The notes beneath the pieces were generated by a model. It worked only from the letters and a program-made list of their open reading frames with translations, ran no database searches and was not told the origin of the DNA. A DNA stretch of 35,100 bases. It comes from a virus. Position numbers and translations under genes: made by a program. This document shows positions 1-35,100 of the stretch, in pieces. Position 1 is the first letter of the stretch; every line of letters starts with the position of its first letter. Location of the stretch: the IMG/VR virus record IMGVR_UViG_3300021142_000092, positions 1 to 35,100 of that record, one strand, 5' to 3'.

Positions 1-760
1 ATGCTTTTCCTTTTTTTGGTAATCCTTCTTCTTTAGCGATTACACTAGATGCTATACCCAATGCGCCAGCACCGGCAGCAATACCAACACCTAAACTTGC
101 TAATGAACTACCTGCACCTCCACCAGTAGCTGAACGACCTGCTCCGCCACCTTTTGATACTCTATTCGCTGAAGATTTTGGTGAAGACGTTCTTTCACCT
201 GATTGTTTTTTAGGTGCAGACTTTCTTGCAGAACTTTTTGGTGATGACTTTCGAGTTTTAGAACCTTTTTTACTTGGTTCTTCTGGTTCTTCTGGTTCTC
301 CACCTTCAGGTTTACCTCTGTACTTTAATGCTTTGATTAACTTATTGTGCCAATCATCTTCATCTTTTTCTAAATCTTTTTGTTGGCTTTTAAGTTCTTC
401 TTTGTGTTTGACCAATTCTTCTCGGTCTTCTTTCATCACTTTGAAGATTGAATTTAAAATTTCAGAAGCTGTATCACCACCTTCTTTTTTTAAACTCTTG
501 CCATCACCAGCAAAGTATTCTATGTCTTCTTGTTTTCTGCCAAGTAGTTTACCGGTTGCTGCAGCAAGGCCTTTGCCACCAATACCTTTTGCAATGTTCA
601 TAGGGTCAAAGGTCTCTTTTAGACCGACCATTGACGCCTTTGTTTTATCTGATATGGTACTCTTTATAGACGAGCCAACACCGCCACCAGATGTTATCTT
701 ATCTGCTAGCGTATTTGAGAACGATTTCTTTCTTGCCGCTTTCGCCTGTTTGTAGTCCAT
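1..760 (-). CDS. Large tail protein at tape-measure position, N-terminal 253 aa (cut by window edge); probable start of lysozyme domain
   Basis: I translated this by hand. ATG is at 760-758 and the frame stays open to base 1, so the C-terminus lies outside the window. The order is: a basic N-terminus (MDYKQAKAARKKSF); a Gly/Lys/Ser region; a charged helical stretch at about residues 105-150 (KEDREELVKHKEEL) that looks like coiled coil; a Pro/Glu run followed by a Ser/Lys-rich linker (about 155-215); a Gly/Ala hydrophobic segment (about 217-242) that could cross a membrane; then AKEEGLPKKGKA at the edge. That last string resembles the start of T4-type lysozymes, where a catalytic Glu precedes G-L and K-A-Y. 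The gene follows gp26/gp51, the place where the tape measure sits in T4 and in many tail operons. It could therefore be a tape measure carrying a lysozyme, or a separate tail lysozyme. The gene is certain; the function is inferred. Confidence 0.7.
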   Translation of the reverse strand, partial: MDYKQAKAARKKSFSNTLADKITSGGGVGSSIKSTISDKTKASMVGLKETFDPMNIAKGIGGKGLAAATGKLLGRKQEDIEYFAGDGKSLKKEGGDTASEILNSIFKVMKEDREELVKHKEELKSQQKDLEKDEDDWHNKLIKALKYRGKPEGGEPEEPEEPSKKGSKTRKSSPKSSARKSAPKKQSGERTSSPKSSANRVSKGGGAGRSATGGGAGSSLASLGVGIAAGAGALGIASSVIAKEEGLPKKGKA

Positions 761-955
761 TTATCGTTTTCTTTGTTGCTCTTTTATCTTTTGATTTTCT
801 TCTTCAATATATTGAATCAACATAGTAACGTAAATGTCCCTTTCCCAAGGTAACATGTTCTCAAGTTCAGTAAGACTATACTTATGGTGTTGCATCAAAC
901 TAAAGTTAGTCTTATAATAATTACCTAAATTATCATGACGAAAGCTTAGCCGAAA
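761..955 (-). CDS. gp51: gp51-like tail assembly chaperone domain, expressed as -1 frameshift extension of gp26
   Basis: This open frame, absent from ATG-based gene calls, starts in the -1 frame at the end of gp26 and runs 63 codons from CGG at 952 to TAA at 763-761. It reads RLSFRHDNLGNYYKTNFSLM, then QHHKYSLTELENMLPWERDI, and ends in a charged helix (IEEENQKIKEQQRKR). Its composition is clearly coding. It has no start codon at its beginning; the first in-frame ATG (895-893) has no Shine-Dalgarno and would drop the first 19 residues. The natural reading is a gp26-gp51 fusion of about 303 aa (240 + 63). In T4, gene 51, a hub assembly factor, directly follows gene 26, and many tail operons make their two tail chaperones by -1 frameshifting before the tape-measure gene. 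Function rests on position and this analogy. Confidence 0.75.
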   Translation of the reverse strand, partial: FRLSFRHDNLGNYYKTNFSLMQHHKYSLTELENMLPWERDIYVTMLIQYIEEENQKIKEQQRKR

Positions 956-1671
956 AAATTTTCAAGGCCTTCAACATTCAAGTGGTGTTGAAATCCACAC
1001 TTCTTACATTTTAAATCAATTTTTTGTCTAATTTTAGGTAAATTGTCAAAGAATTTTTCAATCTTATCAAACTGTTCTTGACTCAAATTTTCAATGAATT
1101 CAACCATTTCGTCCAGTCCAACTTCATTTGCATAATAGAACTGGTCACCATCATAAACATATTCAACAGATTGTGCAATGATATTGAATGTTAATTTGTT
1201 GATGTCATCATACTTAGAAGCTTCTGTTAAAAAAGAAAACTCTGGATATTTCATTTTAACAACAAACTTGCCAGATAATTGAATTTCAGGATCAATTTTT
1301 TCATCCTGTTCAATTCCAATCTTAGTCAAATCAACATCAGTTTGCATAATGTTACCACAAGTTTTACCGTCAACCTCATTATTGCAACGGTATCTTGCAT
1401 CAACAATTTCACCAACGGATTTAGACCTCAAGTTGATAAGAAAATATTCAACATCAACGATAGGTAGATGTTCAATCTCAATTCCAGGTGTCAATGTACA
1501 ATTGTATAGAATTGTAGCAATTGCTTGCTGTATTGTTTCACTATCATCCGCTTCCATTGCCATCAAAAGATTTCTTTGTTCTTTGACAGTAAATGGTCTA
1601 AATTTTATTTTCTTCTTGGTTAAAGGTAAAACCAAGTCATATGTTGGCACATCAAGTTTTGGCAAAGCCAT
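946..1671 (-). CDS. gp26: T4 gp26-like baseplate hub assembly protein / tail assembly chaperone
   Basis: This 241-aa protein is slightly longer than T4 gp26 (208 aa). It starts MALPKLDVPTYDLVLPLTKK and has the gp26-family layout: an N-terminal segment with KFRPFTVKEQRNLLMAM, a helical middle, and two paired-cysteine sites, C96/C105 (RYRCNNEVDGKTCGN) and C222/C225 (LKCKKCGFQHH). Together these could bind one zinc ion. The start is well supported, with GGAGG about 9 nt upstream of ATG 1671. The last codons form a slippery run leading into the -1 frame gp51-like ORF, so two products are expected: gp26 and gp26-gp51. In T4, gp26 is needed for hub formation. Its neighbours are the tube protein upstream and the tape-measure-position protein downstream. 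The family call is good; the zinc site is inferred from residue spacing. Confidence 0.8.
   Translation of the reverse strand: MALPKLDVPTYDLVLPLTKKKIKFRPFTVKEQRNLLMAMEADDSETIQQAIATILYNCTLTPGIEIEHLPIVDVEYFLINLRSKSVGEIVDARYRCNNEVDGKTCGNIMQTDVDLTKIGIEQDEKIDPEIQLSGKFVVKMKYPEFSFLTEASKYDDINKLTFNIIAQSVEYVYDGDQFYYANEVGLDEMVEFIENLSQEQFDKIEKFFDNLPKIRQKIDLKCKKCGFQHHLNVEGLENFFG
952..961 (-). promoter_or_regulatory. Tandem -1 frameshift slippery site at the end of gp26
   Basis: On the minus strand the last gp26 codons are GAA AAT TTT TTC GGC TAA. They contain two overlapping heptamers of X XXY YYZ form in the gp26 frame: A AAT TTT (961-955) and T TTT TTC (958-952). Slippage at either gives the same product, ...ENFF followed by RLSF. 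A GAAGG about 5 nt upstream could act as an internal Shine-Dalgarno stimulator, though that spacing is shorter than in dnaX. I see no strong stem-loop downstream. Confidence 0.65.
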
Positions 1672-1691
1672 AATATACTTCCTCCATTAAA

Positions 1692-2267
1692 TTATTGTTC
1701 ATCAACCTGTGAATTTGCATCATTACTAGGTGGTGCATTACTAATATTTTGTGTATTATTAATCCAGTATGTATAAGCAAAAGTTACAACCAATTTATGA
1801 TAACCATCATTAGACCAATCTAAGTCTAATTGATTAACATTTATAGGATATGCATCGACTAAAGTAATACTATACGTTTCAGTATTCGTTAAATCGTATT
1901 GCACAATATCAATAGGTGCAGCATAATCATCCTTATACGATACATCAAAACTGCTTATTGGATTGATAGAATCCAACCAAGCATCAAAAAATGTTCTAAC
2001 TCCCATATCACCATCCATAATGAAAGTCAAATCAATATCACCATATGAAGTGTGATATGGATACTTTTCAAAAGGTCCGTATGTTTTCTGTTCAATCGTT
2101 GATAGATGGCGTCCAGGTAAATTTGCAGCCTCACATCTCCAAGATAAACCTTCCATGCCTATGCCGGTACCAAAATCACTTGGTGGACGGATATAAACAG
2201 TAAACCGATTCGGTCTAGCCAAATCGGCAGTGAATTGATTTCTAAAATCTGATATCTTACCTGGCAT
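1692..2267 (-). CDS. Tail tube protein, T4 gp19-like family
   Basis: This 191-aa protein has the T4 gp19 tube fold pattern: an N-terminal helix ending in ADLARPNRFTVYI (T4 gp19 has FARPNLFQVEI); a central C-E-A-A-N-L-P-G (T4: C-K-A-T-A-L-P-A); TFIMDGDMGVRTFFDAWLDS matching the T4 MNDEAHDARQKFVDW region; and a C-terminal block with YPINVNQLDLDW (T4: WPTNVGELQLDW) ending in Y-T-Y-W. Length fits gp19 (163 aa) plus short extensions. The same fold is used by gp48 and gp54 at the tube base. Its place beside gp26 and gp4, rather than next to a sheath gene, leaves open a baseplate tube initiator (gp54-like) instead of the major tube subunit. It is separated from the upstream gene by a single base. 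Confidence 0.75.
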   Translation of the reverse strand: MPGKISDFRNQFTADLARPNRFTVYIRPPSDFGTGIGMEGLSWRCEAANLPGRHLSTIEQKTYGPFEKYPYHTSYGDIDLTFIMDGDMGVRTFFDAWLDSINPISSFDVSYKDDYAAPIDIVQYDLTNTETYSITLVDAYPINVNQLDLDWSNDGYHKLVVTFAYTYWINNTQNISNAPPSNDANSQVDEQ

Positions 2268-2268
2268 T

Positions 2269-2862
2269 TTATTCCTTCATTTGTTCTACTGAATCTTGCC
2301 ATACTTCATTTACCGGTGCCTTTTTGAACTGCTGGATTGGCAAGAATATCGCAACGTCCCACTCATTTGGCATTACGGCAAGTATCCTAGACTTTATGTG
2401 ACTGTGCAAGTATCTTTTTATGCACGGTTTGAACTCACTGAACCGTCTGGATGCGTTCAGGATGTCATAAGTTATCTTGATACGTCTAATGTCATTGTCA
2501 TCATTTAATTGTGCGTACTCCATCAGTTTATCCATAAATGCCACTCTGTATTTAAGTGGCAAGTAATGTAGGTTTAGACCTAGGAAACCATCCGAATATT
2601 TTTCTAGGATAAGTACCAAAGGGAAAGTATCATAATATGGTAACTCATCTCTGCCTTTTGGTAGATATTGGAAAAAGTATAAACCTCCCAATGCAAATCT
2701 CGTAACTTCTCTAAAATCTTCCTTTTTGATAGTTCCTGGAACTCTATTGATAGATTTTAAAGACGTAACTTTATTCATCAACCACTTAAATGATTGACGG
2801 CTCATAGTTTGCAGTTCAGCTGCAGACTTTTGTTGTGCGAGGGTAGTTAGTTTAGATGCCAT
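2269..2862 (-). CDS. Conserved T4-like structural protein of unknown role (197 aa)
   Basis: I cannot assign a T4 gene number. The N-terminal half is basic and helical (AELQTMSRQSFKWLMNKV). The centre carries a conserved-looking block, LYFFQYLPKGRDELPYYDTF followed by PLVLILEKYSDGFLGLNLHY and LPLKYR. I recall this kind of block from structural proteins of aquatic T4-like phages. The C-terminal part is charged and has no membrane segment or signal peptide. It lies between gp4 (8 nt upstream) and the tube protein (1 nt downstream), so it is expressed with head-completion and tail-tube genes. In T4 the neighbour of gene 4 is gene 2 (DNA end protector, 274 aa), but I see no residue-level reason to call it gp2. 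The gene is sure; the role is unknown. Confidence 0.7.
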   Translation of the reverse strand: MASKLTTLAQQKSAAELQTMSRQSFKWLMNKVTSLKSINRVPGTIKKEDFREVTRFALGGLYFFQYLPKGRDELPYYDTFPLVLILEKYSDGFLGLNLHYLPLKYRVAFMDKLMEYAQLNDDNDIRRIKITYDILNASRRFSEFKPCIKRYLHSHIKSRILAVMPNEWDVAIFLPIQQFKKAPVNEVWQDSVEQMKE

Positions 2863-2870
2863 TGCAATAT

Positions 2871-3308
2871 TTAGGTCAATCCTAGATGGTCTTCTGTTAG
2901 TAATTTAAAGTCCCAACCACGGTCTAAACAGTATTCAGTAGCCGCTTTCCATTTTGCTTCATTAACGCCCCATGTTGTGACTTCTTGTATGTATTGTTTA
3001 GTGACACGTTTTTTAGGTTCTGGTGGCTGAGTTTGTTTTTTAGGTTTAACTTCTATTAAAATAGTTTTGAGTTTACCATCTCTAGTTCTACTTTTCACTA
3101 GAAAATCGGGGAAATATCTGTGCCAGCGACCATCAACTGGTGATTTGTAAGGTATTATGAGTTCTTCTGAAGCCCAAGATATAATATCTGGATTCAAGTC
3201 GAGCCAATTCATCACTTTCGCTTCCCACGAAGAGCGATAAACGATGTTTTTGTGGTCACCCATGTATTTCTGTGGGTTCCTTGGTGTAAATAGTCCTGAA
3301 TAAGCCAT
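2871..3308 (-). CDS. gp4: Head completion protein gp4 (TnsA-like nuclease fold)
   Basis: This 145-aa protein matches T4 gp4 closely in start and layout: MAYSGLFTPRNPQKYMGDHK, then YRSSWEAKVMNWLDLNPDII, a central FPDF, IEVKPKKQTQPP, and a C-terminal TWGVNEAKWKAA ending in LLTEDHLG. The acidic residues expected of a TnsA/PD-(D/E)XK-type nuclease are present: E29, D68, and E86-V87-K88. In T4, gp4 acts after DNA packaging, and its loss leaves heads unable to join tails. It is the first gene of the leftward set, and its ATG overlaps the divergent promoter region. The nearest purine-rich sequence (GGACGA) is about 13 nt upstream, so its ribosome binding site is weak. Confidence 0.9.
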   Translation of the reverse strand: MAYSGLFTPRNPQKYMGDHKNIVYRSSWEAKVMNWLDLNPDIISWASEELIIPYKSPVDGRWHRYFPDFLVKSRTRDGKLKTILIEVKPKKQTQPPEPKKRVTKQYIQEVTTWGVNEAKWKAATEYCLDRGWDFKLLTEDHLGLT

Positions 3309-3315
3309 ATAAATA
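3308..3315 (+). promoter_or_regulatory. T4-type late promoter box TATAAATA for the rightward operon
   Basis: There is a perfect TATAAATA, the T4 late promoter -10 consensus read by the phage late sigma and clamp system. It lies 30 nt upstream of the gp48 ATG at 3346, leaving room for a short leader with AAAGG about 8 nt before the start. It occupies the 37-bp gap between divergent gene sets and overlaps the gp4 start codon. On the opposite strand TATACATA (3323-3316) is a poorer match and would make a nearly leaderless gp4 transcript. Confidence 0.6.
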
Positions 3316-3345
3316 TGTATATTCGTCCAAAAAAGGTCAATTTCA

Positions 3346-4242
3346 ATGAGTCAAACAACAGTAGAACCTTCTGTCGTTAATACAGATACGTCTTCACCTC
3401 AAGGCGGACCATTGGGTTCATTATATCAATCCGGTTATGGATCTCCAATTTTAAAATATCCACAGGATTTAGAATCATCTCAAAAAGGACACATGGCAGT
3501 ATTTACTGCATGTGTGACTAAACCTGCAGGTTACGATGAGAATAGCAGTTATTCATTACCTGATGTAACTGGAGATAATTTAAATAATGTTAGCAATGTA
3601 GATGAAAAGACAGACTTGACGTTTCAACCAAAAAGAATTAAAAGTTCAGATGTTATTGCTTTGTATATGCCAGAAACAATTCAATTTCAATTGGCTGCCT
3701 CATATGCAACAGTTAGTTTGAAAGATGCAATTACTGAAGCTGCTGGTGCATTACCAGGTGTTTTAGGTAAAATTGCCAAAGGTGCAACTTCTATGGTTGA
3801 CTCTGGTGTTGCAAAACTTGGTATGAATGCTGCAGGTTATGCAATTAATCCACAACAACAATTATTATTTGATGGTATCGACTTCAGGTCATATCAAATG
3901 GCATTTACATTTACACCTAGAAATCAAAGTGAATCTCAAACAGTACGTGACATCATTAAGAAATTCAGAAGCCATGCATCACCTGTGATTCAAACTGGTG
4001 CAAAATCAATGGCATTCATTGTACCTGATTCATTTATTATACAATTCTTTCAAATTGGTGCAGGACAAAATCAGTACATTACAAAATTAAAAGAAAGTGT
4101 TCTAACTGGTGTAGATGTTAATTACTCACCAAATGGTATTTGGTCAGCACACGCAGATGGTTCACCAACACAAATTCAAATGACACTACAATTCAAAGAA
4201 ATTGCTCTTGTTGATAGAACTGCAATTGAAAACGGATTCTAA
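3346..4242 (+). CDS. gp48: Baseplate tail tube cap protein, gp48-like
   Basis: This 298-aa protein follows the pattern of gp48-type proteins in T4-like phages of aquatic hosts: a Pro/Gly-rich disordered N-terminus, a short block ending LKYPQDLESSQKGHMAVFTA, a DVIALYMPETIQFQLAASYA segment, an Ala/Gly-rich helical middle (about 125-165), and the tube-fold C-terminal half with FDGIDFRSYQMAFTFTPRN and IIKKFRSHASP. In T4, gp48 caps the hub and seeds the tail tube with gp54. It is shorter than T4 gp48 (364 aa). It is first in the rightward operon and is followed 2 nt later by gp53. A gp54 role is the main alternative, since the two share the tube fold. Confidence 0.7.
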   Translation: MSQTTVEPSVVNTDTSSPQGGPLGSLYQSGYGSPILKYPQDLESSQKGHMAVFTACVTKPAGYDENSSYSLPDVTGDNLNNVSNVDEKTDLTFQPKRIKSSDVIALYMPETIQFQLAASYATVSLKDAITEAAGALPGVLGKIAKGATSMVDSGVAKLGMNAAGYAINPQQQLLFDGIDFRSYQMAFTFTPRNQSESQTVRDIIKKFRSHASPVIQTGAKSMAFIVPDSFIIQFFQIGAGQNQYITKLKESVLTGVDVNYSPNGIWSAHADGSPTQIQMTLQFKEIALVDRTAIENGF

Positions 4243-4244
4243 AC

Positions 4245-4877
4245 ATGCAATATTTTAAAACTTTACCTAAGATTGCTTACACCAATCCCGCAGATAATAT
4301 TCCAATAGTTGTCACTAATCTATTGGCACGAGCAAGTGTAATTCCAACAGTATTGAAGAATCCGTTAATTTATTATCAATACGACACACAAGAAGGTGAT
4401 ACACCAGAAATTATTGCACACAAATATTATGGTGATCCTTATCGTTTTTGGTTAATACTTTTTTCTAACCAATTATTGGATCCTCAATGGAATTGGCCAT
4501 TAAGTTATAATCAATTTAATGCATATTTAAATGACAAATACAATATGAATATGGATCCAAATAATCCAAATCCATATGTTGATGTTTATGGTACAGTATA
4601 TCAATATCAAGAAGTTATTACACAATTAGATATTCAAACAAAAACTACAACTGTTAATACAATAACTATTGACGAACTTGCATATAATACATTTGTACCA
4701 AGTGTTCAAACGTATAACTTACCAACAGGCCCCGTTCAAGTCACTTCAACAGTTAATGCAATTTCAATTTATGATTGGGAATTGTCACAAAATGAAGCAA
4801 AGCGTACAATCAATATTCTAAATTCTGATTACGCTGATGAGATGGAAACCGAACTTAAAAAATTGATGGCAAAATAA
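4245..4877 (+). CDS. gp53: Baseplate wedge protein gp53
   Basis: This 210-aa protein compares with 196 aa for T4 gp53. The N-terminus is MQYFKTLPKIAYTN. Residues about 50-92 form a LysM-like segment, GDTPEIIAHKYYGDPYRFWL, followed by LDPQWNWPLSYNQF; T4 gp53 has the equivalent LANAIYGNPQLYWVLLMCND and a W-I-T-S-Q motif. The C-terminus matches the T4 gp53 helix (NEAKRTINILNSDYADEMET). In T4 it binds the wedge and helps bring wedges around the hub. It sits 2 nt after gp48 and 1 nt before gp27, so the three are probably translationally coupled. Confidence 0.85.
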   Translation: MQYFKTLPKIAYTNPADNIPIVVTNLLARASVIPTVLKNPLIYYQYDTQEGDTPEIIAHKYYGDPYRFWLILFSNQLLDPQWNWPLSYNQFNAYLNDKYNMNMDPNNPNPYVDVYGTVYQYQEVITQLDIQTKTTTVNTITIDELAYNTFVPSVQTYNLPTGPVQVTSTVNAISIYDWELSQNEAKRTINILNSDYADEMETELKKLMAK

Positions 4878-4878
4878 T

Positions 4879-6228
4879 ATGGCAGATGGTATTCACTACC
4901 CGTTAGACTATTCCATACAGGACTTGAACCTGATTACCGGCAATGGACAAAAAACAAACTTCAAAAGATTGATGATTAACATCTCTTATTATGAAGATTT
5001 GTTTAACTTTGTCACATCTGGTTCATTGTCTGTGATTGATGCACAAGGTTTTATTGAAAAGATGCAATTGACAGGCAATGAATTCATTGAGATTCAAATT
5101 GGTAAAGTAAAAGACGCACCAGATAACATCACAGAAATTTTCAGAGTATATAAGATTGAAAAGAGAAAACCATCAGGTAATCAAAATAGTGAGGCATATG
5201 ACCTATTATTTTGTTCTGAAGAATTATTTTTATCTGAACAAACTAAAGTTAGTAAGTCATATCCAGGTAAATTAATATCAGACATTATTGCTGATATTCT
5301 AGAAAAGTATTTGCAAGTTCCATCAAATAAAATGGGAAAAATAGAAACAACAAATGGTGTCTATGACTTTGTTGTTCCAAATATGAAGCCATTTGAAGCA
5401 ATTAGTTGGATATCAACATATTCAAGACCACAGAATTATCCAGGTTCTGATATGATATTCTATCAGACAAAAGAAGGATTCAACTTTAGGTCTTTACAAT
5501 CGATTTATGCTGACGATATATTTGGCACATATAATTATTCTGCCAAAAACGTAGATTATAAAGAACAACAAAATGAATCAAAAGAAACTTCTGTACAAAA
5601 ATATGAATTCTTTAAGACATATGATTCATTGCATGAAGTAAATGTTGGAACATTTGCAAATAGATTGATTTCAATTGATCCGTTAATTAGGTCATATTAT
5701 GTAACTGATTTTGATTACACAAAATATCAAAATCAAGCAACTTCATTGAATAAGAATCCACCATCTAATTTCTTTAAAAATAGACTTGGCGCAGCACAAA
5801 ATGAATCGTATGAAGGTGTGTTGAAACTTGCTTATTCTAATAACAACGAAAAGAAAGCATTGTATATTAGTGATGATGCAACTAAAGCAGCTGCTGTTGC
5901 ACATGATATTTTTATTGAGACATATGTACCATTAAGAACTGCACAGATTTCACTAGCAAACTATACAAAAATGAAATTGACTATTCCTGGTGATCCAGCA
6001 TTAACGGTTGGTAAAACCATACAATTTAATATGAATTCTTTAGACCCAACAAAAGATAACAAAGAGACTGATGCATATTACTCAGGAAAATACATTGTTA
6101 CAGCATTGAGACACATATTCACAAGCGAACAATTTCAGACTGTGGTTGAAATTGCAAAAGATAGTGTACCTAACAAGTTTCAATCTATTAGTGAAACATC
6201 AGACTGGACCGAGGTAATTAAATCATGA
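4879..6228 (+). CDS. gp27: Baseplate central hub protein, gp27-like
   Basis: This 449-aa protein compares with 391 aa for T4 gp27. The N-terminal part, FNFVTSGSLSVIDAQGFIEK then MQLTGNEFIEIQIGKVKDAP, parallels the T4 gp27 segment [20 protein letters not shown]. Residues about 155-205 (VPNMKPFEAISWISTYSRPQ) correspond to the T4 region with PWTSTFENYLSYVREVA. The C-terminal section (IPGDPALTVGKTIQFNMNSL then YIVTALRHIF) is the usual gp27 tube-like end. Gp27 forms the trimer that joins the gp5 spike to the tail tube. It overlaps the gp5 start by 4 nt, fitting equal expression of two proteins that form a 1:1 complex. Confidence 0.8.
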   Translation: MADGIHYPLDYSIQDLNLITGNGQKTNFKRLMINISYYEDLFNFVTSGSLSVIDAQGFIEKMQLTGNEFIEIQIGKVKDAPDNITEIFRVYKIEKRKPSGNQNSEAYDLLFCSEELFLSEQTKVSKSYPGKLISDIIADILEKYLQVPSNKMGKIETTNGVYDFVVPNMKPFEAISWISTYSRPQNYPGSDMIFYQTKEGFNFRSLQSIYADDIFGTYNYSAKNVDYKEQQNESKETSVQKYEFFKTYDSLHEVNVGTFANRLISIDPLIRSYYVTDFDYTKYQNQATSLNKNPPSNFFKNRLGAAQNESYEGVLKLAYSNNNEKKALYISDDATKAAAVAHDIFIETYVPLRTAQISLANYTKMKLTIPGDPALTVGKTIQFNMNSLDPTKDNKETDAYYSGKYIVTALRHIFTSEQFQTVVEIAKDSVPNKFQSISETSDWTEVIKS

Positions 6229-7079
6229 TGCAAAATTTCACAGGTAAAGACGGATTCAATTGGTGGACTGGTGTTGTTGAGAACAATGCAGACCCATTGA
6301 ACTTGGGTCGTGTTCAAGTTCGTATATTTGGATGGCACACAGCAAACAAAATGTTGATACCAACAAGTGATTTACCTTGGGCATTGCCTGTTAATTCACC
6401 AAACTCATCAATGTCTGCTGCAGTACCCTTAGTTGGTGACTGGTGTTTTGGTTTCTTTTGTGATGGTATGTCAGGACAAGCACCTATTTTGATTGGTGTA
6501 TTTCCTGGTATTGTACAAGGCATTAAGAATGAACAAGTTGGATTCTCCGAAGGTGATTTTTACCCACAAGGTGAACCAACGACTAGCAGATTGTATAGAA
6601 ATGAGAAAATAGGTGAAACTCCTGTTGGTTATCACAATGCAAATTTAGATACTGGTGTTCCAACGGCAGACGGAAGCAGTTGGAGTGAGCCAAAATCACA
6701 ATATGCAACAAAACCTCCATACAATCGTGTTACACAGACAGTTGCAGGTCATGTATTTGAGTTAGATGATACACCTGGTGCTGAAAGAATTCATTTGGGA
6801 CACAAAAAAGAAGGTTTAACTTTCTTTGAAATTGCGCCAGATGGTTCAAAAGTGACTAAAGTGCAAGGTAATAACTATGAAATCTATCTATCAGACAATA
6901 ATATTCATGTAAAAGGTGTATGTAACATCACGGTTGATGGTGATGCCAATTTATATGTAAAAGGCAATGTTACAGAAAAAGTAGATGGTAATTTCAAAGC
7001 TACTGTTGGTGGAACATATGAGGTCACTTCTGGCGGCGATATGACATTGATTGCTCCTAACATTAACTTGAATCCATAA
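6225..7079 (+). CDS. gp5: Central spike protein gp5, without lysozyme domain
   Basis: This 284-aa protein is half the size of T4 gp5 (575 aa). Residues 13-110 form the OB-fold (WWTGVVENNADPLNLGRVQV, then DLPWALPVNSP, then LVGDWCFGFFCDG), which in T4 sits on gp27. From about residue 165 there is a needle domain entry (VTQTVAGHVFELDDTPGAER), and residues 210-284 are short beta-helix repeats (NNIHVKGVCNITVDGDANLY) ending at LIAPNINLNP. The lysozyme domain that lies between these parts in T4 is missing, and no catalytic Glu pattern replaces it. It overlaps gp27 by ATGA and is followed after 1 nt by the PAAR tip. A second ATG at 6228 is an equally possible start. Confidence 0.85.
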   Translation: MMQNFTGKDGFNWWTGVVENNADPLNLGRVQVRIFGWHTANKMLIPTSDLPWALPVNSPNSSMSAAVPLVGDWCFGFFCDGMSGQAPILIGVFPGIVQGIKNEQVGFSEGDFYPQGEPTTSRLYRNEKIGETPVGYHNANLDTGVPTADGSSWSEPKSQYATKPPYNRVTQTVAGHVFELDDTPGAERIHLGHKKEGLTFFEIAPDGSKVTKVQGNNYEIYLSDNNIHVKGVCNITVDGDANLYVKGNVTEKVDGNFKATVGGTYEVTSGGDMTLIAPNINLNP

Positions 7080-7080
7080 A

Positions 7081-7398
7081 ATGCCATCAGTTGCAAGAGG
7101 AAGTTCAGATGATACAGTAGCCAGTCCAGACGGAACTGGTTACCAGTGTGCATCTCCAACTACGCAATCAACAGACCAATGTTCAGGAAATGTTTTCATT
7201 AACGGAATTGGTGCGGTGAGACAGGGTGATGATATGATTCCTCATCCAGAACCAGGTTGTTCAATACATGCACCGCCTTTGACAACTTGTAGTCATACTG
7301 TATTTGTAAATGGTAGAGGAATTGGCAGAAAAGGTGATGCATACGGAGGCGACCACATCATCACATCAGGTTCGGGTAATGTGTTTGCAGGAGGTTGA
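7081..7398 (+). CDS. PAAR-repeat spike tip protein (gp5.4-like)
   Basis: This 105-aa protein is made of PAAR-type repeats. It begins MPSVARGSSDDTV and continues with NVFINGIGAVRQGDDMIPHP, then SIHAPPLTTCSHTVFVNGRG, then IGRKGDAYGGDHIITSGSGN and FAGG. The H-P, C-x-x-H and H-I residues fit the zinc-binding centre of PAAR cones that sharpen phage and type VI spikes; T4 gp5.4 is the equivalent. It follows the gp5 needle directly (1-nt gap), as expected for a protein capping that needle. It is followed by a gap with a hairpin rather than by another overlapping gene, so this may be a transcription unit boundary. Confidence 0.88.
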   Translation: MPSVARGSSDDTVASPDGTGYQCASPTTQSTDQCSGNVFINGIGAVRQGDDMIPHPEPGCSIHAPPLTTCSHTVFVNGRGIGRKGDAYGGDHIITSGSGNVFAGG

Positions 7399-7400
7399 TT

Positions 7401-7427
7401 CCGGAAATTTCGAAATTTTCGTTCCGG
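7401..7427 (+). other. Hairpin with 14-bp palindrome between PAAR and gp25
   Basis: CCGGAA (7401-7406) can pair with TTCCGG (7422-7427). The interior holds the perfect 14-bp palindrome AAATTTCGAAATTT (7405-7418). The 102-bp gap 7399-7500 is richer in GC than its surroundings (CCGG occurs at 7401 and 7424, TCCGGA at 7439-7444), carries no convincing gene, and is the longest gene-free stretch in the window. No T-tract follows, so it is not a classical rho-independent terminator. It may be an mRNA processing or stability element, or a weak terminator ahead of the gp25 promoter. Confidence 0.5.
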
Positions 7428-7487
7428 CCCCAAAAATCTCCGGACGGTATCCAAGAAATGGAAAAGCGATTTTAGTCCTAGGAGTGG

Positions 7488-7495
7488 AATAAATA
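7488..7495 (+). promoter_or_regulatory. Candidate late promoter box AATAAATA before gp25
   Basis: AATAAATA matches the late box TATAAATA at 7 of 8 positions and lies just upstream of the gp25 start at 7501. The distance to ATG is only 5 nt, so a transcript from here would have almost no leader. That weakens the case unless a start within gp25 is used. Confidence 0.25.
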
Positions 7496-7500
7496 AGAAA

Positions 7501-7893
7501 ATGGGAACATTAACAAAAGTATTTTCAGATATAGACTTCACATTCACCCAACGTCCAGTCGTGGGTGATATTGCTGTTAGCTATGACCAACAAGCGGTCA
7601 TTCGTTCAATTCGTAATTTATTATTGACAAGACACTATGAAAGACCATTTAATCCAGATTTAGGTGGCAATATAGAAGGTTTGTTGTTTGAAAATGCATC
7701 ACAAACTGTTTCTGCTACACTAGAGAATGAAATCACAAACGTTATTAATAATTACGAACCAAGAGTAACACTACAAACAGTATCGGTTAGTGTGCAACCA
7801 GACTTAAATTCTTATAGTGTAAGAATAACATTTTATTTAAAAAATGCTGCAACACCTACTACAATCAACGTTATATTAGAGAGAAACAGATAA
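7501..7893 (+). CDS. gp25: Baseplate wedge protein gp25
   Basis: This 130-aa protein is the same size as T4 gp25 (132 aa). It has the GpW/gp25 (lysozyme-like wedge) family pattern: DIDFTFTQRPVVGDIAVSYD, then AVIRSIRNLLLTRHYERPFN, PDLGGNIEGLLFENAS, and a terminal beta strand pair (YSVRITFYLKN). The R-x-x-x-PDLG core joins it to the gp6 wedge in T4, and the family is shared with type VI secretion TssE. The Shine-Dalgarno is poor: GGAG lies 16 nt upstream. It is separated from gp6 by one nucleotide. Confidence 0.92.
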   Translation: MGTLTKVFSDIDFTFTQRPVVGDIAVSYDQQAVIRSIRNLLLTRHYERPFNPDLGGNIEGLLFENASQTVSATLENEITNVINNYEPRVTLQTVSVSVQPDLNSYSVRITFYLKNAATPTTINVILERNR

Positions 7894-7894
7894 A

Positions 7895-9967
7895 ATGGCA
7901 GGCGCAAACTCAAATGTACAAATTGCAGATTTAGATTTTAATCTAATCAAAAATAATCTTAAAACTTTTATGCAGTCACAGACTGTATTGCAAGATTATA
8001 ACTTTGAAGGTTCTGCTCTATCTACTCTATTAGATGTTTTGGCATATAACACACAATATCAAGCGTATTACTTGAATATGGTTGCCAATGAGATGTTCTT
8101 AGATACTGCAATTCAAAGAGATTCTGTTGTGTCACATGCAAAACTATTGGATTATGTACCAAAGTCTGCTATTGCACCATCAGCAGTTATCAATATTGCA
8201 TTTAATAATGTAACAAATCCATCATTGATTCTTCCAAAATTCACACGTTTCATCTCCGAATCGATTGATGGTGTAAATTACAACTTTGTTACAACAGATT
8301 CATATTCAGTCAATACAGTTGAAAATACTGCAACATTCAATGCTGTTACTTTGAAACAAGGTTTACCAACATCAGTAAATTTTGCAGTAGATTCAACACA
8401 GAATCCAACATACACATTCCAAATTCCTGATTTGAATGTTGATACAACCACAATTCAGGTCACAATACAACAATCATCTTCTAATGCATCTATACAAGTT
8501 TTTAATCCTTCAACAGATTATTTGGTATTAGATGGTTCTTCACAAGTTTATTTCTTACAAGAAGGACAAGGTGGTCGTTATGAGATTTATTTTGGTGATG
8601 GTATTCTAGGACAACAACTAGTGGATGGCAACATTGTCAATATAACATATGTTGTAACTAGTGGAACTGCAGCTGCAGGTGCAAACAACTTTGTATTGAT
8701 GTCTCCAGTTTCTGGTTATGCAGACACAACTATCACACCAGTAAGTCCTGCAACACAAGGTGGTGCACAAGAATCTATTGCCTCTATCAAATATCAGGCA
8801 CCAAAAGCATATGCAGCACAAGGTCGTGCAGTTACAAACCAAGATTATCAAACACTAATACAACAAAATAAATTAGGTTTCTCTTTTGATGCGGTTTCTG
8901 TTTGGGGAGGAGAAAATAACACTCCACCTGTATATGGCCAAGTATTTGTTGCGGTTAAACCAACAGGTGCATTGACATTGACAGAAGTACAAAAACAAAG
9001 ATTGATTAATGAAGTAATCTCTCCAAATTCAATGATTACTATCACACCACAAATTGTGGATCCCGATTATGTTTACCTAAAAGTTACTGCTAATGTATTA
9101 ATTAATGCAAAGAAGACTAATCTATCTGCTACACAAGTACAGACAAAGATTCAACAAGCAATATATGCATACGGTCAAGCAAATTTAAATACATTTAATT
9201 CTACATTCTCTTTGTCTGATTTGATTCTATCTGTACAGAATTCAGATCCTTCAATCATTGCGAATGAAATCAATGTACAATTACAGAAGAAATTTAATCC
9301 AAATTTAACTAACTCAGAGACATATAAACTATACTTTGGTTCACCATTGCAGAAGGGTGTGTTCTTGAGTGGTGTTACTAGTTCACCAAGTATGACATTC
9401 TTAGACTTGGTTTCACAATCTACTGCTGTCAATGGAATTTATTTACAAGAATTGCCAACAGATGTGGGTGGTGTGAAATCAATTTCTATTCTAAATCCAG
9501 GTTTTAATTATCAATATGCACCAACAATTACAATTCAGGGTGATGGTATTGGTGCAACAGCAGAAGCAGTTATCACAAATGGTGCAATTACTGCTATCAA
9601 TGTATTAACACCTGGTTCCAATTACACTAGTGCATCTATCTTAATCACTCCACAGGTGAATGATACTACAGGTCAAGGTGCATTGGCAATAGCTAGTTTA
9701 ACAGGAACAATAGGTACAATTCAATCTTATTATTATAACGCAAATAATACTAAGACAATTTTCAATCCTAATGTTGGTGTTATTGATTACACTAATGGTG
9801 TTATACAATTAAATTCTTTCAATCCAATACAAATCAATAATCTTTTAGGACAATTGACTGTTACTGCAAATCCATATTCGTCCATTGTTTCATCTACATA
9901 CAATAGAATCATAACAATAGACCCATACGATCCAAGTGCAATTACAGTTAATGTAACTGTACAGTAA
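7895..9967 (+). CDS. gp6: Baseplate wedge protein gp6 (baseplate J-like)
   Basis: This 690-aa protein compares with 660 aa for T4 gp6. The N-terminal helix region (DLDFNLIKNNLKTFMQSQTV then LSTLLDVLAYNTQYQAYYLN) and the block around residues 270-330 (SIASIKYQAPKAYAAQGRAV then TNQDYQTLIQQN) are the baseplate J / gp6 signature. Gp6 dimers form the iris that holds the wedges and triggers sheath contraction. The C-terminal third carries an added beta module (about 522-590; SISILNPGFNYQYAPTITIQ then GATAEAVITNG) of the G-x-x-Y-x-x-x-P type, also found in gp7 and gp8 here. It lies in the usual gp25-gp6-gp7-gp8 order. Confidence 0.9.
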   Translation: MAGANSNVQIADLDFNLIKNNLKTFMQSQTVLQDYNFEGSALSTLLDVLAYNTQYQAYYLNMVANEMFLDTAIQRDSVVSHAKLLDYVPKSAIAPSAVINIAFNNVTNPSLILPKFTRFISESIDGVNYNFVTTDSYSVNTVENTATFNAVTLKQGLPTSVNFAVDSTQNPTYTFQIPDLNVDTTTIQVTIQQSSSNASIQVFNPSTDYLVLDGSSQVYFLQEGQGGRYEIYFGDGILGQQLVDGNIVNITYVVTSGTAAAGANNFVLMSPVSGYADTTITPVSPATQGGAQESIASIKYQAPKAYAAQGRAVTNQDYQTLIQQNKLGFSFDAVSVWGGENNTPPVYGQVFVAVKPTGALTLTEVQKQRLINEVISPNSMITITPQIVDPDYVYLKVTANVLINAKKTNLSATQVQTKIQQAIYAYGQANLNTFNSTFSLSDLILSVQNSDPSIIANEINVQLQKKFNPNLTNSETYKLYFGSPLQKGVFLSGVTSSPSMTFLDLVSQSTAVNGIYLQELPTDVGGVKSISILNPGFNYQYAPTITIQGDGIGATAEAVITNGAITAINVLTPGSNYTSASILITPQVNDTTGQGALAIASLTGTIGTIQSYYYNANNTKTIFNPNVGVIDYTNGVIQLNSFNPIQINNLLGQLTVTANPYSSIVSSTYNRIITIDPYDPSAITVNVTVQ

Positions 9968-9969
9968 TC

Positions 9970-12885
9970 ATGTTACAAAGTAATCAAAAAACCTCTCTAT
10001 TAGTACCATATCAGTTACCTGAGTTTGTCAGGGATAATCCTGACTATGAAAACTTTGTTGCCTTTTTGCAGGCATACTATGAATGGTTAGAAACACCTGC
10101 AGCAGCAAACTCAATGGTAACTACTGCTTCAACAAGCGGACAAGGTGTTACTTTTGGTGCAAAAAATATTCCAAACTACATCGATGTTGATAGAACTATT
10201 GATGGGTTTATGAATTATTATGTTAATGATTTTCTTCCATTCTTTCCTGAAGATGCATTAATATCAAAAGACAAAGCAATTAAAGTTGCTAGACAGTTGT
10301 ACCAATCAAAAGGTACACCTGCATCGTATCAATTCTTATTCAGAATACTTTACAATTCAGATTTCAGTTATTATAAAACTGGTGATGTAGTATTGAGAGC
10401 ATCTGCTGGTCAATGGTATGTTGCAACCAGTTTAAAGTTAGCCTCAGAAGATACAAGATTTTTAAGTGTAACGAATGCCATTGGTGCATATAGAGTATTT
10501 GGTGAAACATCAAAGTCATTTGCTACAATTGAGAATGTTGTACTTACAGGCACAAAAATAGAAGTATTCATTTCAAACATTGAACGTGTGTTCCAGTCAG
10601 GTGAATTTGTTCGTGTTGTTGATATTAATAACCAAGATGTTATCATTGATGGTAATATTCTACGTAGTAAAATTGTGGGTCAAATCAGTCAGGTAAATCT
10701 GGCAAGAAGTCCAACTGGTGTGGTATTAAATCGTGGCACTTTATATGAAGTAGGAGACCCAGTTATTGTCTATGGTGGTTTGAATCCTAACACGGCCAAT
10801 CCAGTCGGTGCGACTGCTGAAGTTGGTTCTGTTACATCTGGTGCAATCACAAGTATTCAAGTGAACCAAGGCGGTTATGGTTATGGATTTTATCCAAATA
10901 CCACTATCAATATTTCGGATGCTCCTGGTGCAAATGCAATTGTTTTCACTGTAAATCCAGATCCAACACAAGAGGCAAATGTTATCTTTTTTGCCACAGA
11001 TTCTATTGGTGGTAAAGCATCAGTCAAACTTAGCAACACAAGATATAACTTTGTTAATAATGTAACTGCCAATGCAAACACTTCAATTGCTAATGCATTG
11101 AATTTTATTTCATTCAGTACATATCCTATTTCATCAGTTGAAGTTGTCAATGGTGGTGGAGGCATTAGTGTTGTACCACAAGTGACAGCATATTCAACAC
11201 AACAAACTGACATCGGAACAAATGCATACTTGGACCGCCTAGGAATATTAGCACCAATTCAAATTGCTGCAGGTGGTTTTGGTTACAGAGCAAATGATAA
11301 GATTACATTCTCAGGTGGTTCAGGTTATGGTGCATATGCAAACGTAACCTCTGTAAGTCCAACAGGTTCAATCACCGGTGTATCTTATGTCTTTGAAGGA
11401 ACAAAACTACCCCACCATTATCCATTAGGGGGTATGGGTTATAAACTCAATGCATTACCAACTTTAAATGTTGCATCATCTAATGTGTCAGCATTTGGTG
11501 CAAGTCTTTATGTACCAGGAATTTTAGGTGCAGGTGCAGCGTTCTCAGTTTCTACGCAAAAGATTGGTTCAATTACAACAATTAACTTGACCAATTATGG
11601 TGAAGATTATATTGCAACACCAAATGTATCTTTGTCAGTACAAGACATCTTAGTTTCAAATGCAAACATTCTATTGTTGCCACAGAATGGAGACTTTATC
11701 TATCAAGGTCCATCTGCAAATGCAACATCATATCAAGCATACGTATATTCAACCCAATTATTGGTTGGTAACTTAAACACGTATCAGTCATTGTATAACA
11801 TTAGAGTTTATAATTACAACTCTCAACCAAATCCAAAATTACCTTTGGTCATCAAAGGTAAGAATATTAACTTGAATATGGCCAACACGGCCTATCCTGC
11901 AAATTATTTCCACATTGGAAGTCCAGTTTATAATGTGAATGGTATTAAAAACTACGGTGATGGTCAAGCAGAAGCAGTTGCATCATTCTTGAATGGTTTG
12001 GTATTCAGTCAAGGTCAATACTTGAACACAAAAGGACAACCAAGTTCTTACGATGTAGTTCAAAGTGATAACTATAATGACTTTACATATCAAATCACAG
12101 TATCAAAAGAGATTGCCAAGTACAGAGACATTTTATTGAATCTGTTGCACGGTGCAGGTACTAAACTAATTGGTCGCTATGAATTAAGAGCGAATACAAA
12201 CTTCAATTTCAATTCACAAGAAGCGTTGTATGGTTCACAACCATTACAGGCATACACAGGCGCAAGTTCATCTGGTGCGGTGATGGTTGCAGATTTTAAT
12301 AAACACAGTAATAACGTTGTTCAATTAACTAATGTGTCCGGTGCAAATATTGCTAACTTTATTTTCACCAATATACCATTTACACCCAATTCTGTAATTC
12401 AAATTTCACCAACAAACGGACCAAATGTAAGGTCTGAAGTTTATGGTGTCAATGTTGCAAGTAATACTGTTACATTGAAAGAAAGTGTTTGGTTGACTTA
12501 TCCAAATATTGCATATGCAACTGCAAATTCAAACACTAACATCATAAATATAACACAATTGACTTACTCATATAACATTATCAATAATGGTAACTATAGC
12601 AATACTATGTACCCATTTAAAGATATGGTGTATGCGGGTGATACGATACAGATTTCAAACAACATATACACAGTATCGACAGTTGATTATATACAAAATA
12701 TCATTTACACAACTTCAAATGTTGCATCAAATATTGCAAATTCCTTATTGTCTGTAAATAGAACCTTCAACACAAAATCAGTTACAATTATTGGACCTGT
12801 GGGACTAGAATATGTTCCAGATATCACAACAGAACAGGGTGATTTAATTATAACTGAAGATGGAAACAATTTAATACTGAGTTAA
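9970..12885 (+). CDS. gp7: Baseplate wedge protein, gp7-like
   Basis: This 971-aa protein is close to T4 gp7 (1032 aa) and lies right after gp6. The N-terminus (LVPYQLPEFVRDNPDYENFV then AFLQAYYEWLE) and the following DNFMNYY-like helix and KAIKVARQLYQSKGTPASYQ segment are typical of wedge proteins next to gp6 in aquatic T4-like phages. The middle contains several beta modules with G-G-x-G-Y (about residues 287-322, 387-410, 424-474, 531-559), for example GGFGYRANDKITFSGGSGYG. At about residues 715-745, QITVSKEIAKYRDILLNLLH is helical. The C-terminus is beta-rich and ends ITTEQGDLIITEDGNNLILS. The call as gp7 rests on position, size and the N-terminal block. Confidence 0.7.
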   Translation: MLQSNQKTSLLVPYQLPEFVRDNPDYENFVAFLQAYYEWLETPAAANSMVTTASTSGQGVTFGAKNIPNYIDVDRTIDGFMNYYVNDFLPFFPEDALISKDKAIKVARQLYQSKGTPASYQFLFRILYNSDFSYYKTGDVVLRASAGQWYVATSLKLASEDTRFLSVTNAIGAYRVFGETSKSFATIENVVLTGTKIEVFISNIERVFQSGEFVRVVDINNQDVIIDGNILRSKIVGQISQVNLARSPTGVVLNRGTLYEVGDPVIVYGGLNPNTANPVGATAEVGSVTSGAITSIQVNQGGYGYGFYPNTTINISDAPGANAIVFTVNPDPTQEANVIFFATDSIGGKASVKLSNTRYNFVNNVTANANTSIANALNFISFSTYPISSVEVVNGGGGISVVPQVTAYSTQQTDIGTNAYLDRLGILAPIQIAAGGFGYRANDKITFSGGSGYGAYANVTSVSPTGSITGVSYVFEGTKLPHHYPLGGMGYKLNALPTLNVASSNVSAFGASLYVPGILGAGAAFSVSTQKIGSITTINLTNYGEDYIATPNVSLSVQDILVSNANILLLPQNGDFIYQGPSANATSYQAYVYSTQLLVGNLNTYQSLYNIRVYNYNSQPNPKLPLVIKGKNINLNMANTAYPANYFHIGSPVYNVNGIKNYGDGQAEAVASFLNGLVFSQGQYLNTKGQPSSYDVVQSDNYNDFTYQITVSKEIAKYRDILLNLLHGAGTKLIGRYELRANTNFNFNSQEALYGSQPLQAYTGASSSGAVMVADFNKHSNNVVQLTNVSGANIANFIFTNIPFTPNSVIQISPTNGPNVRSEVYGVNVASNTVTLKESVWLTYPNIAYATANSNTNIINITQLTYSYNIINNGNYSNTMYPFKDMVYAGDTIQISNNIYTVSTVDYIQNIIYTTSNVASNIANSLLSVNRTFNTKSVTIIGPVGLEYVPDITTEQGDLIITEDGNNLILS

Positions 12886-12900
12886 AAACCGGAGCAAATA

Positions 12901-14601
12901 ATGTCAAGCATTAAGATTTCAGATTTACCTAATCTAACAACGATTAGTTCAAACACGTCCAACACTTTGTTTATGGGTGTGGATATTCCAACTAAGACAA
13001 CAGGTAAATTTACTGCAACCTTATTGTCACAACAATTGTATGCAAATAACGTATTAAATGTTGGTACGAATCAACAGAATTTACCCAATACAATTGCACA
13101 GTTCTCTTTATCTGGTGCATCATACATACAGACCAATTTAGTTAATACAAATGATACCGGTACTGCTGATATTGTTGTAACTGCTAATACTGGTTCTGGT
13201 GGTACAGACTCAACCAACTTTATTGATATGGGTTGGGCAAATAAGAACTATCAGGCAGGAGCAGAATACAATAATATTGGAAATGCTGTTCAACCAAATG
13301 ATGGTTACTTGTATAGTCAGGGAACATCAGGACAACGTTACGGTAATTTGATTGTAGGTACCACATCCACCAACGGTCAATTGAAGTTTATCGTTGGTGG
13401 TGGACAATCAAAAAATATTATTGCAACAATGACTTCTACAGGATTGGTGTTGAATACACAATCTTATTTGACATTCTCTGATGGTACTATTCAAACAACT
13501 GCAGCTGCACCACTTGCTTATTCACAAGCTGCTTTTGCGGTCGCTAATACAGCTAATACACTAAATCAAATTCAAATTGGTATTGATGTCACACAAAACA
13601 CGAATATTGGATTAGCTTGGAATAAAGCAAATAATGCATTAGCTAATGCAACAGGAACTTTTGGTGGTGATTTAACTCTTGCAGGCAATTTAATTGCACA
13701 AAGTATTCAATCAACAACAGGCTCAATTACAACAGGTAATTTGATTATTAACGGTACAACTATATCAAATGGTACTTCAAACATTATCGGAACATTGAAT
13801 GTATCTGGTATTGTTAATATGAACGCACAAGTTGTTTTGACAAACACATCGTTTTCTGCTACACAAGCTGCATTGACTATTGCGGCTTCAAATACAGTTA
13901 TATTACCAGCAAATGATGGTTACATGATTCACATTTCTGGTAAAAACGGAATTTCTTCCCGTATTGTATCCGATTCTTATGGTACTGGTGCATACGCCGT
14001 TTATGCGGCTCGCACTGCAAGAGGTACTGTAACAAGTCCTACCGCTGTACAAAATGGTGATATTATTGGTCGTTTTTCTTCTAACGGTTACGGTACAACA
14101 AAATTCCAACAATATGGTACAGGTCGCATCGACTTTGTTGCTACTGAAAACTATACAGACGCAAACACTGGTTCACAAATTCAGTTCTGGAACTGTCCAG
14201 TTGGAACAAATACACTTACACAAATTGCAGTCTTCAACGGAGCATCCGTAACATTTGCTGGTACAGTTCAACCACAAAAAGGTTTCATTTATACTCCAAC
14301 ATTATATCCTGGTGCTCAGACTGCAATCACTATTGATTTTGCAAACAATTCTTTAGTTCGTGCTCAGACTGCAACTGGAATAACAGTAACTTTATCTAAT
14401 TTATTAGCAGGTAAAGAAGTTGTAGCATGGATTACCAACACTGCTGGTACCAACCAAACATTTACTCACGGAGTTTCTGCAACAAATTCAACAGTAAATG
14501 CCACAACATATGCTATTCCAGGAACATCAACAATCTTGGTTAGATATATGAGTATTGATGGAACATTAACAAATACTTTTGTAGCTATTACACACGCATA
14601 A
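12901..14601 (+). CDS. Tail fibre / adhesin protein (566 aa) between gp7 and gp8
   Basis: This is a fibre-like protein dominated by Asn, Thr, Ser and Gly. The N-terminus (MSSIKISDLPNLTTISSNTS) is a short attachment segment. Residues about 205-250 hold the helical A-[FY]-x-x-A-N repeat (AYSQAAFAVANTANTLNQIQ then AWNKANNALAN) shared with the 359-aa and 334-aa fibres. A beta-repeat stalk with S-G/N-G steps follows. The C-terminal half is a globular beta domain (GFIYTPTLYPGAQTAITIDF then TTYAIPGTSTILVRYMSIDG) that probably contacts the host surface or a partner. GGAG 9 nt upstream supports the start. The stop codon overlaps a TAATAAATA motif. Which receptor it binds cannot be read from the sequence. 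Confidence 0.7.
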   Translation: MSSIKISDLPNLTTISSNTSNTLFMGVDIPTKTTGKFTATLLSQQLYANNVLNVGTNQQNLPNTIAQFSLSGASYIQTNLVNTNDTGTADIVVTANTGSGGTDSTNFIDMGWANKNYQAGAEYNNIGNAVQPNDGYLYSQGTSGQRYGNLIVGTTSTNGQLKFIVGGGQSKNIIATMTSTGLVLNTQSYLTFSDGTIQTTAAAPLAYSQAAFAVANTANTLNQIQIGIDVTQNTNIGLAWNKANNALANATGTFGGDLTLAGNLIAQSIQSTTGSITTGNLIINGTTISNGTSNIIGTLNVSGIVNMNAQVVLTNTSFSATQAALTIAASNTVILPANDGYMIHISGKNGISSRIVSDSYGTGAYAVYAARTARGTVTSPTAVQNGDIIGRFSSNGYGTTKFQQYGTGRIDFVATENYTDANTGSQIQFWNCPVGTNTLTQIAVFNGASVTFAGTVQPQKGFIYTPTLYPGAQTAITIDFANNSLVRAQTATGITVTLSNLLAGKEVVAWITNTAGTNQTFTHGVSATNSTVNATTYAIPGTSTILVRYMSIDGTLTNTFVAITHA

Positions 14602-14607
14602 TAAATA
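14599..14607 (+). promoter_or_regulatory. TAATAAATA motif, candidate late promoter before gp8
   Basis: This box matches the TATAAATA-type late element (AATAAATA, 7 of 8), starts in the stop codon of the fibre gene, and lies 4 nt before the gp8 ATG. The very short distance makes it doubtful for gp8 itself. The same 9-mer occurs at gene ends 24002-24010 and 28706-28714. Confidence 0.25.
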
Positions 14608-14611
14608 AATC

Positions 14612-15994
14612 ATGGCAACACAATACCCTAATCTACTTACATACGCTGCAAAGATTTCTCAAGTTGAGTTAATCAATGCATCACCTGTCGCTGTTATTCC
14701 TCCAGCATTTACTAGTCCAATTGCAACTACTTATGGATTTTTAAGTAATGTTGCTGGATGGACAGACAATAACAATCCACCTTCACCACAAGAAGACCAA
14801 TATTCGTTGAAGCAAACATTCAATAATATGTTTGTTTTGAAACTAATCACTTCGAATGATATTTCTCCTGTGATTCGTAGGATTGATTGGACATCTGGTG
14901 TAACATATGATTATTACCAAGACAACATTGATATGTTTCAATTGGATTCTTACGGTAATTATCTCTATACATTCTATGTGAAGAACAGATATGACCAAGT
15001 GTTCAAATGTTTGTGGAATAATAATGGCACACCATCAACAATAGAACCATATTTTGAACCTGGTACATACGGAAGCAATCCTACTACTCCAAATATTTTC
15101 CAAGGTGGAGATGGTTACAAATGGAAGTTCATGTACACCATTGATTCTGGTTCTAAAATCAAATTCATGGACAGTACATGGATTCCAGTTCCATTAGTTC
15201 AAGCAGTAGTTAATGTACCTGCAGAACAAATTGGTGCAGGTGATATTGAAGTTATTAATGTAACAAATGGTGGTTCAGGATATGATCCTGCAAATGCTGC
15301 GATTACTGTTACAGTAACTGGTGATGGTATTGGTGCAACAGGAACTGCCGTTGTTGAAAATGGTCAAATCTCCGACATTATTGTTACAAATGTTGGTGCA
15401 GGATATTCTTATGCAACAGTTTCTATCACATCAGCAATAGGTTCTAATGCTACTGCGGTTGCATATGCATCTCCAATTTATGGACATTCATTTGATCCTC
15501 CTGCTGAATTAGGCAATCAAAATATCATGTTCACCTGTGAGTTTAATGGTTCTGAAGGTGGAAATATTCCAACAGATATTACATACTATCAAGTTGGTCT
15601 ACTAATTAATCCTTCTGCTCTTGATTCTTATCCACTTCCAGCAAATAATAACATATATCAACTATCAACCAATGTAGTTGTTGCTCCTGGTTTTGGAACA
15701 TATACATTGACTGAACAAGTATATCAAGGTGATCCAACAAATCCTTCATTTGTGGGTACAGTTTTAGACTTTGACCCAGCAGGAAATGTAATTCGCATTA
15801 TAAATACTTTGGGTACTATAACACAAAATGCACCAATATTTGGTTACACATCTAAAACAACAAGAACTGTATTGAGTTCTACCTTACCTAACTACGTACC
15901 TTACTCCGGATACATCTCATATATAGAGAATAGAAGTGGTATAACAAGAAGTGTTGATGGCATAGAACAATTCAAATTTGTTTTAGGATATTAA
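14612..15994 (+). CDS. gp8: Baseplate wedge protein gp8
   Basis: This 460-aa protein is longer than T4 gp8 (334 aa). Family features are clear: a start near MATQYPNLLTYAAKISQVEL; then VIRRIDWTSGVTYDYYQDNI; FYVKNRYDQVFKCLWNNNGT; and FQGGDGYKWKFMYTIDSGSK followed by STWIPVPL. About residues 207-277 form an added module (IEVINVTNGGSGYDPANAAI, then VTVTGDGIGATGTAVVENGQ, then VTNVGAGYSYATVSI) of the same type as in gp6 and gp7, which largely explains the extra length. The C-terminal half returns to gp8-like sequence (MFTCEFNGSEGGNIPTDITY) and ends SVDGIEQFKFVLGY. No Shine-Dalgarno is visible before the ATG. In T4, gp8 dimers link gp7 and gp10 in the wedge; here gp7 precedes it and the gp10-like giant follows. 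Confidence 0.88.
   Translation: MATQYPNLLTYAAKISQVELINASPVAVIPPAFTSPIATTYGFLSNVAGWTDNNNPPSPQEDQYSLKQTFNNMFVLKLITSNDISPVIRRIDWTSGVTYDYYQDNIDMFQLDSYGNYLYTFYVKNRYDQVFKCLWNNNGTPSTIEPYFEPGTYGSNPTTPNIFQGGDGYKWKFMYTIDSGSKIKFMDSTWIPVPLVQAVVNVPAEQIGAGDIEVINVTNGGSGYDPANAAITVTVTGDGIGATGTAVVENGQISDIIVTNVGAGYSYATVSITSAIGSNATAVAYASPIYGHSFDPPAELGNQNIMFTCEFNGSEGGNIPTDITYYQVGLLINPSALDSYPLPANNNIYQLSTNVVVAPGFGTYTLTEQVYQGDPTNPSFVGTVLDFDPAGNVIRIINTLGTITQNAPIFGYTSKTTRTVLSSTLPNYVPYSGYISYIENRSGITRSVDGIEQFKFVLGY
15799..15806 (+). promoter_or_regulatory. TATAAATA box inside gp8, possible internal late promoter
   Basis: There is a perfect 8-of-8 late-promoter box inside the gp8 coding sequence, about 200 nt upstream of the giant gene at 16004. 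It spells coding triplets (ATT ATA AAT ACT), so chance is a real explanation in such AT-rich DNA. A start here would give extra copies of the giant baseplate protein mRNA with a leader of about 190 nt. Confidence 0.3.
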
Positions 15995-16003
15995 AGGAAA
16001 AAA

Positions 16004-19000
16004 ATGGCTCTGGATTTTAATGTTTCACCTTACTATGATGACTTTGACCCAAAGAAAGAATTCTATCGTATTCTTTTCAAGCCAGGTTTTGCGGTTCAAG
16101 CACGTGAATTAACACAGTTACAAACTATTCTTGGCAATCAAATCTCTGAATTTGCTAAGAATATTTTTGCAGAAGGTTCTGTTGTAACTGGTGCTTCACA
16201 CCAACTTGATGACAGTTCATTCTATTTAAAATGTCAATCTACTTACAACAACGGAACATCCACAGTTAATGTGGATTTTTCTAATTTTGTAGGTAACTAT
16301 ATTGTTGAAACAACAACAGGCAAAATTGGTTACGTTAAAAAATATACAGCATCTAATGCATCTGATCCTGCAACATTGCATGTAAGTATTGTGAAAGGTC
16401 CACAGACACCTTTCAATGATAACACAAACTTTTATGTTATTCAAAATACAAATTCAAACATTGCCATCAACTATTTCACCAGTGTAACTTCTGGTTCTTC
16501 AGGAACATCACTATTGTTCCACATCGGTGAAGGTGTTTTCTATGCTGACAGTACATTCTTATACTGTCCAGAACAAACAGTTGTTGTTGGTAAATACACA
16601 AAGACACCATCAGCAGTCATTGGTTTGAACATTGTTGAATCAATCTCCGATTATGTTGATGATTCTTCATTGTTGGATCCTGCATTAGGTGCATCCAACT
16701 ATCTAGCTCCAGGTGCAGACCGTTATAAGATTGACCTAGAATTAACAACACAACCTTATACACTTGTTGCACAAACATATCCTAACTTCATTCAACTATC
16801 AGTTGTTGTCAATGGTGTTTTGATTCAAGATGTAACTACGCCAATCTATTCTGAAATTATGGATACAATGGCGAAACGCACATACGACACCAATGGTGAC
16901 TTCATTGTAAAGAATTTCATTCCTAATATTGTTAATAATACACAAGACAATACTAGTTTAATTCTTCAAGTTGGTGCAGGTTCAGCATTCGTACAAGGTT
17001 ATGAGATTGAAACTATCTCTCCAACAATTATCAACCTACAAAAAGCACAAACAACTACGACAGATACTGGTTATTCTGTTAATACAACCTACGGCAATTA
17101 CACTTACGTTAGTGGCATCAATGGTAGTTTACCTACAATCAACACAAACTATTCTGTTGAAATTCATAGTGTTAAAACTAATCAAAGCGCATCAACTAAA
17201 ATTGGTACCGCATTGATTAAGAGCATCGAATATGTATCTGGTTTTGGTCGTTCAACAGTATTTGCAATGTTCTTAGACAAGATTTCAATGAGTAGTGGAA
17301 CATTTACTTCTGCTAGAAGTTTTGTGAATGTCGGTTCTGGTTCATACGCTAACCCACAATTTGAAGCTAATGTTGATGGTTCTGCCTTTGATACAACAGG
17401 CACACAAGCACAATTGTTCTTGGCCGATTCCAATCAATTGTTGTTTGAATTGCCAAGAACATACGTATCTTCATTGCAAAATGTAAATTACTATTACAAA
17501 CAATACTTCACAGGTACTGTTTCAGGTAATACAGTTAGTATCACTTGTAAATCCACAGATAGTTTTGTTGGATATGGTAGTGGTCTAAATGTAATTGAAA
17601 ACTATATCATTGTTGAAACTAATAGTGGTAACTTTATTCCTGCTGACAATGTTTCAGTAACACTATCATCAACATACCAAGCAACAATCAACTTCGGTTC
17701 GAACCTGTACAACGGACACACCGTTAATATCATTGCTTCTGTACATACACAAGCAGATACATACAGAACTAAAACTTTAGTATCTAATTATGTTGGTACA
17801 CCAATAACAATTACTGACAGAAATGCACACGACATTGGTAAATCAGACGTTTTCCAATTGAGTTATGTGTATGAATATCCATCTACTTCTTTATTCAGAA
17901 GTACTTGGTCTTCTTCTACATCTTATAATTCAGGTGATGTTGTTCTTTCAGGCAATACTGCATACATCTCAACTGCAGGCAGTAACGTCAATAACAATCC
18001 AACATCTGGTACAAACTGGACACAATTAACAAACAATGTTAGTTACTACACGTTAGATAACGGTCAAAGAGATACTTACTATGACCACGGTACAATCACA
18101 AGAGCATCTGTACCAAACACATCTATCAACGCTTTACCTATTTTCAGTTACTTCACACATTCTGGTTCAGGATATATTTCTTCACAGTCATATCCAATAT
18201 CCACAATAGGTTACGGTTCGATTCCAACTTATACATCACCAGTATCTAATCAATTGTATAATCTAAGAGATTGTATTGACTTTAGACCAAGAAGAAATGA
18301 TGATGAAGTTGTAACATTTACATTTGCAAATCACCAAATTCCTGAGACTATCACTAATGCTGATGTAGTCACAGACATTACTTACTACTTGGGTAGAGTA
18401 GATAAAGTTATTCTTACAAGAGATGGACTGTTCAAAGTATTGCAAGGTGTTCCTTCTTACTTGAACCCACAACCTCCAACAAATCAAAGTGATTCAATGA
18501 CTTTGTTTGTGTTGAACTACACACCATATACAAGTTCACCTGCAGATGTAACAACACAAATTGTACCTCACAAGAGATACACGATGAAAGATATCTCAGG
18601 TATTGATAATCGTTTAACAAACATTGAGTACTATACTGCTCTAAGTGTATTGGAAGCACAAGTTAATTCTCAAACATTGACAGGCAATAATGGTACTGCA
18701 TTGTTTAAGAATGGTTTCATTGCAGATGCATTTACAGGTAGTGGTGTTGGTGATGTTACTAACGTTGAATATCGTTCATCAATTGATTACAGTAACAACT
18801 TGGCAAGACCATTGTACTTGTCAAACAATACTAAGTTAAACTATCTACACTTATCAAGTAATACTGCTGCTGGTAATTCAGTATGGTCTTCATTGGTAAC
18901 TGTACCATATTCTGAAACAACATTCGTTAATCAACCAATTGCATCTGGTACTATTAGTGCCAACCCATTTGGTGTTGTTGCTTATGTTGGTACATTAAAG

Positions 19001-22000
19001 ATTACACCAGAGAGTGACATTTGGTTTGATATCAATACTGCACCAAGTGTTATTGTTAATACTGGCGGTCAGAATGATAATTACCAATACTATGCATCTG
19101 TTGAGACACAATGGAACGCATGGCAGTCTATCTGGACAGGCGAAGCGATAGCTGAATCAACAGGTACAACACCTGCGGTTTCTGGTGCATTATCCACTAG
19201 TGCTTTAGGTGCACAGTCTGTTGCTATTGCTCCAGGTGTTACCACATCAACAGCAAACTTTGTTGTTAATCAGAGTGTAGTGCCATATGCACGTAGCATT
19301 AGAATTGATTTTGAAGCAAATGGTTTGAGTCCAAATACTCAAATGCATATGTACATCAATGGTCTAAACATGACCAACTACATGTATCCATATAGTATTT
19401 CTGCTAACACAGGACATTCTTCTGTTATTTCTGATGCATCAGGTTCTGTATCTGGTTACATCATGTTCCCAAATGATAATTCAGTTAAATTCTTGACTGG
19501 TAAAGAAACAATTATTATTTGTGACAACGGAAGTAACTTGGCACAATCTACAACATATGCACAAGCAACATTCTATTCACAGGGTTTACTTGAAACTTTA
19601 AGTCCGCTTTTAGTTTCTACTAAACCAAACTCACGTGTGATTGGACAATTGCAATTAAATGCAACAGGTAATGATCCATCTACAACAGGTAGTATCGTCA
19701 ATACTATTCCAACACCACCAAAACCACCTGCAAGTTATCTATTAACGTCAGATTACAAAACAATCAGACAGGGTAATACAATTAACTTTGTATTTACAAC
19801 ACAAAATGTTCCACCTGGTAGAACATACAATGCAAACATTTCCGGTACAATCACCAATACAAACCTTGGTGATGGTTTCACATTAGGTAATACAGTCATT
19901 AGAACTGTTGGTACACTATCACAGAGTCAAGCTGTGTTGAGTATTCCAATCTTAGAAGGAACAATTACAAATTATCAGAACAAATATATTGTTTTAGAAG
20001 TTGATGTTCCTGCTGATCCACAATACGGGGCTGCAGCACAATACTTTGCAAACGTAGCAATTCAGAGTGATGTTGTTTCATCTTACTCTGTACAAGCAAA
20101 CTCATATGTTGTTGCAGGTAACACAATATACTTCAACATTACTGGTTCAAACCTAGCAAGTAATGCAAACATTGCTTACGCAGTAACTGGTACCGCATCA
20201 GGACAATTTACTGCAAACGTTGGTTCTACAACAAGTGGATATATTAATATTAATTCTCCATCAGGAACTAATACTTTAATATACACAATTAATAGTGCAT
20301 ATACACCTGTTGGTAGTGATAACTTTACTGTCACATATACATTGCCTGATGGTACTACAAGAGCTGCATCAGTACCTATCACATCCAACAAGATGTATTC
20401 TTTGAACGCTAATGTAACTTCACAAGTTAGTGGAAATACATTCTTGCTTACATTGAATACACAAGGTGTTGCAAACGGAACTAATGTACCATATACAATT
20501 GGTGGTGTTACTACATCACAAATCAATGGCGCAAGTTTAACAGGTAACTTTAGTGTATTGAATAATACTGCCAACTTGGCCATCACAACAACATCTTCTG
20601 CAATTAGCAGTGCAGTCAATTTTGGTATCGGTTTAAATAGTATCACACCTGCTGTATATGCTAACGTTGCAATTAGTGTTCCTCCAGTAGCTACACCAGC
20701 TGTTCCAAATCCAACTCCTGTAGTTCAACCTGTTGTTAATTTACCTTCATCCGTAGTTGCTGGTTCATCATACACTTGGTCAATTACAAATGGTCCAAAA
20801 AATGGTACATTCACTTGGGCAAATCTAAACACAGGTCAAATAAGTCAAGCATATGGATTAGATGTAAATGGTAATTACACAAGTACAACTCCATTTACGA
20901 ATGTTGCAGGTAGTTATCAAATTTACTTTGCATTTAGTGGTGCAGTTAATAATGTAACGAAAAACTTATTAGTTACTGCGGCCGTTGTCACACCAACATA
21001 TACTGTATCTGCACCATCTACTATCAATGATGGCGATACATTCACTATTGGTGTAACATCTAGTGGCGTAAGTACATCAACACCGTTCTCATTCACTATT
21101 GCTAATCCAGGAAATTATTGGATTACATCATCATCTGCAACAAATGCCACAGTTACGACCGCAGGTCAACCAAACTATGCTGCATATGTTGATAACTATG
21201 GTGATTTGATTGCTGCCTATAATGATGCACAGAATGGAACAACATACTATGCACAAAATTATCCAGGTAATCCAACATTAGGTTCTGTGCAAGATGAAAT
21301 CAATGCATACAATAACAATACTTCATTCTTCCCTTACGCTAAACAAAGTAAGGCTGCATGGGGACAATATCACTGGAATACTTTTGGTAAAAATGAAAAC
21401 AGAACATTACCTATCACATCGGTAATTACTGCATCTTGCCAAATTTCTGATACTAATCCTGTCGCTATCTCATTCTTGTTGAACCCAATTCACGGTTCAT
21501 CAGAGTCTTCAGGAACTATCACTGCACAATTTGGTGCACCAGTTGGTCAAACTAAAGTCATCAATGTTAACCATACAGCGGCTTCATTGTTGGTTATTCC
21601 ACCTGCGGCACCTGTAACTCCAGCACAAACAGGTGACTTTATAGATTCTCCATTAACTATTGCTCAAGCAGTTGGACAATATAGTTACTACCTGGATTTA
21701 CAACCAACTCCAGGTTATGCATACAGACTACAGGATCCTAATGCACAAGGTAAGATTTGGATTAATACATCACAACAAGCAGAAGCAAATACTGTTGCTA
21801 ATGCAGTTGCTGCATATTATAGAAATCCTTCTATATTAAATAGAAATCCTGATTTGGCTGGTTTATTATACTGGACAAATCAAATTATTTCTTTGCAATG
21901 GGCATCAAATCAAACACAACCTGCTTGGTACCCAGTTAATTCATCTGCATGGCAAACACAAGACACAACAGGTTTCAATAGTAACTATGGTGTCTGGTTA

Positions 22001-23800
22001 AATCCTGGTACTGATCCTTTAGTTGGACAAACAACTACTGTGTATAGAATATGGAATTGTCCTGCAAGTGGTCAATACACCATGATTTTGGGTGCTGATG
22101 ACTATGCAGCTGCATACTTAGACATTGGTGGTCCATGGGGTGGAGGTACTCCTGCACTTACATTTGACACTAGTGTTGCATATCCACCATCATTACAATA
22201 TGCACAGGCTAATGGTATAACAGGCGCTCACGGTGGTTCTAATGGGCCATTAGAATATTGGGTATCTGGTTCTACATATGTTCCCGCTGGTATGCACTTG
22301 TTGAGATTTGATGTCAGAAACAATTCATTTGGAAATGACACATGGGCAACTAACCCTGGATTCTTTGCAGCTGCAATTTATAGTGGAGTCGTATCAAGTC
22401 CAGTTGGTCAAACTCCAATTTGGGATACAAGGTCACAAGCTGCAGCACAAAGTGTACCAGTAGGACCTGGACTTTCTTATAGTGATGCACTTGCAAGTGC
22501 CGAATCTTCATTCAATACATGGTCTGCTAGCAAAGGTGAACCAATTGGTTCAAGAACACAATTTGTTTCTTGTACAACAGACCCATTATCACAAACATTC
22601 TTTGTACCTGCTGGTGCATATCCAAACGGTGTGTTCTTAACTGGTTTAAGTTTATATTTCTCATCAGTTGATTCACAATTACCTGTATTTGCACAGATTA
22701 GACCAACAGTTAATGGTTATCCAAGTTCCGATACTGTGATTCCATTGACAACTGTATGGATGAATCCATATGAGATTGAAACATCAACAGACGGTTCAGT
22801 AGAAACATTCTTTGGATTTACTGACCCAGTTTATTTGGCACCTGGTCAATATGCAATCGTTGTTGGTTCTAATAGTACTAACTACCAATTGTATTATGCA
22901 ACAGTTGGTCAACAACAAATTGGTTCAACAAATATTGTTTCTGCACAACCTAACGTTGGTGTATTGTTCAAATCAAAGAATGCTTCCACTTGGATTGCAG
23001 ACGAATCTTCTGACTTGTCATTCAAGTTGTATCAAGCACAATTTAGTACCAATAAAACATATGAAGCTGTGTTTAATTCATCTGCACCAGATAGTTCATT
23101 CTACTTTGATGTGGTTGATATCACAACACAAGAGTTGGACTTCAACAATACCACAAGTATTACATACTCAATGAAGAACCAAATAGATGGAACATTTGAT
23201 AGTTCATTTACTCCATTGTTGGCAAATCAGAACGTGAATTTGAAGGCAACAAGAAACAACACTGCTTATGGTGATACTGTTGTTAAGGCTGAATTGATTA
23301 CTACTGATACAAATGTTTCTCCAGTTATTGACTTAGATAGAGTTTCAATGATTATGATTAACAATGTGATTAGTTCTAAGTCTCAACAAAACATTCCTGA
23401 GACAACATATACAGGTGGAGATGCAGCGGCTAAATATGTAACAAGAGCAGTAACATTGGCTTCTGGTTTTGATGCACAAAACATTAGTGTATTCTTTGAT
23501 GCTAACATGCAATCAGGAACATCTATTGAAGTGTATGTCAAAGTGCTAGCGGCTGATGATACAGATACATTTGCAAACAAATCTTGGATTCAAGTACCAA
23601 ATGCATCTTCTACTGTAACTTATTCTTCAAGTTATTCCGATTTCATGGAACAAGAATACACATTATCTGGTATTAATTATGTAAGTAGTGGCGTTACATA
23701 CCGTAACTTCCAAACATTTGCTGTTAAGGTAGTAATGTATTCTAATAGTTCTGCTATCGTTCCACAGTTCCAAAACTTTAGAGCAATTGCCACATCATGA
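16004..23800 (+). CDS. Giant DUF4815 / gp10-like baseplate protein with adhesin inserts (2598 aa)
   Basis: The start is well marked (AAAGGA before ATG). Residues 1-75 (NVSPYYDDFDPKKEFYRILF then KPGFAVQARELTQLQTILGN) are the DUF4815 signature found after gp8 in many aquatic T4-like phages, where it takes the gp10 place. Residues about 75-1240 continue that structural scaffold. From about 1240 to 1700 there are five Ig-like beta repeats (YLLTSDYKTIRQGNTINFVF; SSYSVQANSYVVAGNTIYFN; MYSLNANVTSQVSGNTFLLT; LPSSVVAGSSYTWSI; YTVSAPSTINDGDTFTIGV). A Y-x-x-Y-x-D-L repeat with W-G-Q-Y-H-W-N-T-F-G-K-N-E (1725-1803), a DUF4214-like helical unit (NRNPDLAGLLYWTNQI, about 1946) and a PA14-like beta domain (about 2009-2140) follow. 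From about 2187 the baseplate-type C-terminus resumes (CTTDPLSQTFFVPAGAYPNG). The middle looks inserted and may bind host surface polymers; that is inference. Confidence 0.8.
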   Translation: MALDFNVSPYYDDFDPKKEFYRILFKPGFAVQARELTQLQTILGNQISEFAKNIFAEGSVVTGASHQLDDSSFYLKCQSTYNNGTSTVNVDFSNFVGNYIVETTTGKIGYVKKYTASNASDPATLHVSIVKGPQTPFNDNTNFYVIQNTNSNIAINYFTSVTSGSSGTSLLFHIGEGVFYADSTFLYCPEQTVVVGKYTKTPSAVIGLNIVESISDYVDDSSLLDPALGASNYLAPGADRYKIDLELTTQPYTLVAQTYPNFIQLSVVVNGVLIQDVTTPIYSEIMDTMAKRTYDTNGDFIVKNFIPNIVNNTQDNTSLILQVGAGSAFVQGYEIETISPTIINLQKAQTTTTDTGYSVNTTYGNYTYVSGINGSLPTINTNYSVEIHSVKTNQSASTKIGTALIKSIEYVSGFGRSTVFAMFLDKISMSSGTFTSARSFVNVGSGSYANPQFEANVDGSAFDTTGTQAQLFLADSNQLLFELPRTYVSSLQNVNYYYKQYFTGTVSGNTVSITCKSTDSFVGYGSGLNVIENYIIVETNSGNFIPADNVSVTLSSTYQATINFGSNLYNGHTVNIIASVHTQADTYRTKTLVSNYVGTPITITDRNAHDIGKSDVFQLSYVYEYPSTSLFRSTWSSSTSYNSGDVVLSGNTAYISTAGSNVNNNPTSGTNWTQLTNNVSYYTLDNGQRDTYYDHGTITRASVPNTSINALPIFSYFTHSGSGYISSQSYPISTIGYGSIPTYTSPVSNQLYNLRDCIDFRPRRNDDEVVTFTFANHQIPETITNADVVTDITYYLGRVDKVILTRDGLFKVLQGVPSYLNPQPPTNQSDSMTLFVLNYTPYTSSPADVTTQIVPHKRYTMKDISGIDNRLTNIEYYTALSVLEAQVNSQTLTGNNGTALFKNGFIADAFTGSGVGDVTNVEYRSSIDYSNNLARPLYLSNNTKLNYLHLSSNTAAGNSVWSSLVTVPYSETTFVNQPIASGTISANPFGVVAYVGTLKITPESDIWFDINTAPSVIVNTGGQNDNYQYYASVETQWNAWQSIWTGEAIAESTGTTPAVSGALSTSALGAQSVAIAPGVTTSTANFVVNQSVVPYARSIRIDFEANGLSPNTQMHMYINGLNMTNYMYPYSISANTGHSSVISDASGSVSGYIMFPNDNSVKFLTGKETIIICDNGSNLAQSTTYAQATFYSQGLLETLSPLLVSTKPNSRVIGQLQLNATGNDPSTTGSIVNTIPTPPKPPASYLLTSDYKTIRQGNTINFVFTTQNVPPGRTYNANISGTITNTNLGDGFTLGNTVIRTVGTLSQSQAVLSIPILEGTITNYQNKYIVLEVDVPADPQYGAAAQYFANVAIQSDVVSSYSVQANSYVVAGNTIYFNITGSNLASNANIAYAVTGTASGQFTANVGSTTSGYININSPSGTNTLIYTINSAYTPVGSDNFTVTYTLPDGTTRAASVPITSNKMYSLNANVTSQVSGNTFLLTLNTQGVANGTNVPYTIGGVTTSQINGASLTGNFSVLNNTANLAITTTSSAISSAVNFGIGLNSITPAVYANVAISVPPVATPAVPNPTPVVQPVVNLPSSVVAGSSYTWSITNGPKNGTFTWANLNTGQISQAYGLDVNGNYTSTTPFTNVAGSYQIYFAFSGAVNNVTKNLLVTAAVVTPTYTVSAPSTINDGDTFTIGVTSSGVSTSTPFSFTIANPGNYWITSSSATNATVTTAGQPNYAAYVDNYGDLIAAYNDAQNGTTYYAQNYPGNPTLGSVQDEINAYNNNTSFFPYAKQSKAAWGQYHWNTFGKNENRTLPITSVITASCQISDTNPVAISFLLNPIHGSSESSGTITAQFGAPVGQTKVINVNHTAASLLVIPPAAPVTPAQTGDFIDSPLTIAQAVGQYSYYLDLQPTPGYAYRLQDPNAQGKIWINTSQQAEANTVANAVAAYYRNPSILNRNPDLAGLLYWTNQIISLQWASNQTQPAWYPVNSSAWQTQDTTGFNSNYGVWLNPGTDPLVGQTTTVYRIWNCPASGQYTMILGADDYAAAYLDIGGPWGGGTPALTFDTSVAYPPSLQYAQANGITGAHGGSNGPLEYWVSGSTYVPAGMHLLRFDVRNNSFGNDTWATNPGFFAAAIYSGVVSSPVGQTPIWDTRSQAAAQSVPVGPGLSYSDALASAESSFNTWSASKGEPIGSRTQFVSCTTDPLSQTFFVPAGAYPNGVFLTGLSLYFSSVDSQLPVFAQIRPTVNGYPSSDTVIPLTTVWMNPYEIETSTDGSVETFFGFTDPVYLAPGQYAIVVGSNSTNYQLYYATVGQQQIGSTNIVSAQPNVGVLFKSKNASTWIADESSDLSFKLYQAQFSTNKTYEAVFNSSAPDSSFYFDVVDITTQELDFNNTTSITYSMKNQIDGTFDSSFTPLLANQNVNLKATRNNTAYGDTVVKAELITTDTNVSPVIDLDRVSMIMINNVISSKSQQNIPETTYTGGDAAAKYVTRAVTLASGFDAQNISVFFDANMQSGTSIEVYVKVLAADDTDTFANKSWIQVPNASSTVTYSSSYSDFMEQEYTLSGINYVSSGVTYRNFQTFAVKVVMYSNSSAIVPQFQNFRAIATS

Positions 23801-24018
23801 TGAAAGTCACAACACATCTCGTAAAAGACCATGCCAACTTACGCAGAGATGCGAAAAGTAAGGCAATTCTGAATACGGACGTGGCAGCTCTAAACGAACA
23901 TAGGCAGAAACAAAGAGTGACTGAAGAATTGGAACGTAATAAACAGAGAATTTCTAGTATAGAAAATGAAATCTCTGATATAAAATCGATGTTAAATATA
24001 CTAATAAATAGAAAATAA
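23797..24018 (+). CDS. Small basic coiled-coil protein (73 aa)
   Basis: The ATG overlaps the giant gene's stop codon (ATGA), so translation is probably coupled. The protein reads MMKVTTHLVKDHANLRRDAK then SKAILNTDVAALNEHRQKQR, followed by a charged helix and a leucine/isoleucine heptad tail (ENEISDIKSMLNILI). A core of the type DHxxLxRDxxSxAILNTD recurs, as I recall, in small proteins near baseplate genes of marine T4-like phages, which supports a real gene despite its size. Its role is unknown; a small virion component or a factor that helps assemble its large neighbours would fit. A second ATG at 23800 is also possible. Confidence 0.75.
   Translation: MMKVTTHLVKDHANLRRDAKSKAILNTDVAALNEHRQKQRVTEELERNKQRISSIENEISDIKSMLNILINRK
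24002..24010 (+). promoter_or_regulatory. TAATAAATA motif, candidate late promoter before the collagen-repeat fibre
   Basis: This nine-base motif contains AATAAATA, one base off the TATAAATA late box. It lies 24 nt before the fibre ATG at 24035, a distance that would give a short leader with AAAGG about 5 nt from the start. It overlaps the last codons of the 73-aa gene. Confidence 0.35.
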
Positions 24019-24034
24019 ATTTGGGTAAAAGGTA

Positions 24035-26827
24035 ATGTCAAATACAGTTTCAATTCTAAGTTACGCTAATACATTCTCCGATTGGATGGTCATAACCAAT
24101 TCTCTTGCAAAAGAGAATAATGATATTGCGGCGAACAATTATATTAAACCAACAGGAACATTGTACTTAAATGATCCTACATTAGGTTTACAAGTTGCAA
24201 ATAACTCCATCTTTGGTGGACAATTACAAGTTGTTGGTTTAGGTTCTTCTGCATACGTACAGAATAACTTCCGTGTAGATGGTCAAACATACTACACCAA
24301 TACACAATTAAGTATTGTTGCTTCTGGTCAGGCAAACATTAGTGGACCTATTCTAGCGATGGGTTCTGGTACAGGTCTAGCAGTATCAAACAATGCAACA
24401 ATTGGTGGTACAATACAAGTTGCAGGTGCAGGAACAATTGGTGGTGCTTTATCTGTAAGTGGTAATGAAACACTATATGGTAATCTATCAGTATCTGGTG
24501 TTACTACACTATCAAATACGGTTACTGTGAGTGGCATAACAAACATTTCCAACTCAGTCAATATTACTGGTGCAACAACCGTATCCAATAATTTCACATT
24601 CACATTGAATGGTTATGGTACAAATTTAACGTTGAACAACCAATTAACTGCTGCAGTTATTGTTGCTAATACTTCTGTCACTTCACCTAGTGCCACAATT
24701 TCAAACATCAACGCAAACAACATTTCAACAAACACATTCTCATTGAGTGGTTCATTGACAGTTGGTGGTAATGAGACAGTATCAGGCAATTTAAATGTTG
24801 TTGGTTCTACTTCAGTTGGTTATTTGAATTTTACAAATGGTTATTCAACTAATTTAACAACACAGAATCAAGTTACTGCAAACTATGTTGTTGCAAACAA
24901 TACAATCACATCTCCTGTTGCAACACACACAGTAACATATGCAAATAATGTATCAACAAATTACATTACTGCAAACAATACAATTACATCTAGTAATGTT
25001 ATTGCAACTTCATTGATAACTTCACCCACAATTAACGTAAGTAATATCAATGTTACAGGCAATGTCAATACATCCAATGTAAGTTCTTCTAATGGTTATT
25101 ATAATACATTAGTAGTAACAAATTTAACTGTTTCTAGTAACTTAGTATTAACTGGTACGCAAACAATTGCTTCCAATACAATACTTTTAAATTCTGGTAA
25201 CCCAACTCCAATCACATCATACTTCCAAGTGTATCGTGGTTCAGGCACACCTGCTGCTGTTCGTTGGAATGAAGGTTCACAATACTGGGATTTGAATGAT
25301 ATTAACAATAATACATTTTACAGAATCCATACAGATGAATTTTCAAGCAGTTCTTCAAGTTTAAACAGTACATCTAATGTTGCAACATCGGCTGCAGTTT
25401 ATAATGCAAACGTTTATCTATCTAATTTAATTGCATCAACAAATGCTTATGTTGGAACTGTTTATACTAAAGCAAATGGTGCAGTACAAACTTCATTTGT
25501 AACTCATATTGCAAATGGTGTATCAATTATATCAAGTTCCAATAATGATACAATTACATACACTGCTGCAACAAGTAATGGTATTAATGTTCTTGCAAAT
25601 TCAACTAATAAAACAATTGATTTTGGACTAAGAACTACTGGTGTTAATCCAACAACATACGGAAACACATCAAGTATTCCAACAATCACTGTTGACCAAT
25701 TTGGACGTGTGTTGAGTATTTCTAACACAACAGTTTCTATTCCATCTGGTACACAAATCTATGCAAACACTGGACAAATAAATGCAAATGCCAATACAGG
25801 CATCGTACAGATTGGTTTACCAACTGTTGTAACTGGTGGTTCTATTGGATCCAATACTAGTGTTCCTGTTATCACATACGATAATTTTGGACGTATTACT
25901 GGCGCAACAGGTGTAACAGTTGCAGGTGCTCCGGGTTCCACAGGACCTACGGGAGCAACTGGTGCCACAGGATCCACAGGTCTGACAGGAAATCAAGGTG
26001 CAACAGGTGCCACAGGTATTGGTGCAACAGGCGCAACAGGTGTACAAGGTGCAACCGGTGCAGCATCGACTGTTCCAGGTGCAACCGGTGCAACTGGCGC
26101 TACTGGACCTGGTTACACTTCTGCTGTTGTTAATATTAGCGGACACTTATTATTAACTAAAACAGATACTACACAAGTTGACCTAGGTTCTGTTATTGGT
26201 GCCACCGGTTCTCAAGGTGCCACAGGCAGTCAAGGTAATAACGGACTACAAGGTGCCACAGGAGCAACTGGTTCACAAGGTGCCACAGGAGCAAATTCAA
26301 CAGTTCCTGGTGCCACAGGTGCTACCGGATTGAGTGTGATTGGTGCAACTGGTGCCACAGGTCCTGCTTCAACAACTCCAGGTGCAACAGGTGCCACAGG
26401 ACAAGTTGGTGCAACAGGCGCTGGTTTATCCGCAGCATCTTCTGCACAAGTTTATTCATTAGGTGTTGGCACTTCTGCAACAGGAACACAAGGTCAAATC
26501 GTTGCAACTGGTCCTATCACCGCATATTACTCAGATGATAGATTGAAAACTCGTTTGGGTAACATTGAAAATGCATTAGACAAATTAACATCACTAAGTG
26601 GTTTCTACTACGAAGCCAATGAAGCTGCACAGGCATTAGGTTATCAAGTTAAACGTGAGGTTGGTCTTTCTGCTCAACAAGTACAGAAGATTATGCCAGA
26701 GATTACTCCACCTGCACCTATTGATAACCAATATTTGACCATTCAATATGAAAGATTGATTCCATTGATTGTAGAGTCTATTAAAGAACTTAAAGGACAA
26801 CTTGACGACATCAAAAAAATGATGTAA
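24035..26827 (+). CDS. Tail fibre with collagen-like repeats and self-cleaving S74 chaperone domain (930 aa)
   Basis: Residues 1-60 form an attachment segment. Residues about 80-340 are a beta stalk of G-N-x-S-V-S-G and S-N-x-x-T repeats. Residues about 631-796 are collagen-like Gly-X-Y, mostly G-A-T, split by a short beta insert (YTSAVVNISGHLLLTKTDTT). The last 98 residues are an intramolecular chaperone of the peptidase S74 family: YYSDDRLKTRLGNIENALDK, GLSAQQVQKIMPE, then YLTIQYERLIPLIVESIKEL. The Ser-Lys pair S833 and K838 has the five-residue spacing of the known S911/K916 dyad in phage K1F endosialidase, so cleavage before S833 is expected after trimerisation. The upstream motif at 24002 and AAAGG support the start. 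Receptor specificity probably lies between about 340 and 630, but cannot be stated. Confidence 0.85.
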   Translation: MSNTVSILSYANTFSDWMVITNSLAKENNDIAANNYIKPTGTLYLNDPTLGLQVANNSIFGGQLQVVGLGSSAYVQNNFRVDGQTYYTNTQLSIVASGQANISGPILAMGSGTGLAVSNNATIGGTIQVAGAGTIGGALSVSGNETLYGNLSVSGVTTLSNTVTVSGITNISNSVNITGATTVSNNFTFTLNGYGTNLTLNNQLTAAVIVANTSVTSPSATISNINANNISTNTFSLSGSLTVGGNETVSGNLNVVGSTSVGYLNFTNGYSTNLTTQNQVTANYVVANNTITSPVATHTVTYANNVSTNYITANNTITSSNVIATSLITSPTINVSNINVTGNVNTSNVSSSNGYYNTLVVTNLTVSSNLVLTGTQTIASNTILLNSGNPTPITSYFQVYRGSGTPAAVRWNEGSQYWDLNDINNNTFYRIHTDEFSSSSSSLNSTSNVATSAAVYNANVYLSNLIASTNAYVGTVYTKANGAVQTSFVTHIANGVSIISSSNNDTITYTAATSNGINVLANSTNKTIDFGLRTTGVNPTTYGNTSSIPTITVDQFGRVLSISNTTVSIPSGTQIYANTGQINANANTGIVQIGLPTVVTGGSIGSNTSVPVITYDNFGRITGATGVTVAGAPGSTGPTGATGATGSTGLTGNQGATGATGIGATGATGVQGATGAASTVPGATGATGATGPGYTSAVVNISGHLLLTKTDTTQVDLGSVIGATGSQGATGSQGNNGLQGATGATGSQGATGANSTVPGATGATGLSVIGATGATGPASTTPGATGATGQVGATGAGLSAASSAQVYSLGVGTSATGTQGQIVATGPITAYYSDDRLKTRLGNIENALDKLTSLSGFYYEANEAAQALGYQVKREVGLSAQQVQKIMPEITPPAPIDNQYLTIQYERLIPLIVESIKELKGQLDDIKKMM
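25927..26420 (+). repeat. Gly-Ala-Thr collagen-like repeat tract
   Basis: In-frame short repeats of the type GGTGCAACA/GGTGCCACA encode Gly-X-Y triplets in two blocks, separated by a non-collagen insert at about 26108-26204. Long direct repeats make this stretch prone to gain or loss of units and to assembly errors. Confidence 0.85.
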
Positions 26828-26835
26828 TATATAAT
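26802..26835 (+). promoter_or_regulatory. Possible sigma70-type promoter and hairpin at the fibre / glycosyltransferase junction
   Basis: TTGACG at 26802-26807 lies 17 bp from TAATAT (26825-26830) and 22 bp from a perfect TATAAT (26830-26835). ACATCA (26808-26813) and TGATGT (26820-26825) form a 6-bp stem around a six-A loop. No T-tract follows. The glycosyltransferase ATG is at 26860, with GGAG shortly before it. These signals overlap the fibre's last codons, and AT-richness makes chance matches likely. Confidence 0.3.
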
Positions 26836-26859
26836 AGATAACTTTGTCATGGAGATAAA

Positions 26860-27990
26860 ATGAGATTTCATATATTAGGATTGCCACATACTGTTTCTTC
26901 AAAAGAATACAATGCATGTGCATATACACAGAAGGTCGTTAAGTTTGGTAAAATGATGACTGCTCGTGGCCACGAAGTAATACATTACGGCCACGAGGAT
27001 TCCGACCTAGTCTGTACAGAACATGTAACAGTTACCACTAATAAAGATTTAGAAATTGCATATGGTAACTATGATTGGCGTAAAAATTTCTATAAGTATG
27101 ATGTTAATGACCACGCCTATCAGACATTTTATAAAAATGCGACAATAGAACTGTACGATAGAAAACAAAAGAACGATTTCATTCTACCTTTTTGGGGTTC
27201 AGGTGTTAAACCAATTTGTGATGCACATTCAGATTTGATTTGTGTGGAACCTGGTATCGGTTATGCAGGTGGACATTGGGCAAGATGGAAAATCTTTGAA
27301 TCTTATGCAATTTATCATGCATACTACGGACTTGACGCTGTAGGCACATGCAAACAAGACTGGTATGATGCAGTTATTCCTAACTATTTTGATCCAGATG
27401 ACTTCACATTCAACGATAAGAAGGAAGATTACTTTCTATTCTTAGGTCGTGTTTATGACGGCAAAGGCATACATGTTGCGGAACAGGTAGTGAAAGAAAT
27501 TGGTGGCAAGTTGATTATTGCTGGTCAAAATCCAGACAATCTTCAGTTTGGTGACCATGTTGAGTTCTTTGGTTATGCGGATGTTGAACAAAGAAGAAAG
27601 TTAATGGCAAATGCCAAGGCTGCATTTGTTCCGTCAATGTATACCGAACCTTTTGGTGGTGTGCAAATGGAGATGTTATTCTCTGGAACACCCACAATTA
27701 CAACAGACTGGGGTTCATTCGCTGAAAATAATCTACACGGATATACCGGTTACCGTTGCAGAACCTTTGAACAGTTTGTTTGGGCTGCAAAAAACGTTGA
27801 TAAGATTGATCCACATAACTGCCGCAAGTGGGCAGAGAACTTTACACTAGATAAAGTTGGTCAAATGTATGAAGAATATTTCCAATCTGTGCTGAATGTA
27901 TATACAAATAAAGGTTGGTATGAGAAAAATGATGACAGAATGAACTTGGATTGGTTAAAAAAAGAGTATCCGCAAATACTAAATAGTTAA
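26860..27990 (+). CDS. GT4-family (GT-B fold) glycosyltransferase
   Basis: This 376-aa protein has the GT-B layout. The N-terminal half has a mobile substrate-side domain (AYTQKVVKFGKMMTARGHEV). The donor domain begins at about 192 with YFLFLGRVYDGKGIHVAEQV and continues with GGKLIIAGQNPDN, VEFFGYADVEQRRKLMANAK and SMYTEPFGGVQMEMLFSGTP. E263 and E271 form the E-x7-E motif that binds nucleotide sugar in retaining GT4 enzymes. No signal peptide or membrane helix is visible, so it acts in the cytoplasm. It sits between two fibre genes on the same strand, with GGAG before the start. It may glycosylate fibres or other virion proteins, or alter a host surface precursor; sugar donor and acceptor cannot be told from sequence. 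Confidence 0.85.
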   Translation: MRFHILGLPHTVSSKEYNACAYTQKVVKFGKMMTARGHEVIHYGHEDSDLVCTEHVTVTTNKDLEIAYGNYDWRKNFYKYDVNDHAYQTFYKNATIELYDRKQKNDFILPFWGSGVKPICDAHSDLICVEPGIGYAGGHWARWKIFESYAIYHAYYGLDAVGTCKQDWYDAVIPNYFDPDDFTFNDKKEDYFLFLGRVYDGKGIHVAEQVVKEIGGKLIIAGQNPDNLQFGDHVEFFGYADVEQRRKLMANAKAAFVPSMYTEPFGGVQMEMLFSGTPTITTDWGSFAENNLHGYTGYRCRTFEQFVWAAKNVDKIDPHNCRKWAENFTLDKVGQMYEEYFQSVLNVYTNKGWYEKNDDRMNLDWLKKEYPQILNS

Positions 27991-28012
27991 ATAACAACCC
28001 CGAGTATCTACT

Positions 28013-28363
28013 ATGCCAGCAGGATATCAAGACCAATACCTAGAACAAGGTGCTGACTTTAACAGTCAAATCACATTAGACGATAATTATGGAGTTCCAT
28101 ACAATCTAAATGGCTTCACAGTTTCTAGTCAGGCTAGACGTTCTTTCTATTCTGCTAATGCAACAATCATTTTTACCACACAGATAACAGATGCAAATAA
28201 TGGTGTTATCACCTTATCTGCTGATGCGGCCACGACCGCCAATGTTTCTCCAGGAGCAACAGGTAAACTGGTGTATGATGTTACAATCAGACAAACATCT
28301 AGTGGTTTAGTGACAAGAGTACTTGAAGGTCAAATATACGTATCTCCTTCTGTAACTAGATAA
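28013..28363 (+). CDS. BppU-like N-terminal domain protein (116 aa)
   Basis: This small beta protein reads MPAGYQDQYLEQGADFNSQI then TLDDNYGVPYNLNGFTVSSQ, RRSFYSANATIIFTTQI, NNGVITLSADAATTANV, LVYDVTIRQTSSG, and ends VLEGQIYVSPSVTR. The Q-G-A-D-F, L-D-x-x-G-x-P-x-x-L and L-V-Y-D-V steps are the pattern of BppU-type and related baseplate adaptor domains that anchor receptor-binding proteins. Here it stands alone rather than fused to a fibre, so it may form an adaptor ring or plug for the fibres that follow. The start has only a weak GAG upstream. It is followed by the 111-aa gene with a 9-nt gap. Confidence 0.65.
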   Translation: MPAGYQDQYLEQGADFNSQITLDDNYGVPYNLNGFTVSSQARRSFYSANATIIFTTQITDANNGVITLSADAATTANVSPGATGKLVYDVTIRQTSSGLVTRVLEGQIYVSPSVTR

Positions 28364-28372
28364 GGCGAATAG

Positions 28373-28708
28373 ATGCCATCAGTTACAGTCAATCCAATCT
28401 CCAGAATTAGCGTCAAAGTTAATCAAGGCAATCCACAAGTTGTCAAAGGCACAACTACATTTGTGGGTGCCACAGATGTTCAAAGTGAAATCAATCAAAT
28501 TAGTATTGAAGCAAACAATGCTGTAACAGCCTCAAATACCGCACTTTATTATGCAAACACCGGTTATGATTTTGTGACCATGGGTGGAACCGTATCAGGC
28601 AATGTTGCGATTGCTGACAATTTAGTAGTCAATAATTCCACATATGTTGCTGGTAATGTTGTTATTACTGGAGATTTTGTAGGAACTATTGACGGTGGTA
28701 CGTATTAA
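28373..28708 (+). CDS. Small fibre-like structural protein ending DGGTY (111 aa)
   Basis: The start is supported by AAGGCG before the ATG. The N-terminal part (MPSVTVNPISRISVKVNQGN then PQVVKGTTTFVGATDVQSEI) is beta. A short helical stretch with A-N-N-A-V-T-A-S-N-T-A follows, then three stalk-like beta steps (GGTVSGNVAIADNLVVNNST, YVAGNVVITGDFVGT), ending IDGGTY. It looks like a fibre shortened to an N-terminal attachment part plus one stalk turn, so it may be a connector between the 116-aa protein and a longer fibre. The last five residues belong to a motif shared with the 536-aa and 188-aa proteins downstream. Function is otherwise unknown. Confidence 0.65.
   Translation: MPSVTVNPISRISVKVNQGNPQVVKGTTTFVGATDVQSEINQISIEANNAVTASNTALYYANTGYDFVTMGGTVSGNVAIADNLVVNNSTYVAGNVVITGDFVGTIDGGTY
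28691..28705 (+). other. C-terminal DGG[T/S][F/Y] motif, copy 1
   Basis: The final codons GAC GGT GGT ACG TAT encode DGGTY just before the stop. The other copies are at 30334-30348 (GAT GGA GGT TCT TTC, DGGSF) and 30923-30937 (GAC GGC GGA ACA TTC, DGGTF). Codon choice differs at almost every position, so the shared peptide is not a recent DNA copy. Confidence 0.6.
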
Positions 28709-28714
28709 TAAATA
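28706..28714 (+). promoter_or_regulatory. TAATAAATA motif, candidate late promoter before the 536-aa fibre
   Basis: The motif starts in the stop codon of the 111-aa gene and lies 26 nt before the ATG at 28741. An AAAGGA ribosome site lies between them, the best spacing among the TAATAAATA copies. It differs from the TATAAATA consensus at one base. Confidence 0.4.
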
Positions 28715-28740
28715 AAGAATAATAATAAAAGGATTCTGAA

Positions 28741-30351
28741 ATGTCCATTTCAAACACAAATATTTTAATCAAACGTTCCCTTACGACTGGTATACCATCG
28801 TCTTTGAAACAGGGTGAATTTGCATACTCATATGCATCTAACACATTGTTCCTTGGTACTCCAGGTGGTAATGGTGTGGTTAACGTTGGTGGTCAATACT
28901 ATACCTCAACGCTCGATGCAGCAACTAATGCAAATACCGCATCGACTTTGGTTAAACGTGACACGAATGGTGCTTTTTACGGTAGATTATACGGTGTGGC
29001 CAACACCGCAGTTGCATTAGATACCGCAGAAAACTTTTCCATTTCAGGTGGAGACATTACTGCCAGTGCAGTCTCATTTAACGGCACCGCACCTGTAGTA
29101 CTCAATGCAGCTTTAAATGCAGTTCCGGGTCTATCCGCAGGGTTCTACGGCGGTTCAACAGTATCTTCTTCTACTATACCTGTCTTACAAGTTGCCGCCA
29201 ATGGACGCATTATGGCCATTGCCAATACGACAGTTACCAGTTCGTTCTCTGTTTCGGATGGCACAAGTAGTAATACAGTATTTTCAGGTTCAACTTTAAC
29301 ACTCAAAGCAAATACCAATTCTGGTATTACTACCAATGTAAATAATAACGAAACGATTTATTTCGGTGTAGATAATACAGTTGCACGTACCAATTTATCA
29401 TCGATTGGACCACAAACATTTAACACAGATATTATTTTACCAACCAATAATATGACAGTTGGTGGTACAATTACTGCACAAAATTTGGCCATTTCTGGTA
29501 ATATTACTTACGCAAATGCAGTATCGACATTGAACATTAGTGATCCTATGATTTACTTGGCATCAAACAATGCCGGTAACCTAGTTGATATTGGTATGGT
29601 TGCTCACTTTGTTGGCCAAGGAGCATCTGCATATTCACACTACCAACACACTGGTTTTGTACGTGACTATACAGATAATAAATGGAAATTATTCTCTAAT
29701 GTATCCATTGAACCCTCTACTACTGTTACATTTGATGCAAACACAATATATGATACAATTAAAGTTGGTGGTATCGATACATCAAATGGCGCAATCACGG
29801 CAGGTACATTAACACTTGCAGGTGGTTTAAGTGTTGGTGGATCTACAACATTAACTGGTCGAGCAAATACAACAAATGACTTAGGTGTTGGTGGTAACGC
29901 ATACTTGGCGGGAGGTTTAAGTGTTAGTGGTGCAGTAACTCTTTCTAATGCATTGACTGTGCCAAATGGTGGTACTGGTCAGGTATCATTCACCAATGGT
30001 TCTATCCTTGTGGGTTCTGGAACAGGAGCACTAGGCACATTAGCTAACACAACATACTCCAATACAGGTACATATGGTACCAACTCAACATTAATCGGTT
30101 TGACAGTAGATGCTTATGGTAGAACAACGTCTGCCGCATGGGCACCAATTGCTGGTTTAACAGTACCACAAGGCGGTACAGGTGTAACATCATTTACACA
30201 AAACGGTATCACTTATGGCAATGGCACAGGCGCAATGCAAGTTACTGCTGCGGCTGGTTCATCTGACCAAACATGGTCAAATCAAATCTTAACAGTAACC
30301 AATGCAGGTGTTCCTGTATGGTCATCCGCTATGGATGGAGGTTCTTTCTAA
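28741..30351 (+). CDS. Tail fibre protein ending DGGSF (536 aa)
   Basis: The N-terminus (NTNILIKRSLTTGIPSSLKQ then GEFAYSYASNTLFLGTPGG) is an anchor domain of the type I-x-x-K-R-S-x-x-x-G-x-x-P-x-x-L-x-x-G-E, also present at the start of the 359-aa fibre. After about residue 90 comes a long beta stalk with Asn/Thr/Gly repeats. Within it, about 255-330 is a compact domain (NISDPMIYLASNNAGNLVDI then HYQHTGFVRDYTDNKWKLFS) that looks less repetitive. G-G-T-G-x-x-S-F-T turns (VPNGGTGQVSFTNGSI; VPQGGTGVTSFTQNGI) recur near the C-terminus, as is common in phage fibres. It ends SAMDGGSF. AAAGGA supports the start. The receptor is unknown. Confidence 0.75.
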   Translation: MSISNTNILIKRSLTTGIPSSLKQGEFAYSYASNTLFLGTPGGNGVVNVGGQYYTSTLDAATNANTASTLVKRDTNGAFYGRLYGVANTAVALDTAENFSISGGDITASAVSFNGTAPVVLNAALNAVPGLSAGFYGGSTVSSSTIPVLQVAANGRIMAIANTTVTSSFSVSDGTSSNTVFSGSTLTLKANTNSGITTNVNNNETIYFGVDNTVARTNLSSIGPQTFNTDIILPTNNMTVGGTITAQNLAISGNITYANAVSTLNISDPMIYLASNNAGNLVDIGMVAHFVGQGASAYSHYQHTGFVRDYTDNKWKLFSNVSIEPSTTVTFDANTIYDTIKVGGIDTSNGAITAGTLTLAGGLSVGGSTTLTGRANTTNDLGVGGNAYLAGGLSVSGAVTLSNALTVPNGGTGQVSFTNGSILVGSGTGALGTLANTTYSNTGTYGTNSTLIGLTVDAYGRTTSAAWAPIAGLTVPQGGTGVTSFTQNGITYGNGTGAMQVTAAAGSSDQTWSNQILTVTNAGVPVWSSAMDGGSF

Positions 30352-30373
30352 TTTATTATAACAGGAGTTTAAT

Positions 30374-30940
30374 ATGAGTGAAAAGTATGTGAATTATTAT
30401 GTGGAGATAATGACTGGAACAATGCAAGATGCTGTTCTAAGAAATATCTCCCTACAAGCGAATTCAAAAGTAAGTGAAGAATTAATACAGGAACAACAAA
30501 ATAGAATACAAGAGTTGGAACATGAAATTGAGAAGCGTTCAAGTGAAGCAGAACAAATAAGAAAACTGAACGAAGAATTATCTAATACAAAAAATAATTA
30601 TGAATCGGTTAGACACCAAGTTACACACATTGATACTTTCAGAAATGAGTTGGTGAAAGAACGTGATGAACATCAAAAGACTCGTAATGAATATGATAAG
30701 AAGATACAAGAACTAACTCTTGAATTTGTTGGACAGTTAAAACTGTTACAAGATAAAATTGAATATCTGCAATTGAGTCCTGCCAAACGCAAGAAACTTG
30801 ACGATGCAAAGAATGTTGTTGAGGAGAAAAAGGAAATCATTCCATTGTCTTCCGCTACAGTGAAAAAGAAAACTCTTGAAGTTGTACCACATGAAACAAA
30901 AGTAGATAACAGTCAAGAAGAAGACGGCGGAACATTCTAA
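30374..30940 (+). CDS. Coiled-coil protein ending DGGTF (188 aa)
   Basis: A good AGGAG precedes the ATG. The N-terminal 30 residues (MSEKYVNYYVEIMTGTMQDA then VLRNISLQANSKVSEELI) form a short amphipathic head. Residues about 40-135 are an almost unbroken charged coiled coil (QELEHEIEKRSSEAEQIRKL). A basic linker (PAKRKKLDDAKNVVEEKKEI) and an acidic, probably disordered tail ending QEEDGGTF follow. It is not a fibre: it lacks beta repeats and its Lys/Glu-rich composition is unlike its neighbours. Placed between fibres and carrying the same C-terminal motif as two of them, it may be a fibre assembly factor, a scaffold, or an internal rod. That is inference; no known family is recognised. Confidence 0.7.
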   Translation: MSEKYVNYYVEIMTGTMQDAVLRNISLQANSKVSEELIQEQQNRIQELEHEIEKRSSEAEQIRKLNEELSNTKNNYESVRHQVTHIDTFRNELVKERDEHQKTRNEYDKKIQELTLEFVGQLKLLQDKIEYLQLSPAKRKKLDDAKNVVEEKKEIIPLSSATVKKKTLEVVPHETKVDNSQEEDGGTF

Positions 30941-30943
30941 TAA

Positions 30944-32023
30944 ATGACAATTGCAAATACAACAATTCAGTTAAAAAAATCTGGCGTACCGGGTAATGTA
31001 CCAACCACACTAAACTACGGTGAGTTGGGTATTAACTACGCCGATGGAAAGTTGTATTACAAAAATGCATTAGGTGCCATTGCTTCCATCTCAACTGGCA
31101 CTTCAACAAATTCTTTTTCAACCATTGTCTCTAATGGTTCCATCCTAGTTGCAACATCCAATACTGATATTCTATCATTCAATTCAACGAATGGTATCAG
31201 TATCAGTACAAACACAACAAGTAAGACAATCACATTTGATGGTTCTACCATACTGAACCTTGCAAATGGTAAAACATATACTTGGTATCAAAACACAGTA
31301 CCGTTAGCCGCAAACAATACTGATTTGTGGGTACATACTGATACCGCCAAAGTATATGAATATATAAACGGCAACACATGGATTGAATTTGGACCAACAC
31401 CTAATGCAGGTAATAATACTGGTCTTTTGTTTTTAACATTGAACACATTCAATGGTAATGGTTCAAACACAACATTCACACTAACACAGACACCAGTATT
31501 TGCAAACAATGTTATTGCTTCTGTTGATGGTATTGTACAGATACAGAATTCATATTCAATCATCAACAACACTATTGTGTTTTCGGAGCCACCATATAAT
31601 GGTTCCACAGTTGAAGTAAGAATCCTGTCAGGTACTGTTCAATTCACCAGTGATACAATCTATGCCAATACGATTATTTTCAATGGCACGAATTTACAAT
31701 CTGTTTTAAATTCACAAAATACAAGTATAAATCTGGCATCATCATTGGCCCAAAACGCTTACAATGCGGCTAATGCGGCTGGTTCTAGTACGTTTGTGCA
31801 GGCAGCCTTTAATGAGGCCAATTTGGCATATTCACTAGCCAATTCAGCATATGCAGCCGCCAACGCAGCAAGTTCAAGTGCAATTATAGATATAAACAGT
31901 ACGGTAATAACATCAAATGTGATTATAGGAAGTAATCACAATGGTCTTTCTGTTGGACCTATACTCATAAATAACGGAGCTAGCGTCACAATATCAAACG
32001 GACAACGCTGGGTAATTATCTAA
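30944..32023 (+). CDS. Tail fibre protein (359 aa) with shared N-terminal anchor
   Basis: The N-terminus (ANTTIQLKKSGVPGNVPTTL then NYGELGINYADGKLYYKN) matches the anchor domain of the 536-aa fibre in layout. Residues about 105-150 (YTWYQNTVPLAANNTDLWVH then YEYINGNTWIEFGP) form a small globular unit. About 155-225 is a beta domain. About 267-311 is the helical A-[FY]-x-x-A-N repeat (AQNAYNAANAAGSSTFVQAA). The end (NGLSVGPILINNGASVTISN then GQRWVII) is a short C-terminal cap that I recall from fibres of aquatic T4-like phages. The start lies 3 nt after the 188-aa gene and has no clear Shine-Dalgarno, so coupling to the upstream gene is likely. Confidence 0.75.
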   Translation: MTIANTTIQLKKSGVPGNVPTTLNYGELGINYADGKLYYKNALGAIASISTGTSTNSFSTIVSNGSILVATSNTDILSFNSTNGISISTNTTSKTITFDGSTILNLANGKTYTWYQNTVPLAANNTDLWVHTDTAKVYEYINGNTWIEFGPTPNAGNNTGLLFLTLNTFNGNGSNTTFTLTQTPVFANNVIASVDGIVQIQNSYSIINNTIVFSEPPYNGSTVEVRILSGTVQFTSDTIYANTIIFNGTNLQSVLNSQNTSINLASSLAQNAYNAANAAGSSTFVQAAFNEANLAYSLANSAYAAANAASSSAIIDINSTVITSNVIIGSNHNGLSVGPILINNGASVTISNGQRWVII

Positions 32024-32032
32024 GGAAATAAA

Positions 32033-33037
32033 ATGTCATCAATAATTAATGCAACCACAGCAGGTTTACAAACAGCAGGAGATGTAAATTCATCAGGTAC
32101 ATTGGCAGTACAGGCCAATGGTACAACTGTTATGACTGTGAGTAGTGTGACTGGTGTTAATTTTACAGGAAATCTTTATGATAATGGTATTGAAGTTGGT
32201 GCATATACTCAGGCTGCTTTTAATGCAGCCAACTCCGCAACAACATCAGTTACCGCAGCATACAACCAAGCTAATACTGGTACTACTTTAGCACAATCAG
32301 CATTTAATAAAGCCAATTCAGCTAATGTGTTAGCACAAGCATCTTACAATACAGCCAATAATGCTCTTGCAAACACATCTGGTACTATTTTTGGTGGTAA
32401 TTTAATCGTATCTGGTAACTTACAGGTGACTGGCACTACGACCACCGTTAATGTTAATAATGTTATTGTTAATCAAAATGAGGTTGTTGCTGGCACAATC
32501 ACAGCAAATAGCGGACAAGCATCAACTAATACATCTACTGGTGCTTTAGTTGTTCTAGGTGGTGTCGGTATATCAGGAAATGTTTATGCAAACACAGTCT
32601 ATTCAAACAATATACAATTCATACCTAATAATACACAATTTGGTATCAATTTATTAAATTCAACCGAATCTGTTAATGTATTTGCTTCAGCTCCAACAAG
32701 TACAACAAATTACTACGTTCAAGGTGGACTAGTTCAATACTATACATCTAATGCTACTACCAACTGGACGTTAAACATTGCTTTCAGTTCTGGCATATCA
32801 TTAAATACAGCACTATCAATAGGTCAATCTGTAACATTTACAATGGTTGCAACACAAAGTTCTACTGCATATTACAATAATGCTGTTACTATTGATGGTG
32901 TATCTGTATCACCTAAATGGATTGGTGGTGCACCTAGTGCTGGTAATGCTTCTGGTTTAGATACTTATCGTTATGCTGTTATTAAAACAGGAAGTGCCAC
33001 ATACACAGTTTTGGCAAGCCTTACACAATACAAATAA
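32033..33037 (+). CDS. Tail fibre protein (334 aa)
   Basis: AAGGAA precedes the ATG. Residues 1-55 form a short beta head (TTAGLQTAGDVNSSGTLAVQ). Residues about 58-113 contain the longest copy of the helical A-[FY]-N-x-A-N repeat (AYTQAAFNAANSATTSVTAA in part), followed by a stalk step (GGNLIVSGNLQVTGTTTTVN) and NQNEVVAGTI. The C-terminal 130 residues form a globular beta domain ending GLDTYRYAVIKTGSATYTVL then ASLTQYK. This type of C-terminal tip, with aromatic and polar loops, is a plausible host-binding head. It shares its middle with the 566-aa and 359-aa fibres but not its tip, which suggests module exchange. Confidence 0.7.
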   Translation: MSSIINATTAGLQTAGDVNSSGTLAVQANGTTVMTVSSVTGVNFTGNLYDNGIEVGAYTQAAFNAANSATTSVTAAYNQANTGTTLAQSAFNKANSANVLAQASYNTANNALANTSGTIFGGNLIVSGNLQVTGTTTTVNVNNVIVNQNEVVAGTITANSGQASTNTSTGALVVLGGVGISGNVYANTVYSNNIQFIPNNTQFGINLLNSTESVNVFASAPTSTTNYYVQGGLVQYYTSNATTNWTLNIAFSSGISLNTALSIGQSVTFTMVATQSSTAYYNNAVTIDGVSVSPKWIGGAPSAGNASGLDTYRYAVIKTGSATYTVLASLTQYK

Positions 33038-33046
33038 GGATTAGCA

Positions 33047-35002
33047 ATGCCACTTCAGCAAACTTCAGGTAATGTAACGCAAGATGCCTATGGTGGTGGT
33101 GCGGCTTATGTACCTACTTATGTAGAAAATGTGTTTAGCACTTATGTTTATACAGGCAATGGAACAGGAAGTTTATCTGTACCAAATAAAATTGATTTGC
33201 TTGACAATGGTGGTTTGGTTTGGACAAAAGAAAGAAATAATACTGGCAATCATTTTTTAGAAGATAGCGCAAGAGGTTGGGGGTATGATTTACATACAAA
33301 CAATACTGCATCACAAGATTATGGCGCAGGAATTACACCATTAACAAATGGTTTTACCAATACTTATGGATTTGGTTCATCAGATAATTTAGTATCTTGG
33401 ACATTCCGTAAACAACCTAAGTTTTTTGATATTCAAACTTGGACAGGCACAGGTTTAGCACAAACTATAAATCACAATTTAGGATGTGTTCCAGGATTTA
33501 TTATTACTAAAAATTTAAGTAGTTCTAATAATTGGTTTGTTTATCATATTGGCATGAATGGAGGAACAAATCCTCAAAATTATTCAGCAGTATTAAATAC
33601 AAACGCATCACAATCTGGTCCAGGAACTCCTTCTGTTTGGAATAACACAGCTCCAACATCAACCAACTTTAATGTAAGTAGCGTTTTAAGTGCAAGTGGA
33701 AATAATTATATTGCCTATTTATTTGGTGCTGGTGGTACAGGTGGTTTTGGATTAACAGGAACACAAGATATTATTAGTTGTGGGTCTTTTACTACTGATA
33801 GTAGTGGTAATGCAACGGTTAATTTTGGATGGGAACCACAATGGATTTTATATAAAGCTACAACAGGAAGCGGAAATTCATGGTTTATTGTAGATGTTAT
33901 GCGTGGAATGTCTCAAACATTAACATCAAACCTAGAACCAAATTTAACTAACGCAGAAAATATAGCTTCTGGTTTATATGTTGCGCCAACAGCTACAGGC
34001 ATTACTTTTAATAACGGATGGTTGGCTAGTAGTTCATCTTACATCTACATAGCCATACGCAGAGGCCCAATGGCTACTCCTACTACTGGGACAAGTGTGT
34101 TTAGTCCATCTGGAACAGTTAATGCAAGTGCAACACCATATACTGTTACTACAGGTTTTCCTTCTGATTTGGCTATAAGTACAACTACTGGTGGAACTGG
34201 TGATTATTTTATTGATAGGTTAAGAGGCAGTAGTCAGACTTCTATTGTTTATCTTCAATCACAATCAACATCAGCAGAAGGAAGTGCATCAGGAACTGGT
34301 CAAGGAATTGGTTTCGATAACAATACCGCTATTGTAGATGCTGGTTTTAATGGTTCTACTAATGCTGTTTATTGGAACTTTGCTAGAGCACCCGGATTCT
34401 TTGATGAAGTTTGTTATACAGGAAATGGTGTAACAACTACTCAAATAACCCATAACTTAGGCGTAGCCCCACAATTGCTAATTGTTAAAAGTAGAAGTAA
34501 CGCATCAAATTGGAAAGTTTATTCAGCAACTGTTGGCAATGGTTATGCTATGAACTTAAATTATAATAGCACTCCTGGTGCCGGTGCATGGTGGAATAAC
34601 ACAAACCCAACATCAACAACATTTAATGTAAATGGTGGTTCAGCAGATTTAAATGCGTCAGGTTATACATATGTTGCTTATTTATTTGCAACAGTTACAG
34701 GTGTTTCTTATGTAGGTTCATACACAGGAACAGGTTCTACACAATCTATTGCTTGTGGTTTTGGAGCTGGAGGTGCTAGGTTTATTCTTGCAAAACGCAC
34801 GGACTCAACTGGTGATTGGTATGTGTTTGATTCAACAAGAGGGTTGACAAGTAGCTCTAGCCCATATTTATTGTTAGATTCTGCTTCGGCACAAATCACA
34901 GGTAACAATGGAACATATGCATCTAGCGGTGGATTTACACTAACATCTTCGTCACCTGTCAATACATCAGGTGGTAGCTTCATCTTTCTTGCTATCGCAT
35001 AA
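33047..35002 (+). CDS. Multi-repeat tail fibre / adhesin (651 aa, DUF7483-like repeats)
   Basis: AAGGA supports the start. After a short N-terminal part (GGGAAYVPTYVENVFSTYVY) the protein is built of repeated beta units with the pattern F-x-x-x-x-x-[YW]-T-G-x-G-x-x-x-x-I-x-H-x-L-G-x-x-P. Clear copies begin near residue 126 (FFDIQTWTGTGLAQTINHNL) and 452 (FFDEVCYTGNGVTTTQITHN); more distant ones lie near 239 and 555. Two units also share a W-N-N-T-x-P-T-S-T-x-F-N-V block followed by Y-[IV]-A-Y-L-F. The family resembles the phage repeat I know as DUF7483, though that name is from memory. It ends GGSFIFLAIA. Codons end in A or T even more than in neighbouring genes, which hints at separate acquisition. 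Confidence 0.75.
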   Translation: MPLQQTSGNVTQDAYGGGAAYVPTYVENVFSTYVYTGNGTGSLSVPNKIDLLDNGGLVWTKERNNTGNHFLEDSARGWGYDLHTNNTASQDYGAGITPLTNGFTNTYGFGSSDNLVSWTFRKQPKFFDIQTWTGTGLAQTINHNLGCVPGFIITKNLSSSNNWFVYHIGMNGGTNPQNYSAVLNTNASQSGPGTPSVWNNTAPTSTNFNVSSVLSASGNNYIAYLFGAGGTGGFGLTGTQDIISCGSFTTDSSGNATVNFGWEPQWILYKATTGSGNSWFIVDVMRGMSQTLTSNLEPNLTNAENIASGLYVAPTATGITFNNGWLASSSSYIYIAIRRGPMATPTTGTSVFSPSGTVNASATPYTVTTGFPSDLAISTTTGGTGDYFIDRLRGSSQTSIVYLQSQSTSAEGSASGTGQGIGFDNNTAIVDAGFNGSTNAVYWNFARAPGFFDEVCYTGNGVTTTQITHNLGVAPQLLIVKSRSNASNWKVYSATVGNGYAMNLNYNSTPGAGAWWNNTNPTSTTFNVNGGSADLNASGYTYVAYLFATVTGVSYVGSYTGTGSTQSIACGFGAGGARFILAKRTDSTGDWYVFDSTRGLTSSSSPYLLLDSASAQITGNNGTYASSGGFTLTSSSPVNTSGGSFIFLAIA

Positions 35003-35011
35003 GGACAAAAA

Positions 35012-35100
35012 ATGCAAATACGAATTAGACAAACAGGACAAGTGATGTATGAAGAAGCCTTTAGGCAACACATACAACAAAACGGTGGCCCATCATGGGG
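35012..35100 (+). CDS. Start of a further gene (29 aa, cut by window edge)
   Basis: ATG is at 35012, with AAGGA 5 nt upstream and a 9-nt gap after the 651-aa fibre. The visible part reads MQIRIRQTGQVMYEEAFRQH then IQQNGGPSWG and stays open to the edge. A short N-terminus of this kind, beta strand then E-x-x-F-R-x-x-x, is common in fibre-associated proteins, but too little is visible to assign a role. Confidence 0.6.
   Translation, partial: MQIRIRQTGQVMYEEAFRQHIQQNGGPSW

Follow-up and report, generated by a model that had tools for sequence, protein, structure and literature searches.

A gp26/gp51-type phage locus that very probably encodes two forms of a tail assembly chaperone through −1 ribosomal frameshifting

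Introduction

How a phage expresses a reading frame that opens at the very end of another gene and has no usable start codon of its own is the question raised by the gp26 locus of the virus studied here. The DNA analysed, called the window throughout, is the whole stretch of 35,100 nucleotides formed by positions 1 to 35,100 of IMG/VR virus record IMGVR_UViG_3300021142_000092. Frameshifting in the tail chaperone genes of phages is textbook knowledge, and the G and GT proteins of lambda, the subject of work by Levin in 1993 and by Xu, Hendrix and Duda in 2004, are reportedly a short and a long form made from one gene by a −1 frameshift. The initial annotation of the locus had proposed that the T4-type pair gp26 and gp51 is expressed in this lambda-like mode. 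We report here on the anatomy of the locus, its conservation among related phages and its relation to T4 genes 26 and 51.

Results

Anatomy of the locus

The features of the locus, all on the minus strand, are collected in Table 1. The sequence claimed for the end of gp26 is indeed present, as are two overlapping slippery heptamers at the junction, of which only T TTT TTC is conserved; slippage at A AAT TTT or at T TTT TTC leads to the identical product, ENFF-RLSF. The −1 frame was also rightly described as open for 63 codons without a usable start, since its first in-frame starts, TTG/ATG at 898-893, lie 50-53 nt past the gp26 stop, within the conserved domain (LMQHHKYS) and without a Shine-Dalgarno sequence. 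After dinucleotide shuffling, the 63-codon frame stayed open in 0.18% of cases. A locus from a different contig (L001), the gp26 of which is 99.6% identical, has the same layout of gp26 and −1 frame, indicating that the layout is not a sequencing error.

Table 1. Coordinates in the window of the features of the gp26/gp51-type locus
Feature	Coordinates	Strand	Remark
gp26, putative short form of the tail assembly chaperone (zero frame)	1671..946	minus	241 aa
gp26 3′ end	GAA (963-961), AAT (960-958), TTT (957-955), TTC (954-952), GGC (951-949), TAA (948-946)	minus
Conserved slippery heptamer T TTT TTC	958-952	minus	in phase; 105/109 loci
Second, overlapping heptamer A AAT TTT	961-955	minus	in phase; not generally conserved
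Zero-frame stop TAA	948-946	minus	end of the putative short form
−1 frame segment, putative gp51-type C-terminal domain of the long form	761..952	minus	63 codons + stop
Stop of the −1 frame, TAA	763-761	minus	adjoins next ATG (760)
Weak Shine-Dalgarno-like GAAGGC upstream of the slip site	967..972	minus	candidate stimulator
Next gene	2..760	minus	ATG right behind the −1 frame stop; runs off the window

Profile searches assigned gp26 to the Pfam family T4_baseplate (PF12322, E 1.9e-59) and to PHROG 150 (E 5.7e-63), and the −1 segment to PHROG 634, 'baseplate hub assembly catalyst' (E 3.1e-30). The −1 segment also matches columns 232-276 of the PHROG 150 profile, directly after the columns matched by gp26, and this one family thus covers both segments contiguously. 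A tblastn search with the −1 frame matched 571 phage records at E up to 1; in the best 30 of the 571 records, identity to cyanophage and pelagiphage gp51 over the first 45 residues is 66-76% and every alignment starts at residue 1 or 2; for cyanophage gp51 alone, the identity is 70-76%. The identity of gp26 to phage records is at most 38.5%, showing that conservation is higher in the shifted segment. Comparison of the window with 13 relatives gave a pN of 0.09-0.20 and a pS of 0.56-1.06 for the −1 frame, with the differences concentrated at third codon positions; the frame is under strong purifying selection. The claim that it is coding from its first residue is borne out by the conservation, which begins there, by the PHROG 634 match and by a pN far below pS. 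The gp26 segment itself contains two spaced cysteine pairs, CNNEVDGKTC and CKKC, which resemble a split zinc ribbon, the CKKC pair standing a short distance before the slip site.

Conservation of the slip site

Related loci were collected through similarity to gp26, through similarity to the −1 domain and from annotated phages, the slip site being no criterion, and those with a readable gp26 end numbered 109. The run T TTT TTN was found in phase within the last gp26 codons of 105 of these 109 loci, which are kin by descent, so that the counts are not independent. Its last base is C in 80 loci, T in 16, A in eight and G in one, and it usually stands 10 nt before the gp26 stop. An intact in-phase run is missing from T4, Acinetobacter phage Maestro, Ackermannvirus PhaxI and L057; in the last of these the gp26 frame breaks higher up, yet GAA AGT TTT TTC stands at the right place, making it a 106th locus. 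The overlapping A AAT TTT was found in 17 of 95 dereplicated loci.

The codon preceding the run is AGT, GAT, AAT, TCT or GCT, that is, always NNT while the residue is Ser, Asp, Asn or Ala, implying a constraint on the DNA rather than on the protein, in a test that is partly circular because it was computed on loci retained on condition that they had the run. Nearly all loci show a −1 frame conserved from the slip site onwards; the collection ranges over Kyanoviridae, pelagiphages, Caulobacter phage Cr30, Rhizobium phage RHph_I46, Vibrio phage D525 and, among the Straboviridae, Ah1 and LPCS28. In Aeromonas phage Ah1 (L026) and Cronobacter phage LPCS28 (L030), the frameshifted domain lies in the unannotated interval between gp26 and the next gene. 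The alignment of homologous gp26 3′ ends that the initial annotation had suggested as a check thus shows the heptamer to be widely retained and the downstream frame to be conserved from its first residue. Taken together, these sequence comparisons indicate that the frameshift signal is real, is shared by at least 100 related phages and belongs to a known type of gene trick.

Some Ackermannviridae depart from this pattern. In PhaxI (L028), ECML-4 (L112) and K751 (L113), a C-terminal domain (GYSIFEIS..MPWHLD) can be recognised in the −1 frame that follows gp26 and that lacks an early start, and the junction, of the Kuttervirus/Taipeivirus type, reads GAR ATT TTC ATT TAA TTTTTG, with no canonical heptamer. 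Acinetobacter phage nACB2 (L114) has T TTT TTT.

Candidate stimulatory elements

The region upstream of the slip site was analysed in the 95 dereplicated loci (below 85% identity) by scoring 8-nt windows against the 16S anti-Shine-Dalgarno sequence. Windows that start between 18 and 11 nt ahead of the heptamer showed strong complementarity; the mean energy was −6.4 kcal/mol for the best offset and −1.0 overall. The best local energy averaged −6.50, compared with −4.93 (SD 0.14) for synonymous shuffles, and it beat 40 of 40 shuffle means. Codon choice in the region is shifted accordingly: GAG makes up 54% of Glu codons (21% elsewhere) and GGG 19% of Gly codons (4% elsewhere). In 26 loci, GGAGG and the heptamer are exactly 10 nt apart. 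Loci with the double heptamer showed no clear link to the strength of the Shine-Dalgarno-like element (mean −5.9 against −6.6 kcal/mol). Downstream, the folds of 60-nt windows just behind the site are more stable in relatives than in synonymous resamplings (z −1.45, SEM 0.19), whereas control windows further on gave a z near 0; a P-SSM2-like subgroup has an 11-bp stem that begins 5 nt behind the heptamer.

Both stimulators of the relatives are weak or absent in the phage studied here. Where relatives have GAGGGA or GGAGG, it has GAAGGC, and the element of its clade amounts to AAGG only (−3.3 kcal/mol in L001, the sequence of which is identical here). A consensus RNA structure was sought in the phage's own clade and not found, and the downstream folding of L001 gave a z of about −0.1. 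The slip run is therefore the one part of the signal shown to be present in this phage. Stimulators are not required at every known frameshift site, and the slip site alone, without strong stimulators, can act. Text searches found no paper describing the Shine-Dalgarno-like element or the stem in these phages; both may be new for the group, a negative text search being weak evidence.

Relation to T4 gp26 and gp51

A profile built from virtual −1 fusions was aligned to gp26 and gp51 of T4 and Maestro. T4 gp51 aligned in one frame across the virtual joint (domain 5.9e-16), as did Maestro gp51, whereas the gp26 proteins of both phages aligned only to the short part, up to the joint. The T4 gp51 is thus not the counterpart of the −1 frame alone, as had been assumed, but matches the whole long form, and T4 gp26 matches the short form, suggesting that T4 has hard-wired the two forms as paralogues. 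The description of T4 genes 26 and 51 as separate and adjacent holds, but the two are transcribed divergently; the counterpart genes of Maestro, Ursula and Gravdalen are divergent neighbours as well. Judged by these alignments, T4-type phages have two paralogous genes for the forms that the wider group would obtain by frameshifting, which would be a clear example of a gene pair taking the place of recoding.

The cyanophage gp51 has about a fifth of the length of T4 gp51 and lacks its first ~200 residues (PMC3037559), a size that would be explained if the small protein is the C-terminal part of a frameshifted chaperone. The T4 particle does not contain gp51, although its assembly requires the protein (PMC3004832).

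Structure models and neighbouring genes

The AlphaFold2 model of gp26 has a pLDDT of 87. Superposition of residues 1-88 with VIA-align gave as its top two chains YqbN 3KLU (Z 7.5, rmsd 3.9, 86 aligned) and the HK97 tail assembly chaperone 2OB9 (Z 7.3, rmsd 4.2, 84 aligned). In Foldseek, HK97 had the highest listed probability (0.57) with E-values that are not significant. With Z below 8, the model is suggestive of a tail assembly chaperone fold for the N-terminal domain. The C-terminal domain was modelled as three helices (pLDDT 82) and had no Foldseek match in the PDB, and the profiles of the two proteins found no solved relatives by sequence. A short and a long form that share their N-terminal part are predicted from the anatomy of the locus and are paralleled by the T4 paralogue pair.

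A tape-measure gene, expected directly downstream in the initial annotation, is not plainly there: the counterpart of the next gene, full length in L001, has a product of 513 aa that contains a Phage_lysozyme domain (PF00959, 5.6e-13). The annotation of Cr30 places a tape-measure gene two genes beyond gp51. L001 carries two consecutive downstream genes, L001:2948-4489 and L001:4482-5759, the first of which begins in the window at 2-760. They share an N-terminal module (SDTIADKI..GIGxSI..TLSDKAKA..FDPxNIAKGIGG), with the lysozyme domain in the first, and look like duplicated hub or tape-measure-like proteins. Elsewhere in the window, a glycosyltransferase group 1 gene (PF00534) lies at 26860-27990 amid tail and structural genes.

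Discussion

Our reading of the locus is that gp26 and the 63-codon frame very probably constitute one tail (baseplate hub) assembly chaperone gene with two forms made by −1 frameshifting. The frameshift is supported by the anatomy of the locus, its conservation, selection on the coding sequence, a phase-locked heptamer, the lack of an alternative start and the fusion seen in T4 gp51. The lambda-like mode of expression proposed for the T4-type pair is likewise supported, by the 105 of 109 heptamers and by a conserved −1 frame that has no start. Most ribosomes would terminate at the zero-frame TAA and yield the 241-aa short form, while a minority would slip back one base, with two Phe tRNAs on U UUU UUC or at the overlapping A AAU UUU, and continue in the −1 frame to yield a long form of ~303 residues that carries the small helical C-terminal domain. 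In lambda, binding of the tape measure falls to the short form and recruitment of the tail tube to the long form, as reviewed in PMC5009743. From the sequence features we infer the slippage itself, and by analogy with lambda G/GT the roles of the two forms, which together may load or shape the central component of the tail and depart before virion completion.

Could gp51 instead be a separate protein, produced by reinitiation or translational coupling past the gp26 stop? The P-SSM2 and S-PM2 records annotate it from an ATG just past that stop, and several cyanophage loci have an ATG 2-5 nt beyond it, where reinitiation is possible. However, the phage studied here offers no start until 50 nt beyond the stop, and that one falls within the conserved domain and lacks a Shine-Dalgarno sequence; an independent gp51 start was set aside on these grounds. 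Moreover, the conserved stretch starts right at the slip site in almost every locus, the spacing of the upstream Shine-Dalgarno-like element suits that site and not a start codon, and T4 gp51 contains gp26-type sequence joined in one frame; a separate gp51 would also leave the phase-locked T TTT TTN unexplained. A separate gp51 is therefore very unlikely.

Slightly less probable still is transcriptional slippage on the T run, which would join the two segments in one frame. Every frameshift-type locus has a run of 6 to 8 T at the junction, but most have 6, compared with runs of 9 for slippage by bacterial RNA polymerase (PMC5009743). The codon phase, which a polymerase would not need, is conserved, and both a Shine-Dalgarno-like element at fixed spacing and a 3′ stem at a distance of 5 nt point to the ribosome. 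As for a chance open frame, or an assembly error that split one gene, 63 codons are indeed short; against this stand the near-identical locus with the same layout on another contig, the recurrence of the heptamer across the collected loci, the purifying selection and the low frequency of open frames among the shuffles. The comparison of loci refutes this explanation, to which we give practically no weight.

Ribosomal frameshifting thus being preferred, the small gp51 genes of cyanophages, pelagiphages and this phage are indicated to be the end of a frameshifted chaperone and not free proteins, and gene callers mis-annotate the gp26/gp51 locus in many genomes. The expectation that callers miss the second frame entirely holds in part: the frame is unannotated in Ah1 and LPCS28, but many cyanophages carry an annotated small gp51, given as a separate protein with a start chosen downstream of the conserved region. 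For the wider T4-like group, we lean slightly towards the view that the gp26/gp51 junction is a selected three-part recoding signal of the dnaX type, the parts of which trade off between lineages; the phage studied here would have kept the slip run and little of the stimulators, and T4 would have abolished the signal by means of a long-form paralogue.

The tail chaperones of T4-like phages are said to be the subject of a 2022 study by Vladimirov, Gautam and Davidson. The PRFect paper gives an account of that study which agrees with the two-paralogue view of T4 (PMC10274946), and a 2025 paper attributes poly-T slippery sites to the TAC-N genes of T4-like phages (PMC12846349). Judged by these two accounts, tail chaperone frameshifting in T4-like phages has already been described.

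Among known systems, lambda G/GT shares with this locus a short and a long form, a −1 shift near the end of the first frame and a place in a tail operon, the likeness being one of layout and expression mode. The slip site of lambda is G GGA AAG and that of the phage studied here U UUU UUC; further differences are its contractile-tail T4-type gene set and a neighbour that is a lysozyme-domain protein and not a proven tape measure. The layout of E. coli dnaX, with a Shine-Dalgarno-like element ~10 nt upstream, a heptamer and a stem ~5 nt downstream, is found in the relatives, whereas this phage has weak or missing flanking stimulators and a U run in place of A AAA AAG; unlike in dnaX, the longer product here would be the shifted one. 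The T4 hub assembly chaperones (PHROG 150) are homologues, gp26 of the short form and gp51 of the whole long form, but are encoded by two separate divergent genes with no slip site, compared with one locus with a slip site in this phage. The TAC locus of Pseudomonas phage Adele (Vandenendeviridae) belongs to another phage family and is likened by layout and motif: its −1 frame is open past the TAC-N stop, as here, and it has a conserved poly-T motif, GTTTTT (PMC12846349).

Follow-up and report, generated by a model that had tools for sequence, protein, structure and literature searches.

A C-terminal peptide motif paired with an N-terminal domain suggests a head-to-tail joint between consecutive tail-fibre segments of T4-like phages

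Introduction

In phage T4, the trimeric gp36 binds to the N-terminal region of gp37, and the junction of the two proteins is believed to be contacted by fibritin (PMC3004832). In phage T5, the fibre is anchored by its N-terminus through p132, whereby a dodecamer ring of p132 around the tail, which has been described for T5 only, holds the fibre N-termini (PMC10038345).

In this study, we analysed a stretch of 35,100 nucleotides (the window), which represents a tail region of a T4-like myovirus and whose own record spans just these 35.1 kb. An earlier note on this DNA had pointed out that three neighbouring proteins end with DGG[T/S][F/Y] and had proposed a C-terminal docking tag. We know of no residue-level solution, even for T4, to the question of how a fibre segment recognises its proper neighbour.

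Results

The Window Contains a Conserved Cassette With Three Tagged Genes

The three ORFs and their C-termini (IDGGTY, MDGGSF, and EDGGTF) were found exactly as described. They belong to a cassette with the following features, where the C-terminal tag is termed hook and an N-terminal domain of ~55 residues, which is common to the long fibre and the gene downstream of it, is termed eye:

28013..28363, + strand: LtfC/T5 p132-like adaptor, 116 aa, with which the conserved cassette begins
28373..28708, + strand: anchor protein, 111 aa, with an N-terminal anchor motif and the hook DGGTY at 28691-28705, eye domain absent
28741..30351, + strand: fibre link, 536 aa, with an N-terminal eye (~28741-28917) and the C-terminal hook DGGSF (30334-30348)
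30374..30940, + strand: charged coiled-coil-like protein (coil), 188 aa, with the hook DGGTF (30923-30937), eye domain absent
30944..32023, + strand: terminal segment, 359 aa, with an N-terminal eye (~30944-31105) assigned by the eye HMM and the locus grammar, C-terminal hook absent

In the gene order, the coil follows the tagged fibre and precedes the terminal eye protein, and the eye HMM identifies the genes at 28741 and 30944 as the eye carriers of the window. GGx[FY]-stop sites occur in the window only in the three tagged proteins (28373, 28741, and 30374), and the only GGNGGNNNNT[AT]YTRR sites in the 35.1-kb record are the three tag sites. The final 62 residues of the fibre link match phrog_15769 (E=1.4e-15). 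In the anchor alignment, the N-terminus and the tag are conserved and the middle is variable. A further fibre protein of the window (24035-26827) has collagen repeats, carries a Peptidase_S74 (endosialidase-type) chaperone domain at its C-terminus, and has no hook.

The adaptor gene at 28013 matches phrog_3304 (E=3.9e-18) and, by phmmer, T5 p132 (chain 7qg9_R, E=1.4e-3), and the AF2 model of the LtfC-like protein matches DT57C LtfC (8hqz, E=3.2e-9) and T5 p132 (7qg9, E=1.2e-8). The product of 28013-28363 thus shares an Ig-like fold and detectable sequence similarity with T5 p132 and DT57C LtfC and is likely a collar subunit that anchors the fibre. T5 p132 holds the N-terminus, i.e. the anchoring end, of its fibre, whereas the window tag is C-terminal.

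The C-Terminal Motif Is Conserved and Restricted to a Small Gene Set

As the earlier note had said, the codons differ among the window tags (GGTGGT, GGAGGT, and GGCGGA). Across the relatives, synonymous codons for the Asp, Gly, and Phe of the tag vary freely, which argues for selection on the peptide and led us to reject a common origin of the tags by DNA duplication.

Related viral contigs (L001-L085, ~85 loci) share this cassette, whose proteins almost all end with D[G/A]Gx[F/Y], sometimes followed by one further S or T. The description as three neighbouring proteins ending with DGG[T/S][F/Y] therefore holds for the window but is too narrow for the relatives, which often have four adjacent tagged genes and a broader motif, [DN][G/A/C]Gx[FY], at times plus one S or T. 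When all ORFs located between the LtfC and coil genes were listed without bias, 181 of 204 were tagged; those without the tag are mostly near-variants, e.g. DSGFF and DMGFF. In T4-like cyanophages and pelagiphages (P-HM1, P-SSM2, S-CAM9, S-8S55, DSL-LC03, S-T4, S-SKS1, ACG-2014f, Mosig, and Melnitz), the motif is present on one or two proteins of the tail-fibre locus, usually directly upstream of the neck gene gp13.

Of the 3,466 genes in 15 larger genomes, only 22 end with [DN][GAC]Gx[FY](x). These are 19 fibre-chain genes, two coil genes, and one membrane-protein gene, and nothing else, which makes a chance occurrence of the tag implausible. In genome-wide pattern scans, which covered 40 contigs or records, the motif was likewise confined to these genes, apart from one antisense chance match; the motif at 147428 in P-HM1, which is antisense to PHM1_170, was dismissed as chance. 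Overall, the motif is specific in the genomes examined and is kept in homologues of the window proteins, so that neither of the findings that the earlier note had named as speaking against a docking tag was obtained.

Hooks and Eyes Alternate Along the Gene Order

The eye follows the sequence pattern I-K-[RK]-S ... P ... L..GE.A ... LF.G, and fibres from tagged loci served as the seed for its HMM. Nearly all of the ~86 loci obey the same grammar, namely the LtfC gene, a tagged anchor gene, one or two tagged eye genes, a tagged coil gene, and an untagged eye gene. In dereplicated pairs of adjacent genes, from which the coil had been removed, a tag on the first gene and an eye on the next one were both present in 187 pairs and both absent in 713, with 39 pairs being discordant. 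This corresponds to an odds ratio of ~360 with a tiny Fisher's p, although the loci are related, so that the odds ratio and the named exceptions matter more than the p-value. The discordant pairs that were listed mostly go back to near-variants (DSGFF, DMGFF, and ESGQY), to a coil gene in between, or to a terminal eye gene at another place in the genome.

The alternation is most evident from the position of the eye proteins: internal ones are tagged in 94 of 95 cases, terminal ones in 0 of 57, i.e. the last segment has no hook. Behind the sole untagged internal eye protein (730 aa, in L079) comes a protein with no eye, and the same logic applies to L004, where an untagged long fibre likewise precedes such a protein. 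In place of the tag, these two fibres (L079 3634-5826 and L004 5074-7218) end with RIKLTTGQS[VL]TALSLQTAS[HN], and the protein after them has 248-249 aa and no eye (phrog_9417 for L079); the alternative C-termini perhaps represent a second kind of joint. A 65-aa protein of L017 is made up solely of an eye and a tag. In DSL-LC03 (L119 4806-6137) and C48C1 (L133 5338-6213), the N-terminus of the anchor is naturally fused to an internal eye. Such fusions provide useful Rosetta-stone evidence, suggesting that the anchor and the eye segment would be neighbours.

Two further observations were made in the contigs. In L296 (3980-4150), and with the same ORF in L295-L329 (~30 contigs), the eye is encoded by a 56-aa ORF, after which fibre-like sequence continues in another frame; this transition, at a conserved place, is a frameshift and perhaps a programmed one. 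In L109 (10479-13951; G004:50479-53951), four tandem proteins end with GSITF within a common C-terminal region, and they resemble paralogues more than proteins that have acquired a transferred tag.

Among the more distant viruses of a held-out set, the strict tag was present on the directly preceding gene for 68 of 110 eye genes and within two genes for 74 of 110, compared to 59 tagged genes among 865 background genes of these loci. The remainder includes looser variants such as IFGGTY and DGGTFIS. The tag-eye rule therefore holds strongly in T4-like phages and less so outside of them.

Tag and Eye Numbers Match and Residue -3 Follows the Eye Subtype

Tags were counted by a genome-wide DNA pattern and eyes by profile search, whereby coil tags, membrane-protein tags, and eyes fused inside the anchor were left out. 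The tag count equals the count of free eyes in 30 of 33 records, including genomes with 0:0 (rho 0.98; 0 of 20,000 permutations were as good), where the records are not phylogenetically independent and some counting choices were post hoc (exclusion of fused eyes, ESGQY of DC31 taken as a tag). In DSL-LC03 and C48C1, where the anchor is fused to an eye, the corresponding tag is missing, leaving one fewer or none, and HTVC008M, Bellamy, and S-CAM3 have neither tag nor eye. S-SCSM1 possesses a lone eye without a tag in the usual place, and this eye led to the tag IDAGFY on an unlinked 1025-aa fibre. G040/G046 have three eyes and two tags, and G006/G007 show a weak fourth eye.

Residue -3 of the tag depends on the eye that follows. 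It is A before QILRS eyes (25/26), with S or M in near-variants, G before all 42 KKS eyes and mostly also before IKRS eyes (47/56), and F before the gp37-type FKRS/T eyes (19/19). Such a covariation would be expected of a contact, but shared ancestry could also produce it.

Hook and Eye Are Also Present at the gp36-gp37 Joint of T4

The eye profile, which had been built from relatives of the window without T4, matches residues 6-57 of T4 gp37 (iE=1.7e-13). T4 gp36 ends with DFGYY, and its gene adjoins that of gp37. Among the Straboviridae-like loci with both genes in the stretch analysed, 29 of 29 end with DFGx[YF](S) before gp37. A proximal end of the type D-x-G-x-[FY] is thus common to the window tags, T4 gp36, and the 29 Straboviridae-like loci. 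With the T4 joint, the window shares the gp37-type eye, this end, and the adjacency of the genes, but it differs in having two joints in series, another anchor, a G where T4 has F at position -3, and a hook also on the coil. The likeness of anchor and gp36 that we claim concerns the C-terminal motif. Sequence searches for a solved structure of the eye, of gp36, or of the gp36-gp37 joint returned only spurious matches.

The Tag Is Also Found on a Coil Protein and on a Predicted Membrane Protein

Coil homologues that were picked by homology and not by the tag are tagged in 45 of 46 dereplicated cases. Their tag columns contain ~4 bits per position, whereas the 20 columns before contain ~1 bit. 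The coil HMM gave no convincing match outside the freshwater group. In the replication region, the tag is present on a predicted membrane protein in three of the five genomes encoding it:

L090 4399-5427, L089 4397-5320, and L091 4870-6237, - strand: predicted membrane protein, located between uvsX and the gene for DNA polymerase, ending with DGGKF or DGGTF

The two remaining homologues stop just before the tag, which is appended after an otherwise alignable end, and relatives of the membrane protein in Mosig and other phages are untagged. Neither the coil nor the membrane protein has an eye of its own, and their tags are not accounted for by a chain of segments.

No Separate Phage Gene Follows the Tag

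In a pan-genome comparison of nine genomes with and five without the tag, the two groups are separated by the tagged family alone, and no separate phage gene covaries with the tag as a candidate partner. The 76-kb phage DC31, whose virion genes are not T4-like, has in common with the group only the LtfC-like gene, the short protein, the fibre, the downstream fibre, and mostly metabolic genes. Taken together, these results suggest that the partner of the tag should lie in the cassette or be a host protein.

Discussion

Our data suggest that the hook constitutes a head-to-tail joint between consecutive tail-fibre segments and thereby generalises the gp36-gp37 joint, a reading to which we assign a probability of about 0.73. 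Both elements are conserved, they alternate gene by gene and match in copy number, and both are present at T4 gp36/gp37. The [DN]-[G/A/C]-G-x-[F/Y]-COOH hook would plug into the N-terminal eye of the next segment, with physical binding and a presumably trimeric stoichiometry. For the window, the predicted chain would run from the LtfC/p132-like collar adaptor (28013) to the anchor (28373, hook), the link (28741, eye and hook), and the terminal fibre (30944, eye only). The specificity of each joint may be given by residue -3, with A/S/M pairing with QILRS, G with IKRS/KKS, and F with gp37-type FKRS eyes. The earlier note's idea of a docking tag that is selected at the level of the peptide is well supported. 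The partners it had considered, a chaperone, a baseplate socket, or a packaging or processing protein, are unsupported, and we reassign this role to the N-terminal domain of the next fibre segment.

Closest to that proposal would be a trans-acting assembly chaperone or a host factor that reads the tag and handles all tagged proteins. A common soluble reader is conceivable, as the tag occurs on unrelated bodies including the coil and the predicted membrane protein, but we consider it unlikely, since no other phage gene tracks the tag, terminal fibres, which also need to fold, do not carry it, and equal numbers of tags and eyes would not be predicted. A socket in the baseplate or collar, in which the neighbouring LtfC/p132-like adaptor docks all tagged proteins, appears even less probable. 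The LtfC-like gene does lie upstream of the cassette in nearly all loci, also in the unrelated DC31, but LtfC-like proteins are encoded in tag-less genomes as well, the LtfC genes of P-SSM2 are far from the tags, and T5 p132 anchors the other end of its fibre. Moreover, in AF2 models of natural in-frame LtfC+anchor read-throughs, the LtfC domain is folded well and the tag is disordered (pLDDT below 50), which, coming from monomers only, is weak evidence against the LtfC-like protein as receptor.

It could also be that the motif is a mere conserved end of the trimeric fibre fold, i.e. a capping element without a partner. The 20 residues before the tag of the long fibre, including PVW, are conserved too. 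However, the coil, the membrane protein, and many anchor proteins conserve only the last five residues after variable tails, terminal fibres have no such motif, and the tag of the membrane protein is gained or lost as a unit. We regard this explanation as the most improbable one and favour the joint between hook and eye.

The hook of the coil would allow this protein to dock on an eye, probably as a whisker-like accessory or as a temporary cap, which is the weak step of the model. Such docking is plausible because T4 fibritin is believed to contact the joint of gp36 and gp37. Like T4 fibritin (wac), the coil would be a helical accessory protein near fibre genes, and by this analogy a whisker role is our guess. 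More tentatively, and with the odds somewhat against it, fibre assembly in T4-like phages might follow a C-terminal peptide code, in which residue -3 (A/S/M, G, or F), matched to the eye subtype, sets the segment order, and in which the hook has been copied onto the coil and the membrane protein for non-fibre factors to cap, tether, or time assembly.

The tail of bacterial SSB is a C-terminal peptide ligand and, like the window tag, a short acidic-to-aromatic motif that terminates unrelated proteins; the two are unrelated and share the principle only. In the open-access literature searched, we found no named or described motif of the present kind, in agreement with the earlier note. As far as searched, the kind of joint is known, whereas the motif and its generality were previously unrecognised.

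The finding raises the question of why a fibre hook is present on a membrane protein of the replication region and on a coil protein. The pairing of hook and eye may explain how fibres get joined in the right order, and the hook supplies a simple peptide for testing. With a two-part sequence signature for both sides of the joint, fibre chains could be read from genomes, and many unnamed small proteins of cyanophages and pelagiphages, e.g. T4-GC 113/114 of P-SSM2, would receive functions.
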